Part shown: positions 1 through 40,823 of the stretch, in pieces
Layout: each line of letters starts with the position of its first letter
Numbering within the stretch: the first letter of the stretch is position 1
Origin: a bacterium
GTDB lineage: Bacteria; Cyanobacteriota; Vampirovibrionia; Gastranaerophilales; Gastranaerophilaceae
Direction of reading: 5' to 3'
NCBI GenBank assembly: GCA_017467605.1
Contig: JAFUSQ010000013.1
Location: 1 to 40,823 of the forward strand
Length of the DNA stretch: 40,823 nucleotides
The notes under the pieces: model-generated
What the model was told of the DNA's origin: nothing
Seen by the model: only the letters and a program-made list of their open reading frames with translations
The model's database searches: none
Program-made: the position numbers and the translations under genes

Positions 1-240
1 CAAAAGTTTTCCGATTATGCTACAATGTTCTTGCAAGACTACCTCCTAATTTATTGTCTGGACAACTTTATTTTAGGACAAACAGCAATTATTTGCTGCG
101 TCTTGCTTTTTTATACTATTTTTTTACGGGACAGTAGTGCCTTGCCAGGGGAGGATAGGAGGGATCTTGATTTATACCCGCCTATCGCATGTCGCTTCCC
201 AAATCGGGGCAGATTATGTTTACTCCGCCTAAAAAATCTT
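1..240. repeat. Degenerate mosaic of dispersed repeats
   Basis: No convincing gene. Bases about 10-45 (TATGCTACAAT, then GCAAGACTACC) resemble the element that sits just before the prepilin motif of the pilins at 13056-13121 and 27588-27652, here in + orientation. Bases 148-177 (CAGGGGAGGATAGGAGGGATCTT) resemble 28126-28146, and 191-212 (CTTCCCAAATCGGGGCAGA) match the reverse complement of 6690-6712. An open frame at 25-306 is only these repeats read through. Confidence 0.6.
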
Positions 241-276
241 ATCATATTTGCCTCCATGTTATGCGTAATAGTGTTT

Positions 277-306
277 CTACATGTGATAAATCACATGTAC
301 ATGTAG
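277..306. promoter_or_regulatory. Palindromic operator upstream of XRE gene
   Basis: ACATGTGAT-AA-ATCACATGT at 279-298 has two 9-bp arms around a 2-bp centre. A second, outer pair CTACATGT (277-284) and ACATGTAG (299-306) overlaps it. It lies 44 bp before the XRE start at 350, where a self-repressing helix-turn-helix protein would bind. The repeat is seen directly; its role as operator is inferred from position and from the palindromes in the other XRE modules. Confidence 0.7.
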
Positions 307-349
307 TATAACACATTTTATAAAAATATCAATACTATAGAATTAAGTT

Positions 350-595
350 ATGGATAAGAATATTAAACTCCTTGAACTTGGGAACAAAATCAGGTTTGAA
401 AGAATGAAGCGAAAAATGTCTCAAGAAACCCTTGCTGAACTCGCAAACGTTTCTATTAGAACTATAAGCGATATTGAACGCGGAATAACTGATATTCGAT
501 ACACAAACTTACTACAAATAGCTATGGCTTTTGAAATTACAATCCTTGAACTTTTAGATTTTAGTTATAATACATATCAAAGTACCAGAAAATAA
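350..595 (+). CDS. XRE-family helix-turn-helix regulator (module 1)
   Basis: An 81-residue protein that is almost entirely one Cro/C1-type HTH domain (about residues 10-70). The order is the typical one: KIRFERMKRKMSQETLAELANV for helices 1-2, SIRTISDIERG for the recognition helix, then TNLLQIAMAFEI..LELL. It probably binds the palindrome at 277-306 and represses its own transcription. There is no Shine-Dalgarno; TATAGA at 336-341 lies 8 nt before the ATG, so the mRNA may be leaderless. Unlike its four relatives in the window (13537, 22298, 28341, 39186) it has no intact divergent pilin partner. Only repeat fragments lie upstream and a pilin tail lies downstream (612-659). Confidence 0.9.
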   Translation: MDKNIKLLELGNKIRFERMKRKMSQETLAELANVSIRTISDIERGITDIRYTNLLQIAMAFEITILELLDFSYNTYQSTRK

Positions 596-611
596 TTTGA
601 ACTAATTACTG

Positions 612-659
612 AATAACAGGCGTGACGGGTGGAAAATTACAAAAGATTATCCGTGGTAA
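612..659 (+). pseudogene. Remnant of a prepilin-like gene, C-terminal tail
   Basis: The frame ending at TAA 657-659 reads DGWKITKDYPW, nearly the end of the pilin at 21369-22208 (DGWTIAKDYPW), and DNA identity is obvious over about 36 bp. A stop at 603-605 closes the frame upstream, so only the tail survives. It follows the XRE gene in the same orientation, whereas intact modules have pilin and XRE divergent. Confidence 0.75.
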
Positions 660-669
660 AGACAATAAA

Positions 670-699
670 AATGCCGGCTGCACACTTGCTCCGGCGTTA
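670..699. terminator. Hairpin terminator
   Basis: AATGCCGG (670-677) pairs with CCGGCGTT (691-698) across a 13-nt loop and is followed by TATTATTT. It would end the XRE/pilin-remnant transcript on + and could serve the small gene 739-894 on -. Confidence 0.55.
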
Positions 700-738
700 T
701 TATTTACTCTCTTTTCTTCTTATTCTTATCTGATATTC

Positions 739-894
739 TTACTTAACTGCGGATAGATTTGCCTTGATACCTGCGTCAGAATTTATCATATTAGCATTTG
801 CATATGCTAATGTCCTGCGCTTTTTTGCTCCTCTTAATATTAATTCAACACTTTCACATCTGTTACTTGTGTGTGTTGCCAATTTCTTTATCAT
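739..894 (-). CDS. Small 51-residue protein of unknown function
   Basis: An open frame too short for usual gene-calling cut-offs. It starts at ATG 892-894 behind a good Shine-Dalgarno (AAGGAGT, 8 nt upstream) and ends TAA at 739-741, next to a hairpin that can terminate it. It begins MIKKLATHTSNRCESVELIL, continues with a basic patch RGAKKRR and ends ANLSAVK. No signal peptide, membrane segment or recognisable domain is visible. The stretch 660-1034 is otherwise empty. The ribosome site makes it credible, but no homologue is known to me. Confidence 0.5.
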   Translation of the reverse strand: MIKKLATHTSNRCESVELILRGAKKRRTLAYANANMINSDAGIKANLSAVK

Positions 895-1034
895 TAAAAA
901 TACTCCTTAGATTTCTGATTACAAATAGTTTATCGGCGAATTTTTCTAAAACTTTAAGTTTTAAAGATTTTTGTTAACAAATTTTAATATAATAAGAGGG
1001 TGACATATGTATTTTTTAATTATAAAATTTGTTT

Positions 1035-1844
1035 ATGGATCAGAAAAAGGTTTTTCAATACGCTTCCACAGCTAATATTGATGCTAATTTGTATCATGAT
1101 ATTTTGGCTCATGAAGATAAAGTTGAAAAAATATGTATAGTTATTCTCATAGTTTTGATATATGTTTTCAGAGGTTGGATTGGTTATTGGTTGAATTTTG
1201 GGGTTGCAATTCCTTCGGGGATTGATATGACCCCGATAAATGTTTCAGGAAATCCAATTCAAACAGATTATACAAATGATGAAAAAGTTAGAAAAACCTT
1301 TACTTATAAATCTCTGATAAATGATCATAAAATGGAAATAATTCCGCAGGCTCACTATGTATTACCGGGAGTTGCCGTTGCTTATAATCATGATTTCCTT
1401 TTTATCAGTGAATTTTTTGACAGTGCGGCATTATATGATTTGGGAACTTCTTGGGGAAAATTGGCAGATAAGGAAACTTTTAAAAAATACATTAAGGTAT
1501 ACAGTCAAAAAGTTGAAATGACCGGCTCAAGACGTTTAAATTGGACCTGGAAACCTGATACTCCTTTTGATGGCTATTATATAAATTCTCATATTTCACA
1601 TTCTCATTTAATTCCCGCAAACAAAAATATTATGTCTGCACTTTTGAAAATAAAAGTATGGGATAAAGTTGAAATTGAAGGTGAATTAGTTGATATGAAA
1701 TACAAAAAGCCGGGGCACCCTTTCCCTATTGAATATCATACAAGCTTGTCCAGAACTGATATCGATTCATCAAGCAGAGGCAGCGGAGCCTGTGAAACTG
1801 TGTATGTTACTAAAGTCAGAATTGGGAATGTTGTATATAAATAA
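1035..1844 (+). CDS. Membrane-anchored protein of unknown function
   Basis: About 269 residues with one hydrophobic segment near residues 34-52 (ICIVILIVLIYVF) and a long soluble part. The C-terminal half (NKNIMSALLKIKVWDKVEIEGELVDM, then a Ser/Arg-rich segment and GACETVYVTKV) resembles from memory a conserved unnamed proteobacterial family with a SSLxRxDxGxGACExIYV block; this is unverified. I place the start at ATG 1035 rather than TTG 1029. The only good Shine-Dalgarno (AGAGGGTGA, 996-1003) instead serves ATG 1007, which opens a 22-codon frame in another phase ending at 1075. The start is therefore uncertain. It converges with rnhB. Confidence 0.65.
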   Translation: MDQKKVFQYASTANIDANLYHDILAHEDKVEKICIVILIVLIYVFRGWIGYWLNFGVAIPSGIDMTPINVSGNPIQTDYTNDEKVRKTFTYKSLINDHKMEIIPQAHYVLPGVAVAYNHDFLFISEFFDSAALYDLGTSWGKLADKETFKKYIKVYSQKVEMTGSRRLNWTWKPDTPFDGYYINSHISHSHLIPANKNIMSALLKIKVWDKVEIEGELVDMKYKKPGHPFPIEYHTSLSRTDIDSSSRGSGACETVYVTKVRIGNVVYK

Positions 1845-1848
1845 TTCA

Positions 1849-2493
1849 TTAAAATAAAGTTAATTGTGTTTGTTTTTGCTTTTCAAAATGATTTCTTAAA
1901 AATGAAGGTCTGTGATATTTTGTAAGTCCGTATTCATCTATGGCTTTCAGATGTTCTTCTGTCAAATATCCGGCATTCTTATCCCAGCCGTATTGAGGAA
2001 ATTCCTCTGCTAATTTTGCCATATATCTGTCTCTTGAAACTTTTGCCAAAATGCTTGCTGCGGCAATCGAAGCTGATTTACTGTCTCCTTTAATTATAAA
2101 TTTTTGGGAATATTTGTAATCTCTGATATAATTATTTCCGTCAACCAGTGTAATAAAATTTTCTAATTTTGCTTGTTTTATAACATTTTCACAAGCCAAT
2201 TTCATTGCTCTCAATGAAGCATTTAAAATATTTATTTTTTCAATTTCTTCAACTTCTATATTTATAATTGAATTGATTGAATTTGGGATAATTATATCGT
2301 AAAGATTATTTTTTGTTGAATTAGAGAGCTTTTTTGAATCATTTAATTTTTTAAGATCTTTAATTAATGTTTCAGGGATTTCCGGAAAATAAACCGCAGC
2401 AGCAAATACTCCTCCTGCAGCAGGTCCTCTGCCTGCTTCATCTGTTCCTATTACTAATCCAAAATCTTTATCAAAATCAAATAAATTATGCAT
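1849..2493 (-). CDS. rnhB: Ribonuclease HII
   Basis: Cleaves the RNA strand of RNA-DNA hybrids and nicks 5' of ribonucleotides misincorporated in DNA. From ATG 2491-2493 the protein has 214 residues, normal for the family. The four metal-binding acids are present: D18-E19 in GTDEAGRG, D118 in LVDGN and D137 in KGDSKS, followed by the KVSRDRYM signature. A longer frame extends to 2574, but the extra part overlaps a 41-residue gene (2486-2611) whose stop overlaps this ATG by 8 nt, so coupled translation from 2493 is more likely. It is the last gene of a three-gene minus-strand unit. Confidence 0.95.
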   Translation of the reverse strand: MHNLFDFDKDFGLVIGTDEAGRGPAAGGVFAAAVYFPEIPETLIKDLKKLNDSKKLSNSTKNNLYDIIIPNSINSIINIEVEEIEKINILNASLRAMKLACENVIKQAKLENFITLVDGNNYIRDYKYSQKFIIKGDSKSASIAAASILAKVSRDRYMAKLAEEFPQYGWDKNAGYLTEEHLKAIDEYGLTKYHRPSFLRNHFEKQKQTQLTLF

Positions 2494-2611
2494 TTTTCTT
2501 GGAAGCTTCTTTCTCTGCTTCAGCCTGTTGTTTAAATTTGTATTGGAAATAGACTCCAATAATAAATAAAGCAAATGCTCCTGCTATTGATACAATATTA
2601 TCTAGACTCAT
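2486..2611 (-). CDS. Small single-pass membrane protein, 41 residues
   Basis: Starts at ATG 2609-2611 with a clear Shine-Dalgarno (GGAGAAAT) and overlaps the upstream 79-residue gene by 14 nt and rnhB by 8 nt. The sequence MSLDNIVSIAGAFALFIIGV is one membrane segment, followed by YFQYKFKQQ and a charged EAEKEASKKNA tail. It is an N-out or N-in single-span micro-protein of unknown function. Overlaps on both sides and the ribosome site argue that it is really translated. Confidence 0.65.
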   Translation of the reverse strand: MSLDNIVSIAGAFALFIIGVYFQYKFKQQAEAEKEASKKNA

Positions 2612-2837
2612 TTTTTATTTCTCCTATATTTTTATTTATTTCTTTGTTTATATCCATTATATTACATATAAAAAGAACATCAAAATATATTCCAAATACT
2701 ATAAAGATTGTTCTTTTAATTAATTCGATATCAGATAAAATTAATCCGACAATACCGCCTGTTAAAACTACCAAAACTGTTATAAGACTTGTTCTTAAGC
2801 TGATTAAATTGCGATTGGCTTCTTTTAAATGCTCCAT
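2598..2837 (-). CDS. Small two-span membrane protein of unknown function
   Basis: A 79-residue protein with two hydrophobic segments (about residues 16-35, LITVLVVLTGGIVGLIL, and 43-61, RTIFIVFGIYFDVLFIC) and a charged C-terminus KEINKNIGEIKNESR. It is first in a tightly overlapping unit with the 41-residue membrane protein and rnhB. No clear Shine-Dalgarno precedes ATG 2837. No family recognised. The open frame on the opposite strand (2575-2844) is its shadow. Confidence 0.6.
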   Translation of the reverse strand: MEHLKEANRNLISLRTSLITVLVVLTGGIVGLILSDIELIKRTIFIVFGIYFDVLFICNIMDINKEINKNIGEIKNESR

Positions 2838-2939
2838 AAACTAATTATATAATTCTGCTGAATATTGTCAAACCGATAAACTTTAGAAATATCACATAAA
2901 TTGTTAAGCAAAAATTTAAATTTTACATGCGATTTATAT

Positions 2940-3177
2940 ATTTAGTATATATGCAAAATATATAATATACTCCTGTTTAAGAATTATTAACAACATTTGA
3001 ATCTAAAAGGCAATTATTTGAAAGAAAAAACGTTTATATAAATGTAAGGGAAATGCAAAAGCGTTTTTAAGGAAAAAGAAAAGTTATTAAAAGGATATAA
3101 ACAAGATTTTTTATACTCTCTCTCTTAATATCCTCGTGTTTATTTAATGTTGCCATAATCTGGCAACTTTTTTTTTG
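2940..3177 (+). ncRNA. Possible small RNA in a gene-free stretch
   Basis: The ~400-bp gap 2838-3242 has no credible gene. It holds TATAAT (2961-2966), then about 180 nt of purine-rich sequence without a sizeable open frame, then a strong intrinsic terminator on the + strand (3149-3177). No + strand gene lies upstream that would need this terminator: the neighbours on both sides are on the minus strand. A non-coding transcript is the simplest reading. I matched it to no known RNA family, and a good -35 is missing. Confidence 0.3.
3149..3177 (+). terminator. Strong intrinsic terminator
   Basis: GTTGCCA (3149-3155), loop TAATC, TGGCAAC (3161-3167), then nine or more T. Textbook rho-independent terminator for a + strand transcript. 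Confidence 0.85.
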
Positions 3178-3181
3178 TAAC

Positions 3182-3216
3182 AAAAAAGACCGATTTATTA
3201 AAATCAGTCTCTTTTG
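3182..3216 (-). terminator. Terminator of the GGGtGRT gene
   Basis: On the minus strand AAAAGAGACTGATTTT pairs with AAATCGGTCTTTTTT, giving a stem of about 12 bp with a U-rich 3' end, 27 nt after the stop of the gene at 3243. Confidence 0.65.
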
Positions 3217-3242
3217 TTATATTTTAGTATTTAACTATTTAA

Positions 3243-4247
3243 CTATTTATTCATAGCTTGTGAAACGGCAACGGCACATGCAACAGTTGCACCTACCATT
3301 GGATTGTTACCCATACCGATAACACCCATCATTTCAACGTGAGCCGGAACAGAAGATGAGCCTGCAAATTGTGCATCTCCGTGCATTCTGCCCATAGTAT
3401 CCGTCATACCGTATGATGCCGGACCTGCTGCAACGTTATCAGGGTGAAGTGTACGGCCTGTTCCTCCGCCTGAAGCTACTGAGAAGTATTTTCTGCCGTT
3501 TTCTATAGCCCATTTTTTGTATGTGCCTGCTACCGGGTGTTGGAAACGGGTTGGGTTAGTTGAGTTACCTGTGATAGAAACGTCAACACCTTCTTTTATC
3601 ATAATTGCAACACCTTCTGATACATCATCTGCACCGTAGCATTTAACTTTTGATCTTTCACCGTCTGAGAATGGAGTTTCTTTAACTACTTTCAATTCGC
3701 CGGTTTTGTAATTGTAATCTGTTTCGACATAAGTGAAACCGTTGATTCTTGAAATTACATAAGCTGCATCTTTTCCTAAACCGTTTAAGATTACTCTTAA
3801 AGGTTCTTTTCTAACTTTGTCGGCATTTCTTGCAATCCCAATTGCACCTTCTGCAGCAGCAAATGATTCGTGGCCTGCTAAGAAGCAGAAGCATTTTGTT
3901 TCTTCTCTTAAAAGCATTGCGCCTAAATTACCATGACCAATACCTACCTGACGTCTGTCCCCTACTGAACCCGGTACTGCAAATGCTTGTAAACCTAAGC
4001 CGATAGCTTCTGCGGCATCAGCAGCATTTGTAATTCCTTTTTTGATTGCAATAGCGCAACCCAATGTGTAAGCCCAAGATGCGTTATCAAACGCGATAGG
4101 CTGAATTCCTTTAACGATGGCATCAACGTCGATACCTTTTGATAAACATAATTCACGAGCTTCTTCAAGATTTTTGAAACCGTATTCAGGTAAAACTTTC
4201 TTTAAAGTAGCTTCACGTCTATCTTGTCCTTCAAATTTTACTGTCAT
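3243..4247 (-). CDS. GGGtGRT protein
   Basis: A 334-residue protein of the family named for the motif seen here as SVASGGGTGRTLHPDN (about residues 258-273). Other glycine-rich stretches are GIGHGNLGAMLL and MMGVIGMGNNPMVGATVACA. Starts at ATG 4245-4247. The biochemical role is not established. The family is usually found beside an IscU/NifU-like scaffold, as here (4373-5074), so a job in iron-sulfur cluster or sulfur handling in anaerobes is plausible. The two genes share a strand and are separated by a composite repeat (4282-4359). Family assignment is confident; function is inference. Confidence 0.9.
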   Translation of the reverse strand: MTVKFEGQDRREATLKKVLPEYGFKNLEEARELCLSKGIDVDAIVKGIQPIAFDNASWAYTLGCAIAIKKGITNAADAAEAIGLGLQAFAVPGSVGDRRQVGIGHGNLGAMLLREETKCFCFLAGHESFAAAEGAIGIARNADKVRKEPLRVILNGLGKDAAYVISRINGFTYVETDYNYKTGELKVVKETPFSDGERSKVKCYGADDVSEGVAIMIKEGVDVSITGNSTNPTRFQHPVAGTYKKWAIENGRKYFSVASGGGTGRTLHPDNVAAGPASYGMTDTMGRMHGDAQFAGSSSVPAHVEMMGVIGMGNNPMVGATVACAVAVSQAMNK

Positions 4248-4281
4248 TTTTTTATTTCCTTTACTATTTTAATTAACTTAA

Positions 4282-4359
4282 AGACCCTGAAACACCGAGT
4301 AGGAACAGAAAATTATGTTTCGCAAGCTCAACTAATTTTCTAGTCAGTTCAGGGTGACA
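4282..4359. repeat. Composite palindromic repeat, form with internal hairpin
   Basis: About 78 bp. Outer ends AGACCCTGAA and TTCAGGGTGACA are the two halves of the common 26-bp repeat. Between them lies a second palindrome: AGAAAATTA..GTTTCGCAAGCTCAAC..TAATTTTCTAG. A second copy in reverse orientation is at 6741-6817. It lies between the GGGtGRT and NifU-like genes, where mRNA hairpins could tune relative expression. Confidence 0.8.
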
Positions 4360-4372
4360 AATATATTTACCC

Positions 4373-5074
4373 CTATTCTTCTCTAGGATCAATATATTTA
4401 ACCGCATCAGCGAATCTTCCGTAAGTTCCGATATTTTTATCGTAAGCTTCTTGAGGGTTTACGCCTTTTTTGATTGCGTCCATAAATTTGCCCATATTAA
4501 TAAATTGATAACCGATAACTTCGTTATTTTTATCAAGACCCAATTTAAGAATGTAGCCTTCTGTAAGTTGAAGGTATCTTACACCTTTTTGTTTAGTAGA
4601 GTGGATTGTACCACACATAGAGCATAAGCCTTTACCTAAATCTTCAAGTCCTGCGCCAACAGGCAAACCGTTTTCAGAAAATGCAGATTGAGTTCTTCCG
4701 TAAACGATTTGTAAGAACAATTCTCTCATTGCAACGTTGATAGCATCACAAACCAGGTCTGTATTTAATGCTTCCAAAATGGTTTTTCCCGGAAGAATTT
4801 CGCCTGCCATAGCTGCTGAGTGTGTCATTCCTGAACAACCTATGGTTTCTACTAAAGCTTCTTGAATAATTCCGTCTTTAACATTTAATGTTAATTTGCA
4901 AGTTCCTTGTTGAGGTGCGCAGCAGCCGCAGCCGTGAGTAAGTCCTGAAATGTCTTTAATTTCTTTACATTTTGTCCATAAACCTTCTTGAGGAATCGGA
5001 GCAGGTGAACCTTTAACACCACGTCTTACAGGACACTTTTCTTGAATTTCTTGTGTAACTTGTATATTAGTCAT
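4373..5074 (-). CDS. NifU/IscU-like iron-sulfur scaffold protein
   Basis: A 233-residue protein whose N-terminal two thirds resemble IscU/NifU scaffolds. Cysteines lie in HGCGCCAPQQGTC (about residues 48-60), TIGCSGMTHSAAMAG (about residue 79) and SMCGTIHSTKQKG (about 152). It would build [Fe-S] clusters for transfer to target proteins in the cytoplasm. It is longer than classic IscU (~130 residues), with a C-terminal part containing GYQFINMGKFMDAIKKGVNPQEAYDKNIG. ATG 5072-5074 has a good Shine-Dalgarno (GGGAG). It precedes the GGGtGRT gene, the pairing known for this subtype. No IscS is adjacent. Confidence 0.88.
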   Translation of the reverse strand: MTNIQVTQEIQEKCPVRRGVKGSPAPIPQEGLWTKCKEIKDISGLTHGCGCCAPQQGTCKLTLNVKDGIIQEALVETIGCSGMTHSAAMAGEILPGKTILEALNTDLVCDAINVAMRELFLQIVYGRTQSAFSENGLPVGAGLEDLGKGLCSMCGTIHSTKQKGVRYLQLTEGYILKLGLDKNNEVIGYQFINMGKFMDAIKKGVNPQEAYDKNIGTYGRFADAVKYIDPREE

Positions 5075-5222
5075 TTTTTACTCCCTTCACCTTATATACA
5101 ACTTGATTTTAACTTGCTCAAAAATTCTCGTCAAGCAGTGTTAAGAGGGCTTTTAATTTGCCATTGAACTTTTTGAAAAAAAATGTTAAAATAGAATGTA
5201 TAAAAATAAATGAGGATTGGTT

Positions 5223-5876
5223 ATGAAAATAAAAAAGAATGGCTTTACTTTAGCGGAAGCTTTGATTACATTAACGATTGTCGGTGCTTTAGCTGTGCTT
5301 GTATTGCCCGGATTGATAAAAGATACAACAAGTAGGGCTATGATTGCATTGTTACAAAGTACTTTAAAAAACTTAGATGATGCTATTCAAAACGAATTGG
5401 TTAAAACAAGGGCTACAAATATAAAAGATACTGTTATATATAAAGACCCTGAAGCTTTCTTTAAAAATTTGGATTATGTAAAATATTCATCTGATAATAG
5501 TCAATTCAAGAAAAGTGACGGTACGGCAGTAGCATATAAATCCGTAAACGGTACTTCAATAACTCTTTCGGATATGAGCGAGTCAGTTTTATTGAAAAAC
5601 GGTGTTGTAATAGGTATAAAAAATGGTGATGAAACAAGTAACAGAAGTCATTTGTTTATCGATACAAACGGAACAAAAGAACCAAATATCGGCGGAGTAG
5701 ATTATTTTATTCTGACTTTAATGCATGAAAATAATAAATCTACCGGTGATCATCTTGGTGATATTGGCTGCGGCGGAGCTAGTACAGATACTGATATAGC
5801 TACTTGTAAATCAGCAGGAACAACATGTTTCTGTGCTTTAGAGCGTTCAGGTTTTGACCCGAAATATATGGAATAA
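5223..5876 (+). CDS. Prepilin-like protein, short leader (217 residues)
   Basis: Class III-like signal: basic leader MKIKKNG cut before F (G|FTLAEALITLTIVGALAV), giving a +1 aromatic, E at +5 and a ~20-residue hydrophobic helix. The product should be processed by prepilin peptidase and enter a type IV pilus or pseudopilus; no assembly gene is in the window. The globular domain carries the shared motifs LKNGVVIGI and IDTNGTKEPNIGGVDYF, then paired cysteines (GCGG, TCKSAGTTCFC). ATG 5223 follows GAGGATTG; TTG 5217 also fits. It is 22 nt before the next pilin, probably one mRNA. No XRE partner. Confidence 0.88.
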   Translation: MKIKKNGFTLAEALITLTIVGALAVLVLPGLIKDTTSRAMIALLQSTLKNLDDAIQNELVKTRATNIKDTVIYKDPEAFFKNLDYVKYSSDNSQFKKSDGTAVAYKSVNGTSITLSDMSESVLLKNGVVIGIKNGDETSNRSHLFIDTNGTKEPNIGGVDYFILTLMHENNKSTGDHLGDIGCGGASTDTDIATCKSAGTTCFCALERSGFDPKYME

Positions 5877-5898
5877 TTAATAAAAGTTAGGAGTTTAA

Positions 5899-6657
5899 AT
5901 GAAATCTAATAAAAAAGCTTTTACATTGATAGAATTATTAATAGCGTTATCTGTAGTTGGAGTTTTGGCGGTTATGTCTATTCCGAGTCTTTCTGCTGAT
6001 ATTAACAAAAAACTTCTGACTAATCAGATAAAAAATACATATATTTCAATACAACAACTTGTCGGTGATCAGCTTACAGATATGAGTAATAAGACTACAA
6101 TATTATCAAATACAGATTTTTCAAGTCCTGCAGCTTTATTAAACGATTTAGAAACAGTAGATGATTGTTCTACCGTTGCCGATTGCTGGCCGGAAAATTC
6201 TGAGGATAAACCTGCATACAGAACTCTGAATAAGTTGGAAAATAAAGTAAATGCTCCGACTGCTGCAACAAGAATTCTGAAAAATGGTGTTGCTATATCT
6301 TATGAACTTATTGATCCGGGTATTACGACATCAAAAGATATTTGTTACGGATTATTTTGGGTAGACGTAAATGCAAAAGATAAACCGAATATTATAGGTC
6401 GTGATATGTTTGCATTTTATGTAACAAAATATGGAAAATTAGTAGACGATTTGCAGTGTAAAACCTTACTAAATGAAGCAAAAGTTGCTGCAGGTGAAGA
6501 TCCTGAAGAAGAAAGTTCAGATGATGATGAAGAAAACCCTGCAACAATTGAAGAAAAATGGGAAAAAGCTTGTAAAGAGGTTACAAATGATGCCCCTGAA
6601 AAAGCAACCGAATGCATAACACATATTCAAACAAACGGTTGGAAGATGTTGTTTTAG
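5899..6657 (+). CDS. Prepilin-like protein, short leader (252 residues)
   Basis: Leader MKSNKKA precedes FTLIELLIALSVVGVLAVMSIP, a canonical prepilin helix with E+5 but Ala rather than Gly at -1. Good Shine-Dalgarno AGGAG. The globular part has four or more cysteines (DDCSTVADCW), LKNGVAISYEL and the shared loop VDVNAKDKPNIIGRDMF. Near residues 197-215 there is an acidic run (GEDPEEESSDDDEENPATIEE) not seen in the other pilins here. It ends HIQTNGWKMLF, similar to the GW ending of other members. Co-directional with, and 22 nt after, the pilin at 5223. Confidence 0.88.
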   Translation: MKSNKKAFTLIELLIALSVVGVLAVMSIPSLSADINKKLLTNQIKNTYISIQQLVGDQLTDMSNKTTILSNTDFSSPAALLNDLETVDDCSTVADCWPENSEDKPAYRTLNKLENKVNAPTAATRILKNGVAISYELIDPGITTSKDICYGLFWVDVNAKDKPNIIGRDMFAFYVTKYGKLVDDLQCKTLLNEAKVAAGEDPEEESSDDDEENPATIEEKWEKACKEVTNDAPEKATECITHIQTNGWKMLF

Positions 6658-6669
6658 AGTGAACGGAAA

Positions 6670-6960
6670 GTTGAAAGCGGAAAATTAATTCTGCCCCGAT
6701 TGGGGAAGTGGCACGAAGTGCCGAAGGGGAATTAATTATTGTCGCCCCGGACTGACCAGAAAATTAGTTAAGCTTGCGAAACGTAATTTTCTGGTCATAC
6801 TCGGTGTTTTAGGGTCTGCTTTGAAATAGATTCTGAATCAAGTTCAGAATGACAAAAATTTTGAGTGAGACTGCGTGCTGGGAGCCGTTGTTAGTGAGTT
6901 TTGTAAGATGTACAACGGCGGGAGAGGGTATAAATTTATCAATAAAAAGTAACAATTCCC
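6670..6960. repeat. Cluster of dispersed repeats
   Basis: The gene-free stretch 6658-7007 is repeat material. CTGCCCCGATTGGGGAAG with hairpin GGCAC-GAA-GTGCC (about 6692-6722) recurs degenerate at 191-212. 6741-6817 is the reverse-oriented copy of the composite repeat at 4282-4359. 6828-6854 is a variant 26-bp repeat (GATTCTGAA..TTCAGAATGACA). CCGTTGT (6893-6899) and ACAACGG (6912-6918) form another stem. No gene seen. Confidence 0.75.
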
Positions 6961-7007
6961 AGAATGACGGGGGAAAATTTCTTATTGCCTTCATGCCATA
7001 CTTTACT

Positions 7008-7922
7008 CTAAAAAATTCCGCAGCTTAAATAGTGGTCTCCGCAGTCAGGAACTACTGTAACAATGATTTTCTCAGCATTTTCCGGACGTTTTGCAATTTC
7101 AATTGCAGCATAAATGTTTGCTGCACCTGAAATTCCGGAAAGTATTCCTTCTGTTTTTGGCAGTAATTGTGCCATTTCAATTGCATTTTCATTTGTTACA
7201 GGAAAAATTTCATCAATTAAAGATGCATCGAAATTTTTAGGTACAAAATTGGCTCCTATACCTTGAATTTTGTGCGGTCCTGCAGCTTGGCCGGCAAGAC
7301 ATTGAGAAGCAAATGGTTCTACTGCAATAGCTTTAATTTGCGGGTTTTTAGATTTAAGATTTTTTGCAGTTCCCGAAATAGTACCTCCTGTTCCGACACC
7401 TGCTACAATTATATCAACTTTTCCGTCTGTATCTTTCCAAATTTCTTCAGCGGTTGTTAATTCATGAGCTTTTGGATTTGACGGATTATCAAATTGAGAT
7501 GGGATAAAAGAATTAGGATTTTCTTTGCTTATTTCTAAAGCTTTATTTACTGCTCCTTGCATTCCGTCTTTTGCGGGAGTCAAAACAAGTTCTGCGCCAT
7601 AGGCTTTTAATAGCATTCTGCGTTCAATACTCATTGATTCTGGCATGGTTAAAATAATTCTGTAACCTTTTATTGCACATATCATTGCGAGACCGATACC
7701 TGTGTTGCCGCTTGTAGGTTCTATAATCAGGGTATCTTTATTTATTCTGCCGTCATTTTCCGCATCAATTATCATTTGCAATGCAGCTCTGTCTTTTACT
7801 GAATTGGCAGGGTTAAAATATTCTAATTTAGCAAAAACTTTTGCCTTTGTTTGGTTTAATTTGTTTAGTTGAACCATTGGAGTATTACCGACAAGTTCTG
7901 TTAAATCTTTTGCAATATTCAT
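7008..7922 (-). CDS. cysK: Cysteine synthase (O-acetylserine sulfhydrylase)
   Basis: PLP enzyme that makes cysteine from O-acetylserine and sulfide in the cytoplasm. The 304 residues match the family length. Key sites: VGNTPMVQL (11-19), PLP lysine K43 in NPANSVKDR, the substrate/phosphate loop EPTSGNTGIGLA (about 69-80) and VGVGTGGTISGTAK-type phosphate-binding segment (about 173-186). ATG 7920-7922 follows AAGGAGAATT. It stands alone, with repeats on the 3' side and a pilin downstream on the other strand. CysK rather than CysM is a best guess from sequence style. Confidence 0.93.
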   Translation of the reverse strand: MNIAKDLTELVGNTPMVQLNKLNQTKAKVFAKLEYFNPANSVKDRAALQMIIDAENDGRINKDTLIIEPTSGNTGIGLAMICAIKGYRIILTMPESMSIERRMLLKAYGAELVLTPAKDGMQGAVNKALEISKENPNSFIPSQFDNPSNPKAHELTTAEEIWKDTDGKVDIIVAGVGTGGTISGTAKNLKSKNPQIKAIAVEPFASQCLAGQAAGPHKIQGIGANFVPKNFDASLIDEIFPVTNENAIEMAQLLPKTEGILSGISGAANIYAAIEIAKRPENAEKIIVTVVPDCGDHYLSCGIF

Positions 7923-7977
7923 AATTTAATTCTCCTTTTTTTGTAAATTATAACTGTGTTTTTAATTATATGCAATA

Positions 7978-8003
7978 GCCCCCGAAACAAGTTCAGGGTG
8001 ACA
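7978..8003. repeat. 26-bp dispersed palindromic repeat
   Basis: GCCCCCGAAACAAG-TTCAGGGTGACA, a slightly degenerate copy of the common repeat, in the intergenic region between cysK and a pilin. Confidence 0.8.
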
Positions 8004-8103
8004 ATTCTGCGTATATTTGCGGGATTTGTTATGTGGATTATTAGCTATTGAGTTAGTATTTAATATGTGTTATAATTCTATATATAAAAGAGGAAGTTTA
8101 TAT

Positions 8104-8748
8104 ATGAGGAAAATATCAGCCTTTACTTTAGCGGAAGTAATTTTAACAATGACAATTGTCGGTGTAGTTGCGGCAATGACAATTCCTACTTTGCATTACC
8201 AAAAAAATAAAAGAGAATATAGTGCAAAAATAAAAAATTTCTATAGCAGAATGGAAAATGCCATTGTTGATATGGAGATGGATAAAGGTTCATATAGAGA
8301 TATGCTTCTGCCGGCAAATGGCAATGGCTTTGATTGGTATATTGATAATGTTGATCCGTATATGGGGCATCAATATGTTGATACATCAAAGAAAAGAGTA
8401 TATTTTAAAGATGGTTCAAGCCTTTTTAAAGATGGTTCAAGCCTTCAACAGTTTTTCTCAGGCGGGTGTCTTGATGTTGTTTATGATGTAAACGGCGACA
8501 GAGCTCCAAATCGTTCAGGATTTGATCAATATAAGTTTCTATATTGTTTCACTGATGATAATAGAACTAATTGGTTTGGAAACAAGGATATTTTCTTTGG
8601 TACATATGGCAGCGGCTTAAATGCTGTTGGTACAACAAGAGCTCAGATGATTGAAAAATGTAAAGATGCAGAAACTACAAGTTGGTGTACAAAACTTTTA
8701 CAAAACGACCAGTGGGAATTCAAACACGATTATCCGCACAAATTTTAG
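8104..8748 (+). CDS. Prepilin-like protein, short leader (214 residues)
   Basis: Starts at ATG 8104 behind AGAGGAAG; an upstream in-frame start at 8017 adds 29 residues that look non-coding. Leader MRKISA, then FTLAEVILTMTIVGVVAAMTIP. The globular domain contains a perfect 21-bp tandem duplication at 8404-8445 giving FKDGSSLFKDGSSL, exactly at the DG motif conserved among these pilins. The loop VYDVNGDRAPNRSGFDQY is the local version of the family motif. Cysteines near the end (KCKDAETTSWCTK) and the terminus QWEFKHDYPHKF resemble the KDYPW ending of other members. No XRE partner. Confidence 0.88.
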   Translation: MRKISAFTLAEVILTMTIVGVVAAMTIPTLHYQKNKREYSAKIKNFYSRMENAIVDMEMDKGSYRDMLLPANGNGFDWYIDNVDPYMGHQYVDTSKKRVYFKDGSSLFKDGSSLQQFFSGGCLDVVYDVNGDRAPNRSGFDQYKFLYCFTDDNRTNWFGNKDIFFGTYGSGLNAVGTTRAQMIEKCKDAETTSWCTKLLQNDQWEFKHDYPHKF

Positions 8749-9034
8749 CGAGGAATCTTTTGTTGCACAGTCCTATGTAACTCTGCTGAACAGGGTAGTT
8801 TCCTCATTTGGGGAGTTTGTCGAAGACGGATTTTCTGTTTTACAAAATTTGTTTGATTTTTAGCAGACCGCTTTCTTTGACCGCAAAGAAAGCGGTCAGA
8901 AAGAAACTCTCGACCTGCACTGCGTTCGCTAATTATTTGTAACACTCGATATTAAAGTGGACAACTCGTTTAGATGTCACCCTGAACTTGATTCAGGGTC
9001 TATTATTATTTTGACGCTCAAACAAGTCCACTTT
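8749..9034. repeat. Composite repeat cluster with a perfect long hairpin
   Basis: Gene-free to 9150. 8866-8897 is a perfect hairpin: GACCGCTTTCTTTG, loop ACCG, CAAAGAAAGCGGTC. It is not followed by a T run, so it is unlike a classical terminator. 8903-8939 (CTCTCGACCTGCACTGCGTTCGCTAATT) resembles 36169-36200. 8954-8962 AAAGTGGAC pairs with 9026-9034 GTCCACTTT, and the 26-bp repeat (8976-9001) sits between them. Small open frames here on both strands are repeat read-through. Confidence 0.75.
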
Positions 9035-9150
9035 TTGTTGTTGTCTCGTGTAACAATAATTGCTCACTTCGTGGAGGTCGAACCAGATGACCTTTTTGCT
9101 AAATCTGTAACTGTATATAATTTCCCCTAACTTTGTGATAAACTTTCCAT

Positions 9151-9741
9151 ATGAAGCTATGCGTATTCCAAGGCTCATTTAATCCTATTCATAATGCTCA
9201 TTTAAGAGTGGCGGAATACGTTTGTTCGAAATATAATTTTGACAAAATACTGTTTATCCCTGCTTTTAATCCGCCTCATAAAGAACTGGATTCTAATATG
9301 GCATACCACCGATTTGAAATGGTTAAACTCGCAATTAAGGATTACCAGCAATTTTGTGTCTCTGATATTGAATACAAAAGACAAGGAATTTCTTATACCT
9401 ATCAAACTATAAAAGAACTTTATAAAATTCATAATATTGAAGGTAAAATTCATTTTATTATAGGTACTGATGCCTTTGAAAAAATTAAAAGCTGGTATGA
9501 AATTGATAAATTAAAAGAACTCGTGAAATTTATTGTATTTATACGAGAAGATAGATTTGAAATTTCGAGATATAATGAATTAAAAAAAGCCGGCTACGAT
9601 TTTGAATTTCAAAATTTGTCTTATCTTGATGTATCTTCTACTGAAATTAGACAAAAAATAAAAAATAATGATGAAGTTAGCGACTTATTACCGCCGGAAG
9701 TAAAGGAGTATATTTTAAAAAATGAATTATATAAGTATTAG
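9151..9741 (+). CDS. nadD: Nicotinate-nucleotide adenylyltransferase
   Basis: Transfers AMP from ATP to nicotinate mononucleotide, the penultimate step of NAD synthesis. 196 residues, normal size. The nucleotidyltransferase signature GSFNPIHNAHL is at residues 8-18, with HNAH (14-17) in place of the usual HxGH; Ala at the Gly position is a small oddity. IIGTDAF (about 107-113) and SSTEIR near residue 171 are typical. No Shine-Dalgarno precedes ATG 9151; TAAACT ends 6 nt before it. Overlaps yqeK by 20 nt, an arrangement common in bacteria. Confidence 0.94.
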   Translation: MKLCVFQGSFNPIHNAHLRVAEYVCSKYNFDKILFIPAFNPPHKELDSNMAYHRFEMVKLAIKDYQQFCVSDIEYKRQGISYTYQTIKELYKIHNIEGKIHFIIGTDAFEKIKSWYEIDKLKELVKFIVFIREDRFEISRYNELKKAGYDFEFQNLSYLDVSSTEIRQKIKNNDEVSDLLPPEVKEYILKNELYKY

Positions 9742-10315
9742 TATTGAAGGTTTGTTGGATTGGTTAAAAAGTAATTTAAACGAAAAAAGATATGCACATT
9801 CTCTAGGTACGGGTGAATGTGCCAGAAATCTTGCAATCAAATATAAAATTGATGAGGAAAAAGCTTACATTGCAGGGTTGCTGCATGACTGTGCAAAGTG
9901 CTTTTCAAATGATAAACTTTTATCAATTATTGATGAGCATCTTGATGTTGAAGATATAGAAAAAATGAATTATAAAACGCTTCATGCACCTGTCAGTGCT
10001 TATGTGGCAGAAAAAACCTTCGGGGTAAAAGACGGTGAAATTTTGTCTGCTATCAGGTGGCATACTCTCGGTAGAATTAATATGACTACTTTTGAAAAAA
10101 TAATATTTCTTGCAGATAAAATAGAAGAACGTACAAGAGAAAATTGGTATGCTCAGCCGATTAGAGCTTTGCTTTTAGAAAATAACGGTTTGGATAAAGC
10201 TATTTTACAATGTTACAAGCAAACAATAAAGAGTCTTGTTGATAGGGATTTGATGATTTGTCCTTTAACTATCGATATATACAATCATTACGAGGAAGTT
10301 TTAAATTCAAAATAA
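9722..10315 (+). CDS. yqeK: YqeK-type HD-domain phosphohydrolase
   Basis: HD protein of the YqeK family, known as symmetrical Ap4A hydrolases. 197 residues. Metal ligands visible: H26 (YAHSLGTG), H55-D56 (AGLLHDCAK), a histidine in LHAPVSAYVA (about 89), H in RWHTLG (about 115) and D in IFLADKIE (about 136). Starts inside the end of nadD (20-nt overlap), so translation is probably coupled. In many genomes nadD, yqeK and rsfS are consecutive; here rsfS is missing and a HerA-like gene follows. Confidence 0.9.
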   Translation: MNYISISIEGLLDWLKSNLNEKRYAHSLGTGECARNLAIKYKIDEEKAYIAGLLHDCAKCFSNDKLLSIIDEHLDVEDIEKMNYKTLHAPVSAYVAEKTFGVKDGEILSAIRWHTLGRINMTTFEKIIFLADKIEERTRENWYAQPIRALLLENNGLDKAILQCYKQTIKSLVDRDLMICPLTIDIYNHYEEVLNSK

Positions 10316-10408
10316 GTAACGATATTAAAATTATTAAGCAATATAAACATGTCGGTACAAGATGTAGTTTTTCATGATACAATTCTTTTAAAAACTGAGA
10401 GGGAAAAG

Positions 10409-12466
10409 ATGAAATTACTTGAAATTAAGAATAATCTGGTAAAATTATCATGTGCCGAAGCCGAATCTCCTGTATTAGGCAGGTTTATTGTATTAACAAG
10501 TGAAGAAAAGTCATACGTAGCTCAATTTGTTAATCTTAAATCGGATACGGTAAATAATTTTGCTATTGCAAAATTGCTTTTTACTTTCACTCCTGATGGA
10601 GTTGTGGACAATTATGACGGCTCAGTCCCAAGTATCAATTCAGAATTATCCCTTTTGCCCTCAGAAGAACTTTTAAACCTTTTACCTGTTGAAACCCCTA
10701 TAAAAATAGGTAATTTATCCCAACAGGAAGATGTTTTAAATCTTGACGTATCTGTTTTTGAACGAAATTTGACTGTTTTTGTGGAAAAAGATTCTAATAA
10801 ATCAGTATTCATTTCAAACTGTATCAGACAGCTTTTCCAAATGAAGGAAAAAAGTGTTATTATTGATACAGACAATCTTTTTGAAGATTATCCCAGAGTT
10901 GTTATTGGTAAAGATTTCAAACTCCCTCTAAATGCAAAAATGATAGATTATCTTTTTGATTATGAGTTATCAGAGGTTGAACCGGCTACCAAAGCTGTAA
11001 TTCAGGATATATTTTATGCAGTTCAACAGTATATCAAAACTCTCGATTTTGAGTTTCTCCCGATAGATAATTTCGTAGATGTTGTCGCAAATCAATATAA
11101 AGAAATCCAAATGCCGGAACTTGCACTTTTGAAAAACAAACTCTTGAAGTACAGAGATGCAAATATTTTTGCTAATTCAAAAGATGAGGTTTTGGCTCTT
11201 AGAGAAAAAATTGACGAAAAGAATTGCGTAATAATTGATTTGAAAGATATACACGAAACATTGCAAAAAGAAGCATTGGAATTTATTCACTCAACGCTTG
11301 AAGCATTTGACAAATATATATATTTCTTCACTCCGTTGAATGACGAAAATTCCGATAAAAAACTTTTAAAGCGCTTTATAAATCATAACCATGTATTTAC
11401 AACTATGCTTGTAAGCAGTTCGTATAAATATTCCGAAGAACTTAAACAACATGCGCAAAATATTATTTTGTTTGCTCCGCAAAGTGTTAATAATGATTTT
11501 GCCGCATACAATACTTTTTTGAATAAATTAAATCCTGATGAATGTATTGTTTTTGGCAAGCTTACTCAAGGAATACCGTTTATTGTGGATATGACGGATT
11601 TAGAGTTGGATTTATTAAAAGAAGATGTTTTAGGGGATAAATATCAGTTTATTCCGGCAGTTGAAAATCTTCAGCTTGTAAAAATCGATCAGTTTGGAAA
11701 TCAAATTCCGGTAGATTTACCTCAAATTTCAAGCGAAGATGATAGTGAATATGATGATGAAAATGAAAGTGAAGAAGTCGGGAATGAAATATCTGCAGAT
11801 ATTCCAATTGATGATGGTATAGCCCAATCTGAAAGTTATGTTGAAGAACCGGTTATTAACACAGAAAATCCTTTCCTTGAAGAAGAAATTCCTGCTGTTA
11901 TAGAAGAACCGATTACAACGGAGGAAACTTTACCTTCAATAGAACCTATTGAAAATTCAGAAATCATAGAACCTATAGCAAACGTTCTCGATGAATCTCC
12001 AATAACGGAAGAAACTCTTACTCCTGCTGATTTGGATATATCAGATTTACCGGAAATTGCAGAAGAAGAACCTTCAATTGCTGGTGTAATTCAAGAAAAT
12101 AACGACATAGAAGCACCTTTGACAGAAGATGATTTGGATTTTCTTGATGGTGGTGCACAAATAGCTTCTCCTGATGAACTTTTTGGGACGGACGAAGTTG
12201 TACAGGAAGATTTTTCTGACTATCAAGATGCTTCATATATGGAAGAACAGACTCCTGTTGTTCCGGTTTATCCTGCAGATGAAGATTTATCAGATGCGGA
12301 AGTTTCAGATTTTGCACAGGGGGATAGCGTGACTCACCCGAGATATGGCAGAGGTGTGGTAGAAAAAATAATTAAATACGGAAACAAAACACTTTGTTCA
12401 ATATCATTTGAAAATGTTGGCAGACGACTCCTAGATCCGACAATTTCCGAGTTGACTAAATTGTAA
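10409..12466 (+). CDS. HerA/VirB4-like ATPase relative with degraded P-loop and acidic tail
   Basis: About 685 residues from ATG 10409, chosen because GAGAGGGAAAAG precedes it; a longer frame begins at 10349. Residues 1-90 resemble the HerA barrel (VLGRFIVLTSEEKSYVAQFV..). The Walker A position reads VFVEKDSNKSVFI, so the expected GxxGxGK is lost and only KS remains. The Walker B-like segment NCVIIDLKDIH follows. Residues about 430-630 are a low-complexity acidic linker. The last ~50 residues (GDSVTHPRYGRGVVEKII..ISFENVGRRLL) resemble the Tudor-like domain at the C-terminus of UvrD/PcrA helicases. Probably no ATPase activity; a DNA- or polymerase-tethering role is possible. Domain calls are from memory. 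Confidence 0.7.
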   Translation: MKLLEIKNNLVKLSCAEAESPVLGRFIVLTSEEKSYVAQFVNLKSDTVNNFAIAKLLFTFTPDGVVDNYDGSVPSINSELSLLPSEELLNLLPVETPIKIGNLSQQEDVLNLDVSVFERNLTVFVEKDSNKSVFISNCIRQLFQMKEKSVIIDTDNLFEDYPRVVIGKDFKLPLNAKMIDYLFDYELSEVEPATKAVIQDIFYAVQQYIKTLDFEFLPIDNFVDVVANQYKEIQMPELALLKNKLLKYRDANIFANSKDEVLALREKIDEKNCVIIDLKDIHETLQKEALEFIHSTLEAFDKYIYFFTPLNDENSDKKLLKRFINHNHVFTTMLVSSSYKYSEELKQHAQNIILFAPQSVNNDFAAYNTFLNKLNPDECIVFGKLTQGIPFIVDMTDLELDLLKEDVLGDKYQFIPAVENLQLVKIDQFGNQIPVDLPQISSEDDSEYDDENESEEVGNEISADIPIDDGIAQSESYVEEPVINTENPFLEEEIPAVIEEPITTEETLPSIEPIENSEIIEPIANVLDESPITEETLTPADLDISDLPEIAEEEPSIAGVIQENNDIEAPLTEDDLDFLDGGAQIASPDELFGTDEVVQEDFSDYQDASYMEEQTPVVPVYPADEDLSDAEVSDFAQGDSVTHPRYGRGVVEKIIKYGNKTLCSISFENVGRRLLDPTISELTKL

Positions 12467-12467
12467 A

Positions 12468-13469
12468 TTATTTTATCAATTGAAGCATTTGATTCCCGGA
12501 TTTTCCGCCTTTTTCAATCATACTACAACCACCACTTTCGCTTGTAAGATATACCTGGTTAAATTCTGATGTTTTTACATAAATTACAAATGCATCATAA
12601 CCAAATTTATTTGGTCCGTTTTTGCCGTTTATGTCTAAAATAAAAAGTGGTTGCCCAAAAGCATATGTTATTATTGTTATACCATCTAATAATACGTATG
12701 CTGAGCTCACATTCAAAATATTGTTTTTTGAAAACCCACTGCAACCACTATTATACTCATAAGAATTATACATTGGTATGCAGCCTTTCTCGTATGCATT
12801 GCCGTTACATATTTGTGTTACTTTTGTATAATTTGGTAAAAGCGAAGTAAAACTTTTACACCCTTGCCCAACTGAACCGTATGCACAAATATCTTCACCG
12901 TCCATTTTGCGCAAAGCATTGTTTAATACAGAATATGCTTTTTTGAATTGAGTAATTCTTATTCTGTCTTGAATTTTTGTAGTGATTGTCGTTATAGTCA
13001 TTGCCGCAACGACTCCGATTACGCCTATAGTAATAAGTATCTCCGCAAGCGTAAACCCCGCGGAGCGCAGTATTCGTGGAGTCTTGCCAAAGTTTGTAGC
13101 AGAATACCCACTCCGGCGAGGAGAAAAGGCAACCTTCTTTTCCCCTCGCCATGCGGGAGAGGGGGTAGGGGAGAGGGGGCAATGCGTGAGTTGTGAATCA
13201 TGAATAAGTCCGTTACGGTTATTAATCCTCCTGTCATTGCGAGGAGGACGTAAGTCGGACGAAGCAATCCAGTCGTTTCTGTACGAATTTTTCTGGATTG
13301 CCACGCACTCACCGTCGTTCGTGCTCGCTATGACGTTACTCTGACTGTGATAAAGGGTAAATGTATGGACTTTTAAATTTGTTTTATTTACCCCCGTCGT
13401 AATCCCGTTCCTATCACATTTACTCCAAATTTCAGATTTCTTATTAATGGTTCTTAAAACTAAATTCAT
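12468..13469 (-). CDS. Prepilin-like protein with 138-residue repeat-built leader (module 2)
   Basis: The prepilin core begins at residue 139: RSAG|FTLAEILITIGVIGVVAAMTI. Before it the frame stays open through a mosaic of genome repeats from ATG 13469, which has a strong Shine-Dalgarno (AGGAGG). The leader includes CATTGCGAGG-type repeat (13235-13340), a GAGAGGGGGTAGGGG repeat (13143-13181) and the ~66-bp element 13056-13121 at the cleavage site. The core has DGITIITYAF, LDINGKNGPNKFGYDAF and six or more cysteines (CAYGSVGQGCK, CNGNAYEKGC, GGCS). Divergent from the XRE gene at 13537 with a palindromic operator between. A shorter start cannot be excluded, but no ATG with a ribosome site lies just before the core. 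Confidence 0.82.
   Translation of the reverse strand: MNLVLRTINKKSEIWSKCDRNGITTGVNKTNLKVHTFTLYHSQSNVIASTNDGECVAIQKNSYRNDWIASSDLRPPRNDRRINNRNGLIHDSQLTHCPLSPTPSPAWRGEKKVAFSPRRSGYSATNFGKTPRILRSAGFTLAEILITIGVIGVVAAMTITTITTKIQDRIRITQFKKAYSVLNNALRKMDGEDICAYGSVGQGCKSFTSLLPNYTKVTQICNGNAYEKGCIPMYNSYEYNSGCSGFSKNNILNVSSAYVLLDGITIITYAFGQPLFILDINGKNGPNKFGYDAFVIYVKTSEFNQVYLTSESGGCSMIEKGGKSGNQMLQLIK
13056..13121 (-). repeat. Cleavage-site element, copy 1
   Basis: About 66 bp, minus strand from CCTCGCCGG to CTGCGCTCCGCGGGG, translated as PRRSGYSATNFGKTP then RILRSAG. It ends exactly where the prepilin helix (F+1) begins and supplies Gly -1. Copy 2 is at 27588-27652, and a decayed copy is near 10-45. Confidence 0.85.
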
Positions 13470-13486
13470 TGTATCCTCCTATCTTA

Positions 13487-13518
13487 TGTCGCTGATAGCG
13501 ACAGTCGCCACCAGCAAC
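13487..13518. promoter_or_regulatory. Double palindromic operator, module 2
   Basis: TGTCGCT-GAT-AGCGACA (13487-13503) is a perfect 7-bp inverted repeat. It is followed directly by an imperfect copy GTCGCC-ACC-AGCAAC (13504-13518). It lies between the divergent pilin and XRE starts, so one protein could control both promoters. Function inferred from position. Confidence 0.7.
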
Positions 13519-13536
13519 ATAACATAAAATAAATTC

Positions 13537-13794
13537 ATGTGCAACAATTTTAGAAAAGATTTAGGTAAAAATATTAAAAAAATTCGCCTTGCAAAGAAAT
13601 TAACTCAGGAAACAATTTATCTTGAATCAGGTATTTCACGCTCGCATATTGCAATGATTGAATCCGGGAAAAGGGATATTACAGTGAGTGCATTATTTAA
13701 AATTTCAAGGGCTTTGGGAATTAGTATGAGTGAGATTTTTAAATTTGATGATATTAACAAATATAAGTTTGATGTAGAAGAATTGTATAAATAA
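13537..13794 (+). CDS. XRE-family helix-turn-helix regulator (module 2)
   Basis: 85 residues, a single Cro/C1 HTH: NIKKIRLAKKLTQETIYLES, recognition helix SRSHIAMIESG, then ALFKISRALGISMSEIF. Divergent from the pilin at 12468-13469; the 67-bp gap holds a double palindrome (13487-13518). No Shine-Dalgarno; TAAAAT at 13525-13530 is 6 nt before ATG, which suggests a leaderless mRNA. Probably a repressor of itself and of the pilin. Confidence 0.9.
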   Translation: MCNNFRKDLGKNIKKIRLAKKLTQETIYLESGISRSHIAMIESGKRDITVSALFKISRALGISMSEIFKFDDINKYKFDVEELYK

Positions 13795-13860
13795 TCCTTC
13801 AATTATTTGATGCAACTTTGAATTCAATTGTGATAAGATTGTAGAAAATAGAGGATTTCT

Positions 13861-14838
13861 ATGGAAAATATTTTGAGTAATATACAAGAAGTTTTGGGAG
13901 TTCCTGCATTTTTAATTAATCAAATTACTTTTTTGCCGGATTATATTAAAGATGCTCTTATTACGAGTATAAATTTTATACCTTGGTTGTATTTTTTGTA
14001 TTTTGCAATTGAATTGTTAGAACGGTATTTTATGAAAAATATTGGTGTGCTTATTGGTTTTATAAGGCGTTTGGGTCCAATATTCGGTTCTGTTATTTCG
14101 ATTATTCCGGAATGCGGTTATCAGGTTATTGCAAGTACTTTTTATTCAAGAAAAATGATGACCAGAGGAACTTTGCTGGCATTTTTTGTTGCTTGTTCCG
14201 ATGATGCTTTACCCTTGTTATTTATGGATATGAGTAAAGCGGTTGTAATTATTCCCATTATTATTATAAAAATTATTGCAGGTATTATAGCTGCATATAC
14301 TGTGGATTTGTTATTTGCTTTCCAACAGAAAAAAACAGAAAATATCAATGCTATAAATCTTGATTTAAATGAACCGGCTTGCTGCCATCATAGAATAATG
14401 TCTGTAGAACACCCCCCTTATTGGTGGACACACCCTTTGACACATACATTTAATATGTTTATGTTCACTTTTTTGTGCTTAGCATTTATTAATTGTGTGA
14501 TTTTGGGTTTTGGAAATGTTGAAAATTTAGCTTCATTTTTAATGATTGATTCACCATTGCAAGTTGTTGGCGGGGCAATTTTTGGGTTAATTCCAAATTG
14601 TGTAACTTCGGTATTTTTAGCTCTGGCTTATATAAAAGGGATTATGAGTTTTCCGACTTTTTTGGCAGGGCTTGTTACAACGACAGGCTTGGGGTTGTCT
14701 GCTTTGACAAAGCACAATTCCAGCAACAGTGATAGTACGCTAATTACTGTATTATTACTTATTGCAGGTATTGTGACAGGTTTAATCGTTTTTTATAATA
14801 TGCAATTAGTTTCAATAATTCAGGAATTTGTTAAATAA
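13861..14838 (+). CDS. ArsP_2-like 10-TM metal permease, first of pair
   Basis: 325 residues, strongly hydrophobic, with two similar halves of about five membrane segments each. Conserved points: GPIFGSVISIIPECGYQVIAS in the first half and GLIPNCVTSVFLALAYIKG in the second (a P-x-C in each half). A central loop has PACCHHR, a likely soft-metal site. This matches the family annotated as putative 10TM heavy-metal exporter or putative manganese transporter (PF11449 as I recall). Substrate unknown. GAGGATTTCT precedes the ATG. The next gene, 9 nt downstream, is a paralogue. Confidence 0.85.
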   Translation: MENILSNIQEVLGVPAFLINQITFLPDYIKDALITSINFIPWLYFLYFAIELLERYFMKNIGVLIGFIRRLGPIFGSVISIIPECGYQVIASTFYSRKMMTRGTLLAFFVACSDDALPLLFMDMSKAVVIIPIIIIKIIAGIIAAYTVDLLFAFQQKKTENINAINLDLNEPACCHHRIMSVEHPPYWWTHPLTHTFNMFMFTFLCLAFINCVILGFGNVENLASFLMIDSPLQVVGGAIFGLIPNCVTSVFLALAYIKGIMSFPTFLAGLVTTTGLGLSALTKHNSSNSDSTLITVLLLIAGIVTGLIVFYNMQLVSIIQEFVK

Positions 14839-14847
14839 GAGGTAGAT

Positions 14848-15846
14848 ATGCAAGGGTTTTTACATTTTATATTCACATCATTCAATTACATAATGTCTTT
14901 ACCGGAAAATTTAATCGAACCGATTGAATTTTTACCGGATTTTTTGAAAGACGCAATGATTGACAGTTTAAATCTTGTTCCGTTTTTGTTTGTAATTTTC
15001 GTTTTAATTGAGATATTAGAACAATATTTTGCAAAGAAAAAACATTTGTTTGTATTTTTCATGAAAAAAATCGGGCCGCTTTTTGGAAGTTTATTTGCAT
15101 CAATTCCTCAATGCGGATTTTCAGTAATTGCAAGTACTTTGTACACCAGAAGAATTCTCAGTCGAGGAACACTTTTATCTGTATATTTAGCAACTTCTGA
15201 TGAAGCTATCCCTGTTTTAATATCTGATCCGACAAAAGTTTATCTGGTTTTACCAATAATATTAATTAAAATAATTGTAGCAATAATTGTTGGGTATATT
15301 GTTGATATTCTTGTTTCTTACAAAGCAAAAGAGCCGGTTATAGAAGAAGTTCACCCAACAGAAATTCATGAAGAAGGCTGCTGTCATCATAAATTGTCTG
15401 ATGCTACAAAAACAAAAGATTTTTGGCTCCACCCGCTAAAACATACTGTTAATATTTTTCTGTTTATATTAATAGTTTCAATTATTTTAAGTTATATTAT
15501 TTCAGTTGTCGGTACGGAAGAAAATCTCGCAAAATATTGCCTGATGAATTCTCCGCTTCAGCCGTTACTTGTGTCTTTGCTTGGATTAATTCCTAATTGT
15601 GCAATTTCTGTTGCAATGACTCTGTTATTTATAAAGCATACAATAAGTTTTGGTGCTTTAATCGCAGGTTTATCAACCTCCGGAGGGTTGGGATTATTAA
15701 TATTATTTACAAGAAATAACGACAAAAAAGATACCGCAATAATTTTAACAATTCTTGTTGCCGTAAGTACAGTTGTAGGTCTTATATTTCAATATAACAT
15801 TTTTGGAATAAATAATTTGTTGAATATTTTGGGAATTCAGGTTTAA
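14848..15846 (+). CDS. ArsP_2-like 10-TM metal permease, second of pair
   Basis: 332 residues, paralogue of the preceding gene with the same plan: GPLFGSLFASIPQCGFSVIAS, a cytoplasmic-type loop with EEGCCHHK, and GLIPNCAISVAMTLLFIKH. Compared with its partner, PEC becomes PQC in the first motif. Good Shine-Dalgarno AGAGGTAG. Tandem paralogues could form a heterodimer, or differ in substrate. In one operon with the upstream paralogue and with the TPR protein 11 nt downstream. Confidence 0.85.
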   Translation: MQGFLHFIFTSFNYIMSLPENLIEPIEFLPDFLKDAMIDSLNLVPFLFVIFVLIEILEQYFAKKKHLFVFFMKKIGPLFGSLFASIPQCGFSVIASTLYTRRILSRGTLLSVYLATSDEAIPVLISDPTKVYLVLPIILIKIIVAIIVGYIVDILVSYKAKEPVIEEVHPTEIHEEGCCHHKLSDATKTKDFWLHPLKHTVNIFLFILIVSIILSYIISVVGTEENLAKYCLMNSPLQPLLVSLLGLIPNCAISVAMTLLFIKHTISFGALIAGLSTSGGLGLLILFTRNNDKKDTAIILTILVAVSTVVGLIFQYNIFGINNLLNILGIQV

Positions 15847-15857
15847 AAGAGGGCTTA

Positions 15858-17333
15858 ATGGCTGATAAATCCGAAATATTACAAGAAGCTTTTTCCAAAC
15901 ATCAGAAAGGACAATTGACTGATGCAAGAGACTTATACTTAAAAATATTGGAAAAAGATTCTCAGAATGCACAGGTTTGGGACTTATTGGGAGTTTTGTA
16001 TTATCAAGCAAAAGACTATGAACAAGCTGAAATTTGTATAAAAAAAGCGATAGAATTTAGTCCGAGAATTTATTATCTTGAAAATTTGGCAAGATTATAC
16101 CTTGAAAAAGAGGATTATCCAAAAGCTAAGTCGTTATATGAGGATTTAGCAAAATACAATCCGACTTACGAAAATTGGTTTAATCTCGCAATGAGCTATA
16201 AAGCTTTGCATTTATGGCAAGAAGCTAAAGAGGCTTATCATAAATCATTAGAAATAAATCCAAAAGGTTATGAATCCTATTTCAACCTTGCATATTTAGC
16301 TTTAAACGATAATGATCCGAATTTGGCAGCAGAGTGCTATAAAAAAGCTCTTGAAATTAAACCTGATGATTGGGAATCTGTATATTTTTTATCTCTGGTA
16401 TATATGCAATTAAAAAATTATGAAAAGGGTTTAGAACTTTTTGAATCTCGTTTGTGCCGGCAAAGTGCAATTGTTTCGCAAGAAAAAATATATCCAAATA
16501 TTATGAAATCCCGACCGGAATGGAAGGGAGAAAATTTATCGGGCAAAACTTTGTTTACGTACTATGAAGCAGGATTTGGAGATATGCTTATGCTATATCG
16601 CTATGTCCCAATTTTAACCAAAATGTGTAAAAAATTAATCATTAAACCTCAAAAAGAATTGGCTAAACTTTTCAGAGAAAATTCGTATGGCGCAGAAATT
16701 ATAGAAAATTATAACTATAAAAAAGAAATTGATTTTGATTATCATATCCCTTTTTTAAGTATTCCTTATATTTTGGGGTATAAAGGGGAAGAAATTTTTG
16801 TTCATCACAATGACAGTTATTTAGCGGCAAATCCGGAAACAATAAGTTACTATAAAGAAAATTTTTGCAAAAATAATAAATTTAAAATAGGGATTAAATG
16901 GCAGGGAAATACGCATTATGACCTTGAAAGAGTAATAAAAGTCGAAGATTTTTTCAAGTTATTTGAAATTCCAAATACTCAATTTTATTCTTTCCAAACT
17001 TTTGAAGGCTCAGAAAAGCTTGAACAAATTAAGTCTAAATATGATGTAATTGATTTAGGCGCAACATTTGAAAATTTTTCAGATACGGCAGGCGCAATCG
17101 AAAATATGGATTTAATAATATCAAATGATTCATCTTTAGTACATTTGGCAGGAGCAATGAAAAAGAATTGTTTTGTTCTTTTACCGTATATTTACAATTG
17201 GCGTTGGCATACAGATTTGACAAAATGCGATTGGTATGACAGTGTTAAAATTTTTCGCCAAAAAGAATTTGGGAAATGGAATACGGTATTTGATGAGGTA
17301 AAAATTGAATTAAATAAGCTTATTATTCTTTAG
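15858..17333 (+). CDS. TPR protein with glycosyltransferase-like C-terminal domain
   Basis: 491 residues. Residues 1-190 are five or so tetratricopeptide repeats (for example YYQAKDYEQAEICIKKAIE and YFNLAYLALNDNDPNLAAEC). The rest (about 225-491) resembles the TPR-linked, GT9/heptosyltransferase-like domain: FTYYEAGFGDMLMLYRYVP, FKIGIKWQGN, then DLIISNDSSLVHLAGAM, in which the last is the nucleotide-sugar-site-like motif. Probably cytoplasmic and possibly involved in protein or surface glycosylation. The 3' end overlaps the convergent aroC by 11 nt. Confidence 0.82.
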   Translation: MADKSEILQEAFSKHQKGQLTDARDLYLKILEKDSQNAQVWDLLGVLYYQAKDYEQAEICIKKAIEFSPRIYYLENLARLYLEKEDYPKAKSLYEDLAKYNPTYENWFNLAMSYKALHLWQEAKEAYHKSLEINPKGYESYFNLAYLALNDNDPNLAAECYKKALEIKPDDWESVYFLSLVYMQLKNYEKGLELFESRLCRQSAIVSQEKIYPNIMKSRPEWKGENLSGKTLFTYYEAGFGDMLMLYRYVPILTKMCKKLIIKPQKELAKLFRENSYGAEIIENYNYKKEIDFDYHIPFLSIPYILGYKGEEIFVHHNDSYLAANPETISYYKENFCKNNKFKIGIKWQGNTHYDLERVIKVEDFFKLFEIPNTQFYSFQTFEGSEKLEQIKSKYDVIDLGATFENFSDTAGAIENMDLIISNDSSLVHLAGAMKKNCFVLLPYIYNWRWHTDLTKCDWYDSVKIFRQKEFGKWNTVFDEVKIELNKLIIL

Positions 17334-18393
17334 GATAACTTCCATAGTAATTTCTTTTTAATTCATCAATACTATCAGAGCCATATTTAATTAAAATTTC
17401 ATCAGCCAAAACCCATGCCACTCTTGCTTCAGCAACAACTGCGCAGGCTTCGACAGCACAAACGTCTGAACGTTCAAAATGAGCTTCGGTTTCCTGTAAT
17501 GTAATTGAATCTACCGTTTTCAACGGAGTTTTCATTGTCGGAATAGGTTTCATAACCCCCGTTATAACCAAATCTTCTCCGTTTGTCATACCACCTTCAA
17601 TTCCGCCGGCGTTATTTGTTTTATGAGCAATTTCACCATCTTTTATGAAAATTTCATCATGGTAATTACTCCCTTGGTAACCCAGCGGATTTGTACCAAT
17701 TTCTACAACTTTAACTGCCGGAATGCTCATTATAACTTGCGCAAGTTTACCGTCAATTTTTCTGTCCCAGTGAACAAATGAGCCAAGTCCTACAGGAAGA
17801 TTTTTGTATAAAACAACAAATTTCCCTCCGAGTGTATCTCCTTTACCTCGCATAATATCAATTTCTTCTTTAAAATCCTCACAGCAGCAAGCAGAACCTA
17901 TTTGAGTAACTTTTGATGTTCCAACAATCCCAAGTTCTTTAAGCAGTAATTTTGCAATAGCACCTATCGCAACTTCTATTGCGGTTTGTCTTGCACTAGA
18001 ACGTTCAAGAATATTTCTTAAATCTTTTTGGCAATATTTTACACTTCCGGCATAATCAGCATGTCCGGGACGATATGTAGAAAAAGTCTTTTCATCTGTA
18101 ATATCTTCCGGAGAAGAACTCATAACTTTTTTCCATGATTCAAAATCTTGATTTTTTATAATAAGAGTAATCGGAGAACCTAATGTTTTTCCAAATCTGA
18201 CCCCTGAAGTTATTTGAACAGTATCATTTTCAATTTTCATTCTTTCGCCGCGTCCATATCCCTGCTGACGACGTTTTAGTTCATTATTGATAAAATTTTC
18301 ATCAATCGTAATACCTGACGGCAGCCCTTCAATTATTGCCGTTAAACATTGACCATGACTTTCTCCTGAGGTTAAAAATCTGAATTTATTCAT
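17323..18393 (-). CDS. aroC: Chorismate synthase
   Basis: Converts EPSP to chorismate, the last shikimate-pathway step, using reduced FMN. 356 residues, normal length. Signatures: SGESHGQCLTAIIEG (about 9-23), RRQQGYGRGERM, FSTYRPGHADYAGSVKY, and ERSSARQTAIEVAIGAIAKLLL (about 131-152), NNAGGIEGGMTNGEDLV. Starts ATG 18391-18393, overlapping the end of the upstream gene by 8 nt. Other aro genes are not in the window. Confidence 0.96.
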   Translation of the reverse strand: MNKFRFLTSGESHGQCLTAIIEGLPSGITIDENFINNELKRRQQGYGRGERMKIENDTVQITSGVRFGKTLGSPITLIIKNQDFESWKKVMSSSPEDITDEKTFSTYRPGHADYAGSVKYCQKDLRNILERSSARQTAIEVAIGAIAKLLLKELGIVGTSKVTQIGSACCCEDFKEEIDIMRGKGDTLGGKFVVLYKNLPVGLGSFVHWDRKIDGKLAQVIMSIPAVKVVEIGTNPLGYQGSNYHDEIFIKDGEIAHKTNNAGGIEGGMTNGEDLVITGVMKPIPTMKTPLKTVDSITLQETEAHFERSDVCAVEACAVVAEARVAWVLADEILIKYGSDSIDELKRNYYGSYPKE

Positions 18394-18871
18394 TATTTTT
18401 CTTATTCCTATTTTTATGTTTCAGAAATGTTTGAACTTTTGTTTGCATCATTTCCTCGATAATTTTTGGGCCGGAAGCTGTATCTTGTATTACTTGATAC
18501 ATCTTTAACCAATAAGTTTCTTTTGTCGGTTGACGTTCTGCACTTATTTTAATACCGTTTGAAGTTTCTTTTGCTATAACATTTCTATATGTATTTTTGT
18601 ACCTTCTAAGTTTAGCAGTTTTTTGTCCGATTTTCAATTCCCTGAAAAATCTGTCTGCGGGAATTGTCATAGATTCAATTTCACCGGTAGGTTTCACGAT
18701 TTCTCTTATTATTTTTGCATTTGTAGAATACATATTTAACAATTCAGGATTGTAAGAATTTGCATAAGTTTCATATTTCCGGAAAAATTCTATGGCATCT
18801 TTTGTTGTCATAGCGTAAACTTCTGAAAAAGACACCATTATCCCTATAACTATCAATATTAATTTTTTCAT
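18386..18871 (-). CDS. Secreted protein of unknown function, NTF2-like
   Basis: 161 residues if started at MKKLILIVIGIMVSFSEVYA, a classical signal peptide with cleavage after AYA-like residues; GTG 18907 would give 12 more. The mature part begins MTTKDAIEFFRKYETYANSYNPELLNMYS, reminiscent of NTF2/SnoaL-like folds, and the tail is basic (KHKNRNKKNNE). Overlaps aroC by 8 nt, so translation is probably coupled. No clear Shine-Dalgarno. Fold assignment tentative. Confidence 0.6.
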   Translation of the reverse strand: MKKLILIVIGIMVSFSEVYAMTTKDAIEFFRKYETYANSYNPELLNMYSTNAKIIREIVKPTGEIESMTIPADRFFRELKIGQKTAKLRRYKNTYRNVIAKETSNGIKISAERQPTKETYWLKMYQVIQDTASGPKIIEEMMQTKVQTFLKHKNRNKKNNE

Positions 18872-18957
18872 ATTGAAAGAATATAAAAGTCTAAAAATTT
18901 TTAGCACCCCCTCACAGGATAGAAAATATTTCTTATTTAATGTAAAATCTTTTTAAG

Positions 18958-19344
18958 ATGAAAAAAATTTTAATTGTTGATGATGTACCCGGCTGGGTAA
19001 GATTTCACAAAACAAATATTGAATACTTAAATATTGAAAATTTTGAGATTGATACTGCAAATTCAGCACTCGAAGCTCTTTCCAAAATAGAATCTTCAAT
19101 TGATAATCCTTATACTGTCATATTTACTGATTTGCAAATGGAAAGTAATTTTTTACCCAAATCCGCAGGAGAATGGCTTATTGAGCAAATTAAAACTTAT
19201 AAATATTACGATAAATCTAAAATAGTTATAATTTCTGCTTCCCCATATATTGAAAGAATTGCAAAACATTACGGTGTATCTTTTATATCAAAAATAACTG
19301 TAAGAAATTCGACAACAGAAATCTATAAACAATTCTTAAATTAA
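18958..19344 (+). CDS. Stand-alone response-regulator receiver domain
   Basis: 128 residues forming just a REC domain. Acidic pair D8-D9 (LIVDD), phospho-acceptor D58 (FTDLQM), S93 (IISAS) and K112 (ISKIT) are all in place, so it should accept phosphate. No output domain and no kinase nearby; it could act as a CheY-like or Spo0F-like relay. Between D58 and S93 there is an inserted-looking segment (ESNFLPKSAGEWL). No clear Shine-Dalgarno precedes ATG 18958. Confidence 0.85.
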   Translation: MKKILIVDDVPGWVRFHKTNIEYLNIENFEIDTANSALEALSKIESSIDNPYTVIFTDLQMESNFLPKSAGEWLIEQIKTYKYYDKSKIVIISASPYIERIAKHYGVSFISKITVRNSTTEIYKQFLN

Positions 19345-19383
19345 CCATATAAGATGTAAAATTTATATTAATGTTGAAAAACC

Positions 19384-19394
19384 TGTGATATAAT
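19384..19394 (+). promoter_or_regulatory. Extended -10 promoter
   Basis: TGTGATATAAT, the same 11-mer as at 37494-37504, lies 39 bp before the aminotransferase ATG. No well-spaced -35. Confidence 0.5.
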
Positions 19395-19433
19395 AGTTCT
19401 ATATAATTGGTAGTTTAGTAAAGGAGATTTAAT

Positions 19434-20558
19434 ATGATTCCAATTTTTGATTCAAAACGTCAATACGCACAAATTGGTGAAGAAGCTGAAAAAGCGGTTT
19501 GTGAAGTAATGAGAAGCGGCTGCTACATCTTAGGTCCTAATGTAAAAGCTTTAGAAAGCGAATTAGCAAGTTATATCGGCTGCAAATATACAGTAGCATT
19601 AAATTCAGGTACAGATGCACTTCATGTTGCATTACGTGCATTAAATATCGGTGCCGGAGATGAAGTTATTACAACGGCATTTACTTTTGTCGCAACAGCA
19701 GAAGCTATCGGCATGGTTGGCGCAAAACCTGTATTTGTTGATATAAATCCTGATACTTTCAATATTGATCCGAAGGCTATTGAAGCTGCAATTACACCAA
19801 AAACAAAAGCTATTATACCTGTTCATTTGTATGGTCAGCCTTGTGATATGGACGCTATTATGGATATTGCTCACAGACACAATTTGAGAGTAATTGAAGA
19901 TTGCTGTCAGGCAATTGGAGCATTATACAAAGGAAAAATGGTCGGTACCTTCGGTGATATCGGCTGCTATAGCTTCTATCCGACTAAAAATCTCGGAACA
20001 ATGGGCGATGGCGGACTTTGTACAGTAAATTCAGAAGAATTAAGAGATCACTTAATTGCTCTAAGAAACCACGGTTCAATGGTTCGTTATCACAATGATG
20101 AATTAGGTGTAAACTCTCGTCTTGATGAAATTCAGGCTGCAATATTGAGAGTTAAAGCTAAACACATTGATGAATGGAATACCCAAAGACGTGAACATGC
20201 CGCATACTACAACAAATTGTTTGCGGATTGCTCTGATATTTCAACACCAAAAGAATTAGATAATACATATTGTGTTTACCACCAATATACGGTAAAAATA
20301 CCAAACAGAGATGAAGTTCACAAAATGTTAGGAGAAGCAGGAATCGGTGCAATGTTGTATTATCCTATCCCGTTGCATTTCCAAAAAGTTAATGCTTGGC
20401 TAGGAATGGGTAAAGGTTCTTTGCCTGTTACGGAAAGAAATACCGAAGTGGTTATTTCACTTCCGATGTTCCCTGAATTAACTCACGAAGAACAAGAAAC
20501 TGTTGCAAAAACATTGATTTCTTGTATAGAAAAATCAAAATCTGCAGCTTGCTGCTAG
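19434..20558 (+). CDS. DegT/DnrJ/EryC1/StrS-family aminotransferase
   Basis: PLP-dependent sugar aminotransferase, 374 residues, which usually aminates a 3- or 4-keto nucleotide sugar for surface polysaccharide. Seen: NSGTDALHVALRAL (58-70), TAFTFVATAEA (81-91), EDCCQAIGA (155-163), PLP lysine K185 in SFYPTKNLGTMGDGG, RNHGS (about 213) and GVNSRLDEIQAA. AAGGAG precedes ATG 19434. It is a single-gene unit between an extended -10 promoter and a strong terminator. No other sugar-pathway genes are adjacent, so the substrate is unknown. It ends AACC. Confidence 0.92.
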   Translation: MIPIFDSKRQYAQIGEEAEKAVCEVMRSGCYILGPNVKALESELASYIGCKYTVALNSGTDALHVALRALNIGAGDEVITTAFTFVATAEAIGMVGAKPVFVDINPDTFNIDPKAIEAAITPKTKAIIPVHLYGQPCDMDAIMDIAHRHNLRVIEDCCQAIGALYKGKMVGTFGDIGCYSFYPTKNLGTMGDGGLCTVNSEELRDHLIALRNHGSMVRYHNDELGVNSRLDEIQAAILRVKAKHIDEWNTQRREHAAYYNKLFADCSDISTPKELDNTYCVYHQYTVKIPNRDEVHKMLGEAGIGAMLYYPIPLHFQKVNAWLGMGKGSLPVTERNTEVVISLPMFPELTHEEQETVAKTLISCIEKSKSAACC

Positions 20559-20582
20559 GTTAAAATTTTTACAATAATAAAC

Positions 20583-20620
20583 AAAAAAGAGTCAAAATAT
20601 ACAATTTTTGACTCTTTTTT
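20583..20620. terminator. Bidirectional terminator
   Basis: AAAAAAGAGTCAAAA pairs with TTTTTGACTCTTTTTT around ATATACAA. U-rich on both strands, so it can end the aminotransferase (+) and the minus-strand gene stopping at 20620. Confidence 0.85.
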
Positions 20621-20904
20621 TATCCTATAGACATAAATTTTGGTTTTTCAGTTAATGTTTCTGTAAAATTTGCTTTTAATCCTGTTGTTCTTGATGCAAA
20701 TAAATCGTTCGCGTTATAACCTGAAATATTATCAGTTTGTTTTCCTTGAAATAAGACTTGTAAAGCGTTATATAAAGGATTTTTAGGAAGTGAATTAGCA
20801 ACAGGAGATTCCGGATTAGGAAGATCATTCATTCCCTGATCCATAAATTTTGTTTGGAGGTTTGCTCCTAAACTTGAATTTATTGCCATGTTGTCCTGTG
20901 CCAT
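20620..20904 (-). CDS. Small protein of unknown function (94 residues)
   Basis: Starts MAQDNMAINSSLGANLQTKF at ATG 20902-20904, chosen because AAGGAG lies 10 nt upstream; the open frame itself runs to 20946. Soluble, with NPESPVANSLPKNPLYNALQVLF in the middle. No domain recognised. It is 14 nt after the gene at 20919 and probably in its operon. Confidence 0.6.
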   Translation of the reverse strand: MAQDNMAINSSLGANLQTKFMDQGMNDLPNPESPVANSLPKNPLYNALQVLFQGKQTDNISGYNANDLFASRTTGLKANFTETLTEKPKFMSIG

Positions 20905-20918
20905 TACTATAAAACTCC

Positions 20919-21266
20919 TTAAGCTAAAGTTTGCATTGAGAAGCACCCGCCTGATGGGTTCCCTGATTCATTGTACGCTCTTAAATTCCCAACCCCGGGG
21001 TGTGGAAAGAATTTTTTACCCTGAGCTTCGATACACATATTCGGGTCAGTCATCATTTTTTCATATGCAATATTAACATTTGGTTCTAAACCGACTGAAT
21101 ACCACAAAGCTTCAAGATTATTTTTAATCATGCCAAATGTTGAACTGATAATATTTCTGGTTTCTTCATCTGTTTTTTTAATTCCGAAATCAGTTTTGAC
21201 GTATGTTTCACCGTTTGCGGCATTTCTGTTAATCTTATCAACTTCCGGATTTTGGTTATTATTCAT
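20919..21266 (-). CDS. Small protein of unknown function (115 residues)
   Basis: MNNNQNPEVDKINRNAANGE start with AAGGAT 7 nt upstream. A helical centre (DEETRNIISSTFGMIKNNLEALWYSVGL) is followed by a Gly/Pro-rich C-terminus (FFPHPGVGNLRAYNESGNPSGGCF). No signal peptide or membrane segment. Paired with the downstream gene at 20620-20904. Confidence 0.65.
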   Translation of the reverse strand: MNNNQNPEVDKINRNAANGETYVKTDFGIKKTDEETRNIISSTFGMIKNNLEALWYSVGLEPNVNIAYEKMMTDPNMCIEAQGKKFFPHPGVGNLRAYNESGNPSGGCFSMQTLA

Positions 21267-21368
21267 ACAATTATCCTTTATACTCTGCTCTTTTATATAT
21301 AAAGTATATAAATAATAGATAATTGCTTTTTTGCACTATCGTGTGTTTACATTTTGTAATAATTGATT

Positions 21369-22208
21369 TTACCATGGATAATCTTTTGCAATTGTCCACC
21401 CGTCATTAATAATTTTTTGGGCGCAGCACAAACCTTGCCCTGTTTTTGAGCAGTCAGCATTTACTGTCGAAAGATTGCTGGAATTACATCTTGGGATAAT
21501 AATACCTCTTTCATTTCTCTCGAATGTAAAAACATCTTTGCCAATAGTATTAGGCAGCTCCGCGCCATTTATATCAATATATAACCAAGTTTTAGCAGAA
21601 GAACCGTATTTAACAAAATTTATTAATACAGTGCCATCAGGTAATAATATACTGCTTCTTCCGGAGTTAATCGCATCAACTCCGACTATATCCCCATTTA
21701 AAGCTTTAAAAGAACCGGTAGCACCGCTTCCATTAAATAAGCTATATTTACAAACATTATAATTTTTGCACAAAGTTATTCCCTTGAAATACGGAAGCCA
21801 ATATTTTTTAAAATATTCATCTTCACCGACTTCTTCGGGGTTATCCCAACCGTCATAATCACCGTTATCGGCTACAGATAAAAGCAATGCTTGATTAACT
21901 TGAGAGTAAGCTTTTTTCAATTTTGTAACGGTTTTTTGTTGTTGATAGTGAGTAATAATATTTGGTATAGTCATTGCACTGACTATACCGATTATGCCAA
22001 GTGTTATGAGGGTTTCTGCAAGAGTGAAGGCTAAGTGTTGCCCCCTCACCATTGCCCTCTGCGATTCGCTGACGCTTACTGCACGCAGTCTCGCTCGACT
22101 CGCAAACTCGTCGGCTCGGCTAGTGTCCCGTAGATATTTCCCCCCTACATTTACCCTGTCACTCTGAACTTGTTTCAGGGTCTGTTTAATTTTCCATTTA
22201 ATATTCAT
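21369..22208 (-). CDS. Prepilin-like protein with 60-residue repeat-built leader (module 3)
   Basis: Core HLA|FTLAETLITLGIIGIVSAMTIPN begins at residue 61. The leader from ATG 22208 (Shine-Dalgarno AGAGGT) contains QTLKQVQSD, which is the 26-bp repeat at 22158-22183 translated, then KYLRDTSRADEFASRARLRAVS, another repeat in frame. Core motifs: LLPDGTVLINF, IDINGAELPNTIGKDVF, C-terminal cysteines (CSKTGQGLCC) and the tail DGWTIAKDYPW that also survives as a remnant at 612-659. Divergent from XRE 22298; a TTGATT-17-TATAAT promoter lies 38-66 bp before the ATG. Confidence 0.84.
   Translation of the reverse strand: MNIKWKIKQTLKQVQSDRVNVGGKYLRDTSRADEFASRARLRAVSVSESQRAMVRGQHLAFTLAETLITLGIIGIVSAMTIPNIITHYQQQKTVTKLKKAYSQVNQALLLSVADNGDYDGWDNPEEVGEDEYFKKYWLPYFKGITLCKNYNVCKYSLFNGSGATGSFKALNGDIVGVDAINSGRSSILLPDGTVLINFVKYGSSAKTWLYIDINGAELPNTIGKDVFTFERNERGIIIPRCNSSNLSTVNADCSKTGQGLCCAQKIINDGWTIAKDYPW
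22158..22183. repeat. 26-bp dispersed repeat inside a pilin leader
   Basis: GTCACTCTGAAC-TTGTTTCAGGGTCT, one base off the consensus, translated on the minus strand as QTLKQVQSD within the pilin leader. Confidence 0.85.
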
Positions 22209-22225
22209 TATAATTACCTCTTTAT

Positions 22226-22274
22226 TATAATATATTATTATAAATATTATAACATACTATAATTTATTAATCAA
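22226..22274 (-). promoter_or_regulatory. Pilin promoter with AT-rich inverted repeat, module 3
   Basis: On the minus strand TTGATT (22274-22269), 17-bp spacer, TATAAT (22251-22246). An inverted repeat TATAATAT (22226-22233) / ATATTATA (22244-22251) covers the -10 and start region and could be the XRE operator. AT-rich sequence makes chance symmetry easier here. Confidence 0.6.
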
Positions 22275-22297
22275 TATTTGATTGTTAACATAGCAAT

Positions 22298-22522
22298 ATG
22301 TTAGATGAGGAATTTTTAAGTGAATTTGGGGTCAAATTAAAATTCTATAGAATCAGGCGTAACTATACTCAGGCGCAATTGGGTGAAATGGTTGAAATGT
22401 CTGAACATCGTATAAGCCAGATTGAAAACGGACGATGTAATATAACATTAAAAACAGTAAATCGGTTTTCTAATGCTTTGGAAGTTCCTGCTTCTAAATT
22501 ATTTGTTTTTGAGGAAATTTAG
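22298..22522 (+). CDS. XRE-family helix-turn-helix regulator (module 3)
   Basis: 74 residues, minimal Cro/C1 HTH: KLKFYRIRRNYTQAQLGEMV, SEHRISQIENG, then KTVNRFSNALEVPASKLFVF. Divergent from the pilin at 21369-22208 across 89 bp. No Shine-Dalgarno; TAACAT (22286-22291) is 6 nt before the ATG. The stop overlaps the stop of hydE by 4 nt (convergent). Confidence 0.9.
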   Translation: MLDEEFLSEFGVKLKFYRIRRNYTQAQLGEMVEMSEHRISQIENGRCNITLKTVNRFSNALEVPASKLFVFEEI

Positions 22523-23517
22523 ATTTTTTTATTGTGAAAACCTTTGTTAGTGCTGATTGTTCTGCCAATTGATTTAATTTTGCCTTCAATGCAGCCTCGA
22601 CATTGGCTTGGATTTTCGTTTATGCAAATTTTTCCGGGGTAAATTTCATATTTTGCACGATACTCTGTGGTTGTAACATTTGGCATAACAACATTTGCAC
22701 CGCTTTGGAGTGCAATAATTCGACCTTTTGGATTAAGGGTTTCCATCGCAGTTGTAGCCGGAATATTTATATCTTTTAACAGTATTCTGGTTAATGCCAT
22801 AGCTTTAAGAGCAAGGGTGAAACTTCCGTTTTGTTCATTTTTTAGCGGAGTATTAGGGTGAGCAATAAATGGGCCTATTCCAATCATATCTGCTTCTATT
22901 TCTTTAAAAAATAATATATCATCTGCAATAGATTCAATTGTTTGATTTGGCAAACCGATTAGACTTCCGCTCCCGACTTCATAACCAAGTTTTTTTAAAT
23001 CTTTCAAACATTTCAAACGATTATCAAAATCCATATGGGGGTGCATTTTTGTGTATAAATTTCTGTCAGTGGTTTCAATTCTTATTAAATATCTATCAGC
23101 ACCGCTTTGTTTAAAAGCTTTATAATCTTCAAAACTTCTTTCGCCTATGCTAAGTGTTAGAGCAACATCAAGTTCTTTAATTTTTTCTATAACTTTACAC
23201 AATACATCTCTTGAATAAAATTCGTCCTCACCCGATTGAAGAACAATTGTTTTATATCCCATATCAACTGCTTTTTGCGCATATAAGACAATGTCATCAG
23301 GAGATATTCTATATCTTTCAAGGTTTCTGTTTTCACAACGCAAACCGCAGTATTTGCATGTCCTTTTACAAATATTGGAAAATTCAATTAAACCGCGTAA
23401 ATGGACTTCATCACCAACATATTTTTTTCTTATTTTGTCAGCATAAGAAAATAACCAATCATTTTGTTTATCATCTTTTAGAATATCTGTAATTTCTTTT
23501 TTTGAAAGATTTTCCAC
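22519..23517 (-). CDS. hydE: [FeFe]-hydrogenase maturase HydE (radical SAM)
   Basis: Radical SAM enzyme that helps build the H-cluster dithiomethylamine ligand. 332 residues. The 4Fe-4S site is C50-x3-C54-x2-C57 (SNICKRTCKYCGLR). HydE-like blocks: VLQSGEDEF (about 95-103), LTLSIGERS, GADRYLIRIETT (about 145-156), GSGSLIGLPNQT and ADMIGIGPFIAHPNTPL. GTG start at 23515-23517. HydF, HydG and hydrogenase genes are not in the window. HydE-like proteins also occur without hydrogenase, so the exact role is not certain. Confidence 0.85.
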   Translation of the reverse strand: MENLSKKEITDILKDDKQNDWLFSYADKIRKKYVGDEVHLRGLIEFSNICKRTCKYCGLRCENRNLERYRISPDDIVLYAQKAVDMGYKTIVLQSGEDEFYSRDVLCKVIEKIKELDVALTLSIGERSFEDYKAFKQSGADRYLIRIETTDRNLYTKMHPHMDFDNRLKCLKDLKKLGYEVGSGSLIGLPNQTIESIADDILFFKEIEADMIGIGPFIAHPNTPLKNEQNGSFTLALKAMALTRILLKDINIPATTAMETLNPKGRIIALQSGANVVMPNVTTTEYRAKYEIYPGKICINENPSQCRGCIEGKIKSIGRTISTNKGFHNKKI

Positions 23518-23641
23518 AGAGATATTTTAGCATGAACTTCTAATATATTACATGATTTTTGCACCTGTTGACTCTTGAAATTTTGATTTGATTGTATAGA
23601 ATTGTAATACAGGTTAGAATAAGAAGGGGATATTGGGATTA

Positions 23642-25042
23642 ATGCTTAAATTTGACTGGCGAAATGCCGATGCTCAAGTAATAGGTTCAGAAAACGGACT
23701 TGATTTATCTCAGGAATTTTCACAATATCAGGAGCAAATCACTTCGATTATTGCAGATTTGAATAAAAGAAAAGATAAGCCGGGTCAAAAGCTTCAGTGG
23801 TTAAATTTAGGATATAATGAAGAAACCTTGTGGTATGTAAAAGAATATGCTTCAATGGTTCGGGGAAGATTTGATAATGTCTTGGTACTTGGTATAGGCG
23901 GTTCTGCTCTTGGCGGATTGGCTGTTACGGAAGCTTTATTAAAACCTTACTGGAATTTTTTAACGAAAGAGCAAAGAGACAATTTTCCAAGAATATTCTT
24001 TTTGGATAACATTGATCCTGATTCGATTAACGGTCTTTTGGATATCTTGGATTTAAAAAAGACATTGGTAAATGTTATTACAAAATCCGGTGATACTGCA
24101 GAAACTATGGCTCAATTTATGATATTGAGAGATAGGCTTGCTCAAGAGCTCGGAGAAGATGAATATCGTAAGAATGTTGTAGCGACAACTGATAAACAAA
24201 CAGGGGTATTAAGACAAATTTCAGAACAGGAAGGGTATAAAACTTTTGTTATTCCTGATGATGTCGGAGGAAGATTCTCTGTATTTTCTGCAGTCGGATT
24301 ATTACCATTTGCACTTGTCGGTATTGATATTGATGAAATCACAAATGGCATAAAAGATATGGATTTGGCATTAAAAAATACTGATATTCATCAAAATATT
24401 GCAGCTCAAAATGCTTTAATTCAATATCTTATGGACATTAAAAAAGGTAAAAATATATCTGTAGTTATGCCATATTCAAGCAAATTGAAATTTGTTGCTG
24501 ATTGGTATACTCAATTATGGGCTGAATCATTGGGTAAAAATGAAGATTTGAACGGAAATTCCGTAAATGTCGGTCCGACTCCTGTGAGAGCATTAGGTGC
24601 AACCGATCAGCATTCTCAAATACAATTATTTAATGAAGGCCCTAACAATAAAGTAATAACTTTTATAAGAGTCGGCGATTTTAATACCAGCCTTGAAATC
24701 CCGAAAATATTTGAATATACAGGGATAGGATATCTGGGCGGAAAAACATTGAATGATTTAATGAATGCGGAGGCGGATTCTACTATGGTATCTTTGTCTG
24801 ATTATTCAAGACCGACTGTTACTATAACATTGCCCAAGGTTAACGGATATTATATCGGACAATTACTTTATATGTTAGAGGTTCAAACAGCAATTGCCGG
24901 AGCTTTGTATAATGTTAACGCTTTTAATCAGCCCGGTGTAGAACAGGCAAAATATTATACTTATGCACTAATGGGCAGAGCCGGATATGAAGACTCCGCT
25001 CAAATGCTTCAAAATAAAATGAATCCTATTTCGGTAAGTTAG
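23642..25042 (+). CDS. pgi: Glucose-6-phosphate isomerase
   Basis: Interconverts glucose-6-P and fructose-6-P in glycolysis/gluconeogenesis. About 466 residues, the shorter type common in Firmicutes and cyanobacteria. Signatures: LGIGGSALGGLAV (about 84), VITKSGDTAETMAQF (about 144), GGRFSVFSAVGLLPFAL (about 218), GATDQHSQIQLF (about 320) and a C-terminal QPGVEQAKYYTYALMG with the catalytic lysine. Start is ATG 23642 or TTG 23633: AAGGGGA suits the TTG, TGGGA the ATG. Divergent from hydE. Confidence 0.95.
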   Translation: MLKFDWRNADAQVIGSENGLDLSQEFSQYQEQITSIIADLNKRKDKPGQKLQWLNLGYNEETLWYVKEYASMVRGRFDNVLVLGIGGSALGGLAVTEALLKPYWNFLTKEQRDNFPRIFFLDNIDPDSINGLLDILDLKKTLVNVITKSGDTAETMAQFMILRDRLAQELGEDEYRKNVVATTDKQTGVLRQISEQEGYKTFVIPDDVGGRFSVFSAVGLLPFALVGIDIDEITNGIKDMDLALKNTDIHQNIAAQNALIQYLMDIKKGKNISVVMPYSSKLKFVADWYTQLWAESLGKNEDLNGNSVNVGPTPVRALGATDQHSQIQLFNEGPNNKVITFIRVGDFNTSLEIPKIFEYTGIGYLGGKTLNDLMNAEADSTMVSLSDYSRPTVTITLPKVNGYYIGQLLYMLEVQTAIAGALYNVNAFNQPGVEQAKYYTYALMGRAGYEDSAQMLQNKMNPISVS

Positions 25043-25050
25043 AGGTTATT

Positions 25051-25542
25051 ATGAAAAAAATATTTAAATTTCTTGCGATATTGGCGATATTTTTTCTGTC
25101 TTTAACATCTTTTGCACAAACTGTTTTAAAAGGTAGTGTTGTAAAAGTTCCGGATAAATTCTTTGGAACCTGGCGAGTTGTTTCAAAATGCGTTGAAACA
25201 GATTCGCCAATAATTTTTAAAGAAAAAGGATTAGATTTGTGGAACATTTCTCAAATAAATGACGTCATAAAATTAAGTAACCCATTGACGGGCGCATCAG
25301 CACAAATAAGGGTTGAAAATGTTGCTAAGGATAGAGTTGAATTTATTAAAACAGGAAAATATAATAATAAATTGTTAACGGATAAAGTTAGTATTTCAAT
25401 CATTGAAGATAGTTTTACCGGTTATGATACTCTAAAACTTGAAACAATATCGGATATAGATGGAAGTGTAGTAAAAACAGAAACGGCAAAATATTCTATA
25501 AAAGGAGAAAGAATAGCCGGACAAAGCGTAAAAGGAGAATAA
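25051..25542 (+). CDS. Secreted protein of unknown function
   Basis: 163 residues with a signal peptide MKKIFKFLAILAIFFLSLTSFA. The mature part is beta-rich: VPDKFFGTWRVVSKCVETDSP, then LTGASAQIRVENVAKDRVEF, resembling small lipocalin-like domains only loosely. Single cysteine in the mature region. It lies 8 nt after pgi and 8 nt before trxB, probably one operon. GAGGTT precedes the ATG. Confidence 0.7.
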   Translation: MKKIFKFLAILAIFFLSLTSFAQTVLKGSVVKVPDKFFGTWRVVSKCVETDSPIIFKEKGLDLWNISQINDVIKLSNPLTGASAQIRVENVAKDRVEFIKTGKYNNKLLTDKVSISIIEDSFTGYDTLKLETISDIDGSVVKTETAKYSIKGERIAGQSVKGE

Positions 25543-25550
25543 GGATTTAT

Positions 25551-26495
25551 ATGCAGCAATACGAATTTGATACAGTAATTTTAGGAGGAGGACCTGCAGG
25601 ATTTTCAGCAGGATTATATGCAGCAAGAGGAGCGGTTTCAACGGCAATTATTGATACAAATATGTTAGGCGGTCAACCGTCAAATTACTTGGAATTAGAA
25701 AATTATCCGGGATTTTTGAAAGTAGGCGGGTATGATTTGATGGAAAAATTTGAAGAACATGCAGATATGTTTGGTGTGCAAAAATTCCCGATGCAAGAAA
25801 TTGAAGAAATTAATTTAGTTTCAAACCCAAAGGTTATAAAAACTAAGGAAGGTGAATTTAAGGCAAAGACAGTAATTGTTGCAACAGGTGCTAAGCCGAT
25901 GAAATTAGGTGTGCCGGGTGAACAAGAATTTGTCGGACGTGGAGTAAGTTATTGTGCAGTATGTGATGGTGCATTTTATAAAGATAAAGTAGTTGCTGTA
26001 GTCGGAGGCGGAAATTCCGCAGTAGAAGAAGCAATGTATTTAACAAAATTTGCATCAAAAGTTTATGTTATTCATAGACGAAATGAGCTCAGAGCGGATA
26101 AAATTGTTCAAGAAAGGGCCTTTAAAAATGAAAAATTGGAATTTATCTGGGATAGTGTTGTAAAAGAAATTAAGGGTTCGGATTTGGTATCTTCTGCAAT
26201 TTTAGAAAATGTTAAAACTAATGAAGTTACAGAACTTGCCATAAACGGGATTTTCCCTTATATCGGAATAACTCCGAATGTTGAAGGTTTTAACGGACAA
26301 ATTGAACAAGATTCAAGAGGTTTTATTTTGACTGACGAAACAATGAAAACATCAGTAGATGGAGTTTTTGCAGTCGGAGATGTAAGAGTTACACCTTTAA
26401 GACAAGTTATTACTGCAGCATCAGATGGTGCAATCGGTGCGGTTTATGCTGTTAAGTACGTAGAAACCCTAAAAGAAATACCTGTCAGAAGCTAG
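25551..26495 (+). CDS. trxB: Thioredoxin-disulfide reductase
   Basis: FAD/NADPH enzyme that keeps thioredoxin reduced. 314 residues. FAD site GGGPAG (12-17), redox cysteines C135-AVC138 in SYCAVCDGAFY, NADPH site VVGGGNSAVEEAMYL (about 149-163) with HRRNELRA for phosphate recognition, and FAVGDVR (about 272). Good Shine-Dalgarno AAGGAT. Last gene of the pgi operon. Confidence 0.95.
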   Translation: MQQYEFDTVILGGGPAGFSAGLYAARGAVSTAIIDTNMLGGQPSNYLELENYPGFLKVGGYDLMEKFEEHADMFGVQKFPMQEIEEINLVSNPKVIKTKEGEFKAKTVIVATGAKPMKLGVPGEQEFVGRGVSYCAVCDGAFYKDKVVAVVGGGNSAVEEAMYLTKFASKVYVIHRRNELRADKIVQERAFKNEKLEFIWDSVVKEIKGSDLVSSAILENVKTNEVTELAINGIFPYIGITPNVEGFNGQIEQDSRGFILTDETMKTSVDGVFAVGDVRVTPLRQVITAASDGAIGAVYAVKYVETLKEIPVRS

Positions 26496-26509
26496 ATTTT
26501 GTATGTGTA

Positions 26510-28225
26510 TTACTTAATTGTACCTGTGCAAGTTCCATAAGATGGTGTTGGGCTATATTCAATACCGGTAATACGATCTTTAACTTCACATTTTAGTATA
26601 TTGTTCAAACATTCACTATCAGGTAATCTGTTATATAATTTATGTAAATCTGATGCAGAATAATAACTAATATCTACCCATTTTTCGCTTGTATTAGGAC
26701 TACACGCTTTTCCGTCATTAGTAAGGCTGGGACTATAATTGATATATACTTTTACACTATATTGGTTGATAGTATCTCCAGTGACCACAAAAGAAAAATA
26801 ACCTCCTGATCGGCTTCCATTAGCCAAGTATTTCCCATTCTTATTTGAAGATATACCCCAACTAATGTGGCAAAAAGAGCTTGTTCGATTAAGATTACCT
26901 AATTCGCAGCACCAAGATTTATTATCATCATTAACTCCTTGTTCTTGGCAACATTCAAGACTTTTGGGATTGATATCACAAGGACCCTGCGTATCTGGTT
27001 CCTCAGGCTCAGAATTTGAACGTTCATACGGCTCGGTGATTACGTCTTGAGTAGCTTTGCTTAAAATAGTTTTTGTTTTTGAGTTTAATGTAAATGTTCT
27101 CAAGTCTTGTCCTAAAACATTCGGTCCTTTTTTACCGTTGATATCTATTAAAACTTGTGGAGAATTCGCAGATATTTGAGGTGTCAAACAAATACTTGAA
27201 CCGTTTTTTAAACTCCCGCAAGCTCCTTTGAATTCAGGATTATAAACTTTCTTGTCTTTGTCTTTGTATTCATAATAAACATTTGCAAAACAATCCCTGT
27301 TACTATTCCCGCAATATTTAGAAAGTTTCAGATATTTTTTTATAAATTGTCCTGAATTATCTAAATAACTTTCGGGTTCTTCTGAAACATACATCATTGT
27401 ACTGAAATATGAACCTTTATTTTCAGTAACAATTAAATTATCTAAAGCATTATTTAATGTCTTTGTCATTCTTTCAAACCCTAAATCAAAAGATTTCTGT
27501 CTGTATTTAGAGACAAACACAGGTAAAACAAGTGCTGATATTACTCCAACTATTACACAGGCTAATAGGACTTCGGTTAAAGTAAATCCCGCGGAGCGCA
27601 GGAGTCGTGGAGTCTTTCCAAAGATTGTAGCATTATGCCCCGTCCGGCGAGGACCTTCGGTGAGGGTGAAGGCTATCTTTTTAAAGTGAATAGGTAGATA
27701 AGTTGATAAGTTGATAAGTTCGTTACGGTTATTAAGCCTCCCATCATTGCGAGGAGGATTGTCATTCTGAGGGCGAAGCCCGAAGAATCGCAATACCTTA
27801 CAAGATTTGCTTGACATTGAGATCTTTCGCCCTGCGGGCTCAAGATGACGATAACCGTCATTGCGAGGAGCAAAGCGACGAAGCAATCCAGACTGCCCCC
27901 TCTCCTGTCCTTCGGACACCCTCTCCCGTTGGGCGAGGGAATTACATTTACCCCTGTCACCCTGAACTTGATTCAGGGTCTTATTCAGAATCTTAAAATT
28001 TTTGTGTGAGCCTGTTTCCGTCGGCGCAGCCGTTAGGTGTTTCAGGGTCTTTTCCCTAACGGGTGAAACCCCACCCGAATTTCTAACACTCATAAACTCG
28101 TGTTGAAATTCTTCCCTCCCCTTGTCAGGGGAGGATAAGAGGGGTCTTAATAATTTACCCCTATATTTACCCCTGTGTTTTAGTACCGTTTTTATTTTTT
28201 TTATATTCAACAAATTCTTCTCCAT
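26510..28225 (-). CDS. Prepilin-like protein with 213-residue repeat-built leader (module 4)
   Basis: 571 residues from ATG 28225; the open frame reaches TTG 28282, but that lies in the -35 of a promoter. The leader is a mosaic of translated repeats: [46 protein letters not shown]. It holds a first prepilin-like motif KKIAFTLTEG (183-191), then the ~66-bp element, then the true core RSAG|FTLTEVLLACVIVGVISALVLP (214 on). The core has KNGSSICLTP and IDINGKKGPNVLGQD. A ~180-residue Cys-rich C-terminal extension (PKSLECCQEQG.., FSFVVTGDTINQYSVKVYINY) is unique among the pilins here. No Shine-Dalgarno. Divergent from XRE 28341. Confidence 0.78.
   Translation of the reverse strand: MEKNLLNIKKIKTVLKHRGKYRGKLLRPLLSSPDKGREEFQHEFMSVRNSGGVSPVREKTLKHLTAAPTETGSHKNFKILNKTLNQVQGDRGKCNSLAQRERVSEGQERGQSGLLRRFAPRNDGYRHLEPAGRKISMSSKSCKVLRFFGLRPQNDNPPRNDGRLNNRNELINLSTYLPIHFKKIAFTLTEGPRRTGHNATIFGKTPRLLRSAGFTLTEVLLACVIVGVISALVLPVFVSKYRQKSFDLGFERMTKTLNNALDNLIVTENKGSYFSTMMYVSEEPESYLDNSGQFIKKYLKLSKYCGNSNRDCFANVYYEYKDKDKKVYNPEFKGACGSLKNGSSICLTPQISANSPQVLIDINGKKGPNVLGQDLRTFTLNSKTKTILSKATQDVITEPYERSNSEPEEPDTQGPCDINPKSLECCQEQGVNDDNKSWCCELGNLNRTSSFCHISWGISSNKNGKYLANGSRSGGYFSFVVTGDTINQYSVKVYINYSPSLTNDGKACSPNTSEKWVDISYYSASDLHKLYNRLPDSECLNNILKCEVKDRITGIEYSPTPSYGTCTGTIK
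27588..27652 (-). repeat. Cleavage-site element, copy 2
   Basis: Minus strand CCTCGCCGGACGG..CTGCGCTCCGCGGG, translated PRRTGHNATIFGKTP then RLLRSAG. It differs from copy 1 (13056-13121) at about a dozen positions but keeps frame. Flanked by GCCTTCACCCTCACCGAAGG on one side and TTTACTTTAACCGAAG on the other: both encode FTLTE. Confidence 0.85.
27690..28190. repeat. Mosaic of dispersed repeats forming a pilin leader
   Basis: In + orientation: CATTGCGAGGAGGATTGTCATTCTGAGGGCGAAGCCCGAAGAATC (27746-27790, two units), CATTGCGAGGAGCAAAGCGACGAAGCAATCC (27858-27889), a CCCTCTCCTGTCC..CTCTCCCGTTGGGCGAGG unit (27897-27938), the 26-bp repeat (27956-27981) and a CCCCTTGTCAGGGGAGGATAAGAGGGG unit (28120-28146). 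All lie inside the open frame of the pilin on the minus strand. Confidence 0.85.
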
Positions 28226-28252
28226 AATCCAATTTAAATAATCCACATGAAT

Positions 28253-28280
28253 TCTATATAATATAATGAATTTTGTCAAC
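28253..28280 (-). promoter_or_regulatory. Pilin promoter, module 4
   Basis: Minus strand TTGACA (28280-28275), 16-bp spacer, TATAGA (28258-28253). It sits 28 bp before ATG 28225, which is why the TTG at 28282 is not taken as the start. TTGTCAACAA (28274-28283) is a short palindrome and AACAAT/ATTGTT pair at 28279-28284 and 28317-28322; these are weak operator candidates. Confidence 0.55.
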
Positions 28281-28340
28281 AATTTTCGCTATAATAGTTA
28301 GTAAAGTTTCTCTCAGATTGTTAATAAACTAAAATATATT

Positions 28341-28652
28341 ATGTTTAAGCAAAAATTCGCACTCAAGTTGAAACAAATAAGGAAGTCGAGAAAATTTACG
28401 CAGGAAAAGTTAGCAGAACTTGTTGGGGTAGATTTTAGATATATATCGTTACTTGAAAATGCGAAGAGCTTTCCTTCTTGTGAATTAATAGAAAAATTAG
28501 CGTTGGCATTAAATGTTACATATCGTGAAATGTTTGATTTTGACAATGATTTTTCTCGAATTGATATTGAAAAAGAAATAATAAATACAGTTAAAAATAT
28601 TGATGATAAAAATTTAAAAATTCTTTATTCATTTTCAAAGCAATTATTATAA
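28341..28652 (+). CDS. XRE-family helix-turn-helix regulator (module 4)
   Basis: 103 residues: HTH KLKQIRKSRKFTQEKLAELV, DFRYISLLENA, LIEKLALALNVTYREMFDF, then a 35-residue tail (IDIEKEIINTVKNIDDKNLK) absent from modules 1-3. Divergent from the pilin at 26510-28225. No Shine-Dalgarno; TAAAAT (28330-28335) ends 5 nt before the ATG, which suggests a leaderless mRNA. Confidence 0.9.
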   Translation: MFKQKFALKLKQIRKSRKFTQEKLAELVGVDFRYISLLENAKSFPSCELIEKLALALNVTYREMFDFDNDFSRIDIEKEIINTVKNIDDKNLKILYSFSKQLL

Positions 28653-28765
28653 AGAAGATATTAATGTTTTTCGCAAGATATAAAGATTAGATAAAGAAAT
28701 CAAGAATCTCTTATTTTTTAATTTATAATTAGAATGTAAAGAAGGAAATATGGAGATTTAAATAT

Positions 28766-29047
28766 ATGTCATCAGTTAATGAAATCTTATTAGAACTGGA
28801 AAATGCAGATAACGTAACAAAAAATAAATTGGAAAACGAATTAGTAAGTATCGGTACTTCAGTTGTTCCGCAATTAGTTGATCAGTTACAGGTAGTTCGC
28901 GGAATTAAAAGAGGTGTTGTAGCAATGACTTTAATTCGCTTGGGTGATGTTTCTGTTAAATATTTAGAAAAAGCTGCTCAAGATAATAAAGATTTTGAAT
29001 GGGTTGCAGAATATCTAATCAGAGAAATTAAAGGTATTGCAGCTTAG
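28766..29047 (+). CDS. HEAT-repeat-like small protein
   Basis: 93 residues, all helical. KNKLENELVSIGTSVVPQLVDQL and RGIKRGVVAMTLIRLGDVSVKYLEKAA look like two HEAT/PBS-lyase-type repeats (helix, turn, helix with conserved PxLxxxL pattern). Probably a protein-protein adaptor. GGAG precedes the ATG, and an intrinsic terminator follows (29066-29103), so it is its own unit. Confidence 0.7.
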   Translation: MSSVNEILLELENADNVTKNKLENELVSIGTSVVPQLVDQLQVVRGIKRGVVAMTLIRLGDVSVKYLEKAAQDNKDFEWVAEYLIREIKGIAA

Positions 29048-29065
29048 TTATTGTAGAATTTAGAT

Positions 29066-29103
29066 AAAAAGGCTTGATTGAGTAATTTAATCAAGCTTTT
29101 TTT
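29066..29103 (+). terminator. Intrinsic terminator
   Basis: GGCTTGATT (29071-29079) pairs with AATCAAGC (29089-29096), followed by seven T. Confidence 0.85.
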
Positions 29104-29120
29104 ATGTTATTATACAAAAT

Positions 29121-30323
29121 ATGAAAGAATATAATGATTTAAAATATACCTGTCTTTTTGGCGGTGGTGCTATCAGAGGAGCCGCTCACGTTGGTGTTTT
29201 GAAAGCTCTTAAAGATTTGGAAATAATCCCGCAAACTCTTGGAGGTTCTTCTGTTGGTTCTATTGTAGCCGCATTATTTGCAGTCGGATATACTTATCAA
29301 GAATTATCTGAAGTATTTTTGTCGGTTAATTTTGAATTATTCAGAGATATTTCTTTCGGATTTAACCAAAAATTTGCACTCTCTAAAGGTAAAGTCTTTT
29401 TAGAATGGATTAGAGAGTTAATTGAAAAGAAGTTTTATGGTGAAAATTATAAAAAGGGGGATAATAAGCCTGTAACATTCAAGGATATAGGTAAAAATCT
29501 TGTTATTATTACAACTGATATGAATAGATTTACCTGTTGCGAATTTTCAAATTTTGAAACTCCTGATTTTGAAATAGCAATGGCAGTAAGAATTTCCTGT
29601 TGTATGCCCGGTTTAATGAGAGCAGTAAACTTTGATGATTGTTTATTGGTTGACGGAGATTTGATGAAAGGTAAGCCTATGTGGTATCTTTCAAAAAATT
29701 TAAAAGAATCTTCCGACAGAATTTTGGAAATACGTTTAGAAGGTACATTTTCGGGGTCTGATGAAAGTCCTGTAGAATATGTAAACGGCATGTACACTTG
29801 TATGACATATTCCGAAACCTCTTTTATAAAAGATATTTATGGACAAAATGATAAGTACGATTATCTTGTCATTGATACCGGAAATGTTGTAGTTGTTGAT
29901 TTTAATTATCCGACGGAAAAAAGGCAAGCAATTATTGATGATGGATACAGGCAAACTGTTGATTATTTTAAAACTTCACTGCTTAATAAAAAACAAACTA
30001 TATTTAATATATATACAGAAATACTTGATAAAATTCGGAAAATTCAAGGATTTATTCTTATTAAAAAGTTTAATCAAGCTAAAAACACCATTGCAGAACT
30101 TTTTATATATTTATCAGATGTAAAAAATATTATTGACGAAGATGTTTATAATTCTATATCTGAACTTCAAAAACTGTTATACAGTAATATAAAATTCGGA
30201 CTTTTGGGTTATGTGAGCTGCAATAACAAAGATATTATAAAGACTAAATTATCAGAAATAATATATGATTTAGCAAGCCGAACCGGCGAAATGGAAAAAT
30301 ATATTAAAAAGTTTTCCATTTGA
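29121..30323 (+). CDS. Patatin-like phospholipase
   Basis: 400 residues. Oxyanion loop GGGAIRGAAH (14-23), nucleophile S44 in GGSSVGS, and catalytic D178 in LLVDGDLM: the usual DGG/DGA is DGD here. Lipid acyl hydrolase of the RssA/YchK type. After residue ~250 it has a long helical C-terminal part (NKKQTIFNIYTEILDKIRKIQGF.., CNNKDIIKTKLSEI) not typical of small bacterial patatins. No Shine-Dalgarno; TATACA lies 4 nt before the ATG. Confidence 0.9.
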   Translation: MKEYNDLKYTCLFGGGAIRGAAHVGVLKALKDLEIIPQTLGGSSVGSIVAALFAVGYTYQELSEVFLSVNFELFRDISFGFNQKFALSKGKVFLEWIRELIEKKFYGENYKKGDNKPVTFKDIGKNLVIITTDMNRFTCCEFSNFETPDFEIAMAVRISCCMPGLMRAVNFDDCLLVDGDLMKGKPMWYLSKNLKESSDRILEIRLEGTFSGSDESPVEYVNGMYTCMTYSETSFIKDIYGQNDKYDYLVIDTGNVVVVDFNYPTEKRQAIIDDGYRQTVDYFKTSLLNKKQTIFNIYTEILDKIRKIQGFILIKKFNQAKNTIAELFIYLSDVKNIIDEDVYNSISELQKLLYSNIKFGLLGYVSCNNKDIIKTKLSEIIYDLASRTGEMEKYIKKFSI

Positions 30324-30348
30324 CAATAGAAAATGTTTGTTATAGTAT
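30320..30348 (+). promoter_or_regulatory. Promoter of the tRNA-Leu transcript
   Basis: TTGACA (30320-30325), 17-bp spacer, TAGTAT (30343-30348). The -35 overlaps the stop of the patatin gene. Transcription would begin near 30355, at the first base of the structured leader. Confidence 0.55.
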
Positions 30349-30352
30349 AAAT

Positions 30353-30490
30353 GAGCGGTCGAAATAAAATTTCGGCGTGTGACAACTAGATATCGTGCTC
30401 CGGTGGCACTCTGCCGAACGAAAAGTTGACTAAATGTCAAGTTTTCGTGAGAGGTAAGGTAGACGCCTTCAGAGTTTCACAAGAGTATAG
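30353..30490 (+). ncRNA. Structured RNA of unknown family upstream of tRNA-Leu
   Basis: Sequence shows hairpin CGAAAT-AAA-ATTTCG (30360-30374). Then comes a three-way junction: P1 GTG..ACTCTG (30403-30413) with CAGAGT..CAC (30470-30480); P2 ACGAAAAGTTGAC with GTCAAGTTTTCGT, one mismatch (30418-30448); P3 AAGG with CCTT (30456-30469). Before it, GACAACTAGATATCGTGCTC then CGGTGGC (30381-30407) nearly repeats the 27 bp leading into tRNA-Leu (30499-30525), and GGTAGACGC (30458-30466) also recurs in the tRNA D-arm. It could be a broken tRNA-Leu copy with an inserted hairpin, or a regulatory or processing leader. I matched no known family. Confidence 0.5.
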
Positions 30491-30513
30491 GTAATTTGAC
30501 AATTGAATATCGT

Positions 30514-30600
30514 GCTCCAGTGGCGGAATCGGTAGACGCGTTGGACTTAAAATCCAATTGGGCGTATAACCCAGTGCCAGTTCAAGTCTGGCCTGGAGCA
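30514..30600 (+). tRNA. tRNA-Leu (anticodon UAA)
   Basis: 87 nt. Acceptor GCTCCAG (30514-30520) pairs with CTGGAGC (30593-30599), discriminator A. D-arm GGCGGAATCGGTAGACGC. Anticodon stem-loop TTGGA-CTTAAAA-TCCAA gives TAA. A long variable arm (TTGGGCGTATAACCCAG) is typical of leucine; T-loop GTTCAAGTC. CCA is not encoded. The anticodon loop is uninterrupted, unlike the many cyanobacteria that have a group I intron in this gene. Confidence 0.96.
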
Positions 30601-30606
30601 AACTTT

Positions 30607-30634
30607 AAAACTCGGCGAAAGTCGAGTTTTCTTA
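30607..30634 (+). terminator. tRNA terminator
   Basis: AAAACTCGGC, GAAA tetraloop, GTCGAGTTTT: a 10-bp stem with one G-U pair that ends in a T run, 6 nt after the tRNA. Confidence 0.85.
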
Positions 30635-30648
30635 ATGGCACAAATTAA

Positions 30649-31620
30649 TTATCCGGAAACTTGATTTTCACTAAAATTAAACACATTCCAATTAGCCGAA
30701 ACTTCTGTTATAGGTTTATAATAATCTTTAACCAAAATTTGCTGGGTTTGAATAGGAATATAATTTTTGGATTTCAAATAATTTTCAAATTTTTCTGAAT
30801 TATTTATATATTTTTTTTGTTTTACCAGAGGATAAAAAGCATGTTTTTTTCTTGCTGTTTCACAAAGCATTGCATTGATAATTTCGTCGTAATTCAGCTC
30901 ATAACCTGAATTTGTTGTGATATCGTAGATATAATTCAGATTATCACTTGTTGTTATTGAAAAATATCCGAGAAGTTTTTTATTTTCTTCTATTACGTAA
31001 CGAATTTTATAATAGTCATTAAAACCTGCAAAAGCAGCTTCTTGAAATTCTTTTGGAGTTCTTACCAAAGAAGGCTTATAGATATTTTGCAATTCAGAAT
31101 TATATAAATTTGCAATTTCTTTAGAATCAGAATTTTGAGCATATCTCCATTTAAAATTAGATTTTATTGGAGTAGGTTTTTCTATTTTCCAAAGGGTTTC
31201 GGAGGCACATTGTCTAAATCCGCAGCCGTTTATAAAAAGATTAAATAATTCATCATGACACTCATCAATTGTTACTGTGAATGTTACGGCACCTTTTGCT
31301 CCAAGTTTATTTATAACAAATTCAACAAGTCTTTTTCCCACATCATACAGATTTTCTTTGAAGATTAATTTTGTAATATTTATTTTATATGGATTACCCG
31401 GAGTTTTAGCAACCGTAATCAAACCTAAAATTTCATTATTTTCAATAAGAATGAAGGATTCCGGTCTAAATTTTAATGTTAACGGAAGTATTGCATTAAA
31501 GATACCGATAGGTTCCTGCATAATTGATTTTACAATTTTATCATTTTCATCATTGCAAAGATATGAGACCATTTTTTTTAACTTTGAATAATCAAAATAC
31601 ATCAATCTTCTTATTTGCAT
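30649..31620 (-). CDS. GNAT-family acetyltransferase, two domains
   Basis: 323 residues with two GNAT-like halves. N-terminal half: SFILIENNEILGLITVAKTPGNP (core strands and motif A region), then GAKGAVTFTVTIDECHDELFNLFINGCGFRQC. C-terminal half: NSDSKEIANLYNSEL, then YKIRYVIEENKKLLGYFSITTS. Acetyl-CoA-binding Q/RxxGxG/A is not obvious in either half, so catalysis or substrate cannot be stated. Convergent with the tRNA unit and divergent from ilvC. Confidence 0.7.
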   Translation of the reverse strand: MQIRRLMYFDYSKLKKMVSYLCNDENDKIVKSIMQEPIGIFNAILPLTLKFRPESFILIENNEILGLITVAKTPGNPYKINITKLIFKENLYDVGKRLVEFVINKLGAKGAVTFTVTIDECHDELFNLFINGCGFRQCASETLWKIEKPTPIKSNFKWRYAQNSDSKEIANLYNSELQNIYKPSLVRTPKEFQEAAFAGFNDYYKIRYVIEENKKLLGYFSITTSDNLNYIYDITTNSGYELNYDEIINAMLCETARKKHAFYPLVKQKKYINNSEKFENYLKSKNYIPIQTQQILVKDYYKPITEVSANWNVFNFSENQVSG

Positions 31621-31705
31621 AATTTTATTATACTATTAATTTGTTTTTATATCAAAAATTTTTAGTTCGTGTTAATATTGAGGAGCAGAAGGGAATAAAG
31701 CGATT

Positions 31706-32728
31706 ATGGAAAGTCTTAAAATCTATTTGGATAAGGATATTGATAAAGATTTAATAAAAACAAAAAAAATAGCAGTTATCGGATTTGGTTCTCAAGGTTA
31801 CGGACAATCAATGAATTTAAGAGATTCAGGCTGCGAGGTTGTTTTAGGCTTGAGAAAAGAAGGTAAATCAGCACAAAAAGCTATGAATTTGGGATTTAAA
31901 GTTATGGATATAAAAGATGCCGTTAAGTGGGCCGATATTGTTCAAATTTTAATCCCTGATGAAATTCAAGCAAAAGTTTATGAAGAACAGATTAAGCCAT
32001 TTATGCACTCAGGACAATATTTAATGTTTTCACACGGATTTAATATTCATTATAAAAGAATTGTTCCGCCTGGTGATATAAATGTAATAATGGTTGCACC
32101 AAAAGGACCCGGTCATACTGTAAGAAGCCAATACGAAGAAGGGAAAGGAGTACCTTGCCTGATAGCAATCTATAATGATGCGGAAGGTAATTCTAAAGAA
32201 GTTGCGTTGTCTTACGCAAGTGCTATTGGAGCAGGAAGAGCCGGAATTATTGAAACGACATTCAGAGAAGAAACCGAAACTGATTTGTTTGGCGAACAAG
32301 CAGTAATTTGCGGCGGGGTTTCAGCTTTGATGAAAGCAGGATTTGAAGTTTTAACCGAAGCAGGCTATTCTCCTCATATGGCATATTTTGAAGTTTTGCA
32401 CGAAATGAAACTCATTATAGATTTGGTAAATCAAGGCGGGCTTGCCGATATGAGATATTCAATTTCTAATACTGCCGAATACGGAGATATGACAAGAGGT
32501 CCAAAAGTTATCGGAGATGCTTCTAAAGCTGCTATGCGTCAAATTTTAAAAGATATTCAATCAGGTCAATTTGCAGATGAATTTACAACAGAAATGGCAA
32601 CAGGCTGCAATAGATTTAACAAGTTAAGAGAAGAAAATGCTAATCACCCTATTGAAAAAACCGGGGAAGAAATTCGTTCTTCTTTTGTTTGGGGACAAAA
32701 CAAAATTATAAATAGAAATATCAATTAA
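31706..32728 (+). CDS. ilvC: Ketol-acid reductoisomerase
   Basis: Isomerises and reduces acetolactate/acetohydroxybutyrate in valine, leucine and isoleucine synthesis, with Mg2+ and NAD(P)H. 340 residues, class I (short form). Seen: IGFGSQGYGQSMNLRDSG (25-42), PDEIQ (about 86), SHGFNIHYKRIVPP (about 109), APKGPGHTVR (about 131), metal ligands in DLFGEQAVICGG (about 192) and EVLHEMKLIIDL (about 228), YSISNTAEYG. Start ATG 31706 with AGGGA 13 nt upstream. No other ilv/leu genes in the window. Confidence 0.96.
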   Translation: MESLKIYLDKDIDKDLIKTKKIAVIGFGSQGYGQSMNLRDSGCEVVLGLRKEGKSAQKAMNLGFKVMDIKDAVKWADIVQILIPDEIQAKVYEEQIKPFMHSGQYLMFSHGFNIHYKRIVPPGDINVIMVAPKGPGHTVRSQYEEGKGVPCLIAIYNDAEGNSKEVALSYASAIGAGRAGIIETTFREETETDLFGEQAVICGGVSALMKAGFEVLTEAGYSPHMAYFEVLHEMKLIIDLVNQGGLADMRYSISNTAEYGDMTRGPKVIGDASKAAMRQILKDIQSGQFADEFTTEMATGCNRFNKLREENANHPIEKTGEEIRSSFVWGQNKIINRNIN

Positions 32729-32743
32729 AAAAGGAATACAAAT

Positions 32744-33580
32744 ATGTTTAGTACAGAAGATTTATATGAAGTTGTCGTATTTTCAATTGGCGATACTAAA
32801 GCCGGAACAAAAATGGGAAAGCTTCAACTGAAAAATACGGTTGATGAAAGTACACTAAATTGTATTTTATGGGAAGAAACCTTAAACCGTTTTGACAGTA
32901 AAATATTTAGGACCGGAAATTTGGTTAGAATAGTCAGTGCAAGTTTTAACGAAAAGTTTAACAATTGTCTGATATCAGCTCTGGAACTTGTTAAAGAAGC
33001 TAAACTGGGTATTGATGAAAAACAAACCGCACAATACTGGAATAAATTACAATCTTATGTCGAAAAAATTGCTGACAATAATTTGAAAACCTTTGTTAGA
33101 GAATTATTTTCAAAGTATGAGAAAGAATTCAAAATAATGCCTGCTGCTAAATTGATGCATCATAATTATGTTGGCGGACTTTTGGTTCACACAGTTGAAT
33201 GTGCCGAATTTGCACAATTGAATATGGAAAAATTCACTTATAAAACAAATGAAGATGAAATTTACGCAGCTTGTTTATTGCATGATTTCGGTAAGATTTT
33301 TGAGTATACAATTGATACGGAAACAGGCTTGATAGATTATGCTCCGAATTTTAGAGAAGAATGGATTTCGCACTCACAATACGGTTTTACAATTTGTATG
33401 AGTGCGGGTTTTAAACGAGTAGCAAAAATGATAGCCGCACACCATGGCAGATCAGATTGGGGCGCAATTATAGATTTAGATCAAAAAGATTTGGAGCCGG
33501 AATTATATTTAGTTCACTTGATAGACAATTTATCGGCAAAATTCGGCAAAATAAGTGCAAGATTATTGGAAGATAATTAA
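32744..33580 (+). CDS. YhaM-like 3'-5' exoribonuclease (OB fold + HD domain)
   Basis: 278 residues. Residues 1-80 form an OB-fold-like nucleic-acid-binding part (LQLKNTVDESTLNCILWEE.. GNLVRIVSASF). The HD domain follows: HH139-140, H149 (GGLLVHTVE), H180-D181 (CLLHDFGK), a His in WISHSQYG (about 213) and HH in AAHHGRSDWG (about 237), then a D in VHLIDNLSA. This layout is that of YhaM/CBF1. Starts 15 nt after ilvC with AAGGAATAC and is likely co-transcribed. Confidence 0.85.
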   Translation: MFSTEDLYEVVVFSIGDTKAGTKMGKLQLKNTVDESTLNCILWEETLNRFDSKIFRTGNLVRIVSASFNEKFNNCLISALELVKEAKLGIDEKQTAQYWNKLQSYVEKIADNNLKTFVRELFSKYEKEFKIMPAAKLMHHNYVGGLLVHTVECAEFAQLNMEKFTYKTNEDEIYAACLLHDFGKIFEYTIDTETGLIDYAPNFREEWISHSQYGFTICMSAGFKRVAKMIAAHHGRSDWGAIIDLDQKDLEPELYLVHLIDNLSAKFGKISARLLEDN

Positions 33581-33731
33581 CAATCAATACCCTGACACCC
33601 CAATTGTAAACAAAATAAATAAAAATTTACGTTATGAAACATTTTGAGTCATGGGGCATGTTTTATGCTAGATTAAGGGTATAAATAAAAGGATATATTT
33701 AAGGAATAGTTTAGTAGTAAGGAGATAATGA

Positions 33732-34400
33732 ATGTCTGAATACTTGAGCAAAGAAGAGATAAAACAATGGAGAAGCTCATTAGAAAAGATTACATTAGAG
33801 GAATTCGCTGCAAGATTAGGGAAAAAAGTTGAAGAAAAAAAAGAAACTAATGATTTGGTGGATATTGTTCTTCATGGTAAACCGGTTGTATCAGAAGATT
33901 CTAATTGGTCATCTTCAAAGGTTGAACGTCTCAGCTCAATAGCAGAAAGAGCATATGAAAAAGAAAAAGAACTTTACGTATCTCCGTTCTCTGCACAAAA
34001 TTTAAAAGTAGAAGATTCTAAATCCGCTTCACCAAAAGAAGTTAAAAAGTCAGCAGCTTCTTCAAAATCTGCTAAAAAACCTTCTGAATCAAATAAAGTT
34101 TCTAAAAAGTCAGAAAAAACTTTTGAAACTGCTAAAAAGATTATTTCTAATACAAAAACAGGTGATGATTTAAGAGATGAAGTGAGGATTGTATTTAAAA
34201 AAGCACTCACTGACAGAGAACAAAAAGTGTTCGATTATTTTGCCGCACATAGGAATAAAATTGTTTATGCTAAAGATTTGGCAGAATTGTTGGAGCTTCC
34301 GAGAGATTATGTTTACAAATATATTAAGAATTTAAGAGCAAAAATTGATGGTGAGGCATTGAAAAATGCAGATAAAGGTGGCTTTGTTCTTACTGTATAG
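33732..34400 (+). CDS. Protein with C-terminal winged-helix-like domain
   Basis: 222 residues. N-terminal ~60 residues are charged and helical (KEEIKQWRSSLEKITLEEFAARLGKK). Residues ~85-140 are a low-complexity Lys/Ser linker (SPKEVKKSAASSKSAKKPSES). The last ~65 residues (LTDREQKVFDYFAAHRNKIV, KDLAELLELPRDYVYKYIKNLRAKI, DKGGFVLTV) have the pattern of a winged helix ending in a beta hairpin, as in OmpR-type output domains. A DNA-binding regulator is the best guess. AAGGAG precedes ATG 33732. A strong terminator follows. Confidence 0.65.
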   Translation: MSEYLSKEEIKQWRSSLEKITLEEFAARLGKKVEEKKETNDLVDIVLHGKPVVSEDSNWSSSKVERLSSIAERAYEKEKELYVSPFSAQNLKVEDSKSASPKEVKKSAASSKSAKKPSESNKVSKKSEKTFETAKKIISNTKTGDDLRDEVRIVFKKALTDREQKVFDYFAAHRNKIVYAKDLAELLELPRDYVYKYIKNLRAKIDGEALKNADKGGFVLTV

Positions 34401-34413
34401 AAATAGATATAAT

Positions 34414-34451
34414 AAAAAAGACCTTAAAGAATATCTTTAAGGTCTTTTTTT
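34414..34451. terminator. Bidirectional terminator
   Basis: AAAAAAGACCTTAAAG, loop AATAT, CTTTAAGGTCTTTTTTT. Ends the winged-helix gene (+) and can end the minus-strand gene stopping at 34468. Confidence 0.9.
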
Positions 34452-34467
34452 ATTATATTTTGATATT

Positions 34468-34854
34468 TTATCTAATTTCGCATTTTGCACCGACAAATTC
34501 TAAAGCACGTTTGTTTAGAATAGCTTCTCTTTCAGAAATATTCATTATTACAGTAGTTGGAGCAGATGATACTATATCTTTAGCTGCTGCGTAATCCAGA
34601 CCGGTGATTTGTCTTAATGTAGCCATAACTGTCGCTTGATTATCCCCTGAACTCAACAAAACCAATTTTCTTCTTCCTGTTGATTTTTTTATTGCGTGTC
34701 TGTTTTTGTTAAGTCCAACTTCGGTATAGATCATTTTTTGAACTTTTGCAAATTCAACATTGTCCATATCAAAATGATATTTTCTTTTAACGTAATCACT
34801 TATGATAACTATTAACATCACTGTAATTGCAGCAAATAAAAATAACGGATCCAT
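34468..34854 (-). CDS. Membrane-anchored protein with L7/L12 C-terminal-like domain
   Basis: 128 residues. Residues 3-20 are a membrane anchor (PLFLFAAITVMLIVIISD). After a basic linker (HAIKKSTGRRK), residues ~64-128 follow the L7/L12 C-terminal domain: RQITGLDYAAAKDIVSSAPT here against [20 protein letters not shown] in rplL, and both end GAxxEI(K/R). It lies 122 bp after rplL on the same strand but behind the rplL terminator and with its own Shine-Dalgarno (AGAGGTG). It may have arisen by duplication and may tether a translation factor or ribosome at the membrane. Function inferred. Confidence 0.75.
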   Translation of the reverse strand: MDPLFLFAAITVMLIVIISDYVKRKYHFDMDNVEFAKVQKMIYTEVGLNKNRHAIKKSTGRRKLVLLSSGDNQATVMATLRQITGLDYAAAKDIVSSAPTTVIMNISEREAILNKRALEFVGAKCEIR

Positions 34855-34923
34855 AAATTTTGCACCTCTTTTGTATAAATGTTATCACAGAAGATTTTAC
34901 CTTGCAATAAATTCAAATATAAA

Positions 34924-34954
34924 AAAGAGGACGATTATTACAACCGTCCTCTTT
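34924..34954 (-). terminator. Terminator of rplJ-rplL
   Basis: Minus strand AAAGAGGACG, loop, CGTCCTCTTTTTT: 10-bp stem plus T run, 23 nt after the rplL stop. Confidence 0.88.
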
Positions 34955-34976
34955 CAATTTTGAATTAAAAACCAAA

Positions 34977-35354
34977 CTACTTGATTTCAACAACTGCACC
35001 AGCTGCTTCAAGAGTTTTCTTGATAGCTTCAGCTTCATCTTTTTTGATGTTTTCTTTAACTGCTTTAGGAGCTGCTTCAACTAAGTCTTTAGCTTCTTTC
35101 AAACCTAAACCTGTTAAAGTTCTAACTTCTTTTAATACAGCGATTTTCTTATCAGCCGGAACTGATGCTAATACAACTGAAACTTCAGCATCAGCATCAT
35201 CTGCTGCTGCGCCTGCTGCTGCCGGAGCTGCTGCTGCAACTGCTACAGGAGCAGCTGCTGATACGCCGAATTTTTCTTCCATAGCTTTTACTAATTCAGC
35301 TGCTTCTAATAATGTTAATTTTTCAATTGATTCTAAAATTGATTCTACACTCAT
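34977..35354 (-). CDS. rplL: 50S ribosomal protein L7/L12
   Basis: Stalk protein that recruits translation GTPases. 125 residues: N-terminal dimerisation/L10-binding helix region ([23 protein letters not shown]), an Ala-rich hinge ([18 protein letters not shown]) and the CTD ([22 protein letters not shown]..). AAGGAG precedes the ATG. Downstream of rplJ in the usual order. Confidence 0.98.
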
Positions 35355-35439
35355 TGTTTTTCTCCTTTATTTTAATTTTAGTTTTGTACATTTCATTCTG
35401 TCGAATATTAAATTCTTTCAGAATAAAGGAATGAAATTC

Positions 35440-35961
35440 CTAAGCGGCTTTTTGATCTCTAACAGCTGCCATAGCTCTTGTAAGTTGAGCCATAACTGCA
35501 TTGATAGAACCAACAATGCCTGATGCCGGTGAATTGATAGATCCAAGCATTTTTGCATAAAGTTCTGATTTTGAAGGCAGATTTGCCAATGCTTTTGTAT
35601 CTTCTGCTGAAAGTAAGTTTCCATCTAATACTGCACCGATGATTTCACCTTTTTTAGTATCTTTGATAAACTTAGCTACTGCTTTTGCAGGGCTTACAGG
35701 ATCTTCAAAACCGAAAGCCAAAGCGATAGGTCCGGTTAATTTTTCAGTCAAAGCTTCGTATTGAGTACCTTTAACAGCGATTTTAGCCAAAGTGTTTTTA
35801 GTAACCATATAGTCACCGCCGCCTTTTTGGATTTCGCGTCTTAGTTTTGTAATTTCTTCAACAGACAAACCTTTGTATTCTGTCAAAATTGCGACCTGAG
35901 CTTTTTCGATTTTTGCTTTAATAGCATCTATTTTTTCTGATTTAAATGCTTTTGTTGCCAT
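35440..35961 (-). CDS. rplJ: 50S ribosomal protein L10
   Basis: Stalk base protein that carries L7/L12 dimers. 173 residues: KIEKAQVAILTEYKGLSVEEITKLRREI, then MVTKNTLAKIAVKGT, GPIALAFGFEDPVSPAKAV and a C-terminal helix for L12 (PASGIVGSINAVMAQLTRAM). Shine-Dalgarno AAAAGGAGC. A structured leader lies upstream. rplK/rplA are not adjacent, since the next gene upstream is on the + strand. Confidence 0.98.
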   Translation of the reverse strand: MATKAFKSEKIDAIKAKIEKAQVAILTEYKGLSVEEITKLRREIQKGGGDYMVTKNTLAKIAVKGTQYEALTEKLTGPIALAFGFEDPVSPAKAVAKFIKDTKKGEIIGAVLDGNLLSAEDTKALANLPSKSELYAKMLGSINSPASGIVGSINAVMAQLTRAMAAVRDQKAA

Positions 35962-36060
35962 TTTTAGCTCCTTTTACCTGTCGGGAACTTTCCCGAACTT
36001 AATTTTATTGTATCGACCTAATAAACTAAAAAAGACTTTGCTTTTTCAGTTTAACCGCAA
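35962..36060 (-). promoter_or_regulatory. Probable L10 autoregulatory mRNA leader
   Basis: Directly upstream of rplJ the minus-strand RNA can fold AAACTGAAAAAG with CTTTTTTAGTTT (36052-36023, one G-U) and TCGGGA-loop-TCCCGA (35996-35981) just before the ribosome site. L10(L12)4 is known to bind such leaders and repress translation; the specific kink-turn consensus was not checked. Confidence 0.5.
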
Positions 36061-36315
36061 AATCTTACACATCAGTCAATATATTTAAGCTATTTATCTT
36101 TCGTGTAAAACCTCGATTAGCTGGATTATTAAGGACATTGGCAAGTTCGAAAATCTTTTTAGAAAGCTCTCGACCCGCTTCCGTCCGCTAATTGTCTGCG
36201 GCTTGTATATTTATAATATTACTAAAATTTAAAAAATCAAGCGATATCTTGCACGGGTAATATTTGTTTACAAATTTAAGCAATTTTTCTAAATTTTGTG
36301 TTTTTATAAATATGT
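36061..36315. other. Gene-free stretch with one repeat fragment
   Basis: No gene. 36169-36200 (CTCTCGACCCGCTTCCGTCCGCTAATT) resembles the repeat at 8903-8939. The rplJ promoter presumably lies here, but no convincing -35/-10 pair was seen. Confidence 0.5.
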
Positions 36316-36630
36316 ATGGTAGTAGAAGTGGTAAATCCTCAAAATAGTAGTATGCATTACGGCGATAAGCCTGCCGTAAGAGTTATAAATGCGCCTGATC
36401 AATTGCCAAAAAGAGTTTTATACACTAATGCGGAAGCCGATAAAATTTACCACGAAATCCAATATGATATTTATGATAAAGCAAGACACACAAAACGCCC
36501 TCCAAAAGGTAAATTCCCGACTGTTTTAAAAATTTTGGGCGGAATAATTGCAGTTGGTGCCGCAATAGTTTTTAGAAAGAATATTGCAAGTTTCTGTAAA
36601 AAAATATTTAAAAATCCGTTTAAAAAATAA
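36316..36630 (+). CDS. Small membrane protein of unknown function
   Basis: 104 residues. A soluble N-terminal part (AVRVINAPDQLPKRVLYTNAEADKIYHEI), a basic stretch KARHTKRPPKGK, then one membrane segment (VLKILGGIIAVGAAIVF, about residues 70-86) and a short basic tail (CKKIFKNPFKK). No Shine-Dalgarno. Convergent with the phosphoesterase gene; the stop codons are adjacent (36630/36631). Confidence 0.55.
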   Translation: MVVEVVNPQNSSMHYGDKPAVRVINAPDQLPKRVLYTNAEADKIYHEIQYDIYDKARHTKRPPKGKFPTVLKILGGIIAVGAAIVFRKNIASFCKKIFKNPFKK

Positions 36631-37449
36631 TTAATCTTTTATTTCAAATTCTCTGAGTTGAGTATAAATAATTGGAGAAAATTCTTTGGTTGTCACGATA
36701 TCAATAATTTTATACGAATGAGGCAAATTCGCCATTGAAGGAGTAGAAATATGATAAACTCCGTCTCTCATTATTTCTCCGTTTGTGTGTAAATGACCTG
36801 AAACAATAGCTAAAACGTTATTATGCTTGTCAAGCATTTCCAAATATTCTTCGGCTTTATAAGTTTTGTGAGTTTTTAAACGTTTTTCGGCACCTTCTGG
36901 ATATACAAGCGGGTAATGTTGAAAAATTACCGAAGGATTTTTGGAATTTTTGGTTAACTGCTTATCAAGCCAAGCAAGCGTATCTTTTCTGAAATATCCG
37001 ACAGGGCCGGGAATAACTTCTTTTGCCCCGTCAACTATGTAAAACATAAAATCTTTTTTCTTAAATTTATAATTAGGTTTTCTTTGAGTGAAAAATAGAT
37101 TTTTCTTTCTAAAAAGCTCTAAATATCGAGCTTTAGACATGTTTTGGCTTTTGTAAACATCGTGATTCCCAATAACTATGTAATATGGAACATTTAATTT
37201 CCCTACAATTTCTATAAAATGTTTTAAATAAATTTCTTTTGGATAATCAATGTTATCACCGGTAAAAACAACAAATGAAACATCAGAAAGTGAGTTTATA
37301 TCTTCTATAGCAGATTCAAATAATTTGGTACTATACTCGCTATCTGTTAAGTGCAAATCAGTAACCTGAATAAATTTGATATTTTCGGCAAAAACTTGTG
37401 TACAAGTTAATAAGAAAGCAGCCAATAATGATATAATAAACTTTTTCAT
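36631..37449 (-). CDS. Exported calcineurin-like metallophosphoesterase
   Basis: 272 residues with a signal peptide MKKFIISLLAAFLLTCTQVFA. Dinuclear metal motifs: D31-L-H33 (QVTDLHLTD), FTGDNID (about 62-68), GNHDVY (about 95-100), H in VIFQHYPLVYP (about 177) and SGHLHTNGE (about 216-224). Acts outside the cytoplasmic membrane on phosphomonoesters or diesters; substrate unknown. GGGAG 12 nt before the ATG is rather far. Confidence 0.88.
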   Translation of the reverse strand: MKKFIISLLAAFLLTCTQVFAENIKFIQVTDLHLTDSEYSTKLFESAIEDINSLSDVSFVVFTGDNIDYPKEIYLKHFIEIVGKLNVPYYIVIGNHDVYKSQNMSKARYLELFRKKNLFFTQRKPNYKFKKKDFMFYIVDGAKEVIPGPVGYFRKDTLAWLDKQLTKNSKNPSVIFQHYPLVYPEGAEKRLKTHKTYKAEEYLEMLDKHNNVLAIVSGHLHTNGEIMRDGVYHISTPSMANLPHSYKIIDIVTTKEFSPIIYTQLREFEIKD

Positions 37450-37493
37450 AAAAATTTCATTCTCCCTGATTGGATTATATCATGAAATAAAAC

Positions 37494-37504
37494 TGTGATA
37501 TAAT
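37494..37504 (+). promoter_or_regulatory. Extended -10 promoter giving a leaderless mRNA
   Basis: TGTGATATAAT, a perfect TATAAT with upstream TGn, ends 7 nt before ATG 37512. Transcription would therefore start at or next to the start codon. The gene has no Shine-Dalgarno. Confidence 0.65.
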
Positions 37505-37511
37505 TTTGATT

Positions 37512-37757
37512 ATGAGATTGGACAAATTTTTAAAAGTATCAAGATTAATAAAACGAAGAACTGTTGCAAATGAAGTATCGGAAATGGGACGTGTTTTTGT
37601 AAACGGTAATCCGTCAAAGCCTGCCAAACAAATTAAAGAAAATGATGTAATTGAAATTGAATTTGCCAGAAAAACAATTAAGGCAAAAGTTATAAAGGTT
37701 CCGACAGGGAATGTAAGCGTACAAGAAGCTCCAACTCTTTATGAACTTATTGATTAA
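37512..37757 (+). CDS. RqcP/Hsp15-like S4 RNA-binding protein
   Basis: 81 residues from ATG 37512; TTG 37506 lies 2 codons upstream in frame. S4 domain: MRLDKFLKVSRLIKRRTVAN, EVSEMGRVFVNGNPSKPAKQI, KENDVIEIEF. The size and absence of other domains fit RqcP (YabO) of the ribosome-associated quality-control pathway, which acts with RqcH on stalled 50S subunits. RqcH is not in the window. Confidence 0.85.
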   Translation: MRLDKFLKVSRLIKRRTVANEVSEMGRVFVNGNPSKPAKQIKENDVIEIEFARKTIKAKVIKVPTGNVSVQEAPTLYELID

Positions 37758-37846
37758 GAATTGTAACAATAAAACTGCGTTCTGAAATTACGTTTTTCAA
37801 AAATACTTTATTTAAGTATAGAAGAAGTATTAATGGAGAGCAAATT

Positions 37847-38134
37847 ATGAGCGGAGTAGAATTTAACGGAAGAACTGAAGGTATAACATTTAGTTCAGGT
37901 GTAAATGCTGAAAATAATATTCAACAAACGAATACTCTTGGTTTGATGGGTTATGGTAATAATTCAAGTGAGGGTGTCGGATATACTGTTGAGAGTGTAA
38001 TTCCGGGACTTGATTTAGTTGTTGCACATTTTGCAGGAGTTCCTGACAAACCTGAATATAATATTGGACAAAAAAATCTTGTAATAACTGGTGCATTAAT
38101 GGGCGGAGCTTGCGAAGAAACCGCAGAAGTTTAG
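37847..38134 (+). CDS. Small Gly/Asn-rich protein of unknown function
   Basis: 95 residues starting MSGVEFNGRTEGITFSSGVN with GGAGA upstream. Contains GYGNNSSEGVGYTVESVIPGLDLVVAHFAG and ends GALMGGACEETAEV. No signal peptide or membrane span. No domain recognised. Followed by repeats. Confidence 0.5.
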   Translation: MSGVEFNGRTEGITFSSGVNAENNIQQTNTLGLMGYGNNSSEGVGYTVESVIPGLDLVVAHFAGVPDKPEYNIGQKNLVITGALMGGACEETAEV

Positions 38135-38141
38135 ATAACAA

Positions 38142-38220
38142 CCCACCCTAACCCTCCCTAGCCTGGGAGGGAAAAATTTCAAATTGAGCAAAAGCGAAAT
38201 TTAGAAATTTTGGGCGGGTG
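38142..38220. repeat. Dispersed repeat, CCTCCC..GGGAGG palindrome type
   Basis: CCCACCCTAACCCTCCCTAG-CCTGGGAGGG, then AAATTTC..GAAATTT (38166-38197), then GGGCGGGTG. A close relative is at 40603-40676, and part of it recurs at 28120-28146. Confidence 0.75.
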
Positions 38221-38238
38221 AATTTGTTATTACAATAT

Positions 38239-38293
38239 AAAAGAGAGGTCTTGTCATTCTGAACTTGTTTCAGAATCTAAAAACCTCTCTTTT
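38239..38293 (-). terminator. rplU-rpmA terminator with a repeat in its loop
   Basis: AAAAGAGAGGT (38239-38249) and ACCTCTCTTTT (38283-38293) are a perfect 11-bp inverted repeat 18 nt past the rpmA stop. The loop is filled by a complete copy of the 26-bp dispersed repeat (38253-38278), itself palindromic. Confidence 0.8.
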
Positions 38294-38311
38294 AGCTAAA
38301 TTAAATTAAAA

Positions 38312-38569
38312 CTATTGAGCAGCGTAAACGCTGACTTGTTTTCTGTCACGTCTGTGTGGTTCAAATTTCACAGTACCGTCAATCAATGCAAACAAAGTAT
38401 CATCAGAACCGATACCAACATTGTTACCCGGGTGAATTTTTGTTCCTCTTTGACGAACAAGGATATTACCGGCTTTAACGACTTCGCCGCCGAACTTTTT
38501 AACGCCTAAACGTTTAGCTTCGGAGTCACGACCGTTACGGGTAGATCCCATACCTTTCTTATGTGCCAT
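38312..38569 (-). CDS. rpmA: 50S ribosomal protein L27
   Basis: 85 residues. [22 protein letters not shown] lacks the extra N-terminal peptide cleaved in Firmicutes. The conserved core has [32 protein letters not shown] precedes the ATG. Follows rplU with a 26-bp repeat between. Confidence 0.98.
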
Positions 38570-38608
38570 TTTTATTTCTCCTTTTTGTTATTATAATATT
38601 TTTATTAT

Positions 38609-38671
38609 GTCACCCTGAACTTGATTCAGGGTCTGTATTGAAACATATTCCAAAACGAGTTCGGAATGACA
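38609..38671. repeat. 26-bp repeat plus variant between rplU and rpmA
   Basis: GTCACCCTGAAC-TTGATTCAGGGTCT (38609-38634), then a degenerate second copy ending GAGTTCGGAATGACA (38657-38671). Lies in the 107-bp gap of the ribosomal operon. Confidence 0.85.
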
Positions 38672-38676
38672 AACCG

Positions 38677-39030
38677 CTATGCTTCAGCAGTTTCTTCTGT
38701 TGCAGCTTTCTTTTGAGCAGATGTTCTGATTTTAGAAATCATAACTCTTGTAAAACCTTGTCTGTGACCTTGTTTTTTTCTGTAACCTTTTTTAGGTCTT
38801 TGTTTGTAAACAATGATTTTTTTAGCTTTACCGTTAAGAACGATTTTACCTTCAGCAGAAGCACCTGTAACATAAGGTTGTCCAACTTTAGATTTTTTAC
38901 CGTTAACAATCATAACGATTTTGTCAAAAACTACTTTTGAATCTTTTTCGCCGTCTAATAACTCAATATCAACGTAACGGCCTTCTTCTACTTGATACTG
39001 TTTTCCGCCTGTTTCGACTATTGCGTACAT
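38677..39030 (-). CDS. rplU: 50S ribosomal protein L21
   Basis: 117 residues: MYAIVETGGKQYQVEEGRYV, GKIVLNGKAKKIIVYKQRPKKGYRKKQGHRQGFTRVMI is the conserved rRNA-binding end. It carries a C-terminal Ala/Glu-rich extension (AQKKAATEETAEA) beyond the usual ~103 residues. AAGGAAG precedes the ATG. Confidence 0.98.
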   Translation of the reverse strand: MYAIVETGGKQYQVEEGRYVDIELLDGEKDSKVVFDKIVMIVNGKKSKVGQPYVTGASAEGKIVLNGKAKKIIVYKQRPKKGYRKKQGHRQGFTRVMISKIRTSAQKKAATEETAEA

Positions 39031-39111
39031 CTTATCTTCCTTTCGTTGCGGGTTTCGTAATCCGATAGAGGATATTTGTAAAACGATTTACCCATAGTAA
39101 TACGTAAATTA

Positions 39112-39140
39112 ATTATTAAACGCTAATATTACTATGTCAA
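39112..39140 (-). promoter_or_regulatory. rplU promoter
   Basis: Minus strand TTGACA (39140-39135), 17-bp spacer, AATAAT (39117-39112), 82 bp before the rplU ATG. Confidence 0.6.
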
Positions 39141-39185
39141 GTAATGTGGGGTAAATAATTGTTAAGTCTTGTGGGGGTAAAGTTT

Positions 39186-39512
39186 TTAATTATAAACTAT
39201 TGCATTTATAACGCGGCAAATCCTGTCAATTTCACTCGGTGGAAGATCTTTCACCATATGTATCAGAGAATTTTCTTTCAACAATACTGGATCAATATTC
39301 ATATTTTTGTAAAACAAATTAATATCAATGTTTAAAACTTTTATAAGTTTAAGAAACGTAGGAACACTTGGGAAATGGACTCCTCTTTCAATTTTACCCA
39401 ATTGTTTATCATCAATGTCTATAATCTCAGCAAGCTGATACTGAGTCAGACCATTAGCCTTTCTATAATTTTTAACTAACTCACCTAACTCACTCATGTC
39501 AAGCGTTTTCAT
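39186..39512 (-). CDS. XRE-family helix-turn-helix regulator (module 5)
   Basis: 108 residues: HTH LVKNYRKANGLTQYQLAEII, DDKQLGKIERG, FLKLIKVLNIDINLFY, followed by a 35-residue tail with KDLPPSEIDRICRVINAIV. This is the only XRE gene of the five with a strong Shine-Dalgarno (GGAGGGG). Divergent from the pilin at 39649 over 136 bp that hold two palindromic operator copies (39560-39607). Confidence 0.92.
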   Translation of the reverse strand: MKTLDMSELGELVKNYRKANGLTQYQLAEIIDIDDKQLGKIERGVHFPSVPTFLKLIKVLNIDINLFYKNMNIDPVLLKENSLIHMVKDLPPSEIDRICRVINAIVYN

Positions 39513-39559
39513 AACCCCTCCAGACTAAAATGTTATAAATAATATTCATTATTTTAAAC

Positions 39560-39610
39560 AACGCGTAAACGCAGTTTTATATTGACAATAACGCGTATAC
39601 GCGTTATAAT
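39560..39610 (+). promoter_or_regulatory. Consensus pilin promoter with operator in its spacer, module 5
   Basis: TTGACA (39582-39587), 17 bp, TATAAT (39605-39610): a perfect sigma-70 consensus. The spacer is occupied by a perfect 20-bp palindrome ATAACGCGTATACGCGTTAT (39588-39607). An imperfect copy AACGCGTAAACGCAGTT is at 39560-39576, toward the XRE gene. A bound repressor would block RNA polymerase directly. Confidence 0.88.
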
Positions 39611-39648
39611 ATTAATTAGGTTGGGCAAATTTATATCGAAAGGAAGTT

Positions 39649-40557
39649 ATGATTAAAAGAGAATTAAAAAACAACATTCAAGCTATCCGCAAAGGTATAA
39701 TTAACTGTCATTCTGAACTTGTTTCAGAATCTTTTAAAAATCAGACCCTGAAACAAGTTCAGGGTGACAAAAATAAAAAAGCTGCATTCACATTGGCGGA
39801 AGTGCTTATCACATTGGGTATTATCGGAGTAGTTGCAGCCATGACAATACCGACACTTATGGCAAATATCAAAGGCAAACAGTATGCAACAGGATTTAAG
39901 AAAGAACTTTCAACCCTAAACCAAATGGTTAGAATGAATAAAGCTCAGTACGATTGGGATTTTGCTACGGCATTAGGTACACCTGTAGCTCATGGACATG
40001 GAAGTGACTGCAATGCAAACTCAAATCCTGAAAGCGATAACTCTATTTGTGCAATATTTAATGCTAATCTGAAAGGAATTACATTTAATCCATATTATTG
40101 GATTTGGCCTGGCAATAAAGGAACAAAATTAGGTATTGATGAAGATAATCCGGTAGGTGACATTGGCTATTATATAAAAGTTCATGAAGCTGATCCGTGG
40201 TCTTCTCCATTGACAGACCTTTCAGCGAGATATTTATTGTCAGATGGCAGTATAATATTGCTTCCAGCTTTCATGGGAGAACCATATTGTCATTTAACAG
40301 AAGGTAAGACATTAAGAGATGAATTGCTTAATGAAAATAATTTCTACTATGTGTGCACCGGATACATTGATGTAAATGGCGGAGATTTGCCAAATGAAGA
40401 AGTAACCTGTTCGACAGGAACAACGTCATACGATTTGAATGAACCTTGTATTGTTAAAAATAGTCATGTCAAAGATGTTTTCCCTGTTGTATTCTATGAC
40501 AGTACTGTTGCCCCTGCAACAAACGCCGCACAGTATGTTTTGAATAATACGAAATAA
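39649..40557 (+). CDS. Prepilin-like protein with 46-residue repeat-built leader (module 5)
   Basis: 302 residues. ATG 39649 follows AAGGAAG. The leader contains CHSELVSESF and QTLKQVQGD, two oppositely oriented copies of the 26-bp repeat (39707-39732, 39743-39768) translated in frame. The core is KKAA|FTLAEVLITLGIIGVVAAMTIPTL from residue 47. Later: LLSDGSIILLP and IDVNGGDLPNE, then a Cys-containing end (VTCSTGTTSYDLNEPC). It lacks the usual GxDxF after the loop and the KDYPW-type tail. Driven by a consensus promoter with embedded operator. Confidence 0.88.
   Translation: MIKRELKNNIQAIRKGIINCHSELVSESFKNQTLKQVQGDKNKKAAFTLAEVLITLGIIGVVAAMTIPTLMANIKGKQYATGFKKELSTLNQMVRMNKAQYDWDFATALGTPVAHGHGSDCNANSNPESDNSICAIFNANLKGITFNPYYWIWPGNKGTKLGIDEDNPVGDIGYYIKVHEADPWSSPLTDLSARYLLSDGSIILLPAFMGEPYCHLTEGKTLRDELLNENNFYYVCTGYIDVNGGDLPNEEVTCSTGTTSYDLNEPCIVKNSHVKDVFPVVFYDSTVAPATNAAQYVLNNTK
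39707..39768. repeat. Inverted pair of 26-bp repeats inside a pilin leader
   Basis: 39707-39732 GTCATTCTGAAC-TTGTTTCAGAATCT and 39743-39768 AGACCCTGAAAC-AAGTTCAGGGTGAC, head to head, 10 bp apart, both translated. Confidence 0.9.
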
Positions 40558-40589
40558 GGTGGTATAAAACCATATTCCTCCACAGAGGG

Positions 40590-40823
40590 GGAAGTATACG
40601 CCCCACCCTTACCCTCCCCAACCGGGGAGGGAAGAATTTCAACACGAGTTTACGAGTGTTAGAAATTCAAGGAGGGGTCTCTACCCGTTAGGGTAAAATT
40701 CTTGTCCGCCCCCTCACCCATTCCCTCACCCGCCCTCTGGGCACCCTCTCCCACTCAATTGATGTTGTGGGAGAGGGAAAGTTACAAATTTTAATTTCCG
40801 GAGCCTCTCCCACAAGGGGCGAG
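40590..40823. repeat. Repeat cluster at the window end
   Basis: CCCCACCCTTACCCTCCCC-AACCGGGGAGGG (40602-40632) matches 38142-38172. It is followed by AATTTCAACACGAGTTTACGAGTGTTAGAAATTC (40635-40668), whose counterpart is 28079-28111. Then come several CCCTCACCC/CTCTCCC units with hairpin CTCTCCCAC..GTGGGAGAG (about 40748-40777). No gene seen after 40557. Confidence 0.75.

Follow-up and report, generated by a model that had tools for sequence, protein, structure and literature searches.

Prepilin genes back-to-back with small XRE regulators in Gastranaerophilaceae: probable locus-fixed control of exchangeable pilins

Prepilin and XRE modules in the window

The window, which is the whole stretch of DNA analysed here, corresponds to contig C51 (positions 1-40823) of a 2.19 Mb Gastranaerophilaceae genome distributed over 79 contigs. 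Four divergent gene pairs, each formed by a prepilin and a small XRE-type regulator, were found at the positions originally predicted (12468-13794, 21369-22522, 26510-28652 and 39186-40557), and are referred to below as modules A to D (Table 1). The shared promoter regions had been put at 67-136 bp; the gaps between ORF starts are 67, 89, 58 and 136 bp. As had also been proposed, the three other prepilins of the window have no XRE gene within 1.5 kb, and a fifth XRE gene (module E) lies beside pilin remnants, namely a broken leader-like ORF and a C-terminal fragment. At positions 1-340, the contig ends inside this broken module, where a leader ORF is interrupted by a stop codon and the start of a second ORF, possibly that of an insertion element, runs off the contig.

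Table 1. Coordinates of prepilin, XRE and regulatory features in the window
Feature	Position	Strand	Remarks
Module E (degenerate) XRE	350..595	+	palindromic upstream region, RBS, leader ORF broken by stop
Module E candidate operator ACATGTGATAAATCACATGT	279..298	.	from sequence
Module E pilin C-terminal remnant	623..666	+	WKITKDYPW*; inverted copy of pilin B end
Prepilin without XRE partner	5217..5876	+	
Prepilin without XRE partner	5899..6657	+	
Prepilin without XRE partner	8017..8748	+	best G037 match 63%
Module A prepilin	12468..13469	-	repeat-derived leader; mature part from F13055; TIGR02532
Module A FGKTPR-type leader repeat ending in FTLAE	13051..13122	-	
Module A candidate operator TGTCGCTATCAGCGACA	13487..13503	.	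single site at <=2 mismatches in 1.165 Mb; palindrome above shuffles
Module A XRE, 85 aa	13537..13794	+	HTH_3 59 bits
Module B prepilin	21369..22208	-	mature part from F22028
Module B XRE, 74 aa	22298..22522	+	HTH_3/HTH_31
Module C prepilin, nested leader repeat insertions	26510..28282	-	two FTLTE copies, F27670 and F27586
Module C FGKTPR-type leader repeat	27582..27653	-	86% identical to module A copy
Module C XRE, 103 aa	28341..28652	+	HTH_3 46 bits
Module D XRE, putative repressor, 108 aa	39186..39512	-	adjoins rplU/rpmA; HTH_3 47 bits
Module D partial second copy of candidate operator, AACGCGTAAACGC	39560..39572	.	
Module D predicted pilin promoter, TTGACA-17 bp-TATAAT	39582..39610	+	from sequence; best of 68
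Module D candidate operator AACGCGTATACGCGTT in promoter spacer	39590..39605	.	same in four species
Module D prepilin	39649..40557	+	leader 39649-39786; mature from F39787; N_methyl above cut-off

The XRE proteins of the window score 40-59 bits against the Pfam model HTH_3, the cut-off of which is 23, and no Pfam domain besides the HTH was found in them. Membership of the RstR phage repressor family (NF041951) was rejected, as XREs A to D remain below its NCBIfam cut-off of 80 (49 bits for C, 44 for D, and lower values for A and B). Regarding their partners, prepilins A, C and D exceed the cut-off of N_methyl when the whole genome is scanned, and they also exceed that of TIGR02532. Prepilin B is absent among the 150 N_methyl matches listed; it carries a clear FTLAE motif and a hydrophobic helix, and it was recovered by an HMM trained on its own genome. 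Both families are abundant, with at least 150 matches genome-wide to N_methyl (PF07963), all listed ones over the cut-off, and at least 150 to HTH_3. The prepilins bear a class III signal, that is, a [GA]FxxxE cleavage motif and a hydrophobic helix. The structural model of pilin B shows a single long N-terminal helix (residues 3-55) and a small sheet at a pLDDT of 81, with no PDB match at E<=0.001. No named relative of pilin D was confirmed in the genome_contigs collection. A GspE/PilB-type ATPase is clearly encoded in the genome (T2SSE, E 8.7e-126). Absence of a prepilin peptidase was not upheld, given a weak full-length match to Peptidase_A24 (PF01478) at C46:13675-14100 (E 0.013) and homologues in the same genus that reach 1.4e-5; the candidate peptidase of this genus is highly divergent from the Pfam model.

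The pilin ORFs of the window are long because repeat-derived leaders of about 46-230 residues stand before FTLAE; the mature parts start at 13055, 22028, 27586 and 39787. In this genome, leaders are generally enlarged and composed of repeats, exceeding 30 residues in 53 of the 97 prepilins having an RBS-preceded ATG. Such leaders are presumably tolerated because the prepilin peptidase would remove them. Three repeat types are concentrated there and always read in the pilin orientation, with 19/21 copies of FGKTPR, 15/18 of LIHFKK and 6/6 of PSPAGRG lying inside pilin leaders; none of the three was detected in 0.87 Mb of G037, a second species of the genus. The repeat at 13051-13122 and 27582-27653, about 72-84 bp long and ending in GFTLAE, lies almost exclusively in prepilin leaders and, when inserted at the cleavage motif, can restore it; the LIHFKK and PSPAGRG repeats behave similarly. 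Some leader repeats are nested at FTLAE itself, as in module C, where KKIAFTLTE is followed by GPRRTGHNATIFGKTPRLLRSAG and then by FTLTEVLL. A palindromic repeat, TGTCATTCTGAACTTG...AAGTTCAGGGTGACA (window positions 6805-6854, 38599-38671 and 39706-39778), is present in 95 copies in 1.165 Mb, in and between genes and about one third of them near pilin leaders; G037 has these repeats too.

Pairing across the genome and the family

The genome survey covered 1.165 Mb (53%) of the 2.19 Mb and was read with genome-specific HMMs, which identified 122 ORFs for prepilins and 130 for XREs. For 87 of the 122 prepilins, the nearest XRE gene is divergent and upstream, the distance between the pilin motif (FTLAE) and the HTH being 110-784 bp in 86 pairs and 1431 bp in one. 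Thirty-three prepilins have no XRE at all inside 1.5 kb, and only two have their nearest XRE within this distance in another arrangement, one of them a hit wrongly taken for a pilin. Between neighbouring called genes, pilin/XRE pairs account for 82 of the 262 divergent adjacencies, against 5.9 expected and a maximum of 13 in 2000 label shuffles; viewed from the regulators, 116 divergent XRE adjacencies were counted, the partner being a pilin in 82 and another gene in 34. The genome holds well over a hundred pilin genes, the majority of which stand back-to-back with their own small XRE.

The arrangement extends to relatives. In 0.87 Mb of G037, all 21 of the 21 close pairs are divergent, with a spacing of 104-243 bp and mostly short leaders. 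Divergent pairs were also seen in genera g1, g2, g4, g6, g10 and g12, and at six places among 80 further loci; besides its own genus, the pattern occurs in no fewer than five genera of the family. Across 117 genomes of the phylum, scored prepilins number between 7 and at least 64 in family members (12-210 candidates), against 0-15 outside the family. Prepilin and XRE candidate counts rise jointly within the family (rho 0.69), and among seven genomes of the genus they do so almost one for one (rho 0.99, slope 0.9). The pairing of one regulator with each pilin, proposed from four instances, is real genome-wide, and the recurrence in G037 and in other genera runs against the notion that related genomes lack enrichment.

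Promoters, candidate operators and the separate fates of regulator and pilin

A pilin-directed TTGACA/TATAAT promoter of the sigma-70 type was found in 68 of 87 modules, compared with 29.7+-3.3 in shuffled sequence. Palindromes were detected in 17/85 modules, whereas the rate in divergent regions of other kinds is 3/48 (Fisher p 0.043), an over-representation that holds only when they are counted anywhere in the core region; they vary between modules, and most modules have no statistically strong one. Dyads placed in the promoter spacer were rejected as a general rule (7/68 at p<=0.05, KS p 0.13). Eight candidate operators were scanned against the 1.165 Mb, of which five match a single site at up to two mismatches (D, A, C61:45566, C59:4349 and C34:15880), one (C79:11019) matched its own place alone, with two mismatches, and the two most AT-rich match 10 sites (C12:10578) and 4 sites (C2:12565).

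In module D, the interval that separates TTGACA from TATAAT in the pilin promoter is occupied by the palindrome AACGCGTATACGCGTT, and weaker copies lie on the XRE side. Positional orthologues of this XRE, 43-47% identical, are present in G157, G122 and G037, where the locus likewise adjoins rpmA (99%) and rplU (92%) and the candidate operator is placed identically. The pattern AACGCGYATRCGCGTT was found once each in 4 of 46 genus genomes, exactly those with XRE-D, and in 0 of the 42 others, a count uncorrected for phylogeny, as the four genomes may share ancestry. In other genera, homologous XREs likewise keep operator and promoter parts, for example a 21-bp identity, TTTGTTTATAAACAAATAAAA. 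The comparisons at locus D are strong evidence that XRE-D binds AACGCGTATACGCGTT on the pilin promoter, and the overlap of promoter and operator suggests direct repression. Therefore, given an operator located in the promoter spacer and co-occurring with its regulator, it is very probable that every XRE acts as the repressor of its own pilin, by way of an operator private to it.

The regulator and the pilin body show no common history. In 82 pairs, pilin-body similarity shows no correlation with XRE similarity (Mantel r -0.02, p 0.72) and the best partners agree in 1/82 cases, whereby duplication of modules as units was rejected. Pilins of this genome that are up to 75% identical have unrelated XREs, an example being pilin B, the body of which is 75% identical to that of a pilin at C6:34895 with an unrelated regulator. 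Across species, locus D retains its XRE, and its pilin bodies are unrelated past the first 50-70 residues. A similar result was obtained at five loci syntenic with G037 (median orthologue identity 78%), where XREs are 40-71% identical and bodies 26-29%, the background of random pilin-body pairs being 30.8+-8.0%. In other genera, homologous XREs of 52-78% identity keep promoter and operator parts beside pilins of 24-29%, and the two same-genus pairs in this set have bodies of 26% and 43%. The most telling comparison is that of the near-identical genomes G117 and G163, the XREs of which are 99% identical. DNA identity is 94% from the flanking gene across the XRE and promoter, drops to 69% in the pilin and returns to 92.5% beyond it, which places the replacement between the leader and a point just beyond the stop codon. 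Here a pilin body was replaced in place beside a constant promoter, between species rather than within a strain. Judged from these comparisons, XRE and pilin body are inherited independently, with the XRE and promoter fixed to the locus and the body exchanged. Independent inheritance was not part of the original prediction, of which the one-regulator-per-pilin arrangement stands, supported by the probable private operators; individual switching and a use in adhesion, predation or contact would be further possibilities.

Whole modules also come and go. The site of module C between trxB and gene 28766 is empty in five genomes of the genus, is occupied in G117 by another pilin/XRE pair, and is an insertion hotspot with alternative cargo; the stop codon of the module C XRE adjoins conserved sequence upstream of gene 28766. 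In other species (loci L061, L063, L067 and L074), the same site contains unrelated ORFs of about 650-670 residues with CxxC motifs (CPACGVKxL, CACCGSxLLPH). At 12 of 15 module sites testable in G037, neither pilin nor XRE was found, some of the gaps between flanking genes being 1-58 bp. Module ends coincide with stop codons, at times overlapping that of the neighbour, and inspection of 87 modules revealed no shared terminal repeats, integrase sites or other signature at the ends; no recombinase was found either. Integron-type cassettes were accordingly rejected, a common recombination site being missing. No paired pilin has a G037 match above 55%, whereas values of up to 72% occur among the unpaired ones, as would fit a small conserved pilin core plus a large variable set.

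Interpretation, alternatives and known systems

It is probable that each module consists of a locus-fixed control head and an exchangeable pilin, the heads repressing through private operators. The head would combine three elements, namely an XRE autorepressor that is small and presumably dimeric, a strong sigma-70 promoter directed at the pilin, and palindromic operators that are private to the module and lie on that promoter. By binding its own operator, the XRE would shut off the pilin promoter and probably also restrain its own expression, so that every pilin might be switched or metered separately, without cross-talk. The pilin body could be swapped by recombination through the near-invariant N-terminal segment (FTLAEVLITLGIIG...) and sometimes through leader repeats, the head staying behind, while entire modules would also be gained or lost between genes. 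The expected outcome is a large set of surface pilins that changes fast, each pilin being under its own repression and presumably exported through the type IV pilus machinery. More tentatively, the genome may hold more than 100 such locus-fixed private heads, each independently switching an exchangeable body, so that both the set of pilins that is ON and the bodies themselves vary; derepression, stochastic or signal-driven, would then provide surface variation that could benefit the cell.

The main rival is low-level expression of incoming cargo, according to which the XREs are expression governors, the autorepression of which keeps mobile cargo low and constant without any ON/OFF or surface-variation programme, pilins merely being the commonest cargo. 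This is possible, if somewhat doubtful. Private operators on the pilin promoter are compatible with governors and with switching alike, and the governor explanation stays alive because 34 XREs face non-pilin genes; module sites that are empty in relatives, and XREs that are HTH-only in Pfam and have RstR and antitoxin-type repressors as nearest NCBIfam families, below cut-off, point the same way. Against it, pilins make up about 71% of XRE-divergent partners and only about 10% of genes.

It is unlikely that bodies are not swapped at all and instead diverge extremely fast in place, by point mutation under diversifying selection. The low ceiling of paired pilins in G037 (<=55%), in spite of the median orthologue identity of 78%, would fit such divergence, but for the pilins at each of the five syntenic loci closer relatives exist elsewhere, at other loci, and leaders differ among close bodies. 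Additionally, the L247 pilin is 62% identical to an other-locus pilin of another species and 60% to its positional partner, although the flanks are 92-94% identical.

A selfish, addiction-like pair, in which harm would come from the pilin, or from its product, once unrepressed, and the XRE would persist as a repressing antidote, seems very improbable. The patchy presence of modules and the resemblance of the XREs to HipB/Y4mF-type antitoxins and phage repressors (below family cut-offs) agree with it, but the free exchange of partners breaks any protein-level specificity between toxin and antidote, and many prepilins have no XRE. Mere coincidence, whereby XREs here are generally divergent from their neighbours and pilins are common, would accommodate the 116 divergent adjacencies with their 34 non-pilin partners, but has a negligible probability, as 82 pilin pairs stand against 13.3 expected (maximum 25 in 2000 shuffles) with XRE positions fixed.

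The proposed control heads with exchangeable pilins share elements with several known systems. In Neisseria, pilE/pilS consists of one or few expression loci and promoterless silent donors. There too, the pilin N-terminal segment is constant and recombination replaces the body while the promoter stays; in contrast, about 71% of the copies described here have their own divergent XRE and usually a sigma-70-like promoter, and silent donors of the pilE/pilS type were rejected since most copies carry that XRE and a promoter-like site. Phage and plasmid autorepressors (RstR, DicA, cI/Cro) similarly combine a small HTH protein, a divergent promoter and several palindromic operators, but here the target is a prepilin, there are more than 100 copies per genome and no phage or plasmid genes were seen beside the window modules. 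Bacteroides SusC/D arrays are governed by dedicated ECF sigma/anti-sigma pairs. They resemble the present case as a large paralogous surface family of a gut bacterium with a dedicated regulator per locus, whereas here the regulator is single-domain and repressor-like, with no recognised sensor, and the prepilin cargo changes while the regulator stays. The leader repeats recall Rickettsia palindromic elements, which are also short in-frame repeats in protein genes, but they are concentrated in cleavable prepilin leaders and one type ends in a new FTLAE.

On prepilins or pilin/XRE systems in Gastranaerophilales, the literature searched, which covered few subscription journals or preprints, yielded no more than general references to type IV pili genes. 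The exchange of pilin bodies and the use of dedicated regulators are known, and the parallel private-operator arrangement is undescribed in that literature. It looks like a novel means of assembling and regulating a surface repertoire that is both large and changeable. If the proposal is true, more than 100 separately repressed, exchangeable pilins in 2.2 Mb would rank among the largest controlled surface families of bacteria, and would offer more than 100 natural repressor/operator pairs of apparently non-overlapping specificity, as well as a direct way into the separate inheritance of regulators and cargo. Gastranaerophilales, uncultured relatives of cyanobacteria, are common in the gut, and these modules open a testable route to how they hold hosts, partners or prey, or evade phages and immunity.

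The partners of the 34 XREs that face non-pilin genes (L010-L017, L021-L028, L038-L040 and others) include a small protein family with GGVxYNANQVKG-like starts, a protein resembling lytic transglycosylases, two glycosyltransferases, and pilins that are broken or reduced to the leader.

Follow-up and report, generated by a model that had tools for sequence, protein, structure and literature searches.

Why a genome that encodes a complete ribosomal protein L12 should keep, beside rplL, a second gene in which an L12-like domain is carried on a membrane helix, and what the product of such a gene might bind, are the questions raised by this locus. On the ribosome, L12 acts as the hook that catches translation factors, and the preliminary description of the window (the whole 40,823-nucleotide stretch of DNA analysed here) had suggested that a membrane-bound copy could gather translational GTPases, or SRP/FtsY-like GTPases, at the membrane. 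The second gene is referred to below as type A, and the protein encoded by ORF 34468-34854 on the minus strand as the window copy.

Gene organisation

The features of the gene and its surroundings are as follows.

34468-34854, minus strand: type A, the gene for the membrane-tethered L12-CTD paralogue, 128 amino acids plus stop, from ORF calling, a PF00542 match and relatives in the genus
34863-34869, minus strand: Shine-Dalgarno-like AGAGGTG, read from the sequence and from the start regions of relatives
34977-35354, minus strand: rplL, a canonical L12 with both domains and the parent family of type A, from ORF calling and domain search
34923-34955, minus strand: terminator-like hairpin in the gap between rplL and type A, folding energy -18.9 kcal/mol, z -6.0
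34414-34450, no strand assigned: two-way terminator-like hairpin 3' of type A, common to the convergent gene 33732-34400, from a terminator and fold scan

The nearest same-strand gene upstream of type A is rplL, itself preceded by rplJ (35440-35961), and the gene starts with ATG; the preliminary description had placed it beside rplJL with its own ribosome site, and both statements hold, with the terminator-like hairpin intervening between rplL and type A. A comparable hairpin occupies the same gap in 26 of 26 relatives that have rplL directly upstream. Because the two hairpins bracket type A, the gene looks like its own transcription unit; a promoter scan returned 7 candidates against 5.8 expected, which is chance level, and no promoter is claimed for it. 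The genome has just two PF00542 proteins, rplL and type A (E up to 0.001).

The convergent neighbour (33732-34400, plus strand) is possibly a winged-helix protein, on weak Pfam matches below the cut-off, and every one of the 59 family genomes sampled has it. A role for type A tied to this neighbour was considered and rejected, the neighbour being family-wide and unlinked to type A elsewhere. Scattered over the 40 kb contig are many separate ORFs whose start carries a prepilin-like FTLAE or FTLIE motif (5217-6657, 8017-8748, 12468-13469, 21369-22208, 26510-28282 and 39649-40557).

Domain structure and membrane anchor

Within the coding sequence three segments can be delimited.

34471-34674, minus strand: L12 C-terminal-like domain, residues 61-128, from Pfam, AlphaFold, Foldseek and VIA-align
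34603-34638, minus strand: residues 73-84, a helix matching L12 helix 4 and the stretch that is best conserved and apparently most re-specialised, from the model and column counts
34798-34848, minus strand: hydrophobic membrane helix, residues 3-19 (helix 3-26 in the model), from hydropathy, flanking charge and AlphaFold

PF00542 matches residues 64-127 of the window copy with E 3.1e-11 and a score of 43.9 bits, the cut-off being 25.9, and a Pfam search at E up to 1 returned no other family. BLASTP against the neighbouring L12 gives 41% identity (27/66, E 1e-11), and phmmer against E. coli 1ctf gives E 3.3e-07. The AlphaFold model, built on a 21-row family alignment (A1), consists of a helix at residues 3-26, a poorly defined linker and then the element order of the L12 CTD, with block pLDDT of 90-96 across residues 61-128. 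Superposition on the L12 CTD, which the preliminary description had proposed as a check, bears out its alignment: VIA-align places 1ctf at Z 14.1 with an rmsd of 0.7 Å over 68 residues and 35% identity, and Foldseek returns 1ctf as the closest solved structure (TM 0.97 by target, rmsd 0.7). A chance resemblance to L12 is ruled out by the Pfam, BLASTP and 1ctf results.

The N-terminal dimerisation and L10-binding domain of L12 (PF16320) is absent from the window copy at E up to 1, with the neighbouring L12 scoring 74.7 bits, and because this domain is absent type A is not ribosomal L12; against the whole-protein equivalog TIGR00855 the window copy scores 40.8 bits, below the cut-off of 84.4. 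By architecture it belongs to a class defined by a membrane helix, PF00542 and no PF16320, which is not a curated family. The missing domain is also what makes it improbable that type A fastens ribosomes to the membrane, for instance as part of the stalk or through L11, whose N-terminal domain is a further contact of the L12 CTD on the ribosome (PMC3677378): the linker is short, poorly modelled and not rich in Ala and Pro, and a protein lacking the part that ties L12 to L10 would presumably not be incorporated as a stalk subunit.

The best N-terminal 19-residue window of the window copy has a mean Kyte-Doolittle hydropathy of 2.52. Of 36 relatives, 35 have a corresponding mean of 1.77 or higher, and the remaining one (G011) is a broken-frame fragment. 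With that fragment skipped, Lys and Arg are in every case (35 of 35 relatives) more numerous in the 12 residues that follow the hydrophobic stretch than in the entire segment ahead of it, from which, by the positive-inside rule, we infer that the L12-like domain lies on the cytosolic side; this orientation is based on hydropathy and charge, not on a dedicated topology predictor. The two-part architecture of N-terminal anchor and L12-like domain that was first read from this ORF thus stands, and type A is, by computation, a single-pass membrane protein; it derives from an L12 gene and would offer an L12 C-terminal-like domain to the cytosol.

Distribution and selection

Matches to profile A1 place type A in 41 of the 46 genomes of its genus, which consists of gut bacteria, and in 34 of the 34 with a completeness of 90% or more and a contamination of 5% or less. 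The five genomes without a match are 66-88% complete and their own rplL is unmatched too, so that the region is probably missing from these assemblies. Type A and rplL lie on the same contig, within about 1.2 kb, in 38 of the 41 genomes, an outcome in keeping with the synteny with rplL that had been suggested for examination; in the other three, type A is near a contig end (G010, G167) or has no rplL in the 1.5 kb upstream (G086). A phylum sample of 386 genomes has type A in all 21 of its genus members, and the remaining 365 held no type A and no match better than E 1.2e-14; the phylum matches listed near that value align with the CTD part of the profile alone, as rplL does. Similarly, 170 genomes of the order from outside the genus gave no second PF00542 match above the cut-off apart from pieces of a split rplL. 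Two matches occur in seven of these genomes; contig ends that interrupt rplL account for three, and weak hits below the cut-off for the other four. A scan of genome contigs gave one relative (L033), and a relative is present in CAMHMW010000128.1, from an uncultured Candidatus Melainabacteria bacterium. One genus genome (G023) has a third PF00542 match.

A phage origin of type A was rejected, given its rplJ-rplL locus and no confirmed relative in viral contigs; the best tblastn matches among phage records cover at most 51% of the type A query, and tblastn of plasmid and phage records together recovered for the most part normal rplL genes, along with a single copy on a Streptomyces plasmid.

For 11 of 11 pairs dN is far below dS (0.009-0.24 against 0.29-2.5, the larger dS values being near saturation), and therefore type A is under purifying selection: it is a real, selected gene. 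The alternative that it is a functionless, decaying duplicate of rplL could draw on two genomes, G011, where the frame is broken, and G001, where a fragment at a contig end is all that is seen. Set against retention in all 34 high-quality genomes, the dN and dS values and 20 invariant columns across the 21 relatives of alignment A1, it is very improbable indeed, and a pseudogene is ruled out by genus-wide retention and dN far below dS. The G011 row (L025:1353-1767), in which the frame breaks in a lysine/A-rich stretch through either an assembly slippage error or a real break, covers the C-terminal part of the protein alone and was left out of the dN/dS, hairpin and flanking-charge analyses.

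The GTPase-binding face

V66, K70 and R73 of L12 matter for EF-G. In the published descriptions, the GTPase site of L12 lies on helices 4 and 5, is positively charged and binds electrostatically (PMC6753160), RF3 makes contact at the same helix 4-5 site (PMC3677378), and K65 of bL12 is critical, changes other than to R or H impairing ribosomes (PMC6110070). The texts searched contained no residue-level mutants of V66, K70 or R73 in bL12, the one found being K65 (PMC6110070).

The face was defined as eight contact sites, 65, 66, 69, 70, 73, 80, 81 and 84 in E. coli L12 numbering, and was read in 51 rplL proteins and in type A proteins from 36 of the 41 genomes (G217, G078, G211, G158 and the G001 fragment being left out). 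In rplL it reads KILKRLKK in 49 proteins and KILKKLKK in two, with a charge of +5. The commonest type A readings are KAMARYNK (10), KAMARYDK (8) and KAMARYAK (5), and the mean charge is +2.5 (range 1 to 4). A66, R73 and Q74 are present in 36 of 36, F112 in 35, K65 in 33, Y80 in 31 and K84 in 30; K70 is never kept, the site being A in 35 and S in one, and at site 81 K appears in none of the top readings and R in one. The window copy reads QAMARYAK, with Q replacing K65 and R73 and K84 kept, so that its charge is +2 and the canonical, positively charged helix 4-5 GTPase face (+5) is not found in it.

Loss of the helix 4-5 GTPase-binding surface had been named at the outset, along with a fold unlike the L12 CTD, as evidence against the proposed function, and the outcome is divided: the fold is that of L12 and R73 is kept throughout, but the canonical surface is altered at K70, I/V66 and K81, and in the window copy at K65. 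Since the published site consists of charged helices with a critical K65 and the type A face is altered, the canonical GTPase-binding mode would on that basis be weakened in type A, and most so in the window copy. The face nonetheless looks re-specialised, not lost, because conservation along the protein peaks in helix 4 and simple loss would leave a variable surface. The mean majority fraction is 0.93 in helix 4, 0.74 in the whole CTD, 0.53 in the anchor and 0.42 in the linker, and among the positions where rplL and type A are each at least 90% uniform, eight carry a different residue in the two families, five of the eight in helix 4.

The explanation tentatively placed first, at somewhat less than an even chance, is that type A is a membrane docking module whose rebuilt face binds one specific partner, likeliest a translational GTPase. 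The surface with which L12 catches GTPases would have become less charged and strictly fixed (A66, T67, A70, T71, L72, R73 and Q74, mostly with M69 and Y80). In favour of a GTPase partner speak the fold, the apparently cytosolic anchor, the conservation, the retention of R73, K65 and K84, and tethered relatives with a canonical face (below); against it speak the halved charge, the family-wide replacement of K70 and I/V66, and the Q at position 65 of the window copy.

A second explanation, also short of an even chance though a serious possibility, is that the same docking module binds a partner that is not a translational GTPase (another protein, a second tethered copy or a membrane complex) and that the fold is a reused interaction domain. 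K70 and I/V66 are invariably replaced and charge is lost, yet the face is still highly conserved, and ClpS, a peptide adaptor, has a related fold (Z 8.0-9.7). However, the old site has not been erased, R73, K65 and K84 being largely retained, and the analysis turned up no gene for a candidate partner, the convergent neighbour being family-wide and unlinked to type A in other genomes.

The partly kept face could also serve a sink or decoy, an L12 fold that holds a translation factor without the part that would bring it to the ribosome, keeping the factor off ribosomes and lowering translation. A decoy would be expected to retain the high-affinity charged face, which is weakened in type A, and fixation in 34 of 34 good genus genomes suggests a positive role; such a function is accordingly rated as a slim chance.

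Second tethered copies

Six genomes (G014, G189, G195, G015, G004 and G002, the last three being close relatives of one another) have a second gene for a membrane helix and L12 CTD between rplL and type A. It lies 0-20 nt upstream of type A in six of six, and a terminator-like hairpin separates rplL from the tethered pair. This spacing fits a working pair and so favours the non-GTPase docking module, with the second copy as partner. Two further genomes (G018, G019) have a more diverged tethered copy elsewhere in the genome; there (L082:1681-2461 and L083:295-1075) the dispersed membrane L12-CTD gene overlaps the end of a 142-amino-acid ORF with a signal-like start. The eight second copies of the genus have a mean face charge of +4.1 and R73 and K84 in eight of eight, and the upstream copies keep more of the canonical face charge than type A does. 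Together with a Streptomyces plasmid protein they make up the nine rows of the class B column set. An extra residue before K65 is present in five of the eight and in the rplL of the genus, and in none of type A.

In a tree of 82 distinct CTDs (14 identical ones dropped from 96; LG+G4, about 66 columns, key-node supports 55 to 97), type A forms one group, the second copies of the six genomes fall beside the genus's own rplL, apart from type A (support 76), and those of G018 and G019 sit on a long branch adjoining type A, a placement that may reflect long-branch attraction. Tethering has likely arisen at least twice, on a tree limited to about 66 columns. The rplL proteins of two genera, this one and g27 (34977-35354 and L089 being examples), have PADKK before helix 4, with GANK in the other family genera read, and type A may predate the PADKK change because it has GxNK. 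In one g27 genome (G131, L073:1282-1707) the sole L12 match has its C-terminal third replaced by an unrelated tail, PF00542 matching 2-46 only.

Tethered domains in other lineages

In the class of genome G223, taken to be Cyanobacteriia, 25 of 116 genomes have at least two PF00542 matches. The extra match is above the cut-off and near full length in 19 of the 25, all of which were examined, and in 16 of the 19 the protein carrying the extra copy has one or more hydrophobic windows whose mean reaches 1.6. The full canonical face is kept, on direct reading and with I or L allowed at 66 and I at 69, by the second domain of L121, by L122 and by L124. A protein of about 230 amino acids recurs among these loci (L121-L126, L128-L137); it combines a middle domain and the L12 CTD with one or two hydrophobic segments at the N-terminus. 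In addition, L134 is an SPFH/Band 7 protein with an L12 CTD at its end. The Streptomyces plasmid protein WP_331760349.1, annotated as rplL, has a PF00542 domain and, by eye, a hydrophobic N-terminal stretch. The tethered L12-CTD architecture is thus a recurrent one. A search of the open-access literature for membrane L12 paralogues found no paper on such proteins.

A possible membrane docking site for a translation factor

Returning to the docking module with a GTPase partner, the genome encodes EF-Tu, EF-G, LepA, TypA and IF2, all above curated cut-offs. These five would be the natural candidates, none being singled out, and type A may hold or gather one of them near the membrane. GTPase gathering as first proposed is only partly supported; the SRP/FtsY-like GTPases that were offered as other partners found no support in the analysis. 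A bolder and rather doubtful extension is a membrane-resident 'second stalk', built in this genus and independently in several cyanobacteria, in which the tethered head catches a particular translational GTPase (LepA and TypA being the boldest guesses) and tunes translation at the membrane, with heads of canonical and rebuilt face paired in some species. If a re-specialised, tethered L12 copy fixed in a genus does act in this way, the recruitment of factors can be moved from the ribosome to the membrane. The recurrence of the architecture among cyanobacteria points to a class of L12-head proteins that is general and has gone unexamined.

Comparison with known systems

The phage-encoded bL12-domain proteins (PMC6375957) resemble type A in placing an L12 CTD in a new protein context. 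They are viral, and the available part of that source reports no membrane anchor (the word 'transmembrane' does not occur in it), whereas type A is chromosomal and lies beside rplL. With the ClpS protease adaptor type A shares a fold class, but identity is only 10-17% and Z is below that of L12; membership of ClpS was rejected on that lower Z and on a Pfam search at E up to 1 that returned no ClpS family match.

Closer in architecture are the tethered proteins of Cyanobacteriia and the Streptomyces plasmid, which have in common with type A one or more N-terminal hydrophobic segments and PF00542 at or near the C-terminus. Most of the cyanobacterial proteins are longer (162-783 amino acids), frequently carrying a middle domain or an SPFH domain along with one to three hydrophobic segments; they do not adjoin rplL as far as read, and several have the canonical face, unlike type A.

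The closest system is bL12 itself (L7/L12; PF00542 plus PF16320, TIGR00855), which shares with type A the fold and sequence of the CTD, R73, most of K65 and K84, and the gene neighbourhood. Type A differs in the membrane helix that replaces the N-terminal dimerisation and L10-binding domain, in its rebuilt GTPase face and in a TIGR00855 score below the cut-off. It is not bL12 by membership, yet it plausibly works like the head of L12, and the reshaped face hints at an undescribed membrane docking site for a factor of protein synthesis or for another partner.
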